Assembly: GCA_021324185.1 (NCBI GenBank)
Contig: JAJPJN010000076.1
Span: 1-64,000, forward strand
Reading direction: 5' to 3'
From: Terriglobia bacterium
Lineage (GTDB): Bacteria > Acidobacteriota > Terriglobia > Bryobacterales > Bryobacteraceae
Length of the DNA: 64,000 bases
This document shows, piece by piece, positions 1 to 64,000 of the stretch. Below the pieces are notes generated by a model that saw nothing but the letters and a program-made list of their open reading frames with translations, was not told where the DNA came from and ran no database searches. Each line of letters opens with the position of its first letter. Positions within the stretch are counted from its first letter, which is position 1. A program made the position numbers and the translations under genes.

Positions 1-703
1 AGATTGAAAGATAGCTCGCCAGACCGAGAAAACCGCCGAAGGTTAAGCAATACAGGAAACAAAACCACGCCGCATCGGCTTCTCTGAAGACCGCCTTGTA
101 ATCGGCGAGCGTCTTGCGCGCTGCTTTCTGCGGTGCATCGCGCGCTATCACAAAAAACAGCATCCAGACCAGCGCCACCGGAATCATTGCGATACCGAAG
201 ACAGATCGCCAGCCCATCATCTGCGCAATGCGCGGCGCAAATAAAGTCGCAAGCAGCGTGCCTGAATTGCCGGCGCCGGCAATACCCATTGCCAGACCTT
301 GATATTCGGGCGGATACCAGGCGCTCGCGAGCGGCAGCGCAGCGGCAAAACTTGCGCCCGCAACCCCCAGCAGCAATCCCAGCGCAAGAAAATCGTGATA
401 ACGCGACGCCAGCCGCCACGCTACGAATAGCGGAACCAGCGTGAACGCCAGTCCTAATAGCCCCGTCTTGCGGCCGCCCATTCGCTCCGTCAAAAATCCC
501 AGCAGCGGCCGAAAAAAGCAGCCGCCGAGCGATGGAAGCGCCGCCAGCGTTCCTTTCTGGGCCGCCGAGAGATGATAGGCCTCTCCAATAAACGGCCCCA
601 GCGGACCCAGCAGCACCCATACCATGAAGCTGACGTCGAAATACAGAAATGCTGATAGTAATGTCGGCGCATGGCCGGCACGTCTAAATTCGCTTAGAGA
701 CAC
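1..703 (-). CDS. MFS transporter, nitrate/nitrite (NarK/NNP) type, 3'-truncated by window edge
   Basis: The reverse strand is open from a GTG at 703 to the window edge (234 codons), beginning VSLSEFRRAGHAPTLLSAFL. A GAGGGG ribosome-binding site lies 6-7 nt before the GTG, which decides the start. The translation is strongly hydrophobic with several membrane segments. It carries the MFS loop 2-3 pattern (FLTERMGGRKTG) and a glycine-rich NNP-family signature (GIAGAGNSGTLLATLFAPRI). Members of this family carry nitrate or nitrite across the inner membrane. The C-terminal half lies outside the window. The amtB-glnB-glnD set 7 kb away fits a nitrogen-acquisition neighbourhood. Another anion MFS carrier remains possible. 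Confidence 0.8.
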   Translation of the reverse strand, partial: MSLSEFRRAGHAPTLLSAFLYFDVSFMVWVLLGPLGPFIGEAYHLSAAQKGTLAALPSLGGCFFRPLLGFLTERMGGRKTGLLGLAFTLVPLFVAWRLASRYHDFLALGLLLGVAGASFAAALPLASAWYPPEYQGLAMGIAGAGNSGTLLATLFAPRIAQMMGWRSVFGIAMIPVALVWMLFFVIARDAPQKAARKTLADYKAVFREADAAWFCFLYCLTFGGFLGLASYLSI

Positions 704-780
704 TTTTCGCCCCTCTGCCGGAAAATCGAATTGAAAAACAGTTTCGCGGACGGTGCGAAGAAGCGAACGGGGGGAAGATA

Positions 781-813
781 CAGCCGCGCAGCGCTGCACG
801 GCTGAAGCTTCAG
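781..813. repeat. Two abutting palindromes between M20 peptidase 3' end and narK
   Basis: 781-804 is a nearly perfect inverted repeat (outer arms CAGCCG/CGGCTG, inner CAGC/GCTG, one mismatched pair). 802-813 is a perfect 12-bp palindrome (CTGAAGCTTCAG). They lie in the 179-bp gap after the stop of the hem-operon peptidase and before the narK start. A folded RNA could end or stabilise the operon transcript, but no T-run follows on the minus strand, so an intrinsic terminator is not clear. Confidence 0.45.
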
Positions 814-882
814 ATTAGCCGGGAATTCCCGAAAAAGCAAGCGGAATCCCCTCGCGCCGTACGCTGAGCGGCTTGTTGCCTG

Positions 883-2187
883 CTAGCGCGTCAATTTGTG
901 AATGTAGAGCGCCACGCGGCGCGTCTGTTCCACCTGGCGGGTAAGGTTGATCGATTCACCCGGCGCGTGCGCGCCACTGCCGTATGCGCCTAAACCCGAA
1001 ATACTCGCCACATAGGGAGCCACAAAGGAAAGATCGCCGGCGCCCCGGTGCGCCGGGTCGAACGGCTCCATATTCTCCATGCCCAGCTCGCGGTTCACTT
1101 CGTTCAGCTCATGCAGTAACTCGCGATTCGCGTCCGTTTCCGGCATGGAAGGATAACCTTCTTTGAACGTGATCTCTCCGCCGGTACCTGGAAGATGCTG
1201 CGCCACGATGCGCCGCATCGCATCCTGCACGCGATGGTACTGTTCATCGGTCACCGTGCGGATGTCACCCACGGCTATGGCTTGCGCCGCAACCACGTTG
1301 GTCTTGCCGGTAGCCGTTGCTGTCGCGGTTGCTGCATCGTAGCTCGCCGAAGTACCGCCGGCAATGACTCCGACGTTATAAGTTAAGCCGGGCTCACGCA
1401 ATTCTTTATCGAAGCGCGACAAAATGCGGGCCATCTCGTAAATTGCCCCGTCTCCTACGCCTTGACTGAACACGCCGCTCGAGTGCGCCGCTTTCCCGGT
1501 CGTCTTGAGTTCCCAACTGTAGGCGCTTCGCCGTGAGATGGACGCGGCATCGTGGCCGTGTGTCTGCACCCCACCCTCAAATTCCAGCGCTGCATCGCTT
1601 TGCTTACCCGCCGCAATCAAATCGCGCCGCGCAACGGACAACGGCTCGCCCGGACGTTCTTCATCGCCCGTGAGAAACACGGTAATCGTAGTCCCATCCA
1701 GATCGTGATTTTCATTCAGCGCTTTCAATGCGCCCAGCATGATCACCAGGCCGCCTTTCATGTCCGACGAGCCCGGCCCGGTCGCCTTCCCCTCGCCTGT
1801 GCGCTCGAATTTTTGAAACGGGCTGTCCGGCTCAAAAACCGTATCCATGTGACCGATCAGCAGCACCCGTTTCCCATGCGTGCCTTTGCGCTCGCAGACC
1901 AGGTGTCCCGCGCGATGAACCTCTTCCATCGGAATGAAGCGGCAGGCGAACCCGAGCGACTCAAATTGCGGCCGCAGCACAGCCGCCACTCGCCGCACGC
2001 CTTCCGGATTCAACGTGCCGCTGTTGATATTGACCAGCTCTTCCAGCAGTTTTTCTTCCGCAAGAGCATCCGCGTTTACAGCAGCAACTATTTTCTGCTC
2101 AGCCGACGTGAGGCTTTGCGGAATGGCACACACGGGCAGCAATAAAAACAGCGCAAAGGGCGCGATCGCGCGCCGCCACTTCGACAT
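883..2187 (-). CDS. Exported M20-family metallopeptidase (glutamate carboxypeptidase-like)
   Basis: The 434-aa protein has an N-terminal signal peptide (hydrophobic FALFLLLPVCAIP, likely cut near residue 25), so it should act outside the cytoplasm. M20 zinc-site residues are visible: H113 and D115 in IGHMDTVF, D142 in GSSDMKGG, the catalytic/ligand pair E176-E177 in TGDEERPG, an acidic LEFEG segment near 202, and H407 in GSGAHAPGE. This layout matches carboxypeptidase G2-type enzymes that remove C-terminal glutamate or split dipeptides. It lies 5 bp downstream of hemD and is probably co-transcribed with the hem genes, although no role in haem synthesis is expected. The exact substrate cannot be read from the sequence. 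Confidence 0.88.
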   Translation of the reverse strand: MSKWRRAIAPFALFLLLPVCAIPQSLTSAEQKIVAAVNADALAEEKLLEELVNINSGTLNPEGVRRVAAVLRPQFESLGFACRFIPMEEVHRAGHLVCERKGTHGKRVLLIGHMDTVFEPDSPFQKFERTGEGKATGPGSSDMKGGLVIMLGALKALNENHDLDGTTITVFLTGDEERPGEPLSVARRDLIAAGKQSDAALEFEGGVQTHGHDAASISRRSAYSWELKTTGKAAHSSGVFSQGVGDGAIYEMARILSRFDKELREPGLTYNVGVIAGGTSASYDAATATATATGKTNVVAAQAIAVGDIRTVTDEQYHRVQDAMRRIVAQHLPGTGGEITFKEGYPSMPETDANRELLHELNEVNRELGMENMEPFDPAHRGAGDLSFVAPYVASISGLGAYGSGAHAPGESINLTRQVEQTRRVALYIHKLTR

Positions 2188-2192
2188 GCCCG

Positions 2193-2954
2193 TTAGTTTA
2201 TCGAGCGTGCGCGCTCGATAATCGCTTCTACCAAAGCGCTCATATTGTGAACACCGGCTTCAGCTTCAACCGTCAGCCCGAACTCCCGGATCTTTGCCGA
2301 AGTGACCGGGCCGATGCTGGCTAGCTTCGATTTCTGTACGATATCGGTGCCGGCAAGATTAACAAGATTCGTTACCGCGGAGGGGCTGGCAAACGTGATC
2401 CAATCCGGATATGGCTGCTGGAACACGCTCCGAACCAGCTCCATTGCACCGGGCGGCAGGACATTACGATAGGCCTCCACAACGTCGACCTGAGCCCCGC
2501 GTTGCCGGAGCGCGGGCGCAACGACATCGCGCGTCACCGCGGCGCTCGGAATCAGAATATTGGGACACGCGGTTTCGCCTGCCGGCAAGCCCAAGGCTTC
2601 AACCAAACTTTCCGCCACATAGCGTTCCGGCATTACACTCACGTGCAGGTGACACGCCTCCGCTGCTTCGCGCGTTCCGCTGCCGATAACGGCGATGCGA
2701 GCCCGGCATATCTTTTTCATTCGCCGCAACTCTTGCGCAAAAGCGCTCACCGCATTGGCGCTGGTAAAAATGATCCAGTCGTATTTATCGGACCGCGCAG
2801 CCGCGCGCAACGGCTCGGGGTTGCTGGGTGGCGCGATGGCGATTACCGGCACCAGCAGCACTGCAGCGCCCTGCTCGCGCAACAGATGCGCGAGTTCTTC
2901 AGCCTGATGCGCCGCACGCGTCACTACAATGCGCAAACCCTCGAGCGGCGTCAT
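2193..2954 (-). CDS. hemD: Uroporphyrinogen-III synthase
   Basis: The 253-aa protein (MTPLEGLRIVVTRAAHQAEE...) has the two-lobed HemD pattern: an N-terminal VVTR...A.EL..LL motif, the central IFTSANAV segment near residue 80, a second lobe with VEAYRN and WITFASPSAV, and a late SIGPVTS motif. It would close hydroxymethylbilane, with inversion of ring D, to uroporphyrinogen III in the cytoplasm. The start ATG overlaps the hemC stop by 4 bp, as expected for translational coupling. HemD proteins diverge strongly in sequence, but the position directly after hemC supports the call. Confidence 0.93.
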   Translation of the reverse strand: MTPLEGLRIVVTRAAHQAEELAHLLREQGAAVLLVPVIAIAPPSNPEPLRAAARSDKYDWIIFTSANAVSAFAQELRRMKKICRARIAVIGSGTREAAEACHLHVSVMPERYVAESLVEALGLPAGETACPNILIPSAAVTRDVVAPALRQRGAQVDVVEAYRNVLPPGAMELVRSVFQQPYPDWITFASPSAVTNLVNLAGTDIVQKSKLASIGPVTSAKIREFGLTVEAEAGVHNMSALVEAIIERARSIN

Positions 2955-3835
2955 GGCATGCTTTCGACCAGAAGTTCGGCCGCGCCCCGCTGCAACAGGC
3001 GTTCAACGATGCGATGTGGTTCAAGCGCCGCTCTTTCGCGCAACAGACGCGATCCGTCGGGCGAAACAACCACCGCCGTCAAAGACCATCCAGCGCCTGT
3101 TTTCTCGGCGAAAGCACCAAGCGGCAATTGACAACCTCCGCCAAGCCCCGCAAGCACCGCTCGCTCCGCTTGAACAGCCATGCGGCTGTCGCGATCGTCA
3201 AGCGTCCGGCAGATCTCCTCCGCCACATCGCCGACGCGCGTCTGAATCGCGAGCGCCCCTTGGCCCGGAGCCGGGCAGACCTGATCCGGCGAAAGGATCT
3301 GGGCGATTTCTGCCTCCAATCCCAATCGCTTGAGACCGGCAACCGCCAGCATAATGGCGTCGAACTGGCCTTCTTTCAACTTTCGGATGCGCGTATCGAC
3401 ATTTCCGCGCACCGGCTCTATCGCAAGATCCGGCCGCAAATGGCGCAGTTGCGCCGCGCGCCGCCCGGAACCGGTTCCTACGCGCGCGCCCTGCTTCAGT
3501 CGCGCGAGCGTGCATCCGGCAAGCGCGTCCCGAGGATCTTCACGCTTCGGTACCGCCGCTATCGTCAGGCCTGGAGTGGCCTCGGCCGGCAGATCTTTTA
3601 AACTGTGCACCGCTACATCAACGGAACGCTCGATCAGAGCCTGTTCGACTTCCTTTGTGAACAGTCCCTTGCCACCGGCTTGTGCTACCGACGTGGTCTG
3701 GAAATGATCACCCGTCGTCTTGATGATTTCAATGCGCGTTTCGATTGCGATCGCTTCGAGTAAGCGGGCGACGTGCCTTGCTTGCCATAAGGCGAGTGCA
3801 GAACCACGCGATCCCAGCGTGAGGAAACCGGTCAT
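2951..3835 (-). CDS. hemC: Hydroxymethylbilane synthase (porphobilinogen deaminase)
   Basis: The 294-aa protein is close to the usual family length of about 310. It starts with the family's LGSRGSALALWQA motif, has HSLKDLP around the catalytic aspartate D81, and GLGGGCQLPLG holding C235, which attaches the dipyrromethane cofactor. It joins four porphobilinogens into hydroxymethylbilane in the cytoplasm. Both ends overlap neighbours by 4 bp (hemA upstream, hemD downstream), so the three genes are almost certainly one translation-coupled operon. Confidence 0.97.
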   Translation of the reverse strand: MTGFLTLGSRGSALALWQARHVARLLEAIAIETRIEIIKTTGDHFQTTSVAQAGGKGLFTKEVEQALIERSVDVAVHSLKDLPAEATPGLTIAAVPKREDPRDALAGCTLARLKQGARVGTGSGRRAAQLRHLRPDLAIEPVRGNVDTRIRKLKEGQFDAIMLAVAGLKRLGLEAEIAQILSPDQVCPAPGQGALAIQTRVGDVAEEICRTLDDRDSRMAVQAERAVLAGLGGGCQLPLGAFAEKTGAGWSLTAVVVSPDGSRLLRERAALEPHRIVERLLQRGAAELLVESMP

Positions 3836-5076
3836 TGCCGCAGCCGGAAGAGGCGGCGCACGGAGGTAACAAGTTCTTCCTGGCGGCGCATTTCCGAAAT
3901 AGGCCCGTGCGCAATCTTGTTCACAATCGCGCGCGTGAGAGCTTCCACCGTGCGCTCCTGCTCTTCGGTTAACGTTCCCAGCTTGCTCCGGTAACGTTCC
4001 AGCGCTTCACGGCGAATCTCCTCGAACTGCTCCTGCAAATTCACGATTGTGGGAGCAAGTTCGCGTTCGCGCAGCCGCGCCTCCAGCCGGCTGACTTCTT
4101 CGGCTACAATTTTCTCTGCTTCCTGCGCTACTTCTTTCCGCGCCTGCAGATTCCGGCCCGTTAAGCGCTGCAAATCGTCAATATCGTAAAGGAAGGCGTG
4201 TTCTAAATCGTTTACCGCCGGATCGATGTTGCGCGGAACCGCAATGTCGATAAGAAACATCGGCTGATTTTTTCGCGCCTCGATCGCGCGCCGGACCATT
4301 TCCGGGCCAATGACGTAGCCCGGCGCCGCCGAAGACGCAATCACAATGTCCACTTCGCCCAGGCGCTGCGGGAAATTCTCATAGGGAACGATCTCGCCTC
4401 CAAATAGCTCGGCAACTTCCCGCGCCCGCTCCGCCGTTCTGTTCGCAATGAGAATTTCGGAAGCTCCGGCGCGCAATAAGTGCCGCGCCGCTCCTTCCGA
4501 CATCTTGCCCGCGCCCAGAATCAGCACGCTTTTTTTATTCAGTGATCCGAAGATCTCGCGCGCCAGTTCCACCGCGGCATAGCTCACCGATACCGCGCTC
4601 TGCCCGATTTCGGTTTCCGACCGGATGCGCTTGGCCACGTTGAATGCGCGCGTCAATACCGTATCCAGAACGCCGCCGAGGAATCCGTTATCGCGCGCCT
4701 GCACGTAGGCTTGCTTGAGCTGGCCTAAGATCTGCGGCTCACCCACAATCATGGAATCCAGACTGGCGGCTACGCGAAACAGATGCCGGATCGCGTCGGC
4801 ATCTTCAAAGAAGTAAAGATGCGGTTGCAGGGCTTCGGGCGTTAATCCGTCGCGCCCCGCCACCAGGCCGTCGAGCAGCGTGTCAGCGGAAACTCCGGGC
4901 GGAAGCGCAGCCGCAATCTCCACTCGATTGCAGGTAGACAGAATCAGCGCTTCCCGCACGCCGCGGCTTTGCAGCCAACCCAGCGCCTTGGGAATATCTT
5001 CGGTACGGAACGCCAGCTTCTCGCGAACCTGTACCGGAGCAGTGCGGTGATTGATGCCTGTCAGAGCCAGCTTCAT
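3832..5076 (-). CDS. hemA: Glutamyl-tRNA reductase
   Basis: The 414-aa protein begins MKLALTGINHRTAPVQVREK. It has the catalytic cysteine C49 in LILSTCNRVEI, the substrate-domain segment FRVAASLDSMIVGEPQILGQ, an NADPH-binding ILGAGKMSEGAA motif near residue 188, and a C-terminal helical dimerisation region. It reduces the glutamate on tRNA-Glu to glutamate-1-semialdehyde, the first committed step of the C5 tetrapyrrole pathway. hemL, for the next step, is not in the window. The upstream CcsA/HemX-like gene ends 6 bp before its start, an arrangement seen in many bacteria. Confidence 0.97.
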   Translation of the reverse strand: MKLALTGINHRTAPVQVREKLAFRTEDIPKALGWLQSRGVREALILSTCNRVEIAAALPPGVSADTLLDGLVAGRDGLTPEALQPHLYFFEDADAIRHLFRVAASLDSMIVGEPQILGQLKQAYVQARDNGFLGGVLDTVLTRAFNVAKRIRSETEIGQSAVSVSYAAVELAREIFGSLNKKSVLILGAGKMSEGAARHLLRAGASEILIANRTAERAREVAELFGGEIVPYENFPQRLGEVDIVIASSAAPGYVIGPEMVRRAIEARKNQPMFLIDIAVPRNIDPAVNDLEHAFLYDIDDLQRLTGRNLQARKEVAQEAEKIVAEEVSRLEARLRERELAPTIVNLQEQFEEIRREALERYRSKLGTLTEEQERTVEALTRAIVNKIAHGPISEMRRQEELVTSVRRLFRLRQ

Positions 5077-5082
5077 CGTCCC

Positions 5083-5895
5083 TCAAATAATCCCGAAGCC
5101 GACGTGAGTCGCCCAGGTAATGATGGAGCAGGCCAGCACGCTAACTGCCAGCCAGGCGATCCGCCGCCCGCGCCACCCGGCTGAAACGCGCAAAAAGATC
5201 ATCGCCAGGTAGAACGCCCAAGTGAATAAAAACAGTCCGATCTTCGGATTCAGCACCCATTGCGTTCCGGTTTCGATAAATGCCCAGATGACCCCCGTTG
5301 CTGTTCCCAGCGTGATGAACACAAACCCTGCATTCATCGATTGCGTGATCAGCCGGTCCAGGGTAGCCAGCGGCGGCAGGCGGTTGGCGCTTGGCGTCAC
5401 CGCTTTACGTTTTAGTTGGCGTTCTTGCAGCAGGTAGTATATGGACGCCACGGCTGACAGGATTAGTGCAGCGTATCCAATCAGCACGGTCGATACATGA
5501 ACGATGAGCCAGATATTGCGCACTTGCGGGCTGCTCCACGAAGTGACCGGGAATTCGGTCGCGCCGATCAAAGTCATAAAGAACACGATCGGGAAGATGC
5601 AAACGCCCAAAATGGCTACGTGGTAGTAACTGTAGGCGAGCAGGAACAAAACAGCAATCAGGAACGCGCAAATCGAGCTCGTCTCGTAAAAGTTGTTGAT
5701 CGGCAGATGGCCGGTTTCGGCGCGCAGCTCCACCAACGCAACCAGGTGGAGCACGCACGCGGCGCCAAACGCGATCAACGCCGGCGTGAAAAGACGCGTC
5801 GTTCCGCGAAAGAGGTAGACCAGCGCGTACAGAAGGCCCACCGAATACAGAGCTGTGGCCGTACGCAGCCAGACAACGCTCATGAGGGGGTTCAA
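5083..5895 (-). CDS. CcsA/HemX-like cytochrome c assembly membrane protein
   Basis: The 270-aa protein has about eight hydrophobic segments and the CcsA/CcmC/HemX pattern. H126 region WLIVHVSTVLIGYAAL is a conserved haem-ligand-type histidine stretch. The C-terminal WVLNPKIGLFLFTWAFYLAM replaces the classic WxWD-like motif only loosely. It precedes hemA, the usual HemX position. Family members handle haem during system II cytochrome c maturation or affect HemA level. Which applies here cannot be told. The start ATG is preceded within 3 bp by the stop of the hydrolase gene, suggesting co-transcription. Confidence 0.85.
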   Translation of the reverse strand: MNPLMSVVWLRTATALYSVGLLYALVYLFRGTTRLFTPALIAFGAACVLHLVALVELRAETGHLPINNFYETSSICAFLIAVLFLLAYSYYHVAILGVCIFPIVFFMTLIGATEFPVTSWSSPQVRNIWLIVHVSTVLIGYAALILSAVASIYYLLQERQLKRKAVTPSANRLPPLATLDRLITQSMNAGFVFITLGTATGVIWAFIETGTQWVLNPKIGLFLFTWAFYLAMIFLRVSAGWRGRRIAWLAVSVLACSIITWATHVGFGII

Positions 5896-5898
5896 TCC

Positions 5899-6831
5899 TT
5901 AGTATAGAGGCCGGGACGGGTTTCGCACTGCCGCCACGACGCGTTCAATCGCCTGAATCACCGTCTCCGGCTGGTCGATGATCACCATGTGCATGCTGTT
6001 TTCTGCCATGAATTGTTTGCTATTCCGCGAAAGCAGCAGCAATTCGCGTTGCAGCTCACGATAACGCGGCGAATCGTAGGGCGTACTGACCACAGCAACC
6101 GGTTTGTCCCCAAGCGGAAAACCGTGTGGCGCGGCCTTCTCCACTTCGGAAAAGCATTCCGCCGCCATCTCCGGAGTAGGTCTCGCGGAAATCGATAGCG
6201 CCCAGCGGTGCAGTTCCTGATCGCGCTCCGGCAATTTGCTGAAATTGCGATCATCCTCCATATCGAGCGCGATTGGCGCCTTCGAGATAAGTACCGGCGG
6301 CGTATCGACGCCTGCCATTTGCGCAGGCGCGCTCGCCGCTGGTCCAGAATTGGAGCTCGTATCGATGAACGCATGATCTACCAACACCATTCCGGCCACC
6401 TCATCCGGATGACGCGCGGCATAGAGACGCGCAACCAGACCACCAATCGAGAACCCGACCAGCACGAACGGCCGCGTGATACCCGCTCGATTGAGCCATT
6501 CATGCATCTCATTCACCCGGTCCGTGCAGTTCGGAGTGCGCCCATCCGGCAGCGGATCGCTCCAGGCCGTTCCTGCAGAATCATACGTGCAAATGCGCGT
6601 AAGCGCTGAAATCTTCGGCTGCACCAGCCCCCAATCGAATGAAAATCCACCGCTCGCTACAATTACCGCCGGGCGCCCCTCGCCTGTGCAATAAATATGA
6701 ACGCGCCGCCCGCCGCCCACGTCAATCAGCTTGCCCGGCGGGGCCGGCTGGGTTCGATCCTGCCCGGCTGCTCCCTTCAGGCATGACAATAGGAGGCAGA
6801 TGACGAAGGCCACTTGGCTTCTGTGCTTCAT
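5899..6831 (-). CDS. Exported alpha/beta hydrolase
   Basis: I chose the ATG at 6831 because it begins a clear signal peptide (MKHRSQVAFVICLLLSCL, cut near AAGQ); the frame extends upstream without one. The 310-aa protein has the nucleophile elbow GFSIGG with S128, preceded by the strand PFVLV, a MVLVDHAF strand, and a late histidine near 281 in SMHMVIID. These form an alpha/beta-hydrolase Ser-Asp-His triad. Substrate is unknown; ester or lactone hydrolysis is the family norm. The start overlaps by 32 bp the start of the divergent lipoprotein gene, and no good ribosome-binding site precedes it, so the start is somewhat uncertain. Confidence 0.82.
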   Translation of the reverse strand: MKHRSQVAFVICLLLSCLKGAAGQDRTQPAPPGKLIDVGGGRRVHIYCTGEGRPAVIVASGGFSFDWGLVQPKISALTRICTYDSAGTAWSDPLPDGRTPNCTDRVNEMHEWLNRAGITRPFVLVGFSIGGLVARLYAARHPDEVAGMVLVDHAFIDTSSNSGPAASAPAQMAGVDTPPVLISKAPIALDMEDDRNFSKLPERDQELHRWALSISARPTPEMAAECFSEVEKAAPHGFPLGDKPVAVVSTPYDSPRYRELQRELLLLSRNSKQFMAENSMHMVIIDQPETVIQAIERVVAAVRNPSRPLY

Positions 6832-7396
6832 ATGTGCGGGCGTAGTCGCGATAATCACTGGATGCTCCAGAACCCAGATTGGTGTACCGCCGCCGCCCTC
6901 TGCCTTTCCGCGCAATGATACCTACACTGATCTCAAAGCCGGGAGCACTCTCCGCATTGTCGTCCCGCTGCTCAAGTCAGGCGGATTTCGCGCCGCTCTT
7001 TCAGTGGGGAAAACCGAAGGCAATACGATCTCGCTTTCAGCCGCCGATTTGGTCGGATACACCACCTCCCGTTATGCCGTGACCGGTAAAGATAGCAACG
7101 TGCGGCTGAAGTTTGTCTCGGCAGAAGAGAGCCGCGACGGGAAGTCCGTCCCCCTCCCGGCCGCGCCGCCCTTACCCTTTGAGCTTCCCCACAAGACCGA
7201 ACACGTCCGCCTTGTCTATCTCGTGCGCGCCAGCCAGGCTGATCACAACATGGCCATTATCGCCACAAAACGCCTCGATCTTCTGAATACTTTCACGGCG
7301 CGCCTGAAAGAGGACCCGTCCGTCTGCCATTCAAATGCCGGCATCTTTTGCGCCTGGGTGCCCGCCGGCGTCGCGGTCCGTCCGGAAGCCAACTAA
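6800..7396 (+). CDS. Putative lipoprotein of unknown function
   Basis: The ATG at 6800 follows an AGGAGG (6791-6796) at short spacing and begins a lipoprotein signal: a hydrophobic stretch then IITGC, with the lipobox cysteine near residue 21. The mature part has about 178 residues, is proline-rich at first (GVPPPPSAFP), then looks beta-rich. Two cysteines occur near the C-terminus (SVCHSNAGIFCAWVPAGVAV). I do not recognise a domain. It is divergent from the hydrolase and lies 125 bp before amtB on the same strand; a link to ammonium transport is not shown. Confidence 0.72.
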   Translation: MTKATWLLCFICAGVVAIITGCSRTQIGVPPPPSAFPRNDTYTDLKAGSTLRIVVPLLKSGGFRAALSVGKTEGNTISLSAADLVGYTTSRYAVTGKDSNVRLKFVSAEESRDGKSVPLPAAPPLPFELPHKTEHVRLVYLVRASQADHNMAIIATKRLDLLNTFTARLKEDPSVCHSNAGIFCAWVPAGVAVRPEAN

Positions 7397-7521
7397 GAAC
7401 GCCTTCCGTTCATACTCTGGAAAGCCGCCTCGCGCAGCCTCCATAAAACCCTTGAATCCGTCCAATAGAAATTTGCTCGCCCAGAGTACGTCGCAAATTG
7501 CTACCCTTCTCCTAACCCGAG

Positions 7522-8805
7522 ATGCAGAGCCAGACCCTCAATTCCGGCGATAACGCCTGGATGCTGACCAGCGCGGCGCTGGTGCTGATGATGACCGGCC
7601 CCGGCCTGGCGCTCTTTTATGGCGGGCTCGTTCGCAGCAAGAACGTACTCAGCACCATGATGCACAGCTTCGCGCTCATGGCGGTTGTGACAGTATTGTG
7701 GGCTGTCTACGGATACAGCTTCGCCTTCGCCTCGGGCACGCCATTCATCGGCGGTTTCGGCTATGTCTTTCTGAATGGCGTCGGCACCGCTCCCAATGCC
7801 GATTACGGTGCCACTGTCCCGCACCAGACCTACATGATCTACCAGCTCATGTTCGCCATCATCACGCCCGCTCTGATCTCAGGCGCCTTTGCCGAGCGCA
7901 TGAAATTCAGCGCCATGCTCCTGTTCACCTGCCTCTGGTCCACCATCATCTACTTCCCCATGGCGCACATGGTATGGGGCAAGGGCGGCCTGCTTAACGC
8001 ATTTCTCGGCGGCAAAATTCCGTGTCTCGATTTCGCCGGCGGTACCGTCGTACACATCACCTCCGGCGTTAGCGCTCTGGTCTGCGCGCTCTATCTGGGC
8101 AAACGCCTGGGCTTCCCGCGTGAACCCATGAAGCCGCACAATCTCGTCCTGAGCCTGATCGGGGCCTGCCTGCTCTGGGTTGGCTGGTTCGGTTTTAACG
8201 CCGGCAGTGCAGTTGCCGCGTCCGGTTTAGCCACCAGTGCTTTCGTTGCTACTCACTTCGGCGCCTCCGCCGCTGCCCTCGGTTGGATGTTCGCGGAATG
8301 GGCGCGCCACGGTAAACCCAGCATGCTTGGCGGCATTTCCGGAGCGGTCGCAGGCTTGGTTGCCATTACGCCTGCCTCCGGCTTTGTGCAGCCCTTCCCG
8401 GCGCTGCTCATCGGTTTTCTTGCGGGCGTCTTCTGCTTTTTCATGGTCACCACAGTGAAAGGCAGATTCGGCTACGATGACACTCTCGATGCCTTCGGCG
8501 TCCACGGCGCAGGCGGAACTCTGGGCGCGCTACTCACCGGCATATTTGCAACCAAGGCCATCAACGACGGTTTGAAAGATGCCGCCGGACACGTATTGCC
8601 CCTCGGCTGGGTCGACGGCAATCCGAAGCAGATATTGAACCAGTTGGCCGGTGTTGTCATCAGTTGGGTATTAGCGCTCGTGGGTACGTGGATCATTCTG
8701 AGGATTGTCGATGCTCTCATCGGCGTGCGCGCCAGCAAAGAGGCGGAAATCGAAGGCCTGGATATCAGCATGCATGGAGAGGAAGGCTACAATCTCGATG
8801 CATAA
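7522..8805 (+). CDS. amtB: Ammonium transporter
   Basis: The 427-aa protein has eleven predicted membrane helices and no separate signal peptide. Family landmarks are present: GPGLALFYGGLVRSKN near residue 26, the phenylalanine-gate region GAFAERMKFS near 121, and the conserved pore histidines H178 (GTVVHITSG) and H328 (FGVHGAGGT). It conducts ammonium/ammonia across the inner membrane. glnB follows 44 bp downstream, the standard pairing by which the PII trimer plugs AmtB when nitrogen is plentiful. Confidence 0.97.
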   Translation: MQSQTLNSGDNAWMLTSAALVLMMTGPGLALFYGGLVRSKNVLSTMMHSFALMAVVTVLWAVYGYSFAFASGTPFIGGFGYVFLNGVGTAPNADYGATVPHQTYMIYQLMFAIITPALISGAFAERMKFSAMLLFTCLWSTIIYFPMAHMVWGKGGLLNAFLGGKIPCLDFAGGTVVHITSGVSALVCALYLGKRLGFPREPMKPHNLVLSLIGACLLWVGWFGFNAGSAVAASGLATSAFVATHFGASAAALGWMFAEWARHGKPSMLGGISGAVAGLVAITPASGFVQPFPALLIGFLAGVFCFFMVTTVKGRFGYDDTLDAFGVHGAGGTLGALLTGIFATKAINDGLKDAAGHVLPLGWVDGNPKQILNQLAGVVISWVLALVGTWIILRIVDALIGVRASKEAEIEGLDISMHGEEGYNLDA

Positions 8806-8834
8806 CGACATGCTCATTCGAAGGCAGGAGCTAA

Positions 8835-9188
<354 letters not shown>

Positions 9189-9289
9189 CAGTAGAGGACA
9201 TATTCCGGCTGCTCCTGGCGAAAAGCAGTTCTGCGGATGAAATCGTCTGCGCTTCTGCAGGCGCGATCCTCGGCCCGGCGGGCGGCGAT

Positions 9290-11629
9290 TTGGCCCTCTG
9301 CGCAGTAGGCGGGTATGGCCGCCGCGAACTCTTCCCTCATTCCGATATCGACCTCCTGCTTCTTTTTGAAGATGAAGGCGCCGTGGCTAGGCATCGCGCC
9401 GCCATCGCAGACTTTGTCAGCACGCTCTGGGATCGCGGCCTTCGCGCCAGCCATTCCGTCCGAACCATCTCGGAATGCACGCAACTGAATGAGCAAAATA
9501 TTGAGCTTCACATCAGCCTCCTCGATCTTCGCTTCGTACAGGGAAACGAAGCCGTGTTTGCTGCCGCTGCAGAGCGGCTCGACGCCTTCAATCACCGGCA
9601 CGGCCGCCTGCTCGCCACCCATCTGGCGGAAATGACTCGCCGGCGGCACGCGAAATTCAACGACACCGTCTTCCATCTCGAACCCAACATCAAAGAAGCG
9701 CCCGGCGGCATTCGTGACCTGCACGTTTTGCGCTGGCTCGCGCAGCTTTCGCCTCATCAAAGCGCCCCCCAATTGGCTTTAGGCCTCCAAAACGAGACCG
9801 CTTTCCTATTTCGCCTGCGCTGGTTTTTGCATTTGCGCGCCGAGCGGGACGGCAACCTGCTTACCTACGAAATGCAGGATGAGGCCGCCCGCCTTCTGCC
9901 CGAAGATCCGCTAACACCTGAAGCATGGATGCGCCGGTACTTTCAAAGCGCCCGCGCAATCTACCGGCAAACCCAATTGAGCCTGGAAGCTGTCGAAGCA
10001 ACCGGCAGCACCCTCCTGCGCCAGTTCCGCGATTGGCGCAGCCGTCTGTCTACCTCAGAGTTCACCGTCTCGCGCGAACGCATTTTCTTGCGGAACGCCT
10101 CCGAAACACTAGCGAAAACCGAAGGCATTTTCCGGCTGTTCGCCTTTGTCGCCCGCCACGGCCTGCCTCTTTCCTGGGACACACACCGCCGCATTGATAC
10201 CGAAGCCGGCGCGCTGATCGGAATCTTCGCAACAACTCCTCCGGCATGGCCGTTATGGCGCGATCTGCTATCGCTGCCGCATGCCGCACTGGCCTTCGAA
10301 CAGATGCAGGACACCGGCATCCTGGCCGCCGCAATCCCGGAATGGCGCTTCATCGACAGCCTTGTCGTCCGCGATTTCTATCATCGCTATACGGTCGATG
10401 AACACACCCTCGTAGCACTGAAAATTGCCGATGATGTCCTGTCAAACGGCGCGAACGCTCCGGCCCGCTTCCATGATTTTTTGATTGATCCGAACGATCA
10501 GGCCATTTTGCGGCTGGCCCTCCTGCTGCACGACACCGGCAAGGGAACCCACCCCGGCGATCACGTGCGCGGCTCCCTCGAAACAGCCTCCGCAGTATGC
10601 GAGCGCATAAGGGCTCCGGCCGCCGTATCCCGTGCCGTCCGCTTCCTCATCGAGCACCACCTTGATCTCTCGCTTGTCATGGCCGGGCGCGATCTCGATG
10701 ATCCCGCCACCGCACGCTATCTGACCTCCCGTATTCCCACGCTTGAGGATCTGCGCCGCTTAACGCTTCTAACCTACTGCGATATCGCCGCCGTGAATGC
10801 AACATCGATGACTCCATGGCGCTTGGAGCAGCTTTGGCGAGTCTACAGCGCCGCCTCCGAACAGCTCGTGCGCGAGTTGGAAACAGACCGCATTCGCGAG
10901 GCAAAGCACAGCATTCCGGATTGGGCCCACGCGCCGGGGATGGCAGCATTCCTCGAAGGCTTCCCACAACGTTATCTGCAGACCCATACGCCGGAAGAAA
11001 TCCAACACCACTTCGATCTGGATAATAAATCCCGGCTCCACGGCGGCGCGGCCGAGATCAGCCGCGAAGCCGGCGCGTATCTCTTAACCGTCCTGGCCCA
11101 AGATGAGCCCGGCATGTTTGCCCGTTTGTGCGGCGCACTGGCGGGTTTCGGCATGGACATCGTCAAGGCCGAAGCCGCCTCCAATTCCGCCGGCCGCGTG
11201 CTGGACCAGTTCCGCTTTACAGACCCCATGCGCACCTTGGAACTGAATCCAGGCGAAATGACGCGCCTCGAATCCACCATCCTCGCGGTCCTCAAACACT
11301 CGCTCGACGTAAACGATCTCCTGAAACGCCGGCGCTCACCCCGCCCTCGCACCGGCACGGCCGTCGCGCCCTCGCTGCGCTTCAATAATCATGCCTCCGA
11401 CACCGCGACTCTCATCGACTTCATTGGCCAGGACCGCCCAGGCCTGCTCTTCGACCTCACCTCAGCCATATACGGCGCCGGCTGCAACATCGAACTGGTG
11501 ATGATCGATACCGAAGCACACAAAGCCATTGATGTCTTCTACGTCACACGGAACGGCCGCAAACTGACCCACGCAATCCAACAACGGCTCGAAAAGGATC
11601 TGCTCGCCGCTGCCAATCCCCAAGCTTGA
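9290..11629 (+). CDS. glnD: [Protein-PII] uridylyltransferase / uridylyl-removing enzyme
   Basis: Domains in order: a nucleotidyltransferase with GGYGRRELFPHSDIDLL at the very start, a PII-UTase linker (NIKEAPGGIRDLHVLRWLAQ), an HD phosphohydrolase (LLHDTGKGTHPGDH near 420), and two C-terminal ACT domains (starting LTVLAQDEPGMF and LIDFIGQDRPGLL). It attaches or removes UMP on PII according to glutamine. At 779 aa from TTG 9290 it is short at the N-terminus. The frame stays open upstream into glnB, with plausible sequence (IFRLLLAKSSSADEIV), but no ATG/GTG/TTG is present there. A CTG at 9209, 10 nt after AGAGGA, may be the real start. Confidence 0.93.
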   Translation: MALCAVGGYGRRELFPHSDIDLLLLFEDEGAVARHRAAIADFVSTLWDRGLRASHSVRTISECTQLNEQNIELHISLLDLRFVQGNEAVFAAAAERLDAFNHRHGRLLATHLAEMTRRRHAKFNDTVFHLEPNIKEAPGGIRDLHVLRWLAQLSPHQSAPQLALGLQNETAFLFRLRWFLHLRAERDGNLLTYEMQDEAARLLPEDPLTPEAWMRRYFQSARAIYRQTQLSLEAVEATGSTLLRQFRDWRSRLSTSEFTVSRERIFLRNASETLAKTEGIFRLFAFVARHGLPLSWDTHRRIDTEAGALIGIFATTPPAWPLWRDLLSLPHAALAFEQMQDTGILAAAIPEWRFIDSLVVRDFYHRYTVDEHTLVALKIADDVLSNGANAPARFHDFLIDPNDQAILRLALLLHDTGKGTHPGDHVRGSLETASAVCERIRAPAAVSRAVRFLIEHHLDLSLVMAGRDLDDPATARYLTSRIPTLEDLRRLTLLTYCDIAAVNATSMTPWRLEQLWRVYSAASEQLVRELETDRIREAKHSIPDWAHAPGMAAFLEGFPQRYLQTHTPEEIQHHFDLDNKSRLHGGAAEISREAGAYLLTVLAQDEPGMFARLCGALAGFGMDIVKAEAASNSAGRVLDQFRFTDPMRTLELNPGEMTRLESTILAVLKHSLDVNDLLKRRRSPRPRTGTAVAPSLRFNNHASDTATLIDFIGQDRPGLLFDLTSAIYGAGCNIELVMIDTEAHKAIDVFYVTRNGRKLTHAIQQRLEKDLLAAANPQA

Positions 11630-11636
11630 GCAGCGT

Positions 11637-11673
11637 GGTCCCTAAATTGCATACTTAGGTCACCTAAAGGACC
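11637..11673 (+). promoter_or_regulatory. Nested inverted repeats enclosing the kinase ribosome-binding site
   Basis: Between glnD and the kinase gene, half-sites GGTCC (11637-11641), CCTAA (11641-11645), TTAGG (11655-11659), CCTAA (11663-11667) and GGACC (11669-11673) form nested inverted repeats. The likely Shine-Dalgarno AAAGGA lies inside the last arm, 8 nt before the GTG start. It could be a protein operator or an RNA hairpin that hides the ribosome-binding site. Only the symmetry is seen; the role is inferred. Confidence 0.4.
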
Positions 11674-11679
11674 GCTCTC

Positions 11680-13581
11680 GTGATCGGCAAGACCGTTGGC
11701 CACTTCAAAATTCTTGCGAAAGTCGGCAGCGGAGGTATGGGCGTTGTCTATAAGGCAGAAGATCTTAGCCTGAACCGCATCGTGGCTTTGAAATCGCTCC
11801 TGCCCACCGCTATCCATGACGCCCAGGAGATGGATCGCCTCCTCCAGGAGGCGAAGACCGCCTCCATTCTCGATCACCAAAATATCTGTACTATCCATGA
11901 AGTTCTACAAACCGGGGAAGGCCAGGTTTTCATCGCCATGGCCTACTATCAGGGCGAGACCGTCGCGCACAAGTTGCGCTATGGCCCTTTGCCCCCGGCG
12001 CAGGCGATTCCTATCGCCCTCGATGTCGCCTGCGGGTTGGGCAAAGCGCACCGGCACGGCATTATCCATCGCGATATCAAACCCGGCAACATCGTCGTCA
12101 CAACCGACGGGATCGCCAAGATTCTGGACTTCGGCATCGCCAAGCTCCTCTCCGGCTCAACCGGAAAAGACGTTCCCGCCGGAACAGTCGCGTATATGTC
12201 CCCAGAGCAGTTGCGCGGCGAATCCGTGGATCAACGCTCCGATATCTGGTCCTGGGCGGTCGTGCTCTTTGAGATGCTCACGGGTCGCGCCCCCTTCCGC
12301 TGCGCCGATACCAATGAACTGAAAGACGCCATCCTGTATTACCCGTTGGATCTCACCGCATTACTGCAAAGCGGGTTGCCTGGCGGCCTCGCGCGCCTCC
12401 TTTCGAAGTGCCTGGAGGAAGATCGGGTGAGCCGCTATGTCCAGATCGAAGACGCGCTTCGCGACTTAGAACGCTGCTGGCCGCATGAGGCCCGGACTCA
12501 TTTCCGTGCACAACAGGAAACCGCGCCGCCCGCGGCTTCAAACTCCGGCAAACAGACCCAGCGCAACCTGCGCGCCTACAATCTGTACCTTAAAGGCCGC
12601 TATCAGTGGAACCGCGAAAGCCCCGACGCCCTGTTCAAAGCAGCGGCGACCTTCGCCGAAGCATCTGAAGCCGATCCGACCTATGCATTGCCTCTCTGCG
12701 GTTTGGCCGAGTGCTACCTCGTGATCGGCGCCAAGGCGTTACTACCTCCCGCGGAAGCCTGGCGCAAGGCCCGGCATGCAGCCATCCAGGCCCTGGCGCT
12801 GGACCCCGCCCTCGCGGAAGCTCACGGATGTCTGGGCGCGGTGCTTGCCATCAACGATTTCGACTGGACTGCCGCCGAGCAGCAATTTCGCTACGCTCTC
12901 GAACTCGATCCCGCTTCTGCTGTCGCACACAACTGGTACGCCATCGCGCTGCTGGCCCCGCAAGGCCGTTTCAATCAGGCCATCGCTCAGCTCACGCGCG
13001 GCATCGAATCCGAGCCGCTCTCGCTCATCTACAACAGCACCTTAGGCTGGATCTGCTATCTCTCTCAACAATGGGGCCTCGCCACCGGGCAGTGCATGAA
13101 AACTTTGGAGATCGATCCGCATCACGTCGATTCCCTGTGGTGCCTCGGCGAGTCACAAGTCGAGCTCGGCCAATTCGATCAGGCCATCGTCACGCTCGAA
13201 AATCTGTACGCCGTCTCTGGCGGCGTCCCCTTCGTATTCGGAGCGCTGGGTCACGCCCATACGAAAGCCGGGAATTTCGCACAAGCGAGCAGCATTCTGC
13301 GCACCATGCGGCGAGCCGATCACGGAATCTATTCGTCGCCTGTGTGCGAAGCCTGGATTCTCGCTAATCTTCCTGGAGAAGAAGAACAGGCGCTCGATTG
13401 CCTGGAAAAAGCCTACGCCGAGCGCGACTTCCTCATTCGCTTCATCCATTTCAGCCCCGCGCTCCGCCCACTCTATGCGCATCCCCGCTTTCACCGGCTG
13501 TTGCGCCGGATGAATCTCGAACTCGCCGTTGCCCCGGCGCAGGACCAAACCGTCACGCTATTTCTCGCCGCTATCGCCTGA
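11680..13581 (+). CDS. Serine/threonine protein kinase with C-terminal TPR repeats
   Basis: The GTG start at 11680 follows AAAGGA. Residues 8-265 form a Hanks-type kinase: GSGGMGVVY loop, catalytic lysine K38 (IVALKSL), HRDIKPGN with D132, DFG at 150-152, and the SPEQLRGE activation segment. Residues about 290-610 contain TPR-like helical repeats with typical A..LDP spacings (ALALDPALAEAH, ALELDPASAVAHNW, TLEIDPHHVDSLW). No transmembrane segment is seen between the two parts, unlike many PknB-type kinases, so it is probably cytoplasmic. Such kinases are abundant in acidobacteria; the substrate is unknown. Confidence 0.93.
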   Translation: MIGKTVGHFKILAKVGSGGMGVVYKAEDLSLNRIVALKSLLPTAIHDAQEMDRLLQEAKTASILDHQNICTIHEVLQTGEGQVFIAMAYYQGETVAHKLRYGPLPPAQAIPIALDVACGLGKAHRHGIIHRDIKPGNIVVTTDGIAKILDFGIAKLLSGSTGKDVPAGTVAYMSPEQLRGESVDQRSDIWSWAVVLFEMLTGRAPFRCADTNELKDAILYYPLDLTALLQSGLPGGLARLLSKCLEEDRVSRYVQIEDALRDLERCWPHEARTHFRAQQETAPPAASNSGKQTQRNLRAYNLYLKGRYQWNRESPDALFKAAATFAEASEADPTYALPLCGLAECYLVIGAKALLPPAEAWRKARHAAIQALALDPALAEAHGCLGAVLAINDFDWTAAEQQFRYALELDPASAVAHNWYAIALLAPQGRFNQAIAQLTRGIESEPLSLIYNSTLGWICYLSQQWGLATGQCMKTLEIDPHHVDSLWCLGESQVELGQFDQAIVTLENLYAVSGGVPFVFGALGHAHTKAGNFAQASSILRTMRRADHGIYSSPVCEAWILANLPGEEEQALDCLEKAYAERDFLIRFIHFSPALRPLYAHPRFHRLLRRMNLELAVAPAQDQTVTLFLAAIA

Positions 13582-13592
13582 TGGCGACTTCC

Positions 13593-13731
13593 GCGTTGAC
13601 GGGCTACACTCCAGCCTGGCAGCCGGTTTGTGGCGTTGACGGGCTACACTCCAGCCTGGCAGCCGGTTTGTGGCGTTGCCGGGCTAAACTCCAGCCTGGC
13701 AGCCGGTTTGTGGCGTTGCCGGGCTAAACTC
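13593..13731 (+). repeat. Tandem repeat, 40-bp unit, about 3.5 copies
   Basis: Units begin at 13593, 13633, 13673 and (19-nt partial) 13713. Units 1 and 2 are identical; units 3 and 4 share two substitutions (GAC to GCC and TACACT to TAAACT). The unit starts GCGTTGACGGGCTACACTCC and ends GCAGCCGGTTTGTG. It fills the gap between the kinase stop and galE. As 40 is not a multiple of 3, frames through it change at each copy and it does not look coding. There are no spacers, so it is not a CRISPR array. Confidence 0.95.
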
Positions 13732-13743
13732 AAGAAGCAAACC

Positions 13744-14718
13744 TTGGCAAAGATTCTCGTAACCGGCGGTGCCGGATACATTGGCTCCCACACGCGCTAC
13801 TTCCTCGAGCAGCGAGGACACTCCGTCATCGTAGTGGATAATTTGTCGCGCGGTCATCGCGACGCGGTTCCTCCCGGCCTTCTACACGAGTTCGACGTGC
13901 GCGACACGGCTCAATTAACCCAGCTCCTTGCGCACGAGCGTGTCGACGCAGTGATTCACTTCGCGGCCTACATCGCGGTCGGCGAATCGACGCAGGTCCC
14001 GGAAATGTACTTTTCGAACAATGTCGGCGGCTCGCTCTCGCTATTTGAGGCGATGTTGCGCAGCGGCGTGAAGCACGTGGTTTTTTCCTCGACAGCCGCA
14101 GCTTACGGCATTCCGAAACGTGTCCCCATTCCCGAGACAGAGCCGAACGCACCCATCAACCCATACGGCGAATCGAAGGTGATGATCGAAACCGTTCTGG
14201 AATGGCTGGACCGGTATCGCGACCTGCGCAGCATCCGCTTGCGCTACTTTAATGCCTGCGGCGCCGAACCGGCGGCCGGCCTGGGGGAACGCCATGATCC
14301 GGAAACGCATCTGATCCCGCTGATCTTGCGCGCCGTGCTCACCGGCAAACCGGTGACGATCTTTGGCGACGATTACGACACGCCCGACGGCACCTGCATT
14401 CGCGATTACATTCATGTCAGCGACTTGGCCGAAGCGCACATCTTTGCAGTCGAGCATCTGCTTCAAGACGGCGCTTCCGATGTATTCAACGCCGGCACCG
14501 GGGAAGGTCATTCCGTAAAGGAAGTGCTTGCAGCGGTCGAGCGCGTGACGGGCAAAGCCGTTCCTCACAATATCGGGCCCAGGCGCGAAGGCGACCCTCC
14601 CAGTCTCGTGGCCGATTCCCAAAAATTGCAGACCACCCTCGGTTGGCGGCCCAAACGAGCCAGCCTGGACCGCATTGTGGCGGATGCCTGGGCTTTCGCT
14701 CAACAGTCCAGGTACTAG
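13744..14718 (+). CDS. galE: UDP-glucose 4-epimerase
   Basis: I start it at TTG 13744 because the NAD-binding strand (AKILVTGGAGYIGSH) begins directly after; the longer frame runs through the tandem repeat. The 324-aa protein is an extended SDR: glycine-rich GGAGYIG at 8-14, active-site SSTAA with S116/T117, and the Y141-x-x-x-K145 pair in YGESK. Substrate-side motifs RLRYFNACGA and DGTCIRDYIHVSDLA are typical of GalE. It interconverts UDP-glucose and UDP-galactose in the cytoplasm for exopolysaccharide or LPS sugars. Confidence 0.93.
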   Translation: MAKILVTGGAGYIGSHTRYFLEQRGHSVIVVDNLSRGHRDAVPPGLLHEFDVRDTAQLTQLLAHERVDAVIHFAAYIAVGESTQVPEMYFSNNVGGSLSLFEAMLRSGVKHVVFSSTAAAYGIPKRVPIPETEPNAPINPYGESKVMIETVLEWLDRYRDLRSIRLRYFNACGAEPAAGLGERHDPETHLIPLILRAVLTGKPVTIFGDDYDTPDGTCIRDYIHVSDLAEAHIFAVEHLLQDGASDVFNAGTGEGHSVKEVLAAVERVTGKAVPHNIGPRREGDPPSLVADSQKLQTTLGWRPKRASLDRIVADAWAFAQQSRY

Positions 14719-14763
14719 CCCGCCCGGTTATGCCGGCGTCTAGTTTCCTCCTTCGATTTGACA

Positions 14764-14769
14764 TATAAT
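14764..14769 (+). promoter_or_regulatory. Possible -10 element (TATAAT) before the Oar-like receptor
   Basis: A perfect TATAAT occurs 55 nt before the receptor ATG. TTGACA (14758-14763) abuts it directly, so those two cannot act as a normal -35/-10 pair. With 17-nt spacing the -35 position (around 14741) reads TAGTTT, a weak match. A promoter reading into the receptor gene is plausible but not certain. Confidence 0.4.
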
Positions 14770-14823
14770 CGCAGCAATACTTCGGGTTTATCGATTTAAC
14801 ACCACGAATCGAAAGGGTTAGCC

Positions 14824-17800
14824 ATGAAACATCTGTGTCAGATGTGCGCTCTGTTAGCGCTGTTGTTTGCCGGTTGCGCAGGGGTTTACGCACAAACAGT
14901 AAACGCCACCCTGGTCGGGACTGTCACGGACGCGAGCGGCGCGGTAGTGCCCAACGCGCACGTTACTCTGACCGAAACGCAGACTAACGTCAGCCGTGTC
15001 ACCCAAACCAACGGCAGCGGCAATTACACATTCGCCGATCTGCCGCCAGGAACCTATGACGTCTCGGTCGAGATGCAAGGCTTTAAGAAGGAAACACGCC
15101 GCGGCATCGTGGTACTTGTCGATACCACAACGCGTACAGATCTCCAGCTAAGTCCCGGCAATATTTCCCAGACCGTGGAAGTAACTGGCGCTCCGCCGGT
15201 CCTGCAGACCGAGACCGCGACAACGGGCGCCAAGATGGACCGGATGCAAGTCGCCGATCTTCCTCTCATCAGCTCCAATCGCAATTTCCAGAGCCTCCTC
15301 AATCTCGTGCCGGGCGTGGCGCCGGTCCAGGAGCAGCACTCGCAATTTTTCAACGCCTCCAGTTCGCTGCAAACGGAAGTAAATGGCCAAATGCGCCAGG
15401 GCAACAATTTTATGATCGAGGGCACGGACGACAACGAGCGCACCGGCTTGTTGCAGATCTACATCCCTCCCGCGGAGGCCATCGAGACGGTCGACGTCTC
15501 CCTAACTAATCACGATCCCGAAATGGGCCGCGCAACAGGCGCGGTGGTGAACGTCATCCTGAAATCCGGTACCAACGACTTTCATGGCGCGGCCTACGAA
15601 TTTCTGCAGAACAGTGCTTTCAATGCCCGCTCGTTCTTTAGCGCCTCAGTCGGGCACCTCGCGTATAACTACGTCGGCGGTAACTTCGGTGGACCGATCA
15701 GGAAAAACAAAATCTTCTTCTTCGGCGATTACCTCAAGGTCATGGATCACGAAGCGAACACCAACACGGTGACAATTCCTCCTGACCCGTGGCGCGGCGG
15801 CGACCTGAGCACCGCAAGCACCACTATTTACGACCCGAACACCGGTAATCCGCTGGACGGTACCGGCCGCACGCCATTTCCGGGCAATGTCATTCCCGCT
15901 AATCGGATTAACTCGGTTTCTGCGGCTATCCTGGCTCTCATCCCGCCAACCAACCAGAACAACACAACCGCCAAGAATGTTTCGAGCCCCTCCAACAACT
16001 ACTTCAAGTTACTGCCTTACACCAAGACCACTGACTCCTTCGACGTGAAGATAGATGACAACATCACCGAGAGTGATCGTCTCAGTGGCCGGTTCAGCTA
16101 CTCGAAGCCCGTGATCTTTCAGGCTCCGCTGTTCGGTTACATTGGCGGCGACGGGCCCGGAGGAGCATTCATGGGAACAGGCATACAGAGGACTTATAGC
16201 GGCGGCTTGAATTACGACCACATCTTCGGCCCCACCATGGTGATGGAAGCCCGCCTCGGTGTCTCCTACTACAACAACATCGCCCAGCCTTCCGATTACG
16301 GCAAGAACGACTCGACAGCCATTGGCATTCCAGGCGTCAACATCAGCCCCTTCACGAGCGGATTTGTCGGCATCCAACTAAACGACGGGATTTCCCAACC
16401 GATGACCGGCTATTCTGCCAGTCTGCCATGGGTCCGTTCAGAAGCCAATGTCGATTTTGTGAATACCTGGACGAAGACCCTTAGCAATCACACCATCAAG
16501 TTTGGAATCGATCTGAAGCGCATACGCGATAACCTGCTTCAGGATCAGACTTATAGCCCGCGCGGCCTTTACTATTTCGGCAACGAACAGACGTCGCTTT
16601 GCATTCCTACTAAGGTCGGTTCCAACGGTCTGGCTACCAGTTGCAATACGCCCGGATTAGGCGTCGCCAACGATGTCGCGAGCTTTCTGCTGGACGTACC
16701 ATATCAGCTCGGCCGTGATGTCAACACTTACTTTCCAGGCCTTCGCGCATGGGAGTTTTTTGCATTTGCAGGCGATCGGTGGCAGGTATCCCCGAAACTG
16801 ACAGTGGATCTTGGATTGCGCTGGGAATTCTACCCACCCGCGACACCGCCCTTCCCCGGCCTATTCTCGAACTACGATCCCACTACCAACAATCTGGTCA
16901 TCGCCGGAATCGGTGGCAATCCATCCAATTTGGGAATGAAAACGCGCTATAAGTATTTTGCGCCGCGCGTGGGCGTTGCATATCGCCTGGATGACAAGAC
17001 TGTGATTCGTTCAGGTTTCGGTATCAGCTACACGCCTTTCCCCGATAACACCTACGCATACAACTACCCGGAGCGCTCCAACAATTTCTATAACAACGGA
17101 AATTCGAGCGACGGTTTCGGAGTTGCCGTCCTGCCGAATGGCCAACCGGCCACGTTCCAGCAGGGGTTCCCGCTGCCCGTGCCGGTGGCCGTTCCTTCCA
17201 ACGGAATCCTCCCGGCGAATGGTCCCTTGCTCAGTCAGAGCATGTTCGATATCAACCTCAATTTCAGAAATCCCTACGTCATTGCCTGGAATTTTGCAAT
17301 ACAAAGAGCGCTCTGGCAAAACCTGACGCTCGATATAGCATACGTGGGTGTGAAGGGTGTCGATACGGCGGCGACATGGAACCTGAACGCGCCGACAAAC
17401 GTAATCGGCGGTGGCACAGCCAGCGAGCCGCTCAACATTCTCTTTGGAAAAACTGCGGGCGCGACGCTTTATTGGGAAGGCTTCTCGTCTACCTATAACG
17501 CGCTGCAAGTAAAATTCGACCGGCGTTCCGCGACGTTCAACTTGACCACCGCCTTCACATATGGAAAGGCCATGGATTATCAGAACGGCGATGACGGCGG
17601 GCTAGATTGGCAAATCGGCGCCACACGCAACTATGCCCGTGCGGATTTCGATCGCACCTTCACATTCGTACAGAGCTATGTGTATTCGCTGCCCTACGGC
17701 CCCGGCAGAACCCAGCTCCACGGGCCACTCGGCTACGTGCTGGGCGGCTGGCAACTTGCGGGTATTCTCAGCTTGCTAAGCGGAACGCCTGTGACCGTCA

Positions 17801-18216
17801 CCGCCAGCGGCTCCAGCCTGACCACGCCCGGCGAAACGCAAACCGCTAACCTGGTCGCGCCCGTCACGTTCCCCAAGGGCATCAATGTCGGCAATCCGTG
17901 GTTCAGTACCACCAGCTTTCAACAGCCCACTGCTCCCGCGGTTTTCGGCAACACGGGACGTAACATTTTCAGTGGGCCCGGCCTCTTCGCTCTCAATCTT
18001 TCACTATTTAAGGACTTCCGTTTCCGGGAGCGTTACGCATTGCAATTGCGCGCCGAAACGTTCAATGTCACCAATACGCCGCAATTTTCCAACCCCAACA
18101 CGTCGCTCACGAGCTCTACCTTCGGGTACGTTACCGGTACACTGGGCAGTGGCACGGGCGTCAATGGGACAGGCGGTGGCCGCGCGCTCCAGTTGGGTGC
18201 GAAGTTCACGTTCTAA
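14824..18216 (+). CDS. Oar-like TonB-dependent receptor with carboxypeptidase-regulatory domain
   Basis: The 1130-aa protein has a signal peptide (cut near GVYAQ, residue 24). Residues about 26-115 form a carboxypeptidase-regulatory-like beta-sandwich (GTVTDASGAVVPNAHVTLTE, GNYTFADLPPGTYDVSVEM). A plug region follows (MDRMQVADLPLISSNRNFQS, NVILKSGTNDFHGAAYEF), then a long beta-barrel ending in aromatic F (QLGAKFTF), as in outer-membrane barrels. Family members import oligosaccharides or peptides or act in adhesion; the ligand cannot be read. A second such receptor lies at 52.6-55.6 kb. The next gene starts before its stop. Confidence 0.93.
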   Translation: MKHLCQMCALLALLFAGCAGVYAQTVNATLVGTVTDASGAVVPNAHVTLTETQTNVSRVTQTNGSGNYTFADLPPGTYDVSVEMQGFKKETRRGIVVLVDTTTRTDLQLSPGNISQTVEVTGAPPVLQTETATTGAKMDRMQVADLPLISSNRNFQSLLNLVPGVAPVQEQHSQFFNASSSLQTEVNGQMRQGNNFMIEGTDDNERTGLLQIYIPPAEAIETVDVSLTNHDPEMGRATGAVVNVILKSGTNDFHGAAYEFLQNSAFNARSFFSASVGHLAYNYVGGNFGGPIRKNKIFFFGDYLKVMDHEANTNTVTIPPDPWRGGDLSTASTTIYDPNTGNPLDGTGRTPFPGNVIPANRINSVSAAILALIPPTNQNNTTAKNVSSPSNNYFKLLPYTKTTDSFDVKIDDNITESDRLSGRFSYSKPVIFQAPLFGYIGGDGPGGAFMGTGIQRTYSGGLNYDHIFGPTMVMEARLGVSYYNNIAQPSDYGKNDSTAIGIPGVNISPFTSGFVGIQLNDGISQPMTGYSASLPWVRSEANVDFVNTWTKTLSNHTIKFGIDLKRIRDNLLQDQTYSPRGLYYFGNEQTSLCIPTKVGSNGLATSCNTPGLGVANDVASFLLDVPYQLGRDVNTYFPGLRAWEFFAFAGDRWQVSPKLTVDLGLRWEFYPPATPPFPGLFSNYDPTTNNLVIAGIGGNPSNLGMKTRYKYFAPRVGVAYRLDDKTVIRSGFGISYTPFPDNTYAYNYPERSNNFYNNGNSSDGFGVAVLPNGQPATFQQGFPLPVPVAVPSNGILPANGPLLSQSMFDINLNFRNPYVIAWNFAIQRALWQNLTLDIAYVGVKGVDTAATWNLNAPTNVIGGGTASEPLNILFGKTAGATLYWEGFSSTYNALQVKFDRRSATFNLTTAFTYGKAMDYQNGDDGGLDWQIGATRNYARADFDRTFTFVQSYVYSLPYGPGRTQLHGPLGYVLGGWQLAGILSLLSGTPVTVTASGSSLTTPGETQTANLVAPVTFPKGINVGNPWFSTTSFQQPTAPAVFGNTGRNIFSGPGLFALNLSLFKDFRFRERYALQLRAETFNVTNTPQFSNPNTSLTSSTFGYVTGTLGSGTGVNGTGGGRALQLGAKFTF

Positions 18217-20062
18217 ACACAGAAGCCAAAGGCCGGAGGAAAACAAGCGCGAAGCCCGAAAGGCCCGGCTCTCTTGGCCTGACATTTGCATCTGCGTTGC
18301 GCTCCTGATCGCAACCTTCGCCGTATACGCGCCGGTGCGTAGTTTCGATTTCGTCAATTACGATGATCCCGATTACGTCACCCATAACCGGCACGTCCAT
18401 CAAGGCCTGACAGGCGAATCCGTCGTCTGGGCGCTCACCTCAGGCGACGCCGCGAACTGGTTTCCGGTCACCCGGCTTTCGCATCTTCTCGATTACCAGC
18501 TTTTCCAGCAAGACAGCGGCGCGCAACATCTGGTCAATATCGTGTTTCACGCCTGCGCCGCACTGCTGCTGTTTCTCTTTCTCAGAACCGCGACTTGCTG
18601 CTTATGGCCAAGCGCTGCGATCGCGTTCCTGTTTGCGCTTCATCCGCTGCATGTGGAATCGGTTGCCTGGATTTCTGAGCGCAAGGACACGCTTAGCGCG
18701 TTTTTTTGGTTTCTGACCCTCTGGCTTTACGTCCGTTACACCCGGCGCCCGAGCGCGTTGCGCTACAGTCTCGCCCTGATCTCTTTTGCCCTGGACCTGA
18801 TGTCAAAGCCGATGGCGGTAACGTTGCCCTTCGTGCTGCTGCTCATCGATTATTGGCCGCTGAGGCGGAAGTCTGTCTGGCGTGAGAAGGCGCCTTTCTT
18901 TGCGCTTGCCGCAATGTCCGCCGTCCTTACTTTCCTGGTTCAACAACGCAGCGGCGCAGTGAAAAGCTTCGAGTATTTCCGGCTGCCACTTCGCATCGAA
19001 AACGCGCTCGATTCTTACGCAACGTATCTGGCACAGACGTTCTGGCCCTCGCATCTGGCCGTCTTTTATCCTTTCCCCGAAAACATTCCTGTTTGGAAAC
19101 CGGCGCTCGCGGCGCTCCTGATTCTCGCGATTTCTGCGTGCGTTTGGAAAATGCGCAGAAGCCTCCCCTACCTGCTCACCGGTTGGTTCTGGTTTCTCAT
19201 TACACTGCTGCCGGTAATCGGCGTCGTCCAGGTGGGCGCGCAAAGTCACGCAGACCGCTACATGTATCTGCCCATGACCGGCCTGCTGATCATGCTCGCC
19301 TGGGGCGCGCTCGATCTCGTTCTGCGTTTTCCACGCGTGAAATTACCCGCGTTATTAATAACAGGTGCGGCTTGCGCCACCTGTGCAGTAGCAGCCAATT
19401 CGCAGTTGCAAACCTGGCAGAACAGCGGCACTTTGTTCGAGCACGCACTCGCGGTCACACACGACAACTACATCGCCGAACACAATCTCGGCAATTATCT
19501 GCTCGATGTTCCCGGCCAACTGCCCTCCGCCATTTTGCATCTGCACAGAGCTCTCGAAATCAATCCCAGCTCTCCTCAGGCTCATTCGGATTTGGGTATT
19601 GCGCTGGCCAAATCAGGCCAAATAGATGAGGCGATTCAGGAATTCCAAACCGCTCTTCGCCTTGATCCACGCGCGGAACAGCCCCGCCTGAATCTGGAGG
19701 CGGCTGCGGAAGATAGCTACCAACAGGGCGTCGAATCTATGAAGGCAAAAGATGCGGCAAAAGCCATTCGTGATTTCGAGCGAGCGCTGCGCCTCAAGCC
19801 CGATTACGCGGAAGCCTGGAATAATCTCGGCGTTGCATACTCAACCATGCCGGGCCATTTGCCGCAAGCCATCGATGCATTCCAAGCGGCTGTGCGAATC
19901 AATTCTAACTACATCGACGCCCAGTACAACCTGGGGGCGGCGCTGTCGCAGATCCCGGGGCGGCAGCACGAGGCGCTTGGGCATTTCGAAATTGTGGAAC
20001 GGCTGCATCCCGATTCCGAGGTAGAACACATCATTCAGCAATTGCGCGCTGGCTCACGATGA
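18197..20062 (+). CDS. Polytopic membrane protein with C-terminal TPR repeats
   Basis: The frame is open well upstream inside the receptor gene, but the real N-terminus should lie just before the first membrane helix (DICICVALLIATFAVYAPV). The closest acceptable start is GTG 18197, a 20-bp overlap with the receptor stop; a GGAGGA at 18236 has no usable start after it. About ten membrane helices follow, with an early loop FDFVNYDDPDYVTHN that recalls TMTC/PMT-type glycosyltransferase membrane proteins. From about residue 430 there are TPRs (EINPSSPQAHSDLGIALAKS, RLKPDYAEAWNNLGVAYS). It may transfer sugars to exported proteins; that is inference. Start uncertain. Confidence 0.78.
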   Translation: MRSSRSKHRSQRPEENKREARKARLSWPDICICVALLIATFAVYAPVRSFDFVNYDDPDYVTHNRHVHQGLTGESVVWALTSGDAANWFPVTRLSHLLDYQLFQQDSGAQHLVNIVFHACAALLLFLFLRTATCCLWPSAAIAFLFALHPLHVESVAWISERKDTLSAFFWFLTLWLYVRYTRRPSALRYSLALISFALDLMSKPMAVTLPFVLLLIDYWPLRRKSVWREKAPFFALAAMSAVLTFLVQQRSGAVKSFEYFRLPLRIENALDSYATYLAQTFWPSHLAVFYPFPENIPVWKPALAALLILAISACVWKMRRSLPYLLTGWFWFLITLLPVIGVVQVGAQSHADRYMYLPMTGLLIMLAWGALDLVLRFPRVKLPALLITGAACATCAVAANSQLQTWQNSGTLFEHALAVTHDNYIAEHNLGNYLLDVPGQLPSAILHLHRALEINPSSPQAHSDLGIALAKSGQIDEAIQEFQTALRLDPRAEQPRLNLEAAAEDSYQQGVESMKAKDAAKAIRDFERALRLKPDYAEAWNNLGVAYSTMPGHLPQAIDAFQAAVRINSNYIDAQYNLGAALSQIPGRQHEALGHFEIVERLHPDSEVEHIIQQLRAGSR

Positions 20063-20184
20063 CTCCATACGGCCCTGCTTTCCTCCAGTACCACGGGTGC
20101 TAGTATTTACATACTATCCAGCTGTGTACTAGGGATATGTATATACCAGGAAAGTGACAGAGTTCAACGAAAATTTAGGGGCTT

Positions 20185-21429
20185 CTACGAGGTCAGTATC
20201 CCGCGTTGCGCGCCGCGAGCGTTAAACCCAGGAAAGACAGTGGCGAGTTCGCGATTGCCCATCTGCTTCACCACCAGTTCGCCGAGAACCGCGCGGAAAT
20301 CCGTCGTGACATTCAGGTCGCGCCCTTCATAGAGTTGCTCGCGTTCGAGCCCCGGCCAGTCGCCGTAGATCTTTCCGCCGCGCACATTGCCGCCCAGAAC
20401 GAACATCACGTTCGCATGCCCGTGATCGGTACCGCGGTCGCCGTTTTCTTTCACGGTACGGCCGAATTCCGACATCGTAACTACCGTAATATCGGCCATG
20501 CGATCGCCCATGTCCTGCGAAAAAGCAGCCAGCGCATCGCCGAAATCGCGCAGCAGGTTTGCCAGTTGACCCACGTGCGGCTGCGCCCCAACCTCATTCA
20601 CGTGTGTATCCCAACCGCCCACATCCGTGAACGCAACTTCCAGTCCGACATCCGCCTTGATAATTCGTGCAATCTGCTGCATGCTCTGACCCAGACGTCC
20701 ACCCGGATAGCGGGCGCCGTTCGCCGGGCTATAGGGCATCCTCTGAATCGATTGCATGATCTTGATCGCATCAAACGTCTCGCGGCCGGTGCCATTGAGC
20801 ACCTGGTCCGGCGTGGTGCCGTACATACTCTCGAACGTCGCGGCCACACGCGCATCTTTGACCTGAAAATCATTGATGTTGTTGATCGCGAGCGCTTCGT
20901 TCCTGCCGCGCAGCGCGCGCGGCAGATCCGGCGTCATGCTGACGGCCCGCAGCGGGCAAGGATGCGGCTCCGGCCGCAGCGCGCGGTTCAACCATCCATC
21001 ATTGGTCGCCTTCAGGCCAGGCGTTCCGGATTCCATGTAATCTTGCGCATCGAAATGCGAGCGCGTCGGATCGGGTGAGCCCACCGCTTCGACAATCGCC
21101 AGTTGCCGCTGATCCCATAACGGCTTCAAAGATCGCAGAGCCGGATGCAGGCCGAAGTGCCCGTCGAGATCAATAGCGCTTCCCTCGTTGCTGCTGCTCG
21201 GACGGGGTATTGCAATGCTCGGCCGCAGCGCATAGTACCCCGGTTCGCCGTGCGGAACGACCACGTTCAGGCCATCGACGGCGCCGCGCTGGAAGATCGC
21301 AATTAGGATCTTCTTGCGTTCGCCCGGAGCATCCTTGGCGTAGACGGCTCGGGACAGCCAGGTCGGAACCGAACCGACCCCAAACATGGCCAGTGCGGAA
21401 CTCTTTAAAAAAACTCGGCGTGTGGACAT
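20185..21429 (-). CDS. DUF1501 family protein, Tat-exported
   Basis: The 414-aa protein starts with a twin-arginine signal (STRRVFLKSSALAMFGVGSV). The body matches DUF1501, an alkaline-phosphatase-fold-like family: AIFQRGAVDGLNVVVPHGE early, GWDTHVNEVGAQPHVGQLAN with likely metal-binding D/H, and a late MSEFGRTVKENGDRGTDHG motif. Biochemical function is unknown. It lies 8 bp after the DUF1800 gene, the usual partner order in acidobacteria and planctomycetes, so the two products probably work together in the cell envelope. Confidence 0.92.
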   Translation of the reverse strand: MSTRRVFLKSSALAMFGVGSVPTWLSRAVYAKDAPGERKKILIAIFQRGAVDGLNVVVPHGEPGYYALRPSIAIPRPSSSNEGSAIDLDGHFGLHPALRSLKPLWDQRQLAIVEAVGSPDPTRSHFDAQDYMESGTPGLKATNDGWLNRALRPEPHPCPLRAVSMTPDLPRALRGRNEALAINNINDFQVKDARVAATFESMYGTTPDQVLNGTGRETFDAIKIMQSIQRMPYSPANGARYPGGRLGQSMQQIARIIKADVGLEVAFTDVGGWDTHVNEVGAQPHVGQLANLLRDFGDALAAFSQDMGDRMADITVVTMSEFGRTVKENGDRGTDHGHANVMFVLGGNVRGGKIYGDWPGLEREQLYEGRDLNVTTDFRAVLGELVVKQMGNRELATVFPGFNARGAQRGILTS

Positions 21430-21437
21430 TTGTACTC

Positions 21438-23489
<2,052 letters not shown>

Positions 23490-23792
23490 TTGCGTTCTTT
23501 CTTTCACACACTGATAGACGAGCAGCACACGGAATGAGTTGACTTTGGGATTGGATGGCCGGGATGACAAGAGACATATCGGCGGCACCGTGAAACCTGT
23601 TATCCAGGTCTCCGGGAAACGGACACGCCGCTCTTTTCATTTGGCCACGACGGCACCACTTGCAATAGGGACGAACGTACACGAATCGGCGGCGGAGAAG
23701 CGAGTTATTGAAAAAGTCAGTGCGAAGACTCGTTACATTTCGGAATTACCCGGAAAGCCAGGAAAGGAACGCGCGTCTCTCGCTGCTCCTCC
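23490..23792. other. Intergenic region between DUF1800 gene and accessory cassette
   Basis: About 300 bp without a convincing gene. A 95-codon plus-strand frame here (starting 23539) lacks any recognisable motif and a ribosome-binding site. The DUF1800 promoter should lie near 23500-23600 on the minus strand, but I see no strong -35/-10 pair. The cassette to the right ends at 23793. Confidence 0.5.
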
Positions 23793-24479
23793 TCAACTGT
23801 GCTGCTTTCGTAGGGGGCTTCGATAGTCCGCCGCAAATCCGGTCCGATCCCAAATTAAGATCGCGTCGCGATCATATGCAGACATCAGAATCACTTCAGT
23901 ACGATTAGCAACTATCTCTAACTGCCCCACCGTGAGTTCCCCTGTCTTTGTGAACCGCTCGCGTTCAGGCAGATCAGCAAGAACACCGATTAGCTTGTCC
24001 GCGCCCCTCAGGTTTTTCATACATTCAGCCACTTGATCTCTTGATGCGGGAGATCTGAGGGCGATGTAAACCTCCGAGCTCGCAATCAGCTCGGCGTCGG
24101 CTTTGCGATGAACCACATGGTGAACCCAGTTTTCCACGCGTGGATGAACGACTCGCAGTGGCTCCCTACCCGGCGGAAACGTAGCGGTGTAGAAGATGGC
24201 AATTGCGTCCTCCCGATCGCTTAGGAAATCATGTACCAGATCGTATTCCCGTTCCCGGTAATCCCAATCTATGTCGTCCTGAGATACACCCTCTACTGAG
24301 TGAATCGGCCAAAGAAAATGCTTCAGGTGCCAGAAGTCAACCATCGGAGGCAGGAAAGCCACCACTCTCCCATTCTCTATTGGGAGCCGAAGCAGCAGAT
24401 TTGCTAGTCCGGGCCCCTGAGACATCCTCAATCGAATAAATGCTTTAGCGTCTGAGCCGAATTCAAGTTTCTGGTACAT
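23793..24479 (-). CDS. Hypothetical protein, possible immunity partner of the upstream secreted protein
   Basis: The 228-aa protein has no signal peptide and no membrane segment and is probably cytoplasmic. It is rich in charged residues, with HLKHFLWPIHSVEGVSQDDI near 51-70 and VENWVHHVVHRKADAELI near 120. I recognise no family. It starts 15 bp after the stop of the secreted protein with a toxin-like C-terminus, on the same strand. That position, size and solubility fit an immunity protein, but this is inference from context only. A general unknown is the alternative. Confidence 0.7.
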   Translation of the reverse strand: MYQKLEFGSDAKAFIRLRMSQGPGLANLLLRLPIENGRVVAFLPPMVDFWHLKHFLWPIHSVEGVSQDDIDWDYREREYDLVHDFLSDREDAIAIFYTATFPPGREPLRVVHPRVENWVHHVVHRKADAELIASSEVYIALRSPASRDQVAECMKNLRGADKLIGVLADLPERERFTKTGELTVGQLEIVANRTEVILMSAYDRDAILIWDRTGFAADYRSPLRKQHS

Positions 24480-24494
24480 GCGTTGAGCGGCAGT

Positions 24495-25919
24495 TCACTT
24501 TGTATTCGGGATGTAGATACCGCTATTATGAGTTGGCGCATCATATATGCGCCCAGAAGTAATGAGATTGCCATTTGCATCAACAGACTTATAATCCCAG
24601 TGAGGAGGATGAGCACCACCGTTTAGGTCGGGATGTAGCGTTTCGTAACTTCCGCCTTCCCCGTAGCGGATAAAATCTCCAGGGCTCGAAGGATTCGGTT
24701 CCCAGCCGCCTTTCCTATCCGCTGGACTGTCAGGATTGTAGCCCGGCCATTGACCGGTGGGCGATGGGAATTGTCCGGCCAAGGCCATCGCCCACGCTGC
24801 CATGCTGACTAGCCGCTGATAAATGCTGCGCCAAGCCTGCTGAACATAGGGATCGTAAATCGGTCTAACTATCGCCGTCTGCAGCCCGGGATCATCGCTA
24901 AAATCCGGCGCATTAGTACATCCGCATTGGTATGCGTCCTGCAGCATTTGAAAATTAATGTTTGTGGTTACATTCACCGTTCCGTCGCCGTTGTCCGTCC
25001 AGCTATCGAAAACATTGATGGCCTGAAGCATGGCATTAAGATCGGGTGTGTAGCCGTAGCTTCCTCCACCGCCCCCAATCGTGCCGTTCACGCACGAGCA
25101 GTAAAAGCCGACGCTGCCATAGACCCAGTAAGTCCCGTAGCTGTCAAGCGGAAGTTGGACGTTGGAAACCATACCACTGCTGATTTGTGAGGTGCCGTTG
25201 CCTCCTGGGGTCGTCATCCCTGCGGTTGTGGTGTAGTTGCCGTGAAAACACCCGCTGCTATTGTCGTTGGTTGTCGACGTCCCATAAACAACACCGGCGT
25301 CTGACCAAGCGTCGTTATACATGCTCACGTTGTAGTTCATGCCGTTTTGCACGAGCTTCAGGCGCGCCCGTGGGCTAGACAGGAGAGATGCAGGAACTAA
25401 CCTATAACTAAGCAGCACGTGTTCCGAGTGACCAGTTGGATGAGGCGCACTCAGCAGGACGGTATGTGACTTTATGTGCTTTTGAACGTAGGCAGCTAAC
25501 ATTAAGCTTCCATTCGGCGACAACACTGCATTGAGCGAGGAAGCCGCCGAATCAAGGAGCGCGTTGTACTCGGACGGATCCGCACTGCTTAGCCTCTCAC
25601 GAAAGCCGCTAAGATGCTGGATTAAAGCATCATGATCAGCCTTTTGCAGCCCGATTGGTCGCAGGCGAACCTCGCGCCGCTTCGATTCCGCAGGTGTGGG
25701 ATTCGCACGTTCGGCGATCGATAGCAGGAAGTGCCGATAGGCAACATCATCTGGAATTGAGCCCGGATTCTGCGAGCCGTCAACAACAACCGCAAGACGC
25801 AATGCTGGATTTGGAGTTTGTGCATGAGCCCGATGTACAAGAGCGAGCAACAGCGCAGCTACCGCCGTCTTGAGCGACGCTCTGCTATGGATAAGAGTTA
25901 TCACCGATCCCCTCCGCAT
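24495..25919 (-). CDS. Secreted protein with polymorphic-toxin-like C-terminal region
   Basis: The 474-aa protein opens with a signal peptide (SLKTAVAALLLALVHRAHAQ, about residues 15-34). An N-terminal region (LAVVVDGSQNPGSIPDDVAY) is of a type I recall from other acidobacterial secreted proteins. A middle part is rich in G, S, T, N with cysteine pairs (GFYCSCVNG, YQCGCTNAP). The last about 80 residues (GQWPGYNPDSPADRKGGW, then GGAHPPHWDYKSVDANGN) resemble C-terminal nuclease-type toxin domains of the Ntox37 kind with a PHWD motif. The resemblance is by eye and unproven. A small cytoplasmic gene follows 15 bp later. Confidence 0.75.
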   Translation of the reverse strand: MRRGSVITLIHSRASLKTAVAALLLALVHRAHAQTPNPALRLAVVVDGSQNPGSIPDDVAYRHFLLSIAERANPTPAESKRREVRLRPIGLQKADHDALIQHLSGFRERLSSADPSEYNALLDSAASSLNAVLSPNGSLMLAAYVQKHIKSHTVLLSAPHPTGHSEHVLLSYRLVPASLLSSPRARLKLVQNGMNYNVSMYNDAWSDAGVVYGTSTTNDNSSGCFHGNYTTTAGMTTPGGNGTSQISSGMVSNVQLPLDSYGTYWVYGSVGFYCSCVNGTIGGGGGSYGYTPDLNAMLQAINVFDSWTDNGDGTVNVTTNINFQMLQDAYQCGCTNAPDFSDDPGLQTAIVRPIYDPYVQQAWRSIYQRLVSMAAWAMALAGQFPSPTGQWPGYNPDSPADRKGGWEPNPSSPGDFIRYGEGGSYETLHPDLNGGAHPPHWDYKSVDANGNLITSGRIYDAPTHNSGIYIPNTK

Positions 25920-26047
25920 TGTGGATACATCAAATCAGCTAGAAAATTCAGCTCGCAATAGTACTGGGATCATCATCGGAATGGCGAAGAAGGAAGAAAG
26001 GCGAGGAAATCCCTTGTCCCGGGCCGGGGCTAGGCAGATTGAATAAA

Positions 26048-26123
26048 TGGAGCGGGAGACGGGATTCGAACCCGCGACATCGACCTTGGCAAGGTCGCAC
26101 TCTACCAGCTGAGTTACTCCCGC
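26048..26123 (-). tRNA. tRNA-Gly (GCC anticodon)
   Basis: The reverse strand folds as a complete 76-nt tRNA. The acceptor stem pairs GCGGGAG with CTCCCGC, followed by discriminator U and an encoded CCA (26048-26050). The D arm contains AGCTGGTAGAG, the anticodon loop TTGCCAA gives GCC, and the T arm is GCGGG-TTCGAAT-CCCGT. It lies between the accessory cassette and dnaA, transcribed away from dnaA. Confidence 0.97.
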
Positions 26124-26150
26124 TTGGACGGTACGGAGGGCTAAAGAGAC

Positions 26151-26180
26151 ATTCTCTTATGAGTTTGTCGGTGAAGTCAA
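26151..26180 (-). promoter_or_regulatory. Possible promoter of tRNA-Gly
   Basis: On the minus strand TTGACT (26175-26180) is followed after 18 nt by GAGAAT (26151-26156), 28 nt before the tRNA 5' end. The -35 is a 5/6 match, the -10 a 4/6 match. Confidence 0.4.
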
Positions 26181-26311
26181 TTCATCTGCTTGTAACCGTA
26201 AGGTTTACTAGTGTGACAATTGTGCCTCCATTCCTCGCCGGTGTTATTTCCTCCGGTGTAGCTCGCTGTAAATAGCTGAAACTAAACTGTTTAACTTTTT
26301 GGATTATTCTG

Positions 26312-26339
26312 TTTGTAACGCGCCGTCCTGTGCTAGACT
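26312..26339 (+). promoter_or_regulatory. Candidate dnaA promoter
   Basis: TTTGTA (26312-26317), 16-nt spacer, TAGACT (26334-26339) with an extended TGC before the -10. It would give a leader of about 110 nt before the dnaA GTG. No other pair in the region looks better. Confidence 0.4.
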
Positions 26340-26454
26340 GAATTTTCCGAACTGCTGTACCCATCCCCCAAACAGATAATATGGCTGGCTGAAGCGGCGG
26401 CCTGAATCACAAAACAGAACGATCAGACGACTCTTTTCCACAGGTGGAAAATGT

Positions 26455-27849
26455 GTGGGAAATTTGCGGTTCGGCGACAAGGAGCATACTCAGTTGCGTG
26501 ATGCTTGGGAAGAAATCAAGGGCCGGCTTGCCACGAAGCTTAGCGACACTGCCTATCAGACCTGGTTATCCCGAACAGCTCTAGGATCCTTCCATAACGG
26601 CGAACTCAATATTCGTGTGCCCGACGAAGCCACAGAAGCCTGGATCCGCCAGGAGTACAGCTCTCACATACGAACCACCGCCGAAGAATTAGGGATTCGC
26701 CTAAAGGGAATTCACTATGAACTGGACTCCGCCACCGCATCTGCCTCCGTTGGGGGCGCCGCGCCTGCGCTGGCACCAGCTGTTGGCCATGGCTCCAATG
26801 GAAGTCATCCGGAACTGGTTTTCGAAAAAACAGCCAACTGGCTGAACGCACGGCTGACGTTTGAAACCTATGTGGTCGGTTCGTCGAACCAGTTGGCGCA
26901 CGCCGCCGCCCTCGCCGTTGCCAATAACCCGTCCCGCAGCTACAACCCGCTCTTCATTTACGGCGGCGTCGGGATCGGCAAGACGCATCTGATGCATGCG
27001 ATCGGCCGCAACCTGCTGGACAATTTCCCGCACCTGAACGTCGTCTACACCTCCAGTGAACGCTTCATGAACCAGATGATCACCTCGATCAAGATGGATC
27101 AAATGGCGCTTTTTCACCGGCATTATCGCTCCGCCGACGTGCTCCTGATCGACGACATTCATGTCCTCACCGGCAAAGAACGGACGCAGGAAGAGTTCTT
27201 CCACACCTTCAATGATCTCTACGAGCACCAAAAGCAGATTGTGATATCGAGCGACTCTGCGCCCAATCAACTCCCCGGGCTGGTCGAGCGCCTGCGGTCC
27301 CGCTTCGAGTGGGGCCTCCTGGTCGATGTGCAGCCGCCAGACCTCGAAACCAAGATGGCCATTCTCGACAAGAACGCCGAGAGCGAGGGAATCAAGTTGC
27401 CGCAGGAAGTCCGCATCTTCATCGCTACCAAGACCAAATCGAACGTACGCGAGCTCGAAGGCGCGCTGACGCGGCTCATGGCGGTTTCCTCACTGACCAA
27501 GCAGCCCATCACGCTCGCCATGGCGCAGCAGACTCTCAAACACCTGAGCGCCGCTCCCGAACGCAGAATCACGGTCGAATCCATTCTGCGTGCGGTAGCT
27601 GAGCGCTTCAATATGCCGCCGGCACAACTGAAGACAAAAAGTAATACCAAGCAGATCGCCTATCCACGCCAAATCGCTATGTATCTCGTAAAGGAGCTTA
27701 CACACGCATCTCTGCCGGAAATCGGCCGCTACTTTGGCGGCAAGCACCACACTACTGTTTTGCATTCCGTGCAGAAGATCGAGGAGCTGCGGCAGCACGA
27801 CGAGGTTTTGAACAGCCTTATCCATTCCCTAATGGACTCGCTGCAATAG
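26455..27849 (+). CDS. dnaA: Chromosomal replication initiator DnaA
   Basis: The 464-aa protein has all four DnaA parts: domain I (WEEIKGRLATKLSDTAYQTW), a short A/G/S-rich linker around 90-118, the AAA+ domain with Walker A GGVGIGKTH (170-178), Walker B VLLIDDIHVL and sensor/arginine-finger segment RLRSRFEWGL, and the DNA-binding signature GGKHHTTVLHSVQKI near the C-terminus. It opens the origin and loads the replisome. The GTG start is preceded at 7 nt by AGGTGG, which lies inside the palindrome 26434-26451, so binding of DnaA there could also block translation or transcription. Confidence 0.98.
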   Translation: MGNLRFGDKEHTQLRDAWEEIKGRLATKLSDTAYQTWLSRTALGSFHNGELNIRVPDEATEAWIRQEYSSHIRTTAEELGIRLKGIHYELDSATASASVGGAAPALAPAVGHGSNGSHPELVFEKTANWLNARLTFETYVVGSSNQLAHAAALAVANNPSRSYNPLFIYGGVGIGKTHLMHAIGRNLLDNFPHLNVVYTSSERFMNQMITSIKMDQMALFHRHYRSADVLLIDDIHVLTGKERTQEEFFHTFNDLYEHQKQIVISSDSAPNQLPGLVERLRSRFEWGLLVDVQPPDLETKMAILDKNAESEGIKLPQEVRIFIATKTKSNVRELEGALTRLMAVSSLTKQPITLAMAQQTLKHLSAAPERRITVESILRAVAERFNMPPAQLKTKSNTKQIAYPRQIAMYLVKELTHASLPEIGRYFGGKHHTTVLHSVQKIEELRQHDEVLNSLIHSLMDSLQ

Positions 27850-28110
27850 GCTTTATGGCGATTTCCACACCTGCCTGCCGCCTGTGCCATTGGGAATCTG
27901 TGGGAAGTTTTTACCTAGTAATTTATTCAGGTTTTCCGAGGTGGAAATTCACAGCTTTGAATGTAGGAAAGTTTAGATTTTGCTATAATTTAGAGAGAAA
28001 TCAACATTTCCACAGCCATTACTAATACGGTTCTAGAGTTGTAGTTAAGTATTACCCGAATAGAGAGAATAAGCGCGACTCAAAAGCAAGGAGCTCTCAC
28101 CCCTTTCGCT
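27850..28110. other. Putative oriC (dnaA-dnaN intergenic region)
   Basis: The 261-bp gap between dnaA and dnaN is A+T-rich in its right half and has several DnaA-box-like 9-mers: ATTTCCACA at 27861-27869 and 28006-28014, reverse-oriented TGTGGGAAG at 27899-27907, and a palindrome TTTTCC-GAGG-TGGAAA at 27932-27947 very similar to the one before dnaA. The A+T-rich stretch around 27960-28010 could be the unwinding element. Position beside dnaA and dnaN is the common place for bacterial origins. None of the boxes is the strict TTATCCACA. Confidence 0.6.
27981..27989 (+). promoter_or_regulatory. Extended -10 promoter candidate for dnaN
   Basis: TGCTATAAT contains a perfect TATAAT with the TGn extension. 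There is no clear -35 at 17 nt, which extended -10 promoters can lack. A DnaA-box-like ATTTCCACA begins 16 nt downstream, so DnaA may affect dnaN expression. Confidence 0.5.
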
Positions 28111-31756
<3,646 letters not shown>

Positions 31757-33175
31757 CTAACGCGCCAGGCACGCCACGCGGATATGGTGCTGGCTATTAA
31801 CCAGTTGCCATTGCTGCCTAGCGTCGAGCGCGCCGTGAAAATCACTTAGCGCAGTCGTCTCCAGACACACCGGACCGCTGCGATTATCCGTATTCAGCGG
31901 TAGCGGCTTCCATTCCCGGCCCGGCGCAAAGTACTCGATGTACCAGTCGTCTGGCGATAGCGTGCGGTAGTACACAACTGCATCTTTCGGCAGCTCTCGA
32001 TCTATTTTCCGCGCCAGCACAAGTACAGGATCGGCAGCCACCTGTGAGTGCGGATAGATAAATGCGCCGAAGTTCCAGGCCGCCAGCGCTCCGGCGAGGG
32101 CAATCGCCGCCGCAACCCGCTTGCGCGTGTAAATGCCGGTCACCAAGACAATCGCGGGCCACAGGAACAGTTTGTGAAACGCGCTGCCCGGGTCCCACAG
32201 CCCCAGAAATAAGGCATATGCGATGAACCACGTCCAAAGGAAAACCAGGCCGTGGCGATCGACTTTTGATTCACTGAACCCGCCCGGTCGCTTCAGAAGC
32301 CAAATGCCTCGTATCAGAAGCGCCACGCAAAGGGCCAGCGCGGCACATACAAGCAGCGAAAAGAACTGCCGAATCAGACTCAGCTTGCCGCCTGCGAATA
32401 GTTTGATGTAGCTCGTCAGATAATGACCCACGATGTCGCTGGCCGAACTCGTGAAGCCTTTATCTTTCGAATAGCTGGTGACCCAGGAGAACAGGTTCGG
32501 ATAGGTGGAATGATCCGCGGCCTGGTAAGCCAGTCCATAAGCCATAGCAACAATGCAACCGGTGCCGGCGCAATAGGCAAACGCAATTGCCAATCGCTTG
32601 CGCCAGGCGTTGCTCCGTTCTACGAATACATACGCGAGCACAGGGACGTAGCTAAAAATCGCGAGTTCATGGAACAGCATTGCCGCTGCGTGAAAAAGCC
32701 CTGCGGCCACTATACGCCGGTTCGGCTTTAACAGGAACAGCGCGGAGAGCAGCAGTAGCAAAACGGAAACGATGTAACTGTCTGCGTCGATCGAAAACTT
32801 CCACCAGGTCGCTCCCGCTGCGAACAGCAAACCGCAGAAGAGCGGCACGCCGCGTGCACCCGTAAGCCGCCGGGCCAAGGTGAAGATGAGGCAGGCTGCG
32901 CCGGCGCTCAGAACAACATTGAGCGCTTGCAGTACAGTGATGGCGCGAATGCCCGGCCAGAGGAAAGCAATGGCCGCATAGATCCAATACCCGAGCGCGT
33001 TATACAACAGATGATTCGGATGAAACAGACCGGCGAAAGGCATTCGCTGCCGGTGCACGCTCTCGATATCGAGCGAAAACAAGACGCCGTCCCAGTAGTA
33101 CGTCTTGGTCAGGAACGCCAGATACAGAACGAGAACACAGCCGCAAAGGGCGAATTGCGGCCGGTATTGCTTCAT
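31757..33175 (-). CDS. Polytopic membrane protein, glycosyltransferase-39/DUF2723-like
   Basis: The 472-aa protein has about ten hydrophobic segments starting at once (FALCGCVLVLYLAFL). The first extracytoplasmic loop, TYYWDGVLFSLDIES, carries a W-D pair in the place where GT-C-fold enzymes have their catalytic aspartate, and HPNHLLYNALGYW follows. A soluble C-terminal tail of about 90 residues ends the protein. It may be a lipid-linked sugar transferase, but no family can be fixed. Its start overlaps the end of the ABC permease gene by 4 bp, so the two are probably co-translated. Confidence 0.75.
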   Translation of the reverse strand: MKQYRPQFALCGCVLVLYLAFLTKTYYWDGVLFSLDIESVHRQRMPFAGLFHPNHLLYNALGYWIYAAIAFLWPGIRAITVLQALNVVLSAGAACLIFTLARRLTGARGVPLFCGLLFAAGATWWKFSIDADSYIVSVLLLLLSALFLLKPNRRIVAAGLFHAAAMLFHELAIFSYVPVLAYVFVERSNAWRKRLAIAFAYCAGTGCIVAMAYGLAYQAADHSTYPNLFSWVTSYSKDKGFTSSASDIVGHYLTSYIKLFAGGKLSLIRQFFSLLVCAALALCVALLIRGIWLLKRPGGFSESKVDRHGLVFLWTWFIAYALFLGLWDPGSAFHKLFLWPAIVLVTGIYTRKRVAAAIALAGALAAWNFGAFIYPHSQVAADPVLVLARKIDRELPKDAVVYYRTLSPDDWYIEYFAPGREWKPLPLNTDNRSGPVCLETTALSDFHGALDARQQWQLVNSQHHIRVACLAR

Positions 33176-35598
33176 TCGTAGCGTAGCGTTCTGGACGGGT
33201 CAAGCAAAGCTGCGCGGCGGGCAGGGAAATAGCTTGCCAGCAGCGCCGTTGCCACCAAAACCAGGACGGCAATGCAATAGCTGAGAAGATCGGTTGGCTT
33301 CACGTCGTACAAAATTGCTGCGCTTGCTTTCGCAGCGCCGTATCCCAAAAGCAGTCCAACGACTGCGCCCAGAATTGCGGGAAATGCGCCTTGGAAAGTG
33401 AACTTCCGCAGAATGTCTCTGTGTGTCGCCCCAAGCGCCATCCGAATCCCGATCTCTGTCACCCGCTGTCCGATGGCGTAGGAAATCACCGCGTAAGTTC
33501 CGACTGCGGCAAGCAGAATTGCAATAGCTGCGAAAGCGCCCACAAGCGAAGTCTCAAAAACTCGCCAGCCCCTCTGCTCTGCGATGATCTGCTCCATGGT
33601 CTTGGGCAGAAAAACCGCGATCTCCGGATCAACTTTCTGAATGGCGGCGCGAATCGGTGCGACGTACTGCATTGGATTGCCCTGTGTGCGGGCGATAATC
33701 GACAGCCAGATATATTCGATCTGATTCAGAGAGAAGAAAATCTGTGGGATGGGTGCCTTCTCGAGCCCCAGTTGGCGAACATCGCCCACCACGCCAACGA
33801 TTTCGTAGTAATGGGATGGGTCCGGCGCGAGCGCGATCCGTTTCCCCGGCGCAATCCGGCCATCTAAAAAATGGTCCAGGAATGCCTGGTTCACAACCAC
33901 CACCGTTCGCGTCTCCTGGCGGTCGCGTTCATCGAATACTCTGCCCCACAATACGGGGATCTTCAGCGTTCGAAAGTAGCTGGGCGAAACGCGCGTCCAC
34001 TGCGCGTAGGGCGCGCCAAAGGCGGAACGCGGGCGCGGCTTCCCTTCCACCAGTACGCCGGCTCCCCCACCTGTTCCGGTCAGAGGAAGGTCGGATGCGA
34101 AGGCCGCATTCTCGATTCCAGGAATTTGATCGATGCGGTCAAGCACGGTGCGTGTAAACAGCCCGATCTTGCCCGGATGCACAGCATCGAGCCGGGAAGG
34201 GGGCAGCGAAATGTGTAATGTCAGCAGGTGATGCGTATCAAAGCCCGGTTCAATCTGCAGAGCATGAATAAAGCTTCTGAGCAGAAGGCCGGAGATGACG
34301 AGTAGCAGCGTCGCCAGCGCGCTTTGCACAAAAACGAAAAACCGTTTCACATTTTGCTGCGCGCGGGAATCCGTGGCTCGCGTGCTGGATTCTCTCAATG
34401 CATCAGCAACGGGCGCGAAGGAAGCGCGCAGCGCAGGGGCTAGCCCAAAACCGATGCTCGTCAACGATGCAATGGCCACAGCAAACAGAAGCACGCGCCA
34501 ATCCACATGGATGTTTTGCGCTAGCGGGATTCTTAGAGCCGTGAGGCGCGTGGTGATCCGCACCAGAACCACCGCCAGAGCAACCCCCACGGCGGCTGCG
34601 GCGAAGGAAAGCAGAACGTTTTCTGTCAGGATCTGCCGGAATAATTGAGAACGGCTGGCTCCGATAGCAACGCGAATGGATAGCTCGCGTTGTCTCCCGG
34701 ACGCGCGTGCAAGCGCAAGGCTCGCGACGTTAACGCAAGCGATCAGCAGAACGGCGGCGACAAAACCAAAAAGCAGCAGCAGGGCAGATTGATAATCGCC
34801 CGTGATGGTTTGCCGCAGAGTGCGCGCCCGGGCGCTGACATTCTCATTCCGTAGCGGGTATTCAGCGGCGAGCGAAGCGGCCACGGCGCTAAGTTCGCGA
34901 TTCGCCTGATCGAGTGTTACTCCCGGCCGCAATCGCCCCAAAGCGTAGTACCAGTGATAACCTCTGCCATTCTCGGTTTTCGAAAGATCCATGTTGAGCG
35001 GCAGCCATACATTGACCTCGCTGAACATCATTAGAAAATCTGGGACCACGCCGGCTATCGTGTAAGGCTTTCCGTCAATCACGATTTGGCGTCCCAGCAC
35101 ATTCTGCCCGCCAAATTGGCTATGCCAAAAAGCACTGCTCAACAGAGCTTCGTTTCCGCGCCCGGGCTGATTTTGGTCGGGCGAAAAATTCCTTCCCAGC
35201 AGCGGAGACGCCCCAAGCAGCGGCAGCAATCGGGCGCCCGCTTCCAGAATGCGAACTCGAACGGGCGAAGAGATCCCGGTGAGGTTCCCCTGGTTGATGC
35301 GATAAAGCGCCAGAGCGGAAAACGACTGCAGGCGGTCTTTCCAGTCCATAAAGTCAGTCATGCTGACCTTGAGTTCTGTGCCACGCCGCGAATCGAGTTC
35401 GCTGATCTGCACGATGCGGGATTCATCGCGTACCGGCAAGGGACGCAGCAGCACGCCGTTGACGATGGTGAAGATTGCCGTCGTGGCCCCAATCCCTGCC
35501 GTTAAGGCGATAAATGCCGCCAGCGTGGAACCAGGATTCTTAGCCGCCTGCCGTAATGCGTAGCGGACGTCCAGTACGAGGGTGTCTTGGATTGACAA
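33172..35598 (-). CDS. MacB/FtsX-type ABC transporter permease (ADOP type)
   Basis: I start it at TTG 35598 (LSIQDTLVLDVRYALRQAAK), because the frame upstream runs into the divergent methyltransferase. The 808-aa product has the acidobacterial duplicated-permease plan: a first helix (AAFIALTAGIGATTAIFTIV), a large MacB periplasmic core, three helices with an FtsX domain at about 230-400, a second periplasmic core, and three C-terminal helices with a second FtsX domain (TEIGIRMALGATHRDILRKF). The ATPase is not adjacent. Family members export macrolides, peptides or lipoproteins. An ATG at 35787 would make it longer but overlaps the next gene by about 160 bp. Confidence 0.85.
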   Translation of the reverse strand: MSIQDTLVLDVRYALRQAAKNPGSTLAAFIALTAGIGATTAIFTIVNGVLLRPLPVRDESRIVQISELDSRRGTELKVSMTDFMDWKDRLQSFSALALYRINQGNLTGISSPVRVRILEAGARLLPLLGASPLLGRNFSPDQNQPGRGNEALLSSAFWHSQFGGQNVLGRQIVIDGKPYTIAGVVPDFLMMFSEVNVWLPLNMDLSKTENGRGYHWYYALGRLRPGVTLDQANRELSAVAASLAAEYPLRNENVSARARTLRQTITGDYQSALLLLFGFVAAVLLIACVNVASLALARASGRQRELSIRVAIGASRSQLFRQILTENVLLSFAAAAVGVALAVVLVRITTRLTALRIPLAQNIHVDWRVLLFAVAIASLTSIGFGLAPALRASFAPVADALRESSTRATDSRAQQNVKRFFVFVQSALATLLLVISGLLLRSFIHALQIEPGFDTHHLLTLHISLPPSRLDAVHPGKIGLFTRTVLDRIDQIPGIENAAFASDLPLTGTGGGAGVLVEGKPRPRSAFGAPYAQWTRVSPSYFRTLKIPVLWGRVFDERDRQETRTVVVVNQAFLDHFLDGRIAPGKRIALAPDPSHYYEIVGVVGDVRQLGLEKAPIPQIFFSLNQIEYIWLSIIARTQGNPMQYVAPIRAAIQKVDPEIAVFLPKTMEQIIAEQRGWRVFETSLVGAFAAIAILLAAVGTYAVISYAIGQRVTEIGIRMALGATHRDILRKFTFQGAFPAILGAVVGLLLGYGAAKASAAILYDVKPTDLLSYCIAVLVLVATALLASYFPARRAALLDPSRTLRYE

Positions 35599-35629
35599 AG
35601 CTAACCGCGCAAATAATGAGAGTAACAAG

Positions 35630-36799
35630 ATGATGGCGATGCCGGCCGTGCGCGTTAGTCGAAAGGGAGCGGACCGCGTCACTTCGGGGCACGTCTGGAT
35701 CTTCGCGAGCGATGTCATCGATTCGGGAGGCGCAAATGCCGGCGATTGTGTTCGCGTAGTAGATCTCAAAGGCCGCCAGCTCGGCACCGCTCACTACAGC
35801 GCCGCCTCCCAGATCGCGCTTCGTTTGTTAAGCCGGCATAGCGAAGAAGTTGGCCGCGCTTTTCTACAACGAAGAATCGAAGCCGCTTATCAGTATCGAA
35901 ATAAAATCGTCACCGGATCGGACGCCTACCGCCTCATTCATGCGGAAGGAGATCTCCTGCCGGGCTTGGTCGTGGATCGATACGGCGATTACCTCGTGAT
36001 GCAGCTACTCGATCAAGGCATGGACCGCATGGCGAATGAAATCGTTGCCGCGCTCCAAACTGTACTAACCCCGCGCGGAATTCTGGCGCGCAACGATGCA
36101 CCCGTCCGGCTGAAGGAAAACCTGCCATTGGAAATTTGCACGTCGGCGGGCGAAATCCCCGAAAAAGTCGAAATCCAGATGAATGGGTTGGTTTGCCGCG
36201 CTGATCTGGCTACTGGCCAGAAGACCGGCATCTTTCTGGATCAGCGGGAAAACTATTTAGCCGTGCGGCGCTATGCCTCGGGCCGCGCGCTCGATTGTTT
36301 CTGCGCCACCGGAGGCTTTGCACTGCATTTAGCCGGAGTTTGTCAATCGATCGTGGCGGTCGATAGCTCCAAGCCGGCGTTGGAGATTGCACGGCAAAAC
36401 GCCGAACTCAATAAGATTGCAAATATCGATTTTCGCGAAGCGGATGTACTCGATTTTCTGCCCGGCCTCGTCGCGGCCAGGCAACGCTTTGACATGGTCG
36501 TTGTCGATCCGCCTGCATTTACTAAATCACGTGGGGCGCTGGAAGGCGCGGCACGCGGGTACAAAGAGGTCAATCTGCGCGCCCTTCGTCTTCTCGATCA
36601 CGGCGGTATTCTGGTGAGCTGTTCGTGCTCTCACCACATGAGCGAAGCGCATTTACTCGAAGTGATTGCCGCCGCGGCGCTCGATTGCGGCAAACAGTTA
36701 CGCGTGCTGGAGCGGCGAACGCAATCGCAGGATCATCCGATTCTGCTCACCGTGCCCGAAACACACTATCTGAAATGCTTGATCTTTGAGGTGGTTTGA
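35630..36799 (+). CDS. 23S rRNA (cytosine-C5)-methyltransferase, RlmI-like
   Basis: From ATG 35630 (ATG 35633 and 35639 are also possible) the 389-aa protein has an N-terminal PUA-like domain (AVRVSRKGADRVTSGHVWIF), a central domain (YRLIHAEGDLLPGLVVDRYG), and a C-terminal Rossmann methyltransferase. SAM-site residues occur in GRALDCFCATGGFALHLAG and the VVDPPAFTKS motif. The catalytic cysteine is in ILVSCSCSHHM. RlmI in E. coli makes m5C1962 of 23S rRNA. It reads away from the ABC permease and ends 1 bp before the stop of selB on the other strand. Confidence 0.9.
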   Translation: MMAMPAVRVSRKGADRVTSGHVWIFASDVIDSGGANAGDCVRVVDLKGRQLGTAHYSAASQIALRLLSRHSEEVGRAFLQRRIEAAYQYRNKIVTGSDAYRLIHAEGDLLPGLVVDRYGDYLVMQLLDQGMDRMANEIVAALQTVLTPRGILARNDAPVRLKENLPLEICTSAGEIPEKVEIQMNGLVCRADLATGQKTGIFLDQRENYLAVRRYASGRALDCFCATGGFALHLAGVCQSIVAVDSSKPALEIARQNAELNKIANIDFREADVLDFLPGLVAARQRFDMVVVDPPAFTKSRGALEGAARGYKEVNLRALRLLDHGGILVSCSCSHHMSEAHLLEVIAAAALDCGKQLRVLERRTQSQDHPILLTVPETHYLKCLIFEVV

Positions 36800-36800
36800 C

Positions 36801-38645
36801 TCAGAGGACGATCCGCGAGTCGCCTTCACGCTTCGTCACATGCACGCGATCGAGGTATTCAAGCAGCGGGATTGCGTACTTGCGAGAAATCTGCGTCCAC
36901 TCTTTGAACTCCGGAACGGAGAATTTTCGTCCCTTATGGGCTGCGAGCGAGTTCCGGATGTGCGCGATCACGTCGGCATGATATACGAGATCGGGAGAAA
37001 GGCGAATGAGCTTGCCGTTCTTGATCAGAGTTTCCAACAGCCCGCGTGCTTTCTTTGGGTCCGGATCTGTGTTTTTCAAAATTTCACCAGCGAACGGCGG
37101 CTGAAATCCCGCTTGACGAAATGCCTTTTCCAACTGAGCGAGCGCGGCGAGCTCGCCGGAGTTCACACGCGGCTGGTGATCTCGTAATGCGATCACGTCC
37201 CCGCGAATGATAACGGATAGGTTGTGATCCAAAACGGCATCGGCAAACGCCGGATCGAGGTTACGCTTCACCTGCGCGATCGGCGCGCCGGCAGCCGCCG
37301 GATTGGTTGCATGAAAGTTCGCCAGCCACTGAGTCAACTCCCGCCGCTTTTGCTCAATCAGTTTTTTACTGACGGCACGCTGGGCGGCATCGATAAACAA
37401 CAATGCCGAATTTTGCGCGACGGCAGCTCTGATCGCTTCCGGTGGGGCGCCGGTGAGGCGCACTAAATCGCTGAGGCGCTGGCCGGAGGCGCTTTCTTCG
37501 ATCAGGATTTCCAGCCGCTCGGCAAAATCGGCGCGCGCGAGCCTGTCCAGCCGCGCCAGGACTTTGGCGCGGTTCATCCGGTGTTTCGGAAACGCGTCGA
37601 CAACCACACCGCCCGCAATCGTTTCCGCAGGCGAAGGCCGGCGAATTATCAGCCGGTCACCGGGCACGGCGAGCACGGGTTCGGAAAGCCGGATGCGCGC
37701 GTAGGGGCTGCCAGCAAACGCCTTGACTTCAGCGGCAATTTCGGCTGTTCCCAGATGAATCAGCGCCTGTCTCCGGGTTGCAGGAACGTGCTTGGCATCC
37801 AGCCACTCGAGTTGAGCATCGAACATTCTTGTTGGCTCCAGTCCGGCTTTCGACGTAAGCGAAAAGCCACGCTGGATCTCGCCGTGATCGATGCCGGTGA
37901 GGTTCACCGCCGTGCGCTCGCCGGCAATGGCTTCCTCCACTGCCTGGCCGTGTACCTGCAAGCCGCGGATGCGCGCCTCCCGAGCGATCGGATGAATCAC
38001 CACGGTTTCGCCGGCGCGCAGCCTGCCTTGTGAGAGCGTGCCGGTCACGACCGTGCCAAATCCTTTTAGAGCGAAGCTGCGATCAATTGGCAACCGCGCC
38101 AAGCCGACGGCGCTGCGTCTGGTAATTTGGCCCCCAAGCATTCCGAGTTGCTGTTTCAACTCTTCCAGGCCTTGCCCCGTTTTGGCGCTGGCGCGAACGA
38201 CGGGCGCCTTTTCTAGAAATGAGCCGGCGACGAGATTCCGCACGCTCGCTAGCGTCTCTGCCATCTGGCCTTCGCTTGCAAGATCAATTTTTGTAAGCAC
38301 GAGGATTCCGTACCGGATCTGCAGCAGGCGGCAGATTTCAAAGTGCTCGCGCGTTTGCGGTTTTACCGATTCATCGCTCGCCACCACCAGCAGCACGGCG
38401 TCGATGCCTGCCACGCCTGCCAGCATATTCTTGATGAAACGTTCATGGCCTGGAACATCGATGAAACTGATCTGTTCGCCCGAAGGCAGCGTCAAGTGAG
38501 CAAATCCAAGGTCGATCGATATGCCGCGCTTTTTTTCTTCTGCAAGCCGGTCGGTATCGATCCCGGTCAGCGCGCGAACCAGCGAGGTTTTGCCATGATC
38601 AATATGGCCTGCAGTTCCAACCACCAGTCCAGTGCGGGCTTGCAT
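36801..38645 (-). CDS. selB: Selenocysteine-specific translation elongation factor SelB
   Basis: From ATG 38645 the 614-aa protein is of normal length. G1 is [19 protein letters not shown], the switch region [13 protein letters not shown]3 [12 protein letters not shown], and G4 VLTKIDLAS. Two EF-Tu-like barrel domains and a C-terminal half of winged-helix domains follow, which in SelB bind the SECIS hairpin. It delivers Sec-tRNA to UGA codons. selA, selD and selC are not in the window. An ATG at 38663 is an alternative but would overlap the divergent carboxylase gene. Confidence 0.93.
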
Positions 38646-38661
38646 ACTACAGTTATCTGAC

Positions 38662-40209
38662 ATGATGTCGAATCGTTTAGAGGAAGTACGCCGCCGGCAT
38701 GCTAACGCGGAAGCGGGCGGAGGGCCGGAACGCAAAGAACGCCAACATCGCGAGGGAAAGCTATCCGCCCGCGAGCGAATCGATCTGCTGCTCGACGAGG
38801 GCACCTTCGAAGAGCTCGACAAGCTGGTGCGCCATCGCAGCCATAACTTCGGCATGCAGCACCATGTCATCGATGGCGATGGCTTCGTCACCGGATACGG
38901 TTGCATTCACGGCCGGACGGCCTTTGTGTTCGCGCAGGATTTTACCGTCTTCGGCGGTTCCCTTTCGGAAGCGAATGCGCAGAAGATCGTCAAGATCATG
39001 GATCTGGCAATGAAGACGGGCGCGCCCGTCATCGGGTTGAACGATTCCGGCGGTGCGCGCATCCAGGAAGGCGTCGAGTCCCTGGCCGGCTATGCCGACA
39101 TCTTTTTACGCAACACGCTTGCCAGCGGTCTCATTCCCCAGATTTCGGCCATCATGGGCCCGTGCGCAGGAGGCGCGGTGTATTCGCCGGCGCTGACCGA
39201 TTTCGTCTTCATGGTGAACCATACGAGCCACATGTTTGTCACCGGCCCGGATGTGATCAAAACTGTAACGCATGAAGATGTCACGAAGGAAAATTTGGGC
39301 GGGGCGATGACGCACAATTCGGTTAGTGGCGTGGCGCAATTTCTTGCCGCCGATGATGCTGATTGCTTGCGCAGCATTCGCGAGCTGATGCGCTTTATTC
39401 CACAAAACAATCTGGATGGCGTGCCGCGCGTCGCAACAAAAGATCCGGAAGACCGCGCCGATGAAAGCCTGGACACGCTCATTCCCCCGGAGTCGAATAA
39501 ACCGTACGACATCAAAGATGTCATCCGGCGGGTGATCGATGACGGCTATTTCTTCGAAGTGGCTGAGCATTATGCGCGCAACATCGTGATTGGGTTCGCG
39601 CGCATGGCAGGCGAGACGGTGGGAATTGTGGCCAATCAACCGGCATTTCTGGCCGGCTGCCTGGATATTAACTCGTCTACCAAAGGCGCCCGCTTCGTGC
39701 GCTTCTGCGATGCCTTTCAGATACCCATTCTGACCTTCGAAGATGTTCCCGGCTTTCTGCCCGGCACGGAGCAGGAATTCGGCGGCATTATCCGCCACGG
39801 GGCGAAGCTGCTGTACGCCTATGCCGAAGCAACCGTGCCGAAAATTACCGTGATTACGCGCAAGGCCTATGGCGGAGCGTATTGCGTGATGGGCTCCAAG
39901 CACCTCCGCACGGACGTGAACTTTGCCTATCCGACGGCGGAGATTGCGGTGATGGGGCCCGAGGGTGCGGTGAACATCCTCTACCGGCGCGAGTTGCAGA
40001 ATGGCGATAATCCCGAGTTGATCCGGCAGAAGAAGATCGAGGAGTATCGGGAGCGCTTTGCCAATCCGTTTGTAGCCGCTGAGCGGGGTTATATCGATGA
40101 CGTCATCGAGCCGCATGAGACCCGGCCGAAAGTGATCCGGGCCTTGCGCATGCTCGCCAACAAGATTGACACCATGCCGCGCAAGAAGCACGGCAATATA
40201 CCGCTATAA
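38662..40209 (+). CDS. Acyl-CoA carboxylase, carboxyltransferase (beta) subunit
   Basis: The start is taken at the double ATG 38662/38665 ([20 protein letters not shown]). The 515-aa protein has both crotonase-fold halves: N-terminal [38 protein letters not shown] and [21 protein letters not shown]-terminal [40 protein letters not shown] and [20 protein letters not shown]. This pattern is closest to propionyl-CoA carboxylase beta (PccB). It passes carboxyl from biotin to acyl-CoA in the cytoplasm. The biotin carboxylase subunit is not adjacent. selB is divergent, 16 bp away. Confidence 0.95.
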
Positions 40210-40252
40210 AAAACCCACGGCAGACGAACAGCCCGTTACTAAGCATGGAATC

Positions 40253-40491
40253 TCACGAGTTCTCATAAGCTCGCAAGAACTCTTCTCGCGGTATTCGCGC
40301 TTGCGTCAAAATAGTTCGCAATGTCGATCCCTTAATTTTGGGGTGGTTTGGAATGCTAAGAAAATCGGCGCCCCCTTCGCGGCGAATACGCCGCATGGCA
40401 ATATGCTCGCCTCACGCACGAGCTCGAATCCAATCGCCCTGAAAGCAGCAATGACTCTGGCTTTCGGAGCATCGGCTGGAAACTTGCCCAT
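40253..40491 (-). pseudogene. hicA: hicA-family mRNA interferase toxin, frameshifted
   Basis: The first 27 codons ([20 protein letters not shown]...) read as HicA, then the frame turns to unrelated sequence and stops early. Shifting by one base near 40409-40412 restores HicA to its end: [40 protein letters not shown], stop at 40253. The expected glycine of a VREG-x-HIAM motif needs one more G (GAGGC in place of GAGGGC). So a single base is missing in a G run. HicA cleaves mRNA; as read, it should be inactive. A sequencing error or a slippery run could also explain it. Its ATG overlaps the hicB stop (ATGA). Confidence 0.8.
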
Positions 40492-40718
40492 CAGGCCGAA
40501 ATAGTTGCCTCTGCGATGAAAGCTTCAATCAGTGCCGCATCGTCCCGCAGGACTTCGTCCCCAAAGGTGTCGATGTGAAACCGTATTGCTGATTTGACAT
40601 CGGCCAGCGCTTCCTCGTAAGTGTCGCCCTCGCCCACGACAGTCCCTTTTATTCCCGGCGGATAGGCCACATACCCATCGGGATGTTTCTCCACTACGAC
40701 CTTGAATTGTCGAGCCAT
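40491..40718 (-). CDS. hicB: HicB-family antitoxin
   Basis: The 75-aa protein ([20 protein letters not shown], then [20 protein letters not shown]) is the partially degraded RNase-H-like fold of HicB antitoxins, with the typical GYVA..P and T..EAL..v..AI patterns. HicB binds and inhibits HicA, and some members repress their own operon; no clear C-terminal HTH or RHH is visible here. Start codons at 40739 or 40745 would add a few residues. It is translation-coupled to the broken hicA by an ATGA overlap. Confidence 0.85.
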
Positions 40719-40809
40719 CCTCTGCCTGAAGTCTATCATTGACAACGGCTTCGGCTATTTTTCTGTACTTCTGCTTTCCAGCTCATCCGGGAAAGTCGTG
40801 CATGTTTTT

Positions 40810-42618
40810 CTACTCTCCCTCGCTGCCTACCTTTAACACAGCGAGAAACGCCTCCTGCGGAATGTCCACGCGCCCGACGCGCTTCATGCGGCGCTTGCCT
40901 TCCTTCTGCTTCTCGAGCAGTTTGCGCTTGCGCGTGATGTCTCCGCCATAGCATTTGGCCAGCACGTTTTTGCGCATCGCCGAAATGGTTTCGCGCGCGA
41001 TGATTTTCGTACCGATCGCGGCTTGCAGCGCCACTTCAAACATCTGCCGCGGGATCAGCTTGCGCAGCCGTTCGATCAGCGCCTTCCCGCGCTCATAAGC
41101 ATGATCGCGGTGCACAATCATCGAGAGCGCATCAACCGGTTCGCCCGCCACCAGCACGTCCAACTTCACCATGGGTGAAACGCGATAACCCGAAAAATGG
41201 TAATCGAGCGAAGCATAGCCGCGCGAAGCCGATTTCAAACAGTCATAAAAATCGAGTACGATCTCATTCAGCGGAACTTCATATAACAGCAGCACGCGGC
41301 CGCTGCCGATATATTCAAACTTTTTCTGAACGCCGCGTTTTTCTTCGAGCAGCTTCAGGATCTCGCCGATGTACTCTTCGCGTGTGATGACGGTGGCATC
41401 GATGATAGGCTCTTCGACCTGCCTGATCGCCGAAGGCTCCGGGAATTTTTGCGGGTTGTCTACCTCGATCACGTCGCCGGCCGTGGTAGTCACGCGGTAA
41501 CGCACGCCCGGCGCGGTGGTGATCAGGTCAATCTGGAATTCGCGCTCCAGGCGCTCCTGGACAATTTCGAGATGCAGCAGGCCCAGAAATCCACAGCGGA
41601 AACCAAAGCCGAGCGCCACCGAATTTTCCGGCTCAAAGCTAAATGCGCTGTCGTTCAGACGCAGCTTTTCTAACGCGTCGCGCAGCAGGCCGTGTTCATG
41701 CGACTCCACCGGGTATAGGCCGGCGAACACCATCGGCTTGACTTCCTGAAAACCGGGCAGGGGTTCGCTCGCTGGCCGCGCGTCATCGGTAATGGTGTCA
41801 CCCACCTGCGCGTCCGAAACGGTCTTGATATTCGCAAAAAGGAAGCCGGCTTCGCCTGCGGCGAGTTCATCGCACGGCACGGGTTTCGGCGATTGAAAGC
41901 CCACGCCTTCTACTTCGTAGGCTTTGCCGTTCGACCATAGCCGGATCTTTTGGCCTTTTCTCAACACCCCATCGACGACACGCGTCAGAATGATGACGCC
42001 GCGATATGGATCAAACCAGGAATCGAAGATCAGCGCGCGTAGCGGAGCTTCGGGATCGCCCTTCGGCGCGGGAATACGGTGCACAACCGCTTCGAGGATT
42101 TCCTTAATGCCAATCCCGTTCTTTGCGCTTGCCAGAATTGCGTTCGATGCGTCCAGGCCGATCACCTGCTCGATCTGCTCGCGAATGCGTTCCGGCTCGG
42201 CCGATGGCAGATCAATCTTGTTAATGACGGGCACGATCTCCAGATCGTGATTCAAGGCAAGATACGTGTTGGCGAGAGTCTGTGCTTCTACGCCTTGCGA
42301 AGCATCCACCACGAGCAGCGTGCCTTCACACGCCTGCAGGCTGCGCGATACCTCGTAGGTGAAATCGACGTGCCCGGGCGTATCGATGAGATTTAGCTCG
42401 TACGTGTTGCCGTCATCGGCTTTGTAATTCAACCGGACCGCATGCGCTTTGATCGTGATTCCGCGCTCGCGCTCCAGGTCCATCGTGTCCAAAACCTGCT
42501 CCATCATCTCGCGTTCGGAAAGCGCGCCGGTGTACTCTAACAAGCGGTCCGCAAGCGTGGATTTCCCATGATCGATGTGCGCGATGATAGAGAAATTCCT
42601 TATTAATTGGGGGTCCAT
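40810..42618 (-). CDS. lepA: Elongation factor 4 (LepA)
   Basis: The 602-aa length is exact. It has G1 [19 protein letters not shown], switch [15 protein letters not shown]3 [16 protein letters not shown] and G4 [13 protein letters not shown]. The EF-G-like domains and the LepA-specific C-terminal domain ([20 protein letters not shown]) follow. LepA is a ribosome-binding GTPase thought to aid initiation or back-translocation under stress. It is divergent from ribH, with 77 bp between. Confidence 0.98.
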
Positions 42619-42695
42619 GCTGCGGTAGACTTGAGGAGGTTAACCGAATTATCCCATAGCGAACGCAGTTTCTCCGTTGTTGTTCGTGCTCTTTC

Positions 42696-43169
42696 ATGCC
42701 TTATCAAACGTTCCAAGGATCGCTTGATGCAACACGGCTGCGCATTGGCGTGGTGGTCAGCCGCTTCAACGAATTCATCACCGAACAACTTGCGAAAGGC
42801 GCGCTCGACACGCTCGAAAAACATGGCTGCGCGCACGAGAATATCCGCTTTGTGAAGGTACCGGGAGCCTGGGAATTACCCGTGGCCGCTAAAGCGCTGG
42901 CATCCACCTGCGACGCCGTTGTCGCTTTGGGCGCGGTGGTGCGCGGCGACACGCCGCACTTCGAATATGTAGCGGCCGGGGCCGCGGACGGATTGCAAAA
43001 GGTAAGTCTGGAGACCGGCGTGCCCATCGCTTTCGGCGTGCTGACCACCGATAACCTGCAACAGGCGATGGATCGTGCCGGCGGAAAAAGCGGCAACAAA
43101 GGATGCGAAGCCGCCGAAGCTGCCATTGAACTGGCGAACTTGTTGAAGCTGTTGAGAGGCAATATCTGA
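42696..43169 (+). CDS. ribH: 6,7-dimethyl-8-ribityllumazine synthase
   Basis: The 157-aa protein has the family motifs in order: RIGVVVSRFNEFITEQL, VPGAWELPVAAKAL, ALGAVVRGDTPHFEYVAAG (with the catalytic histidine) and FGVLTTDNLQQAMDRAGGKS. It condenses ribityl-aminouracil with dihydroxybutanone phosphate in riboflavin synthesis. nusB follows after 2 bp, the widespread ribH-nusB pair. Confidence 0.97.
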   Translation: MPYQTFQGSLDATRLRIGVVVSRFNEFITEQLAKGALDTLEKHGCAHENIRFVKVPGAWELPVAAKALASTCDAVVALGAVVRGDTPHFEYVAAGAADGLQKVSLETGVPIAFGVLTTDNLQQAMDRAGGKSGNKGCEAAEAAIELANLLKLLRGNI

Positions 43170-43171
43170 AT

Positions 43172-43600
43172 ATGGCCGCACGGCACAGATCACGCCGGCG
43201 CGCGCTGCAGATTCTATTCGAATGGGATCTGCGCGGCGAACCCGTGGACCGCGCAATCGCGCATTTTTACGACACGCTCTATTCCGAAGAGAGCCCAACC
43301 AAGCCTAAACCGGATCGCTTTATGGAGGAACTGGTGCGCGGGACGGTCGCCAGAGCCGCCGAAATCGATAGCAGGATCGAAGCCAAATCCGAACACTGGC
43401 GATTGGCGCGCATGCCCGTGGTCGACCGCAACATTCTGCGGCTGGCCATCTTCGAATTGGATCAGAATACCGTGCCCGCGCCCGTGATTATCGATGAAGC
43501 ACTCGGGTTGGCCCGGCAATTTTCAAGCGACGAATCGCTGGCTTTTATCAATGGCGTTCTGGATGCCATCCACCGGCAGGCGCTGGCAGCGCGGGGGTAA
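43172..43600 (+). CDS. nusB: Transcription antitermination factor NusB
   Basis: The 142-aa all-helical protein starts AARHRSRRRALQILFEWDLR, the arginine-rich RNA-contact helix of NusB. It has the late conserved segment APVIIDEALGLARQFSSDES and FINGVLDAIHR at the end. With NusE (S10) it binds boxA RNA to support rRNA transcription. It starts 2 bp after ribH and converges on mnmE with an 8-bp gap. Confidence 0.96.
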   Translation: MAARHRSRRRALQILFEWDLRGEPVDRAIAHFYDTLYSEESPTKPKPDRFMEELVRGTVARAAEIDSRIEAKSEHWRLARMPVVDRNILRLAIFELDQNTVPAPVIIDEALGLARQFSSDESLAFINGVLDAIHRQALAARG

Positions 43601-43608
43601 AAGAGGCG

Positions 43609-44952
43609 CTATTTACCAATGCAAAACATCGAAAATATACGATTCAGAATGTCGTCTGCCGTGGTCGCGCCGGTGACGGCATCGATCGGCCGCAGGGCAG
43701 CGTAAAGATCAAGCAGCAGCATTTCGTGCGGGATCTGAAATTCGACGGCGAGGCGCGCATTGCCCAGCGCCTCAGATGCTTCTCTCAGCAAAGCTTCGTG
43801 GCGAATGCTCGTGATACTGCCGCTTTCCGGTGCTGACAATCCTTCGGGTGCCAGGCGATGAACAATCGCCTCGCGCAATTTCTCGATCCCTTGTCCGGTT
43901 ATTGCAGATACGGGCAGGAAATCGCCGTCCCCGAGAACCCCCAGGTCCGCCTTGTTGCCGATTAACAACGGGCGCAGCGGCTCCAGTTTTTCCATCAGCA
44001 CGCGATCCGCGTAGGCCAGCGGTTCGGAGATATCCACGACCAGCAGCGTAAGATCGGCATCTGCCATGGCTTGATAGCTGCGTTCGATCCCGAATTTTTC
44101 TACCAGGTCGCTGGCTTCCCGAATGCCCGCAGTATCGACTAATTTCAGCGGTATTCCCGCGATTGTGGTCGCCTCCGAAACGGTATCGCGCGTGGTTCCC
44201 GGAATATGCGTCACAATAGCGCGGTCTTGCTCCAGCAGGCGATTGAACAAACTGCTCTTACCCACATTGGGGCGGCCGGCAACGGCTAGCGTGAAGCCTT
44301 GAAACACCAGCCTGCCGGTTGAAAAGCTCGCTATCAATTGTCGAAGCGCGCTTTCTATTGGCTTCAACCGTCGCAGAATCTCATCCGGGGCTGCCACAGT
44401 GATGTCGTCTTCCGCGAAATCGATACCGGCTTCAAGCAGCGAGATCAGCTCCAGCAGTTGCTCCTTTATCGGCGCGATCCGGCGCGAAACCGATCCTTCC
44501 ATCTGCTGGGCGGCGACACGGGCCTGATACAACGTAGTGGCCTCGATGAGTTCACGCACCGCTTCGGCCTGCGGCAAATCGATCCGGCCATTGGCGTATG
44601 CACGCAGCGTAAACTCGCCCGGCTCGGCGATACGGGCGCCTTGCTCTACTGCTCGTTCCAGACAAAAGCGCAGTACCACCGGCGAGCCGTGACAGGTGAT
44701 CTCGATTACGTCATCGGCGGTGTACGAATGCGGAGCTTCGAAGAACGCAACAACAACCTGATCGATTATGGCCCCACTGGCATCAACTAATTCGGCAAAT
44801 TGATTACCCCAACTGCGCCAGCGCGGGCCTCTGGAGAAGCGCAAAATGCTTTCTGCAATATGGCGGCTCTCCCTACCGGAGAGGCGAACCGTGCCCAGGC
44901 CGCCGCGGCCCATCGGTGTGGCAATCGCGACAATGGTGTCGCGCAGATTCAT
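43609..44952 (-). CDS. mnmE: tRNA uridine-5-carboxymethylaminomethyl modification GTPase MnmE
   Basis: The 447-aa protein has the N-terminal formyl-THF-binding domain ([20 protein letters not shown]), a helical domain, and an inserted G domain with [22 protein letters not shown] and IGNKADLG. It ends with the invariant CIGK tail (FCIGK), whose cysteine is functionally needed. With MnmG it modifies the wobble uridine of certain tRNAs. It is the last gene of the rpmH-rnpA-yidD-yidC-khpB-mnmE run. Confidence 0.97.
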
Positions 44953-44961
44953 TTCGCGGAA

Positions 44962-45612
44962 CTATCTTGGACCGCGTCCGCGCGGCGGGCGATTGCCCGG
45001 ACCGGGTCCGCGGCCATGGCCTTCGCGTCGTCCTTCATGCCGGCCCGTGCGCCCGTTTCCGTGCCCCTGCGGCCGGCCCCCGCGATGTGGCCCGCGTGGA
45101 AGCGGAGGCGCGGGCGGCGTTGGCATATCGGCGGGAATCACTACTACCGCACGCGCCGGGCCGACGCCGACGCTCTCGCTGCGTAGGTCCTTTTCATCTC
45201 GCAGTGCTAGATGAATCACGCGGCGCTCGCGGCTGCTCATCGGATTGAAGTGAAACGGCACGCGCGTCTTCTTCACTTTATCGGCTGCCGCCAACGCGCT
45301 CAGGCGAAGTTCTTCCACCCGCAGCATCCGGTAATCGTTCGCATCGAATGAGATCAGCGAATGATCTTCGGGCGGAATCCGCAGAGCTTCCATCGTGAGA
45401 TGCTCCAGCGCCAGCAGCAGCTCGGCGCGATTTTCAAGCAGCAGGTCCACATCCGGACCGGCAAACAGCACCGTCACTTCTGGGTTTTCCACTTCCGGAT
45501 GCCGGCTTTCGGACGTGCGCACTTCATACGACAATTCGAATCCCGCGTCATCAATCAGCGGTTGCAGAAATTCGTCGATTTTTGGCCGCAGCGATTCAAC
45601 AGTATATTTCAT
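44962..45612 (-). CDS. khpB: RNA-binding protein KhpB (Jag), KH + R3H domains with Gly/Arg-rich tail
   Basis: The 216-aa protein has a degenerate Jag-N/KH region (EVTVLFAGPDVDLLLENRAE, LLLALEHLTMEAL) and an R3H domain with FHFNPMSSRERRVIHLALRD at about 120-140. The last about 55 residues are low-complexity, full of G, R, P and H (PRGPHRGGRPQGHGNG), and resemble an RGG-type RNA-binding or disordered tail. It lies 6 bp after yidC, the standard place. It probably binds RNA in the cytoplasm. Confidence 0.9.
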   Translation of the reverse strand: MKYTVESLRPKIDEFLQPLIDDAGFELSYEVRTSESRHPEVENPEVTVLFAGPDVDLLLENRAELLLALEHLTMEALRIPPEDHSLISFDANDYRMLRVEELRLSALAAADKVKKTRVPFHFNPMSSRERRVIHLALRDEKDLRSESVGVGPARAVVVIPADMPTPPAPPLPRGPHRGGRPQGHGNGRTGRHEGRREGHGRGPGPGNRPPRGRGPR

Positions 45613-45618
45613 GCAAGT

Positions 45619-47376
45619 CTATCTCTTCACCGTCTTCTTGACCGGGGCTTTGCTCACCGGAGCCGGAGTTGCCGGTGCAGGAGTAGGCATGAATCTGTTG
45701 ATGATGAGCTGAAATGCGATTCCAACCACGTTGCCGGTCAACCAATATAGTACAAGTCCTGCAGACGCGTAATAGAACATGAAGCCGAACAATAGCGGCA
45801 TCAGCATCATCATGCGCTGCTGGTTGGGATCAACCCCCGCCGTCGGTGTCAGCCGTTGCGTGAAGAATTGAGTGGCGATCAGGATGATCGGCAGAATATG
45901 TATCGGCAGCGCTTCGGGCGAGGAAAGATCCGGCACCCAAAGCCAGGGGGCGTGCCGCAGCTCGATCGCAATCGCGAGTACGCGATAGAAGGCGTAGAAA
46001 AACGGTAGCTGGATCAGCATCGGCAGGCAGCCGCCGACCGGGTTCACGCCCTCGCGCTTGTAAAGATCCATGATCTCCTGGTTCTGTTCGGCCTTGCGGG
46101 GATCATTCAGCTTGATGTTCTTGTACTTGGCGTTGATCGCCTGAATTTGCGGCTGCAGACGCTGCATTTTGCGAGCCGATTTCAGGCTCGAGATGCGCAA
46201 CGGGAACAAGGCCAGGTTAATGATCAGCGTGACAACGATGATGGCCCAGCCGTAATTGTTCGTCCAGTGATCGTTGGTCCAGTTCAACCAAACGAATAAT
46301 GGCTTGGCGATTACGCCGAAGAAGCCCCAATCCACAATTTGCGTGAGTTTCGGGTTCACCTGCTTCAGGATGTCTATATCTTTAGGACCGACGAAGAGCG
46401 CGAAATCGTTTTGCGCCCCGGTAGAAAGTCCCGCGCCAATAAACGCGGCGGGCTTTTCTTCTCCCGGAATTTTCAACTCATCGCTGTACGTCCGCACCTC
46501 AAGCGAACCGTTGTCCGGCGGCAGCGCGACCGCGGCGAAGAAGTTGTCTTCCAGGCCCCCGAATGTATAGCTGCCCGTATCCGTAATCGGCCCGTTCTTG
46601 GCGTCTTTCGTGCTTTTCCGGATCAGCTTCCCGGCCGCGCCGTCATACCAGATCGTGTGTTCGTATCCCGATGCGTTGTGGACCGCAAAATCACCGAACC
46701 CTCCACGCCACATCAACAGACTTGGCGCCGGCGTGTTGTTCACCACTACCTGCGATTTCACATTGACGAGATAGCTGTCTTTGGCGAACTGAAACGATTT
46801 ATGGATGGTCACCTTCCCATCCGAATACGCGTAATCGACAGCCAAGCCGTTCGACGCAGTCTGCGCTTGATACAGCACGGAGTTCGGGTCAACATCCAGC
46901 CGCTGGCCGGTGACTTCAATGGTGAACGGCAATGGGCATGGCTGCCCGTTTGCCAGCGTCAACGGGTTGCCTTTGTTGTCCAAATGAATGAGTTGGAGAG
47001 GCTTCCCCGTGTTGTCTGTGTATTTTTTCAGTACCCAGCTTTTGACCGCAGCGCCCTGGTTCGTGAACACGATCCGATACACGTCGGTGTCAATCGTGGT
47101 CGTCGCTACGGAGGTTGCTTGAATCTGTCCGGCAGGAACCGCAGTTGCCGTATTTGCAACCGCATTCGTTTGCGGAGCAGTGGTCGCGGTGGCAGCGGGC
47201 TTCTGCGCGAGTTGCGCGGCAGCCTTATGATTTACCGGAGCCACCGGCTTTGGTCCCGGCGCTGTTTTAAAAAGATACTGCGAGGCGATTAGCACCAGCA
47301 TCATCAGCGCCAGTGCGATGGGAAGTCGCTTTTCGAGCGAGGGCGGCTGGGACGCGCCGCCGGGATTATTCGGCAT
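45619..47376 (-). CDS. yidC: Membrane protein insertase YidC
   Basis: The 585-aa protein is the long Gram-negative form: an N-terminal helix (LPIALALMMLVLIASQYLF), an A/T/V-rich linker, a large periplasmic beta domain (about 80-350), then the conserved five-helix core with NYGWAIIVVTLIINLALFPL, the cytoplasmic hairpin (KMQRLQPQIQAINAKYKN) and GCLPMLIQLPFFYAFYRVL. It inserts and folds inner-membrane proteins, alone or with Sec. It ends PVSKAPVKKTVKR, a basic ribosome-facing tail. Confidence 0.97.
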   Translation of the reverse strand: MPNNPGGASQPPSLEKRLPIALALMMLVLIASQYLFKTAPGPKPVAPVNHKAAAQLAQKPAATATTAPQTNAVANTATAVPAGQIQATSVATTTIDTDVYRIVFTNQGAAVKSWVLKKYTDNTGKPLQLIHLDNKGNPLTLANGQPCPLPFTIEVTGQRLDVDPNSVLYQAQTASNGLAVDYAYSDGKVTIHKSFQFAKDSYLVNVKSQVVVNNTPAPSLLMWRGGFGDFAVHNASGYEHTIWYDGAAGKLIRKSTKDAKNGPITDTGSYTFGGLEDNFFAAVALPPDNGSLEVRTYSDELKIPGEEKPAAFIGAGLSTGAQNDFALFVGPKDIDILKQVNPKLTQIVDWGFFGVIAKPLFVWLNWTNDHWTNNYGWAIIVVTLIINLALFPLRISSLKSARKMQRLQPQIQAINAKYKNIKLNDPRKAEQNQEIMDLYKREGVNPVGGCLPMLIQLPFFYAFYRVLAIAIELRHAPWLWVPDLSSPEALPIHILPIILIATQFFTQRLTPTAGVDPNQQRMMMLMPLLFGFMFYYASAGLVLYWLTGNVVGIAFQLIINRFMPTPAPATPAPVSKAPVKKTVKR

Positions 47377-47397
47377 AAAGAGATCTCATTTCAATCT

Positions 47398-47607
47398 TCA
47401 GCGGACAGGATCATAGCCGCCGGCGCGAAAGGGATGGCAGCGGCCTAACCGCTTTACGCCCATCCAAATCCCTTTAAGAACGCCATATTTCGCGACTGCG
47501 TCGAGCATGTACTCTGAGCAAGTGGGGTAAAAGCGGCAAGCAGAGGGCAGCAGCGGCGAGACAAACCGCTTATACCCGCGCAGCGCTATCATTACGATTC
47601 TTTGCAT
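47398..47607 (-). CDS. yidD: Membrane protein insertion efficiency factor YidD
   Basis: I start it at ATG 47607 (MQRIVMIALRGYKRFVSPLL), giving 69 aa. The family signature is clear: ACRFYPTCSEYMLDAVAKYG with its two cysteines, and a GRCHPFRAGGYDPV end. It is an amphipathic membrane-bound helper of YidC. Its start overlaps the 3' end of rnpA by 16 bp, as in many bacteria. Confidence 0.95.
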   Translation of the reverse strand: MQRIVMIALRGYKRFVSPLLPSACRFYPTCSEYMLDAVAKYGVLKGIWMGVKRLGRCHPFRAGGYDPVR

Positions 47608-47933
47608 CGCGCGAACACCCGGCCAATTTCGCGGCATAGCTCCTCAAACGGCGCATCCAAAACATTACGTCTGGGATTAAAGACGATCGCATAACCTTCC
47701 GGGATCCGGTCCAGTTGACTGCGCACGGCCTCCCGCATGCGGCGCTTCACTCGATTGCGGGCAACAGCCTTGCCGATAGCCCTCGGCACCGTAAATCCGA
47801 AGCGTGAGCTTTCCGCCGGGTCCTCCAAACGAAGAGCAAAGGCGGCAAAATAGCGGCTGGTCATGCGAACACCGCTTTCGTAAACAGCGCGGAATTCAGA
47901 CGAACGCCGGATTCGCTTCGTCGCAGGAAGCAA
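47592..47933 (-). CDS. rnpA: Ribonuclease P protein component
   Basis: The 113-aa basic protein starts LPATKRIRRSSEFRAVYESG and carries the RNR signature AVARNRVKRRMREAVR at about 57-72, which contacts the P RNA. It is the protein part of RNase P, which cuts the 5' leader of pre-tRNAs. The gene begins 27 bp after the rpmH stop. The rnpB RNA gene is not in the window. Confidence 0.96.
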   Translation of the reverse strand: MLPATKRIRRSSEFRAVYESGVRMTSRYFAAFALRLEDPAESSRFGFTVPRAIGKAVARNRVKRRMREAVRSQLDRIPEGYAIVFNPRRNVLDAPFEELCREIGRVFARCKES

Positions 47934-47960
47934 GAGCGGAACAAAGCTGTTTGCGGCTGC

Positions 47961-48125
47961 TTACAGGCCGCGAACAGCGCGCTCGTCGCTTACCGTCAGC
48001 TTATGGCGGCCTTTGGCGCGGCGGCGAGCCAGCACCGCCCGCCCATCGGCGGTCTTCATGCGTACCCGGAAGCCGTGGGTCTTGGCCCGGTGGCGATTAT
48101 TCGGCTGAAACGTACGTTTTGGCAT
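47961..48125 (-). CDS. rpmH: 50S ribosomal protein L34
   Basis: Read directly from the reverse strand: ATG at 48125, TAA at 47961, 54 codons. It starts [20 protein letters not shown] and contains [20 protein letters not shown], which is diagnostic of L34. The tail ([13 protein letters not shown]) is about eight residues longer than the 44-46 aa of the E. coli protein. First gene of the rpmH-to-mnmE run; a promoter candidate lies about 130 nt upstream. Confidence 0.97.
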
Positions 48126-48208
48126 AGCGGATCTTGCTTTCTGTTTTTAATTACGTGGGAACGGTACCAGATTCGCCATCCACCAGGCGTGCAGGCGGAG
48201 CGGCAATT

Positions 48209-48279
48209 GTGCGCAGGCGCACTTCGGCTAATACACTGAACCCAAGTAACCAGTATAGGGCATCCCGGAAGCGGAGCAA
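48209..48279 (-). promoter_or_regulatory. Candidate rpmH promoter and downstream palindrome
   Basis: On the minus strand TTGCTC (48274-48279), 16-nt spacer, TATACT (48252-48257) form a fair sigma-70-type promoter, leading to a leader of about 120 nt before rpmH. In that leader is the palindrome GTGCGC-AG-GCGCAC (48209-48222), which could be an RNA hairpin or a protein site. The rest of the 215-bp gap to the methyltransferase holds nothing I can name. Confidence 0.42.
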
Positions 48280-48340
48280 GGCTAAATCCCATTTGGCGCT
48301 AACGGGAAAGGCGGCCAACCCCATAGGCAACGCGCCCTCA

Positions 48341-49093
48341 CTATAACCTGCAACGGAAGAAAACCCGCCCGAGCCCGAGTTCGGAGTTCATACCCGCCTC
48401 CGCTGCCCCAATCGCTTCTGTATGCGAAAAGCCTGCCTCACTTAGCGCCAGCAAAATGTCCGGCTGCAGATAACAGCGCTCCGCCACCACGCTGCGATGC
48501 TGCCGCCATAGATTACCGGGCAGCGGCGCCTTGCTAAACCAGATCAACTCCGTCTCAGCCAGGTGTGTGTCTGTATCGTATTCGCCGCGCACCAGCGTCA
48601 CGTTCACATCGTCCACAGTGACTGACCAGCGGTGCAGATCGGCCGAATACGCCTCCTCCAGATTCATGTCAAACACAAACAGGCCTTTCGCCGCCAGCAC
48701 GTCTTTGACCCGCGCGAATACTGTTCCCAGCTCTTCGAGAGTGAGGATGTGGTTCAAAGAGTCGAACGTCGAAAGGACCGCATCGAATCTCTCATCCAGA
48801 TGCAGCCGCCGGGCATCCTGAACGCGAAAATCTGCGCCCGCAAAATCCCGCCGCGCCTGTTCAATCAAGGGGGCCGACGCATCCACTCCCGTCACCTCAT
48901 ACCCGCGCGCCAGCAGTTCCTTTGTGACGTGGCCGGAGCCGCAACAAAGATCGAGAACCTTGGCCCCGGCAGCAACTTGCGAAAAGAACAAGCGCTCCAG
49001 CGCAGGCAGCGCCGCCGGCAGATACCAATCGTTCCAAAGCCTGTGGTACATCCCGGCGATTTCGTCGTATGGAGAGTCGCTTTCGATAGCCAC
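48341..49093 (-). CDS. Class I SAM-dependent methyltransferase
   Basis: The 250-aa protein has motif I AKVLDLCCGSGHVTKELLA near residue 41, an acidic end of strand 2 (VTGVDASAPLIEQAR), and VQDARRLHLDERFDAVLSTF for motifs II/III. The C-terminal half is a beta-rich part typical of small-molecule methyltransferases. The first residues SPYDEIAGMYHRLWNDWYLP are common in this Methyltransf_25 group. The substrate is unknown. Its start shares one base with the GH28 stop, suggesting co-transcription. Confidence 0.88.
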   Translation of the reverse strand: MAIESDSPYDEIAGMYHRLWNDWYLPAALPALERLFFSQVAAGAKVLDLCCGSGHVTKELLARGYEVTGVDASAPLIEQARRDFAGADFRVQDARRLHLDERFDAVLSTFDSLNHILTLEELGTVFARVKDVLAAKGLFVFDMNLEEAYSADLHRWSVTVDDVNVTLVRGEYDTDTHLAETELIWFSKAPLPGNLWRQHRSVVAERCYLQPDILLALSEAGFSHTEAIGAAEAGMNSELGLGRVFFRCRL

Positions 49094-50490
49094 TAACTTA
49101 TAGAAGTCGTCTTCTGGCGGTCGGGATGAGCCGCGTGCCCTTTCAACTGTTCAATATCCAGATGCCTCACATCGCGCGCCTCAACCGCATAGGAAAAATA
49201 GTCGGGAATATTTTTTCCCCACGCCACGCTGCAGTTTCGCAGTGTCACCTGGTCGGCGTAGCTGATATAAAACCCGGGCGTTCCCCGAAACTCCACATCG
49301 CGTTGCGCCGACGTGGGGCGATTATCGAACATGCCGCCGGGATAATTCGTCCAGCGGTCGAGCGTGATCGCTACGTCCTCAAGCACAACATCTCGAATGC
49401 GGCTCGCCAGGCTGCCGGAAATGCGCACGCTGTTCTCGGATTTCGCAGTGATTTTGCTTACGTGCACTCCATGTAGATGCCCGATTTTGCCGCCCGCCGT
49501 GCGTGGAATGGCTGTAAAGGAAATCGCTTCGCCGCGCCCCCACCACGGTTCCGCAAAGTAGCGCGAGGTCAGCTTAATGTTATGAAACTCGATGGTCGAA
49601 ATGCTGCCCTCATCGCGTAACTGAATCGATAAGCCCCGCGAGCTGTTGCGAATTTCGCAATTCTCCATCCGCACGTCGCGAATGTCCCCCACCGTTTCAG
49701 TCCCGATCTTCAAACCCGCATCCTGAGTATCGATCACGCAATCGCGCACGATGATGTTTTGCGTTATGCCGTAATTCCTAGGTTGGCGGCTGCTCTTGAT
49801 CACAATGGCATCATCGCCGCACACGATATGGCACCTCCGAATCACAACATTGCGGCAATGATCGGGATCGATGCCGTCACAATTAGGCACGTTCAGCAGA
49901 TTGCGGATCTTGATGTTATCCACCAGCACGCGATCGCAGCCGAGCATGTGAAGACCCCAGTAAGGCGCCTGGCCGAACGTGATGTCGCGAATCTGCAGAT
50001 CACGGCAGCCGGTGAGCACAAAAATTTTCGGCCGCCATTCGCGCGGGATCCAAATCTCCCGCGCGTCGTCGTAGCGGGTCATAAATTCCGTTGCGCGTCC
50101 GTTGATGCTGCCGCTTCCCGAGATCGTGAGATTATGCGCGCCGTTGGCCGCAATCAGCGCCCCACCGCGATAATCCTCGCGCTGCGTGCTTGCCATCAGC
50201 TCGGCTTTGTCGGCGATATGAAAGTCGATGTTGCTTTTCAGTTCAATGCTGCCGATCAGATATTTGTGCGGACCGCGTACCAGCACCTGAGCGGCGCTAC
50301 CGGAAGCGGCGGCCGCATCAATCGTTTTCTGAAACGCCGCGGTGTCGAGCGTGGCGCCGTCTCCAACAGCGCCATAGCTAAGAACGTCGAACACGCGCGC
50401 GCCCTGTTGGCCGCGCTGTGCCGTCGCCATGGCCGGTATCAGGGAGGCCGCTGATAAAAAAAACCGGCGAGTGATTTGAGTGCGTGACAT
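49093..50490 (-). CDS. Glycoside hydrolase family 28 (polygalacturonase-like), Tat-exported
   Basis: The 465-aa protein opens with a twin-arginine signal (ITRRFFLSAASLIPAMATA), so the ATG at 50490 is well placed. The body starts FDVLSYGAVGDGATLDTAAF, the usual beta-helix entry. GH28 active-site features are NCDGIDPDHCRNVVIRRCHI and CGDDAIVIKS (the D and DD acids), and GLKIGTE in the place of the RIK motif. It probably cuts pectin or related uronides outside the cytoplasm. The start lies only 6 nt after the tRNA-Arg 3' end, and no ribosome-binding site is visible. Confidence 0.9.
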   Translation of the reverse strand: MSRTQITRRFFLSAASLIPAMATAQRGQQGARVFDVLSYGAVGDGATLDTAAFQKTIDAAAASGSAAQVLVRGPHKYLIGSIELKSNIDFHIADKAELMASTQREDYRGGALIAANGAHNLTISGSGSINGRATEFMTRYDDAREIWIPREWRPKIFVLTGCRDLQIRDITFGQAPYWGLHMLGCDRVLVDNIKIRNLLNVPNCDGIDPDHCRNVVIRRCHIVCGDDAIVIKSSRQPRNYGITQNIIVRDCVIDTQDAGLKIGTETVGDIRDVRMENCEIRNSSRGLSIQLRDEGSISTIEFHNIKLTSRYFAEPWWGRGEAISFTAIPRTAGGKIGHLHGVHVSKITAKSENSVRISGSLASRIRDVVLEDVAITLDRWTNYPGGMFDNRPTSAQRDVEFRGTPGFYISYADQVTLRNCSVAWGKNIPDYFSYAVEARDVRHLDIEQLKGHAAHPDRQKTTSIS

Positions 50491-50496
50491 GCAGGA

Positions 50497-50573
50497 TGGT
50501 AGGGACGAGCAGATTCGAACTGCTGACCTGCCGCTTAGGAGGCGGCCGCTCTATCCATCTGAGCTACGTCCCC
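50497..50573 (-). tRNA. tRNA-Arg (CCT anticodon)
   Basis: The reverse strand folds as a 77-nt tRNA. The acceptor GGGGACG pairs with CGTCCCT (first pair G-U), then discriminator A and an encoded CCA (50497-50499). The D arm has AGCTCAGATGGATAGAGC. The anticodon stem GCCGC/GCGGC holds loop CTCCTAA, giving CCT. The T arm is CAGCAG-TTCGAAT-CTGCTC. It reads AGG codons. Confidence 0.96.
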
Positions 50574-50631
50574 GCAATTTATATGTTCCCCCTGTGCGCT
50601 CCTTCGCAGTCTAGCAGTGACAATATAAGAC

Positions 50632-51384
50632 GTGATTGAGACCGGGCTCAAAGACAAAATTGTCATCGTGACAGGTGCTGCGGCCGGCATCGGCAAGGCA
50701 ACGGCACAGCGATTCGCCGCAGAAGGCGCGCGCGTGGCCTGCTGGGATCTGAAGCCAGGCGAGGCTCCGGCAAACGGCCTGTTTCAAGCCGTAAATGTCG
50801 CTGACTCATCCGCCGTCGATGCTGCCGTCAAAGAAGTGGCGGAACGCCTCGGCACACCCTACGTGCTGGTCAATAACGCCGGCATTCTGCGCGATGGGCA
50901 GCTCGTCAAATATAAGGATGGCGCAGTGGCCGGTCTCATGAGCGACGAGCAGTTCGATTCACTCATCTCCGTCAACCTGAAGGGCGTCTTTCACTGCACG
51001 CGCGCCGTCGCGCCGCATATGATTCAGGCCGGAGGCGGCGTTATCTTGAACGCCTCCAGCGTCGTCGGCATCTACGGCAACTTCGGCCAGACGAATTACG
51101 TGGCTGCCAAAGCCGGAGTCATCGGCATGACGAAGGTGTGGGCGCGCGAGCTCGGCAGATACAAAATTCGCGTGAATGCAGTAGCCCCCGGATACATCGC
51201 CACGGATATGACAAAGCAAATGCCGGAGAAAATTTTGCAGACCATGCGCGACCACACGCCCTTGGGCCGCTTGGGCCAGCCCGAAGATATTGCAAATGCT
51301 TACCTGTGGCTTGCCTCCGACGCGGCGTCTTTTGTCACCGGCGCCGTGCTGAGCGTCGATGGCGGCGTAGTGCCGGGCACATAG
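50632..51384 (+). CDS. SDR-family oxidoreductase (3-oxoacyl-ACP reductase FabG-like)
   Basis: The GTG at 50632 opens a 250-aa classical SDR: NAD(P) motif VTGAAAGIGKA at 14-24, VLVNNAGILRDG near 85, catalytic serine in NASSVVGIYG, and the Y-x-x-x-K pair in NYVAAKAGVIG. ATDMTKQMPEKI and GAVLSVDGGVVPGT end it as in FabG. It reduces or oxidises a keto/hydroxy acyl group or similar. The FAD monooxygenase gene follows after 5 bp, so the pair may serve one catabolic or secondary pathway and not core fatty-acid synthesis. Confidence 0.92.
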   Translation: MIETGLKDKIVIVTGAAAGIGKATAQRFAAEGARVACWDLKPGEAPANGLFQAVNVADSSAVDAAVKEVAERLGTPYVLVNNAGILRDGQLVKYKDGAVAGLMSDEQFDSLISVNLKGVFHCTRAVAPHMIQAGGGVILNASSVVGIYGNFGQTNYVAAKAGVIGMTKVWARELGRYKIRVNAVAPGYIATDMTKQMPEKILQTMRDHTPLGRLGQPEDIANAYLWLASDAASFVTGAVLSVDGGVVPGT

Positions 51385-51389
51385 ATTTC

Positions 51390-52601
51390 ATGCCAGATCG
51401 AGCGAGGTGCTGTGTAGTTGGCGGCGGCCCGGCCGGCATGATGCTGGGCTATTTGCTGGCGCGTGCCGGAGTGCAAGTCACTGTGCTCGAGAAACATCGC
51501 GACTTCTTTCGTGACTTCCGCGGCGACACGGTCCATCCCTCCACATTGCAGGTATTTTCTGAACTTGGATTACTTGAAGATCTTTTAAAACTGCCACACC
51601 AGAGGATTACTTCGGCCAGCGGCGTGTTCGGCGGCTTCGAGTTCACAATGGCCGATTTCAGTCATCTGCCGGTACGCTGCCGTTTTGTCGCGTTGATGCC
51701 GCAATGGGATTTTCTGAATTTCCTGGCCGGCAGGGCGCGACAGCTTCCCGGCTTTCGCATCGAAATGGAGCATGAAGCCACGGACCTGCTTTGGAACGGC
51801 GCCCGCGTGGCGGGTGTGACGGTGCAAACACCGTCTGGTACGCAGACAATCGAGGCAGACCTCGTCATCGGCTGTGATGGACGGCACTCGACGATTCGGC
51901 GCTGTTCAGGTTTCGAAGTGATCGATACCGGCGTTCCGATTGACGTGCTCTGGTTTCGCATTAGCAGAGAATCAACCGATCCGGAGCAATTACTCGGACG
52001 CGTGAACTACGGAAAAGCTCTCATTTTGATCAATCGCGGAGACTACTTCCAGGCGGGCATGATTATCCGGAAAAACAGTTTCGAGCAGATCAAACAAGCG
52101 GGTCTGCCGGCCTTCCGCGATTCCCTGGTGCGAATCGCACCACTTCTAAGCGATCGTGTTGACGAGCTGCGCGATTGGGACCAGATCAAGCTGCTCAGTG
52201 TTCAGATCAATCACCTGCGCTGCTGGCATCGAGCCGGCTTATTGTGCATCGGCGATGCCGCGCATGCGATGTCGCCGGCCGGAGGAGTAGGCATTAATGT
52301 CGCTATACAGGATGCGATTGCCGCAGCGCGCATTCTCATACCTGCCTTGCTCGGGAATCATCCAATAGACGGCGTGCTTGCCCGCGTACAGCGAAGACGC
52401 CAGTTTCCGGTGCGTGTGATTCAACAAATGCAGCGCCAGGCGCATCTGGCGCTGGCGCGTGTCTTCGATCACCCGGGGCCGCTGGCCGCGCCCTGGCAGC
52501 TCAAGCTTTTTGTGCGTATTCCGGGCGTGCAACGGTTCATGGGACGCCTGATCGGAATCGGCCTCCGGCCTGAGCATGTCCGAAATCTACCCGGCGTGTA
52601 G
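51390..52601 (+). CDS. FAD-dependent monooxygenase (aromatic hydroxylase type)
   Basis: ATG 51390 starts 5 bp after the SDR gene; the frame is open further up only because it shadows that gene. The 403-aa protein has the N-terminal FAD motif CVVGGGPAGMMLGYLLARAG, the DG motif near VIGCDGRHSTIRRCSGF, and the third motif CIGDAAHAMSPAGGVGINVA. This is the p-hydroxybenzoate-hydroxylase fold (PF01494). The substrate is unknown. It converges on the second receptor gene with a 7-bp gap. Confidence 0.92.
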   Translation: MPDRARCCVVGGGPAGMMLGYLLARAGVQVTVLEKHRDFFRDFRGDTVHPSTLQVFSELGLLEDLLKLPHQRITSASGVFGGFEFTMADFSHLPVRCRFVALMPQWDFLNFLAGRARQLPGFRIEMEHEATDLLWNGARVAGVTVQTPSGTQTIEADLVIGCDGRHSTIRRCSGFEVIDTGVPIDVLWFRISRESTDPEQLLGRVNYGKALILINRGDYFQAGMIIRKNSFEQIKQAGLPAFRDSLVRIAPLLSDRVDELRDWDQIKLLSVQINHLRCWHRAGLLCIGDAAHAMSPAGGVGINVAIQDAIAAARILIPALLGNHPIDGVLARVQRRRQFPVRVIQQMQRQAHLALARVFDHPGPLAAPWQLKLFVRIPGVQRFMGRLIGIGLRPEHVRNLPGV

Positions 52602-52608
52602 CCCCAAG

Positions 52609-55575
52609 CTAAAAGAAAATCTTTGCCGCTAATTGCAAAATGCGCGGATCGCTGGTGGCGCTGCCCGGAGCAGGAGTAAAGAACGTGCTCAACGGCACAA
52701 ACGTCGTGCCGGTGAAATTGTACTGCGTGGTCCGGAGCGATACGAAATTCACGCGGTTGGTCACATTGAACGCCTCTCCGATGATCTGAAGCCGCACGCG
52801 CTCCGAACCAAGCGGGAAGAATCGCGACAGCCGCACATCGTCCGTCATGAAGTTCGGACCGCGCAGTGCGTTCCGCCCCTGAAACGGTGTGCGATCGTTG
52901 CGTAAGTTGCCGTCATTATTAACGTCCGATACCTGCCCGATGCTCGACGTGTAGGGCCGTCCGCTCTGCACGTTTGCAAGCGTCGAAATCTCCCATCCGT
53001 TTACGACCGCGCGCAGGAACGCATTCCCGCCGGGCGATATGAAGTTTGTATCGAACACGCCGGAGAAGACAAAACGGTGCCGGATGTCGGCGTTCGCGTT
53101 CCCGCGATCCAGATCCGGCTGCAATTGGTTCTGCACAATCTTCGTATCATCCGTTCCAAACACCACAGCCGTCGCGTCCGGGTCATCGTCGATAGCGTGC
53201 GACCACGTGTAGGAAGTCTGAATCAGAAAATTATGTGAGAACCGCTTCGTGAGTTGGACGAATGCGCCGTTATAGCTCGAATCCGCCCCACTATCTGCCA
53301 GCCAGATCCGCCCGTAGTTCCCGTTGGGGCGTGCCGTCGGATGCCGGTAAAACACGAAGGTGCCCCCGCCTTGAACCGGAGCAACCACTGGCGTAGCGGG
53401 AAAGAGGTTAATGTCTCGCGTTCTGGGCAGATGCAGAGCATGTAAGCCGAGATATCCCATCGTGATCGAGTACGTGTTGCCAAGCTGCCGCTCGAGGTTG
53501 AAGTTCCATTGCTGCGTGCGCGGATTCACGAAATTATTCGCGAATACAAACAAACTCGGCGTGCGATTCACAGTCGGGATGCCCGGCAGCAGATTCGGAT
53601 AAGTCACCGGAATGTTGGGCGCATTAAAAGTAAACGACTGCACCTGAATGCCGTTTTGGGTGAACGCGGTTCCAGTGAAAATCGACGGCGTCACGGCATA
53701 AAAAATTCCGTAGCCGGCTCGAATGACCGTCTTCCCGTCTTCGGTGGGCGCATAAGCTAAAGCGAATCGCGGGCCGAAGTCAGTTTTGTCCAGGTTAATG
53801 CGGTTTGTTTTGATGTTCATGGCCGCGAGACTCGGATCGGGATTGAGAACCGGCGGCTGAGCGTAACCAAAGTAGTCGTAGCGCAGACCATAATTGAGAG
53901 TCAGTTTGCGTGAAATGCGCCAGCTATCTTGCACGAAGCCTGCATATTCGTTGACGTTCGGATAGACTGTAGCTCCCGTAGTCCCTGGTCCGGCGAACGC
54001 TTGGGTGAAGCTCGCCGGCTGATTCAACGCAAATGCATCGTAGCTGGTGAACGTAAAGGAACCGCCGAAGTTACCGGGAAAGTAGTTCGAGATCTGCTGG
54101 AAGATAAAGTCTGCTCCGAAGCGAATCGTGTGTGCGCCCGCCACGATGGACATAATCGCGGTCGGCTGGAACGTATCGATGTTTGCAGAGCGCGGGCTGA
54201 AGCTGTTGCGGCCGAAAGAAATCACCGTCGTGCCGCTCTGCTGGATGATCGTTTCCGGCGAGTTCGAATTCGCAAAGCCCGGCTCGTAATCGCGCGTATA
54301 GAAAAACCGGCCTTCGAGAACCTTGCTCGGGCCCAATGACGCCGTGTAGATGGCACCGGCATTATCCGTGCTCACGTTACTGTTGCCGGTGTGACCCACG
54401 GCGCTCGTGGCGCCCGCGTTCTCATAGTTCAGGCCCTTAAAGCGATTGGCGTTATAGCGGAATGAGATGTGCTGATTCTGCGTCAGGTTCCAATCCACTT
54501 TGCCCAGGTACACGTCGTTATTCAAGCTGTTCACATAGGAGACGAAATACTGCTGAAGGCGCGGCAGCACCGACTGTCCCAGGACATCGGTCGGGGCGGG
54601 CAGCACGCCGGGCGCTACCGTATTGGGCGTGGTGTTGCGCTGCCCGTCGTAATCGAAAAAGAAAAACGCGTGGTTGCGAACAATGGGGCCGCCGATATTG
54701 CCGCCAAACTGGTTGAAATGATACGCGCGTTTGGGCCGGCCGAGCGCGTTGTTATCCCAGCTATTCGCATTCAGTGCCTTATCGCGGAAGAATTCAAACG
54801 CATCTCCATGCAAGGCATTCGTGCCTGATTTCGTGATGGTATTAATAACGCCGCCGCCCGCGCGCCCGATCTCGGGCGCATAGCCGTTTGTGTTGACTTG
54901 AAATTCCTGGACGGCATCTTCGCTGAACGAATAGGGATTGCGTCCCGTTCCTGTGCGCCCCGTCGCCTGGCCGTAAAAGGTGTTATTAGCGTCTGAGCCA
55001 TCAATCAGCAGGCTGTTGGACGTGCCGCGCTGGCCGCCGAAGGAGAGATCGCCCGTGCGCGTGGGGTCGCGCACCACGCCCGGCGTCAATAGCGTGAAAT
55101 CCAGAAAGTTGCGGCCATTGATCGGCAGTTCCTGTATCTGCCGGTTCGAAATCGCGGTACTCGTCTCGGTCCGGCTGGTCTCAACAAGAGGCGCTTCTGC
55201 TGAAACGTCGATCCGCTGCGTCGCTGTCCCCACCTGCATCTGAATGTTCAGCGTGGCCACCGTCCCCACCGTCAGCCGGATGTTGTTTCGCACCGCCGTG
55301 CTGAAGCCGGGCTGCTCAATCGTCAGATCGTAAACGCCGACGGGCAAGTCCGTCAGGCTGTAGAGCCCGACGTCGGTCGTCTGCGTCTGGCGCACGAAGC
55401 CGGTTTCCGTGCTCCGCGCCGTCACCGTTGCTTTCGCTATCGCAGCGCCGGTGGGGTCCGTGACCGTCCCGGTTAAAGTCGCGGTCGCGACGCTCGATTG
55501 CGCCAGCGCCAAACCGCATGAGAAAAGCAGGAGGACGAAAGTCCGAGCTACACGATCTCTATTACTCACCGTCAT
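52609..55575 (-). CDS. Oar-like TonB-dependent receptor with carboxypeptidase-regulatory domain
   Basis: I take ATG 55575 (MTVSNRDRVARTFVLLLFSC) since a signal peptide follows at once; a longer frame starts at 55620. The 988-aa protein has a carboxypeptidase-regulatory domain (LTGTVTDPTGAAIAKATVTA, YSLTDLPVGVYDLTIEQPGF), a plug (IQELPINGRNFLDFTLLTPG, GVINTITKSGTNALHGDAFE) and a long barrel ending in LQLAAKIFF. Same family as the receptor at 14.8 kb but clearly diverged. The ligand is unknown. Confidence 0.92.
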   Translation of the reverse strand: MTVSNRDRVARTFVLLLFSCGLALAQSSVATATLTGTVTDPTGAAIAKATVTARSTETGFVRQTQTTDVGLYSLTDLPVGVYDLTIEQPGFSTAVRNNIRLTVGTVATLNIQMQVGTATQRIDVSAEAPLVETSRTETSTAISNRQIQELPINGRNFLDFTLLTPGVVRDPTRTGDLSFGGQRGTSNSLLIDGSDANNTFYGQATGRTGTGRNPYSFSEDAVQEFQVNTNGYAPEIGRAGGGVINTITKSGTNALHGDAFEFFRDKALNANSWDNNALGRPKRAYHFNQFGGNIGGPIVRNHAFFFFDYDGQRNTTPNTVAPGVLPAPTDVLGQSVLPRLQQYFVSYVNSLNNDVYLGKVDWNLTQNQHISFRYNANRFKGLNYENAGATSAVGHTGNSNVSTDNAGAIYTASLGPSKVLEGRFFYTRDYEPGFANSNSPETIIQQSGTTVISFGRNSFSPRSANIDTFQPTAIMSIVAGAHTIRFGADFIFQQISNYFPGNFGGSFTFTSYDAFALNQPASFTQAFAGPGTTGATVYPNVNEYAGFVQDSWRISRKLTLNYGLRYDYFGYAQPPVLNPDPSLAAMNIKTNRINLDKTDFGPRFALAYAPTEDGKTVIRAGYGIFYAVTPSIFTGTAFTQNGIQVQSFTFNAPNIPVTYPNLLPGIPTVNRTPSLFVFANNFVNPRTQQWNFNLERQLGNTYSITMGYLGLHALHLPRTRDINLFPATPVVAPVQGGGTFVFYRHPTARPNGNYGRIWLADSGADSSYNGAFVQLTKRFSHNFLIQTSYTWSHAIDDDPDATAVVFGTDDTKIVQNQLQPDLDRGNANADIRHRFVFSGVFDTNFISPGGNAFLRAVVNGWEISTLANVQSGRPYTSSIGQVSDVNNDGNLRNDRTPFQGRNALRGPNFMTDDVRLSRFFPLGSERVRLQIIGEAFNVTNRVNFVSLRTTQYNFTGTTFVPLSTFFTPAPGSATSDPRILQLAAKIFF

Positions 55576-55693
55576 ACCGTCCAGAATAACTGGCGGAGAC
55601 TTTCCCACTGTCTTCATCAACGGTGCTAGGTCTGTCTATATGCACGAAAGCGATGCCAAACGCATTGCAAAACATGCTGCTGGAAGGCCACCA

Positions 55694-55888
55694 ATGAAAA
55701 GCAGGGCCGCTGTATTACTTTCGATTGACGTGATCCTGGCCGTTTCTTCGATCGCGCTCGCGAAATCGCAAACCAGCTTCCCTGGCGCCCGCTCCGTCAC
55801 CTCGGGTCCAAAGCCTCGCCCTCCCAACTTGCGATCTCCTGCACGAGCGATGAAACCCCTGAAGGCGACCTTTCCGCCGCTCAAGTAA
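55694..55888 (+). CDS. Small putative secreted peptide, unknown
   Basis: ATG 55694 is preceded at 6 nt by GGAAGG. The 64-aa product starts MKSRAAVLLSIDVILAVSSI, a signal peptide that could be cut after ALAK or nearby. The rest is basic and proline-rich (SGPKPRPPNLRSPARAMKPL). No family recognised. It lies 9 bp before the Imm50-like gene on the same strand and may be co-transcribed. Small size makes the call tentative. Confidence 0.45.
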   Translation: MKSRAAVLLSIDVILAVSSIALAKSQTSFPGARSVTSGPKPRPPNLRSPARAMKPLKATFPPLK

Positions 55889-55897
55889 ATTTCAATC

Positions 55898-56323
55898 ATG
55901 AAAAGCAGAATCGCAGGCTTTGAGAACGTCGTCCGGACGGTCGGATTTGAAACAACGTTCCACGACAGCGAGGTGCTACGGCTCCAACTCGAGAGGCTAA
56001 GCGGAAAGGCGAACCTGACCATCTCTCTACTCACACGAAGGAGCCTCTGGCCTGCTGAAAAGGATGCCTCCGAGCCGCTGCACTATATCGTTCAGCTCAA
56101 ATTCCGCGATATCGAAGATCTGGAACTGGAGGGGTTCAATCACCAGAATGTAATTGCGGAGATGATTCAGTCCTTCGATAAGGATCGATTGACGATCCGT
56201 TTTGCCGGCCTTTTCGGCCTCGACTGCAGTTTTAGCTGCAAAGAGGGCGAGGTCGTGTCAATCGAGCAAACGGATATGCAATTGGGTGCGCCTTTTTCGG
56301 CGGGACATTCCGAACACATCTAA
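55898..56323 (+). CDS. Imm50-like immunity family protein
   Basis: The 141-aa protein has no signal peptide. Its pattern fits the Imm50 immunity family as I remember it: an early FHDSEVLRLQLERL (the fHDaev motif), a middle HYIVQLKFRDIEDLELEGFN with HQNVI, and a late FGLDCSFSCKEGEVV. Imm50 proteins are predicted to neutralise polymorphic toxins in the cytoplasm. No toxin gene is adjacent; the upstream gene is a small secreted peptide. Also found as orphans, where the role is unclear. Confidence 0.7.
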   Translation: MKSRIAGFENVVRTVGFETTFHDSEVLRLQLERLSGKANLTISLLTRRSLWPAEKDASEPLHYIVQLKFRDIEDLELEGFNHQNVIAEMIQSFDKDRLTIRFAGLFGLDCSFSCKEGEVVSIEQTDMQLGAPFSAGHSEHI

Positions 56324-56576
56324 CGCCGCCGTGGCGCCAGCTACAAGGCTCGGTTCCCGGCGCTCCCGCCCGCCCCCGACGCTCCCTCCAAGACCTCCGC
56401 CCTCAGAACCCCGAAGCGCAGAACCCCCTCAACTCTACCGCGCCAATGTTAGATTGAACAATAACGGCGTTTGCGCCCCGGCGCGGCGTTGCGTTCCGTC
56501 CTCTGGACCTTCCTGGAAGGCGCCAGAATGTTCAGTTAAATCCATTGGTTAGTTACTCGAAGGAGGCTCTTTGTAC

Positions 56577-59051
<2,475 letters not shown>

Positions 59052-59142
59052 CCGCATCGCCCAATCCGGTGCAGGTCGCCGGCTCCGTTCGGCCAACCCG
59101 CCCCCCAATCCTGGTTTAAGATCGTACAGAAAGTAAGCGGCG

Positions 59143-60387
59143 ATGGATTACTACGAGGAACTTGGCATAGCTCCCAATGCCGGCGAAGAGGAGATTCGCC
59201 GCGCCCATCGCCGGATGACGAAGCTGTTCCATCCCGATCAGCACACCGACGAGAGTCTGAAGCAGTTAGGCGAAGTGCAAATGCGGCGCCTGAACTCGAT
59301 TGTCGCCGTGCTTCTCGATCCGGAAAGCCGGCGCGAATACGATGAACAGCTTCGTACCGAGGGTCCCGGTTATCCCGCCTTCCGTCCTGCCGCCGCCAGG
59401 AGGCGCCGCCGCCCGTCCTGGCCCTGGTGGTTGGCTAGCACGGCAGCGGCAGTTGTCTTGACGCTGGTCGTCGTATGGTTCTGGGCGGGAAACTTTGGCA
59501 GTTCGTTTTTCGGCAATCGCACTCCCACCTATATTCCGCCCGACAGTCGCGATGCGCCGGCCTCCGCCGCTGAAGTAGTCCAGCCCTCCGCGCATCCACA
59601 AGCGAATGCAACTCCAGCGCCTGCCGCCCAATCACCTCGGCAAGAGCCATCTATCGTTCGCCCGGTTCCCTCACAAACGGTTGCGAAAGTGCCGCCGCCC
59701 GCGAATCCTGCCCCAGCTCAATCGCAGCTTAGCCAATCACAGGTTGTGCAAGCTCCCATCTTGCAATCCCAAATTTCGGAAAATTCGCCGAATCCACCCG
59801 CACACAAAGTTCTCGTGCTGCCAAAAACGGATATCGCCGCCGCGATGCGCCCGGCCGAACCGCACGTCGATCTTCCCCCGCCCCCGCGTCTTTCGGTTGC
59901 GAGCCCGTCGCGTGTAGAAGGATCCGCCCTACCTGTTGCGAGCCTGCCGTCCGCTCCTGTAAAACCTCCGCTCGAACCGCCCGCCGCCAAAACCGTCAGC
60001 TACTCGGCCCCGAAGCCTGCTCCAGCCGACCCGCTCGAGGGCGAGTGGATCTATGCGCCCAGCCAGCCCGAAAAAAAGAAGGCTGGCTTCTATCCGCCCG
60101 AATATATCGATCTCAAGCTTTTCCGCGAGGAAGGCCGTCTGCGGGGGCAATACCGCGCCCGCTACCACGTCACTGGACGGCCGATCTCTCCGGACGTGGA
60201 ATTCGTGCTCTCATCCGATTCCGACGAGCACAATTTCACCTGGAAAGCTCCCAACGGCACGCAAGGCACTTTTACCATCAGCGCCATCGATCCCAACATG
60301 ATTCGTGTTGAATGGCGCACCACGGTTTTCAGCCGCAAGCCCGCGCTCACCGCCGGAACCGCGACTTTAGTCAAGCGCGGTCAATAG
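59143..60387 (+). CDS. J-domain protein with single transmembrane helix
   Basis: The 414-aa protein has an N-terminal J domain (residues 1-68) with the HPD motif at 30-32 (KLFHPDQHTD), an R-rich stretch, one membrane helix (WWLASTAAAVVLTLVVVWFW, about 90-109), a proline/alanine/glutamine-rich linker of about 160 residues, and a C-terminal beta-rich domain (about 295-410). There is no zinc finger, so it is not DnaJ itself. It may recruit DnaK to the membrane, with the C-terminal domain outside. The C-terminal domain is not recognised. Confidence 0.85.
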   Translation: MDYYEELGIAPNAGEEEIRRAHRRMTKLFHPDQHTDESLKQLGEVQMRRLNSIVAVLLDPESRREYDEQLRTEGPGYPAFRPAAARRRRRPSWPWWLASTAAAVVLTLVVVWFWAGNFGSSFFGNRTPTYIPPDSRDAPASAAEVVQPSAHPQANATPAPAAQSPRQEPSIVRPVPSQTVAKVPPPANPAPAQSQLSQSQVVQAPILQSQISENSPNPPAHKVLVLPKTDIAAAMRPAEPHVDLPPPPRLSVASPSRVEGSALPVASLPSAPVKPPLEPPAAKTVSYSAPKPAPADPLEGEWIYAPSQPEKKKAGFYPPEYIDLKLFREEGRLRGQYRARYHVTGRPISPDVEFVLSSDSDEHNFTWKAPNGTQGTFTISAIDPNMIRVEWRTTVFSRKPALTAGTATLVKRGQ

Positions 60388-60418
60388 AACAAACCGGCGC
60401 CGCTAGCCGCCGCAAAGC

Positions 60419-60922
60419 TCACTGCGAACTGGCCGCTCGAATCTTCAAATTGTGTATCGCGGCCGCAGAAAACAGCGAGGCTTCGCCCAAGTTCCCGATA
60501 GTGAACGCACTGCGAAGATCCTTCCGCTTGCGCAGCCAGATCTGCGGAATAATAACCGCCGCTGCAACGCCAGCCTTAATCGCCGCGCCCTTCGCCCCGA
60601 ATGTCCCGTTGCCACCGGCCAGTAACGGATTGCTCTCCAGTTTTCCCCAGGAACTTGCCGCATCCAAACCCGTTGCCGCCACCGCCGCCACCATGCTCGC
60701 GATCCAGAGGCGGTTCATCATCCGCTCGTGTGAATCCTCCACTCCCGCGACACTCGTCGCCGTCGCGGCGGAATTTGCCGCATCGCTCGCCGAATTCGGC
60801 AATGCCGCCAGTTTCACCCCGGCCAACTGCCCCGGTTGAGGCGGCCCCGCCGGATCGGCCGCAAATAGGATAGAGCTCAAAAGCAACAGCGGTATCGCCC
60901 CGCTCCAGACGCGTAAATTCAT
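60419..60922 (-). CDS. Hypothetical exported/membrane protein
   Basis: From ATG 60922 (MNLRVWSGAIPLLLLSSILF) the 167-aa product has a signal peptide cut near FAADP. It then has an alanine-rich part, a hydrophobic segment RLWIASMVAAVAATGLDAAS, the sequence GKLESNPLLAGGNGTFG, and another helix (AAIKAGVAAAVIIPQIWL). The E-x-NPLL pattern recalls DUF5658-type small membrane proteins, but I am not sure. It converges with the J-domain gene. Confidence 0.65.
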   Translation of the reverse strand: MNLRVWSGAIPLLLLSSILFAADPAGPPQPGQLAGVKLAALPNSASDAANSAATATSVAGVEDSHERMMNRLWIASMVAAVAATGLDAASSWGKLESNPLLAGGNGTFGAKGAAIKAGVAAAVIIPQIWLRKRKDLRSAFTIGNLGEASLFSAAAIHNLKIRAASSQ

Positions 60923-61016
60923 CCTGACCTCTGCCCGCGTATGCTGCGCGGTCACTATTTTGATCGGCGGCAAACGCGCTGGAGGTTAGCCTGTCCAAAT
61001 TGTGCAAACTCAAATT

Positions 61017-62156
61017 ATGAGCAGCCGTACGCGTACGTTTTGGCGGCAAATGACCGATGGCATCGCCATCCAGCAACTCTGGCATCAGTTTCAAAGCGAT
61101 GCCCGGGCCAGCTACCGGCTGTACTCGAGTGAGATCGATCAGGCGCCGCTCGGCAAAGAGAGCCGCCGCAACCACTTCAAGCGAGTGGTCCGCGGGCTCT
61201 TCTGGGCCATGGTGTTGAAACTCTCCCCTGCCCGCCGTGTGCTCTTTGTCCTCGCGCTCGTTCTTCTCGTCTTCCCGGGATTCGACGTGCAAACCAGAAG
61301 CGTCGAAGTGCAAGTGCCGAATCTCGCCTTCTTCGGTGGACTCATACTCGTAATCCTCTTCGCCCTGGAACTGGCCGACCGCGTCACCATGAAGCGCGAT
61401 CTCGAAATTGCAAAAGAGATCCAAAGCTGGCTGATGCCCGACGCCGCGCCCCAGGTGGACGGCATAGAAATCGCTTTCGCCACCCGCCCCGCCAACACCG
61501 TCGCCGGCGATTACTACGATGCCTTCCTACGCCCCATAACGGCAGACTGCAGCGCCCAGGATCAGTCCCTGATTATCGTCGTCGCCGATGTCGCCGGCAA
61601 GAGCGTTCCCGCAGCCTTGCTGATGGCAACCCTCCGGGCCAGCCTCCGCACGCTCGCCGGTGTCTGTCACAACCTGGTCGACCTCATGGAGCGCCTCAAT
61701 CGCTACTCCTGCGAACAAAACGTCGGCCGCCAGCGGTTCACCACCATCTTCATCGCTGAATTTCACCCACGCACGCGCCGGCTCGTCTACATCAACGCCG
61801 GTCACAATTGGCCCGTACTGCGGCGCGCCTCCGGAGCAATTGAGCGGCTGGAAACTGGCGGTCTGCCGATCGGCATTATGCCGGTTACGCATTACGAGTG
61901 CGGTGAATGCATGCTGAATCCCGGCGACCTGCTCGTCATCTTCACCGACGGCCTCGTCGAGGCCGAAAACGACAATCAGGAAGAGTTCGGAGAGGCGCGC
62001 CTGCTCGCCTGCCTCAACAACAATCCCGTCACAAGCGCGAGCAACGTGCTAAATAACCTGATGACGTTCGCCGATCAATTCGTCGCTACCGCTCCCCAGC
62101 ACGACGACATCACCTGTCTGGTTATGCGCCACGCCGGCCTTGCCGCAGCAGGATAG
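61017..62156 (+). CDS. SpoIIE/PP2C-type serine phosphatase, membrane-anchored
   Basis: Start ATG 61017 is chosen; GTG 61002 is possible, with GGAGG 16 nt before it. The 379-aa product has two membrane helices (about residues 75-120: VLFVLALVLLVFPGF and LAFFGGLILVILFALELA), then a PPM phosphatase of the RsbU/SpoIIE class: EIAKEIQSWLMPDAAPQVDG, VAGDYYDAF, VVADVAGKSVPAALLMATLR with metal-binding D, NAGHNWPVLRRA and LVIFTDGLVEAEN. Such enzymes act in anti-sigma partner-switching or other Ser/Thr signalling. A TPR-sensor-like gene follows after 25 bp. Confidence 0.92.
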   Translation: MSSRTRTFWRQMTDGIAIQQLWHQFQSDARASYRLYSSEIDQAPLGKESRRNHFKRVVRGLFWAMVLKLSPARRVLFVLALVLLVFPGFDVQTRSVEVQVPNLAFFGGLILVILFALELADRVTMKRDLEIAKEIQSWLMPDAAPQVDGIEIAFATRPANTVAGDYYDAFLRPITADCSAQDQSLIIVVADVAGKSVPAALLMATLRASLRTLAGVCHNLVDLMERLNRYSCEQNVGRQRFTTIFIAEFHPRTRRLVYINAGHNWPVLRRASGAIERLETGGLPIGIMPVTHYECGECMLNPGDLLVIFTDGLVEAENDNQEEFGEARLLACLNNNPVTSASNVLNNLMTFADQFVATAPQHDDITCLVMRHAGLAAAG

Positions 62157-62181
62157 AATAAGCATCTCTCTAGGAGCTGCA

Positions 62182-63477
62182 ATGCCGGACAAAAAAACCT
62201 GCTTCGTCGTGATGGGGTTCGGAAAGAAAACCGACTACCAGACCGGGCGCGTGCTGGATTTGGATAAATCCTACAAGAACATCATCAAGCCGGCAGCCGA
62301 AGCAGCAGGCCTCGATTGCAAGCGTGCCGACGAGATCGTTCATTCGGGCACCATCGACGTCCCCATGTATGAGCAACTGCTCTCGGCAGACGTCGTCGTC
62401 GCCGACGTTTCCACCTACAACCCGAACGCGTTCTATGAGCTCGGTGTCCGCCACGCCCTGCGGCCTTACACCACCATCACGATCGCCGAAGACAAGATGA
62501 CCTTCCCCTTTGATATCGGCCACATCGCTGTCCGCAAGTATCATCACATGGGCGAGGGCATCGATTTCGACGAAGTAGAACGGATGAGAGCCGAGCTCAA
62601 AAACGCCATGGAGACGATTCTTTCGAAAACGCCAGAGAAGGATAGTCCCATCTACACCTTTTTTTCCGATCTGGAGCCGCCCATGCGCAAAAAGCTTCAG
62701 CAGGCGATCGCCGAGTCAGCTCCCGCCGCCATGGCCGCGCCCGCTCCGGCTTCCACCGCCGCCACCACCCCGAGCCCCACCATGAGCATGCTCATGGAGC
62801 AGGCCGCCGCCGCTATGGCGCGAAGTGATTGCTCCGCCGCCAAGGCGCTCTACACAGCCGCCCGTACGCTCGCGCCCAACGATCCGTTTGTCGCGCAGCG
62901 CCTGGCCTTGGTCACCTACAAATCGCACTGCGAGGAGCCCATGCGGCCGCTGCAGGAAGCCGCCGCCATCTTGGAAGAGCTCTCTCCTGCAACTTCAACC
63001 GATACGGAAACCCTCGGCCTCTGGGGTGCCGTCCACAAACGCATGTGGGATGTGCGAAAGCAAAAAGAGGATCTGGACACCGCCATCAGCGCCTACGAAA
63101 AAGGCTTCTACTTAAAAAACGATTACTACAACGGCATCAATCTGGCATTTCTCTATGACGTGCGCGCTTCCACTACCTCGGGCAACGAAGCCATCGCCGA
63201 TGCCGTCATGGCCCGCCGCGTCCGCCAGCGCGTCCTAAGTATCTGCGAGAATTTTTTGTCCGAACGCAGCACCTTGCGCCCGGACGACGAATATTGGGTC
63301 TTAGCCACCATGGCCGAAGCCTACGCCGGAATCGGTGACAAATACAAGGCCGAGCAGTTACTCAGCAAAGCCAAAGCGCTGAATCAGCCGGACTGGATGC
63401 TGGAGAGCACCAACACCCAGCTCGCGAAACTGAATGCGTTGCTCGCCACCGGACCTCTACCGGTGCCGGCTCAATAA
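62182..63477 (+). CDS. Protein with deoxyribosyltransferase/TIR-like N-terminal domain and TPR-S-like repeats
   Basis: TAGGAG lies a few nt before ATG 62182 and decides the start (431 aa). Residues 1-165 start KKTCFVVMGFGKKTDYQTGR and contain VPMYEQLLSADVVVADVSTY and NAFYELGVRHALRPYTTITI. This Rossmann-like pattern resembles nucleoside deoxyribosyltransferase/TIR-like nucleotide-acting domains (D-x-S, N-x-x-YE-x-G). An A/P-rich linker (about 195-225) leads to TPR-type repeats resembling the TPR-S/TRAFs-binding sensor domain known from conflict systems. No enzyme activity is proven. Its 3' end overlaps the convergent FG-GAP gene by 21 bp. Confidence 0.82.
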   Translation: MPDKKTCFVVMGFGKKTDYQTGRVLDLDKSYKNIIKPAAEAAGLDCKRADEIVHSGTIDVPMYEQLLSADVVVADVSTYNPNAFYELGVRHALRPYTTITIAEDKMTFPFDIGHIAVRKYHHMGEGIDFDEVERMRAELKNAMETILSKTPEKDSPIYTFFSDLEPPMRKKLQQAIAESAPAAMAAPAPASTAATTPSPTMSMLMEQAAAAMARSDCSAAKALYTAARTLAPNDPFVAQRLALVTYKSHCEEPMRPLQEAAAILEELSPATSTDTETLGLWGAVHKRMWDVRKQKEDLDTAISAYEKGFYLKNDYYNGINLAFLYDVRASTTSGNEAIADAVMARRVRQRVLSICENFLSERSTLRPDDEYWVLATMAEAYAGIGDKYKAEQLLSKAKALNQPDWMLESTNTQLAKLNALLATGPLPVPAQ

Positions 63478-64000
63478 CACCGTCAATTCCCCGGAAGCAT
63501 TGGCGCCGTTGTTCGAAATAACGATATCGTCCTTGCCGTCCCCGTTCAGGTCAGCGACGCCAATGCCGGACCAACCGGTTGGCACATCAAGCTCAATACG
63601 TTGAAACTCGCCGTTGCGCGAGCCCGCAAATAGCATCACCTTGTTGTTCTGGGCGCACGTGACCGCAATATCGCGCAAGCCATCCCCATTAAGATCGCCA
63701 GTCGCCACTCGATCCGGACCCTCGCACCCGACAAGACTCGGAGCGGAGCCCCGGCGCGCCGCAAACCCGCCCTTACCGTCGCCCAAAAGAATCGTGGCCA
63801 CAAGCTGCTTCGGGTCGGTAATGTCACGAGCGTAAGGAAGAATCACTAAATCAGCATTACCATCTCCATTTAGGTCATCTACTGCAACGGCCCACGGGTA
63901 GATACCGGCAACAAACGGCGACCCCGGTGCATCATGCAGCCCTCCCTTGCCATCGCCCAAAAGAATCGAGACGGCATTCTGATCCAGATCGGTCGTAATA
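63457..64000 (-). CDS. FG-GAP/VCBS repeat protein, 5'-truncated by window edge
   Basis: The minus-strand frame is open from the stop at 63457 to the window edge, so the gene starts outside. It shows at least four repeats with calcium-binding-like DLNGDG loops (AVDDLNGDGNADLVILPY, ATGDLNGDGLRDIAVTC, GVADLNGDGKDDIVISNN) separated by VTILLGDGKGGF-type strands. This is the beta-propeller FG-GAP/VCBS type seen in secreted or surface proteins. It ends at the last blade (SGELTVLLSRHR). Function unknown. Confidence 0.88.
   Translation of the reverse strand, partial: ITTDLDQNAVSILLGDGKGGLHDAPGSPFVAGIYPWAVAVDDLNGDGNADLVILPYARDITDPKQLVATILLGDGKGGFAARRGSAPSLVGCEGPDRVATGDLNGDGLRDIAVTCAQNNKVMLFAGSRNGEFQRIELDVPTGWSGIGVADLNGDGKDDIVISNNGANASGELTVLLSRHR

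Follow-up and report, generated by a model that had tools for sequence, protein, structure and literature searches.

A TIR/deoxyribohydrolase-like TPR-S protein of a Terriglobia bacterium as a candidate component of TIR-signalling conflict systems, next to an apparently unrelated SpoIIE phosphatase gene

The protein P0001 of a Terriglobia bacterium joins an N-terminal domain of the DRHyd/TIR-like type to a TPR-S half and retains the predicted catalytic residues of its family. On balance, we lean slightly toward regarding it as part of TIR-signalling conflict systems, in which it would cleave NAD or nucleotides under the control of a messenger; its usual partner is missing here. Its relatives in other genomes are linked to TIR genes, and the pairing with the SpoIIE-type phosphatase gene found directly upstream is not conserved.

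The window analysed is the whole stretch of 64,000 nucleotides. The two ORFs that a sequence-only reading had placed on the + strand with a 25 bp gap were confirmed at 61017-62156 and 62182-63477, the gap extending from the phosphatase stop to the ATG of P0001. The first gene encodes a phosphatase of 379 aa (P0002), and its identification as SpoIIE/PPM-type is corroborated by PF07228 (E 4.9e-50), the match covering profile positions 2-191 of 192; in addition, two hydrophobic stretches in its sequence fit a membrane protein. The second gene encodes P0001, a DRHyd/TIR-like - TPR-S protein of 431 aa as judged from Pfam, alignments A1 and A3 and a structural model with a pLDDT of 83.3. Direct reading of the sequence revealed a Shine-Dalgarno-like AGGAG (62172..62176, + strand) located 5 nt 5' of the ATG at 62182, a start that is also supported by the fact that homologues begin at the same place. 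No terminator-like site was found on the + strand between the two genes. The gene 3' of P0001 encodes an FG-GAP repeat protein on the opposite strand, and the ends of both genes overlap. The host genome assembly amounts to 4.7 Mb, and with a G+C content of 0.586 the P0001 gene is unremarkable within the window (0.577).

Residues 2-147 of P0001 (62185..62622, + strand) correspond, according to VIA-align and PADLOC, to a predicted TIR/deoxyribohydrolase-like alpha/beta domain. The domain was modelled from 18 sequences with a pTM of 0.82. In VIA-align the closest solved fold was DNPH1 (8rpt; Z 13.8, rmsd 2.4, 125 aligned), followed by SfSTING (7un8; Z 13.5), MilB (4ohr; Z 12.3) and solved nucleoside 2-deoxyribosyltransferase structures (Z 11-12), and the best Foldseek matches were MilB, a CMP N-glycosidase, and TIR-STING. 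Identity in the structural alignments with DNPH1, MilB and TIR-STING was about 10-22%. The nucleotide-type fold anticipated from the sequence alone is borne out by the matches of the model to these three proteins, a nucleotide-binding fold being present in the structure predictions. Furthermore, the N-terminal sequence profile finds Rcl/DNPH1 (E 0.0005) in an alignment that matches up the YELG motif, and the PADLOC TIR effector profile matches residues 28-125 of P0001 (E 7.6e-10) as well as 19 of the 20 aligned members. A Pfam search of the domain returned neither Nuc_deoxyrib_tr (PF05014) nor TIR, and PF05014 gave no match up to E 10.

The residues named earlier are present in P0001 as D75-V-S77 and N82-A-F-Y85-E86-L-G88. 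In a family set of 100 sequences, composed of P0001, 19 A1 rows and the genes of 80 loci and including a few duplicates, R48, D75 (codon 62404..62406, + strand), N82 and G88 are invariant, E86 is replaced in a single sequence, and position 85 is Tyr in 96 sequences and Phe in four. E86 (codon 62437..62439, + strand), which is thus Glu in 99/100, is the predicted catalytic Glu based on its alignment with the YELG Glu of DNPH1/Rcl, which we take to be the catalytic residue of DNPH1. The modelled core alpha/beta fold together with the YELG-type Glu would place the N-terminal domain of P0001 in the TIR/DRHyd/SLOG Rossmannoid class. A report on Thoeris describes a Tyr near the catalytic Glu in deoxyribosyltransferases, DNPH1 and one ThsB class (PMC11204291).

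A flexible Ala/Pro-rich linker (residues ~164-195, 62671..62766, + strand; pLDDT <50 at 164-168 and 175-195) separates this domain from a TPR-S / MAP3K-TRAF-binding-like helical region at residues 199-422 (62776..63447, + strand), assigned from PF20308, PF13281 and the ASK1 structure 5ulm. The TPR-S repeats proposed previously were recovered in the profile check, PF20308 (TPR-S) exceeding its cut-off of 27.6 bits with 90.1 over residues 217-324 and PF13281 (MAP3K_TRAF_bd) its cut-off of 24.1 bits with 45.1 over residues 267-414, while no NCBIfam family was above cut-off for P0001. The domain assignment is not a chance similarity, since both profiles are matched by all 20 members of A1 and the four invariant residues are kept throughout the family sequences.

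When the full model was compared with VIA-align, the central regulatory region of ASK1 (5ulm) came out on top (Z 18.7, rmsd 2.8, 206 residues), other TPR proteins following at Z 15.6 and below. An ASK1 cryo-EM chain (8qgy) was aligned over 9-431 with 344 residues (Z 15.8) at an rmsd of 18.7, a value that probably indicates that both domains match but are placed differently. The same chain is the top Foldseek match of the full model (E 3.7e-7) and was also reached by the N-terminal model alone (E 6.4e-3). The family sequence profile also matches 8qgy (E 3.3e-25), a score owed almost entirely to the TPR half; the N-terminal part is colinear, with FYHLGVR in ASK1 aligned to FYELGVR in the family, and is not significant alone. 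The N-terminal domain of ASK1 is a thioredoxin-binding domain that contacts the TPR domain (PMC10972558), and parts of the ASK signalosome are stated to derive from bacterial conflict systems (PMC8195603, citing Burroughs and Aravind 2020).

The P0001 family is widespread and mobile. Homologues, mostly distant or partial, were detected in 72 of 200 genomes of the taxonomic family and in 11 of 17 genomes of the genus, its own included. A search of the genome contig collection with P0001 alone found no relatives, and one with the subfamily alignment returned 296. For the best 80 of these 296, the family profile is matched from the beginning in every case; they belong to Acidobacteriota, Bacteroidota, Bacillota, Pseudomonadota, Verrucomicrobiota and Planctomycetota. 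Relatives were also located by tblastn on 81 plasmid records, 39 of them typed as conjugative; in 41 of the 81, coverage of the query reached at least 80%. Plasmid modules come from E. coli, Klebsiella, Pseudomonas, Acinetobacter and other hosts. Eight of the 81 records were examined; seven have a TIR gene nearby, and the eighth carries no gene annotation. The gene order TRAFs-binding gene - TIR - TIR - DUF4231 (SLATT), with a recombinase alongside, is shared by an E. coli IncP plasmid (NZ_CP147111.1, L203) and a Klebsiella plasmid (NZ_CP142977.1, L210), and in the Klebsiella record the module sits beside integron genes with a Tn3 transposase next. The environmental E. coli plasmid pKMi029_2 has such a module in its annotation, with a TRAFs-binding gene, TIR genes and a SLATT gene. 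The viral contig collection yielded six relatives. There were 48 matching phage records, none exceeding 80% of the query, and the 10 phage matches listed cover the N-terminal part only; genes of Streptococcus, Staphylococcus and Klebsiella phages resemble this domain and lack TPR-S among the matches listed. A blastn search of E. coli with a Pyrinomonadaceae gene found nothing, a DNA search not being that far-reaching.

The neighbours of the relatives point in the direction of conflict systems. Of the 80 loci, 25 have a TIR gene at a distance of up to 1.5 kb, compared with 4 of 97 control ORFs taken from the same contigs more than 4 kb away, and 22 have a same-strand TIR gene within 300 bp; these counts are approximate, as the TIR genes were found by phmmer with queries from the same loci, and they were cross-checked by Pfam tallies. 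In the latter, ThsB_TIR was matched by 14/43 upstream and 6/35 downstream same-strand neighbours and patatin by 4/43 and 8/35, respectively, after removal of 10 Algoriphagus loci per alignment, which reduced the upstream set from 53 to 43 and the downstream set from 45 to 35. PADLOC ThsB profiles matched up to 11 of the 43 upstream neighbours. Within 1.5 kb, patatin genes were found in 16, SLOG-like genes in 9 and SLATT genes in 4 of the 80 loci, so that 38 loci have at least one of the four neighbour types, TIR included, and 42 have none. Neighbour clustering gave a similar picture, patatins and ThsB-like TIR proteins each occurring in 17 loci, followed by SLOG-like, SLATT and TPR-S-patatin proteins; in partner proteins with a TPR-S of their own, the further domain is an alpha/beta hydrolase, a trypsin or a patatin. 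In the tree, one clade with a support of 99, comprising Bacillota, Bacteroidota, Planctomycetota and one Acidobacteriota member, has a TIR neighbour in 16 of 17 cases, while over the whole tree the TIR-neighbour label shows only weak clustering, its 8 changes being equalled or undercut in 38 of 500 shuffles. The connection of the family to conflict systems, already suspected from the sequence, is supported by these TIR, patatin, SLOG-like and SLATT neighbours of the relatives. A Pyrinomonadaceae locus (L110:3850-12517, the same region as L154) presents a longer row consisting of TIR-like, SLOG-like, ThsB-like TIR and DRHyd-TPR-S genes, and then a membrane protein, a short TIR-like protein and a TPR-S-patatin; the DRHyd-TPR-S and the TPR-S-patatin were assigned by Pfam, the others by eye and phmmer.

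The sequence-only reading had also proposed that the SpoIIE phosphatase might work together with the TPR-S protein in a signalling or defence module under phosphatase control, naming in advance a lack of conservation of the pair as the observation that would speak against it. The common strand, the short gap and the lack of a terminator-like site between the genes favour such a module, but the conservation check came out against pairing, and we consider the proposal very improbable. A SpoIIE gene lies near only one of 104 distinct other loci of P0001 homologues, a set composed of 28 loci from genome searches (1/28) and the 80 loci described above (0/80), with four shared, and the single case is unrelated, convergent and differently arranged. 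In the 80-locus set up to 8 kb per side was inspected; contig ends cut some loci, at least 1.5 kb being available on both sides in 68 of them. In the reverse direction, close relatives of the phosphatase occur in 22 of 200 genomes of the taxonomic family, its own included (E<=1e-60), and none of the 12 orthologue loci fetched has a P0001-type gene beside it; nor does any other neighbour family recur beyond two of these 12. One family genome (G084) carries orthologues of both genes, 64% (P0001) and 66% (phosphatase) identical, on different contigs. Moreover, the genome of P0001 contains 11 SpoIIE matches, one gene apparently being split over two frames, and chance adjacency is therefore unremarkable. 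On the favourable side, a genome of the same genus (G101; L041:11491-12765) has a GAF-SpoIIE gene 22 bp downstream of a distant DRHyd-TPR-S paralogue, in convergent orientation; a large WD40 protein with a TIR-like start, judged by eye, is encoded upstream at that locus. The partnership was thus rejected, and the phosphatase at 61017-62156 looks like a chance neighbour outside the system, the pair representing an ordinary adjacency. A protein phosphatase 2C gene on a Neorhizobium plasmid (L208:8696-9179) and a TIR-linked homologue are 3.5 kb apart on opposite strands; the phosphatase gene probably belongs to a separate system.

Two other explanations concern P0001 itself. According to one, P0001 has been left behind as an orphan by such a conflict module and has lost its regulation. 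This would agree with the single TPR-S match in its genome and with the lack of an adjoining TIR gene, a SpoIIE gene taking its place. P0001 falls in a clade (support 99) separate from the TIR-rich one, together with genes of G084, G182 and G196. Only the G084 gene has a TIR neighbour, a TIR_2 gene 5 bp upstream, with a convergent SLATT gene downstream; no TIR, patatin, SLOG or SLATT neighbours were seen in the window or at the loci of G182 and G196, which hold two of the three closest orthologues of P0001. However, the ORF of P0001 is intact and keeps the predicted catalytic and TPR-S signatures, and the G182 and G196 genes are likewise intact without a partner. Additionally, seven TIR_2 matches and one ThsB_TIR match were found elsewhere in the genome, and action of P0001 in trans is therefore possible. 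We regard loss of regulation as rather unlikely. In a genus-mate (G157:C245:16232-16312), an 81 bp stretch shares 67% identity with P0001 residues 5-31 and is perhaps a remnant. According to the other explanation, which we also find doubtful, P0001 is a housekeeping or domesticated DNPH1-like, nucleotide-sanitising N-glycosidase on a TPR scaffold that is not tied to conflict. DNPH1 being the closest solved fold and the 42 loci devoid of the four neighbour types are in its favour. The same applies to 11 Algoriphagus loci (L165, L166, L176, L177, L180, L181, L186-L188, L190 and L191) with conserved, housekeeping-looking neighbours of vertical appearance, which suggests a domesticated role of the gene in that genus. 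Nevertheless, the patchy distribution of the family over phyla, its presence on plasmids and transposons and its repeated linkage to TIR, patatin and SLATT genes argue against this explanation.

For the preferred reading, that of a messenger-gated component of TIR-signalling systems, we infer the substrate, messenger, gating, outcome and anti-phage role of P0001 by analogy with Thoeris and the TIR-DRHyd-SLOG class, from which the scheme of a messenger acting through TPR-S on the N-terminal domain is derived. The members of this class are viewed as NAD- or nucleotide-cleaving enzymes and sensors (PMC9503650). A small messenger would come from a TIR enzyme, the gene of which often adjoins those of the relatives. 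The TPR-S half would serve as a switch that binds the messenger and releases or orders the enzymatic domain. The latter, a predicted TIR/deoxyribohydrolase-type N-glycosidase, would probably cleave NAD+ or a nucleotide through E86, and upon infection nucleotide depletion or further signalling might lead to growth arrest. In favour of this reading are the domain make-up and predicted folds, the conserved predicted catalytic residues and the linkage of relatives, the G084 orthologue and the plasmid copies among them, to TIR genes. Points against it are the missing TIR, patatin, SLOG and SLATT neighbours of P0001 and of the G182 and G196 genes, the 42 loci devoid of all four, the Algoriphagus loci and the negative Pfam result for the N-terminal domain. 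In its own genome, P0001 may take the signal in trans from the TIR proteins encoded there, or it may be an orphan copy. More speculatively, TIR plus DRHyd-TPR-S could constitute a Thoeris-like anti-phage module of plasmids and transposons, from which the N-terminal half of ASK1 could have descended, retaining the switch but with loss of the catalytic Glu; we offer this idea tentatively, as a possibility that is not the likeliest one.

The term TPR-S was reportedly introduced by Burroughs and Aravind in 2020 (J Bacteriol), who are said to have predicted that it senses NAD-derived signals and to have already predicted the architecture and role of such TPR-S proteins. Among the titles and abstract openings of the literature surveyed, a set without that 2020 study, no ThsB/TPR-S pair and no experiment on TPR-S appeared. 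We believe that the main value lies in the family, which offers a small module, linked to TIR genes and carried on conjugative plasmids, for direct trial in laboratory E. coli. The sensor half has as its closest solved relative, among the structures compared, the human stress kinase ASK1. A ligand of TPR-S would test the proposal of NAD-derived signals and give a concrete ligand for ASK1, and, if the descent of the ASK1 half is true, ASK1 might still respond to an NAD-derived small molecule.

Compared with Thoeris, the similarity lies in the ThsB-type TIR genes that adjoin many relatives of P0001. However, none was found beside P0001 itself, and the second component is DRHyd-TPR-S instead of a SIR2-SLOG or TM-macro ThsA, no ThsA-type domains of either kind being detected in P0001 by Pfam. 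With DNPH1/Rcl, MilB and bacterial TIR-STING, P0001 shares the N-terminal fold and the YELG Glu, but its domain is fused to TPR-S and is distant from them at the identity given above. ASK1 (MAP3K5) has the same order of a Rossmann-like domain followed by TPR. It differs by its kinase, PH and SAM domains, P0001 ending at 431 aa with no Pfam kinase match after the TPR region, and by a His at the position of the bacterial family's predicted catalytic Glu, in a part of the alignment that is weak and not significant alone. Finally, P0001 resembles the TPR-S proteins of conflict systems in its TPR-S domain and in the link to NAD-type enzymes (TIR, DRHyd), with effector domains (patatin, trypsin, alpha/beta hydrolase) residing on partner TPR-S proteins, but it adjoins a SpoIIE phosphatase and has no TPR-S/TIR partner nearby; it is a sound new member of this previously predicted family.
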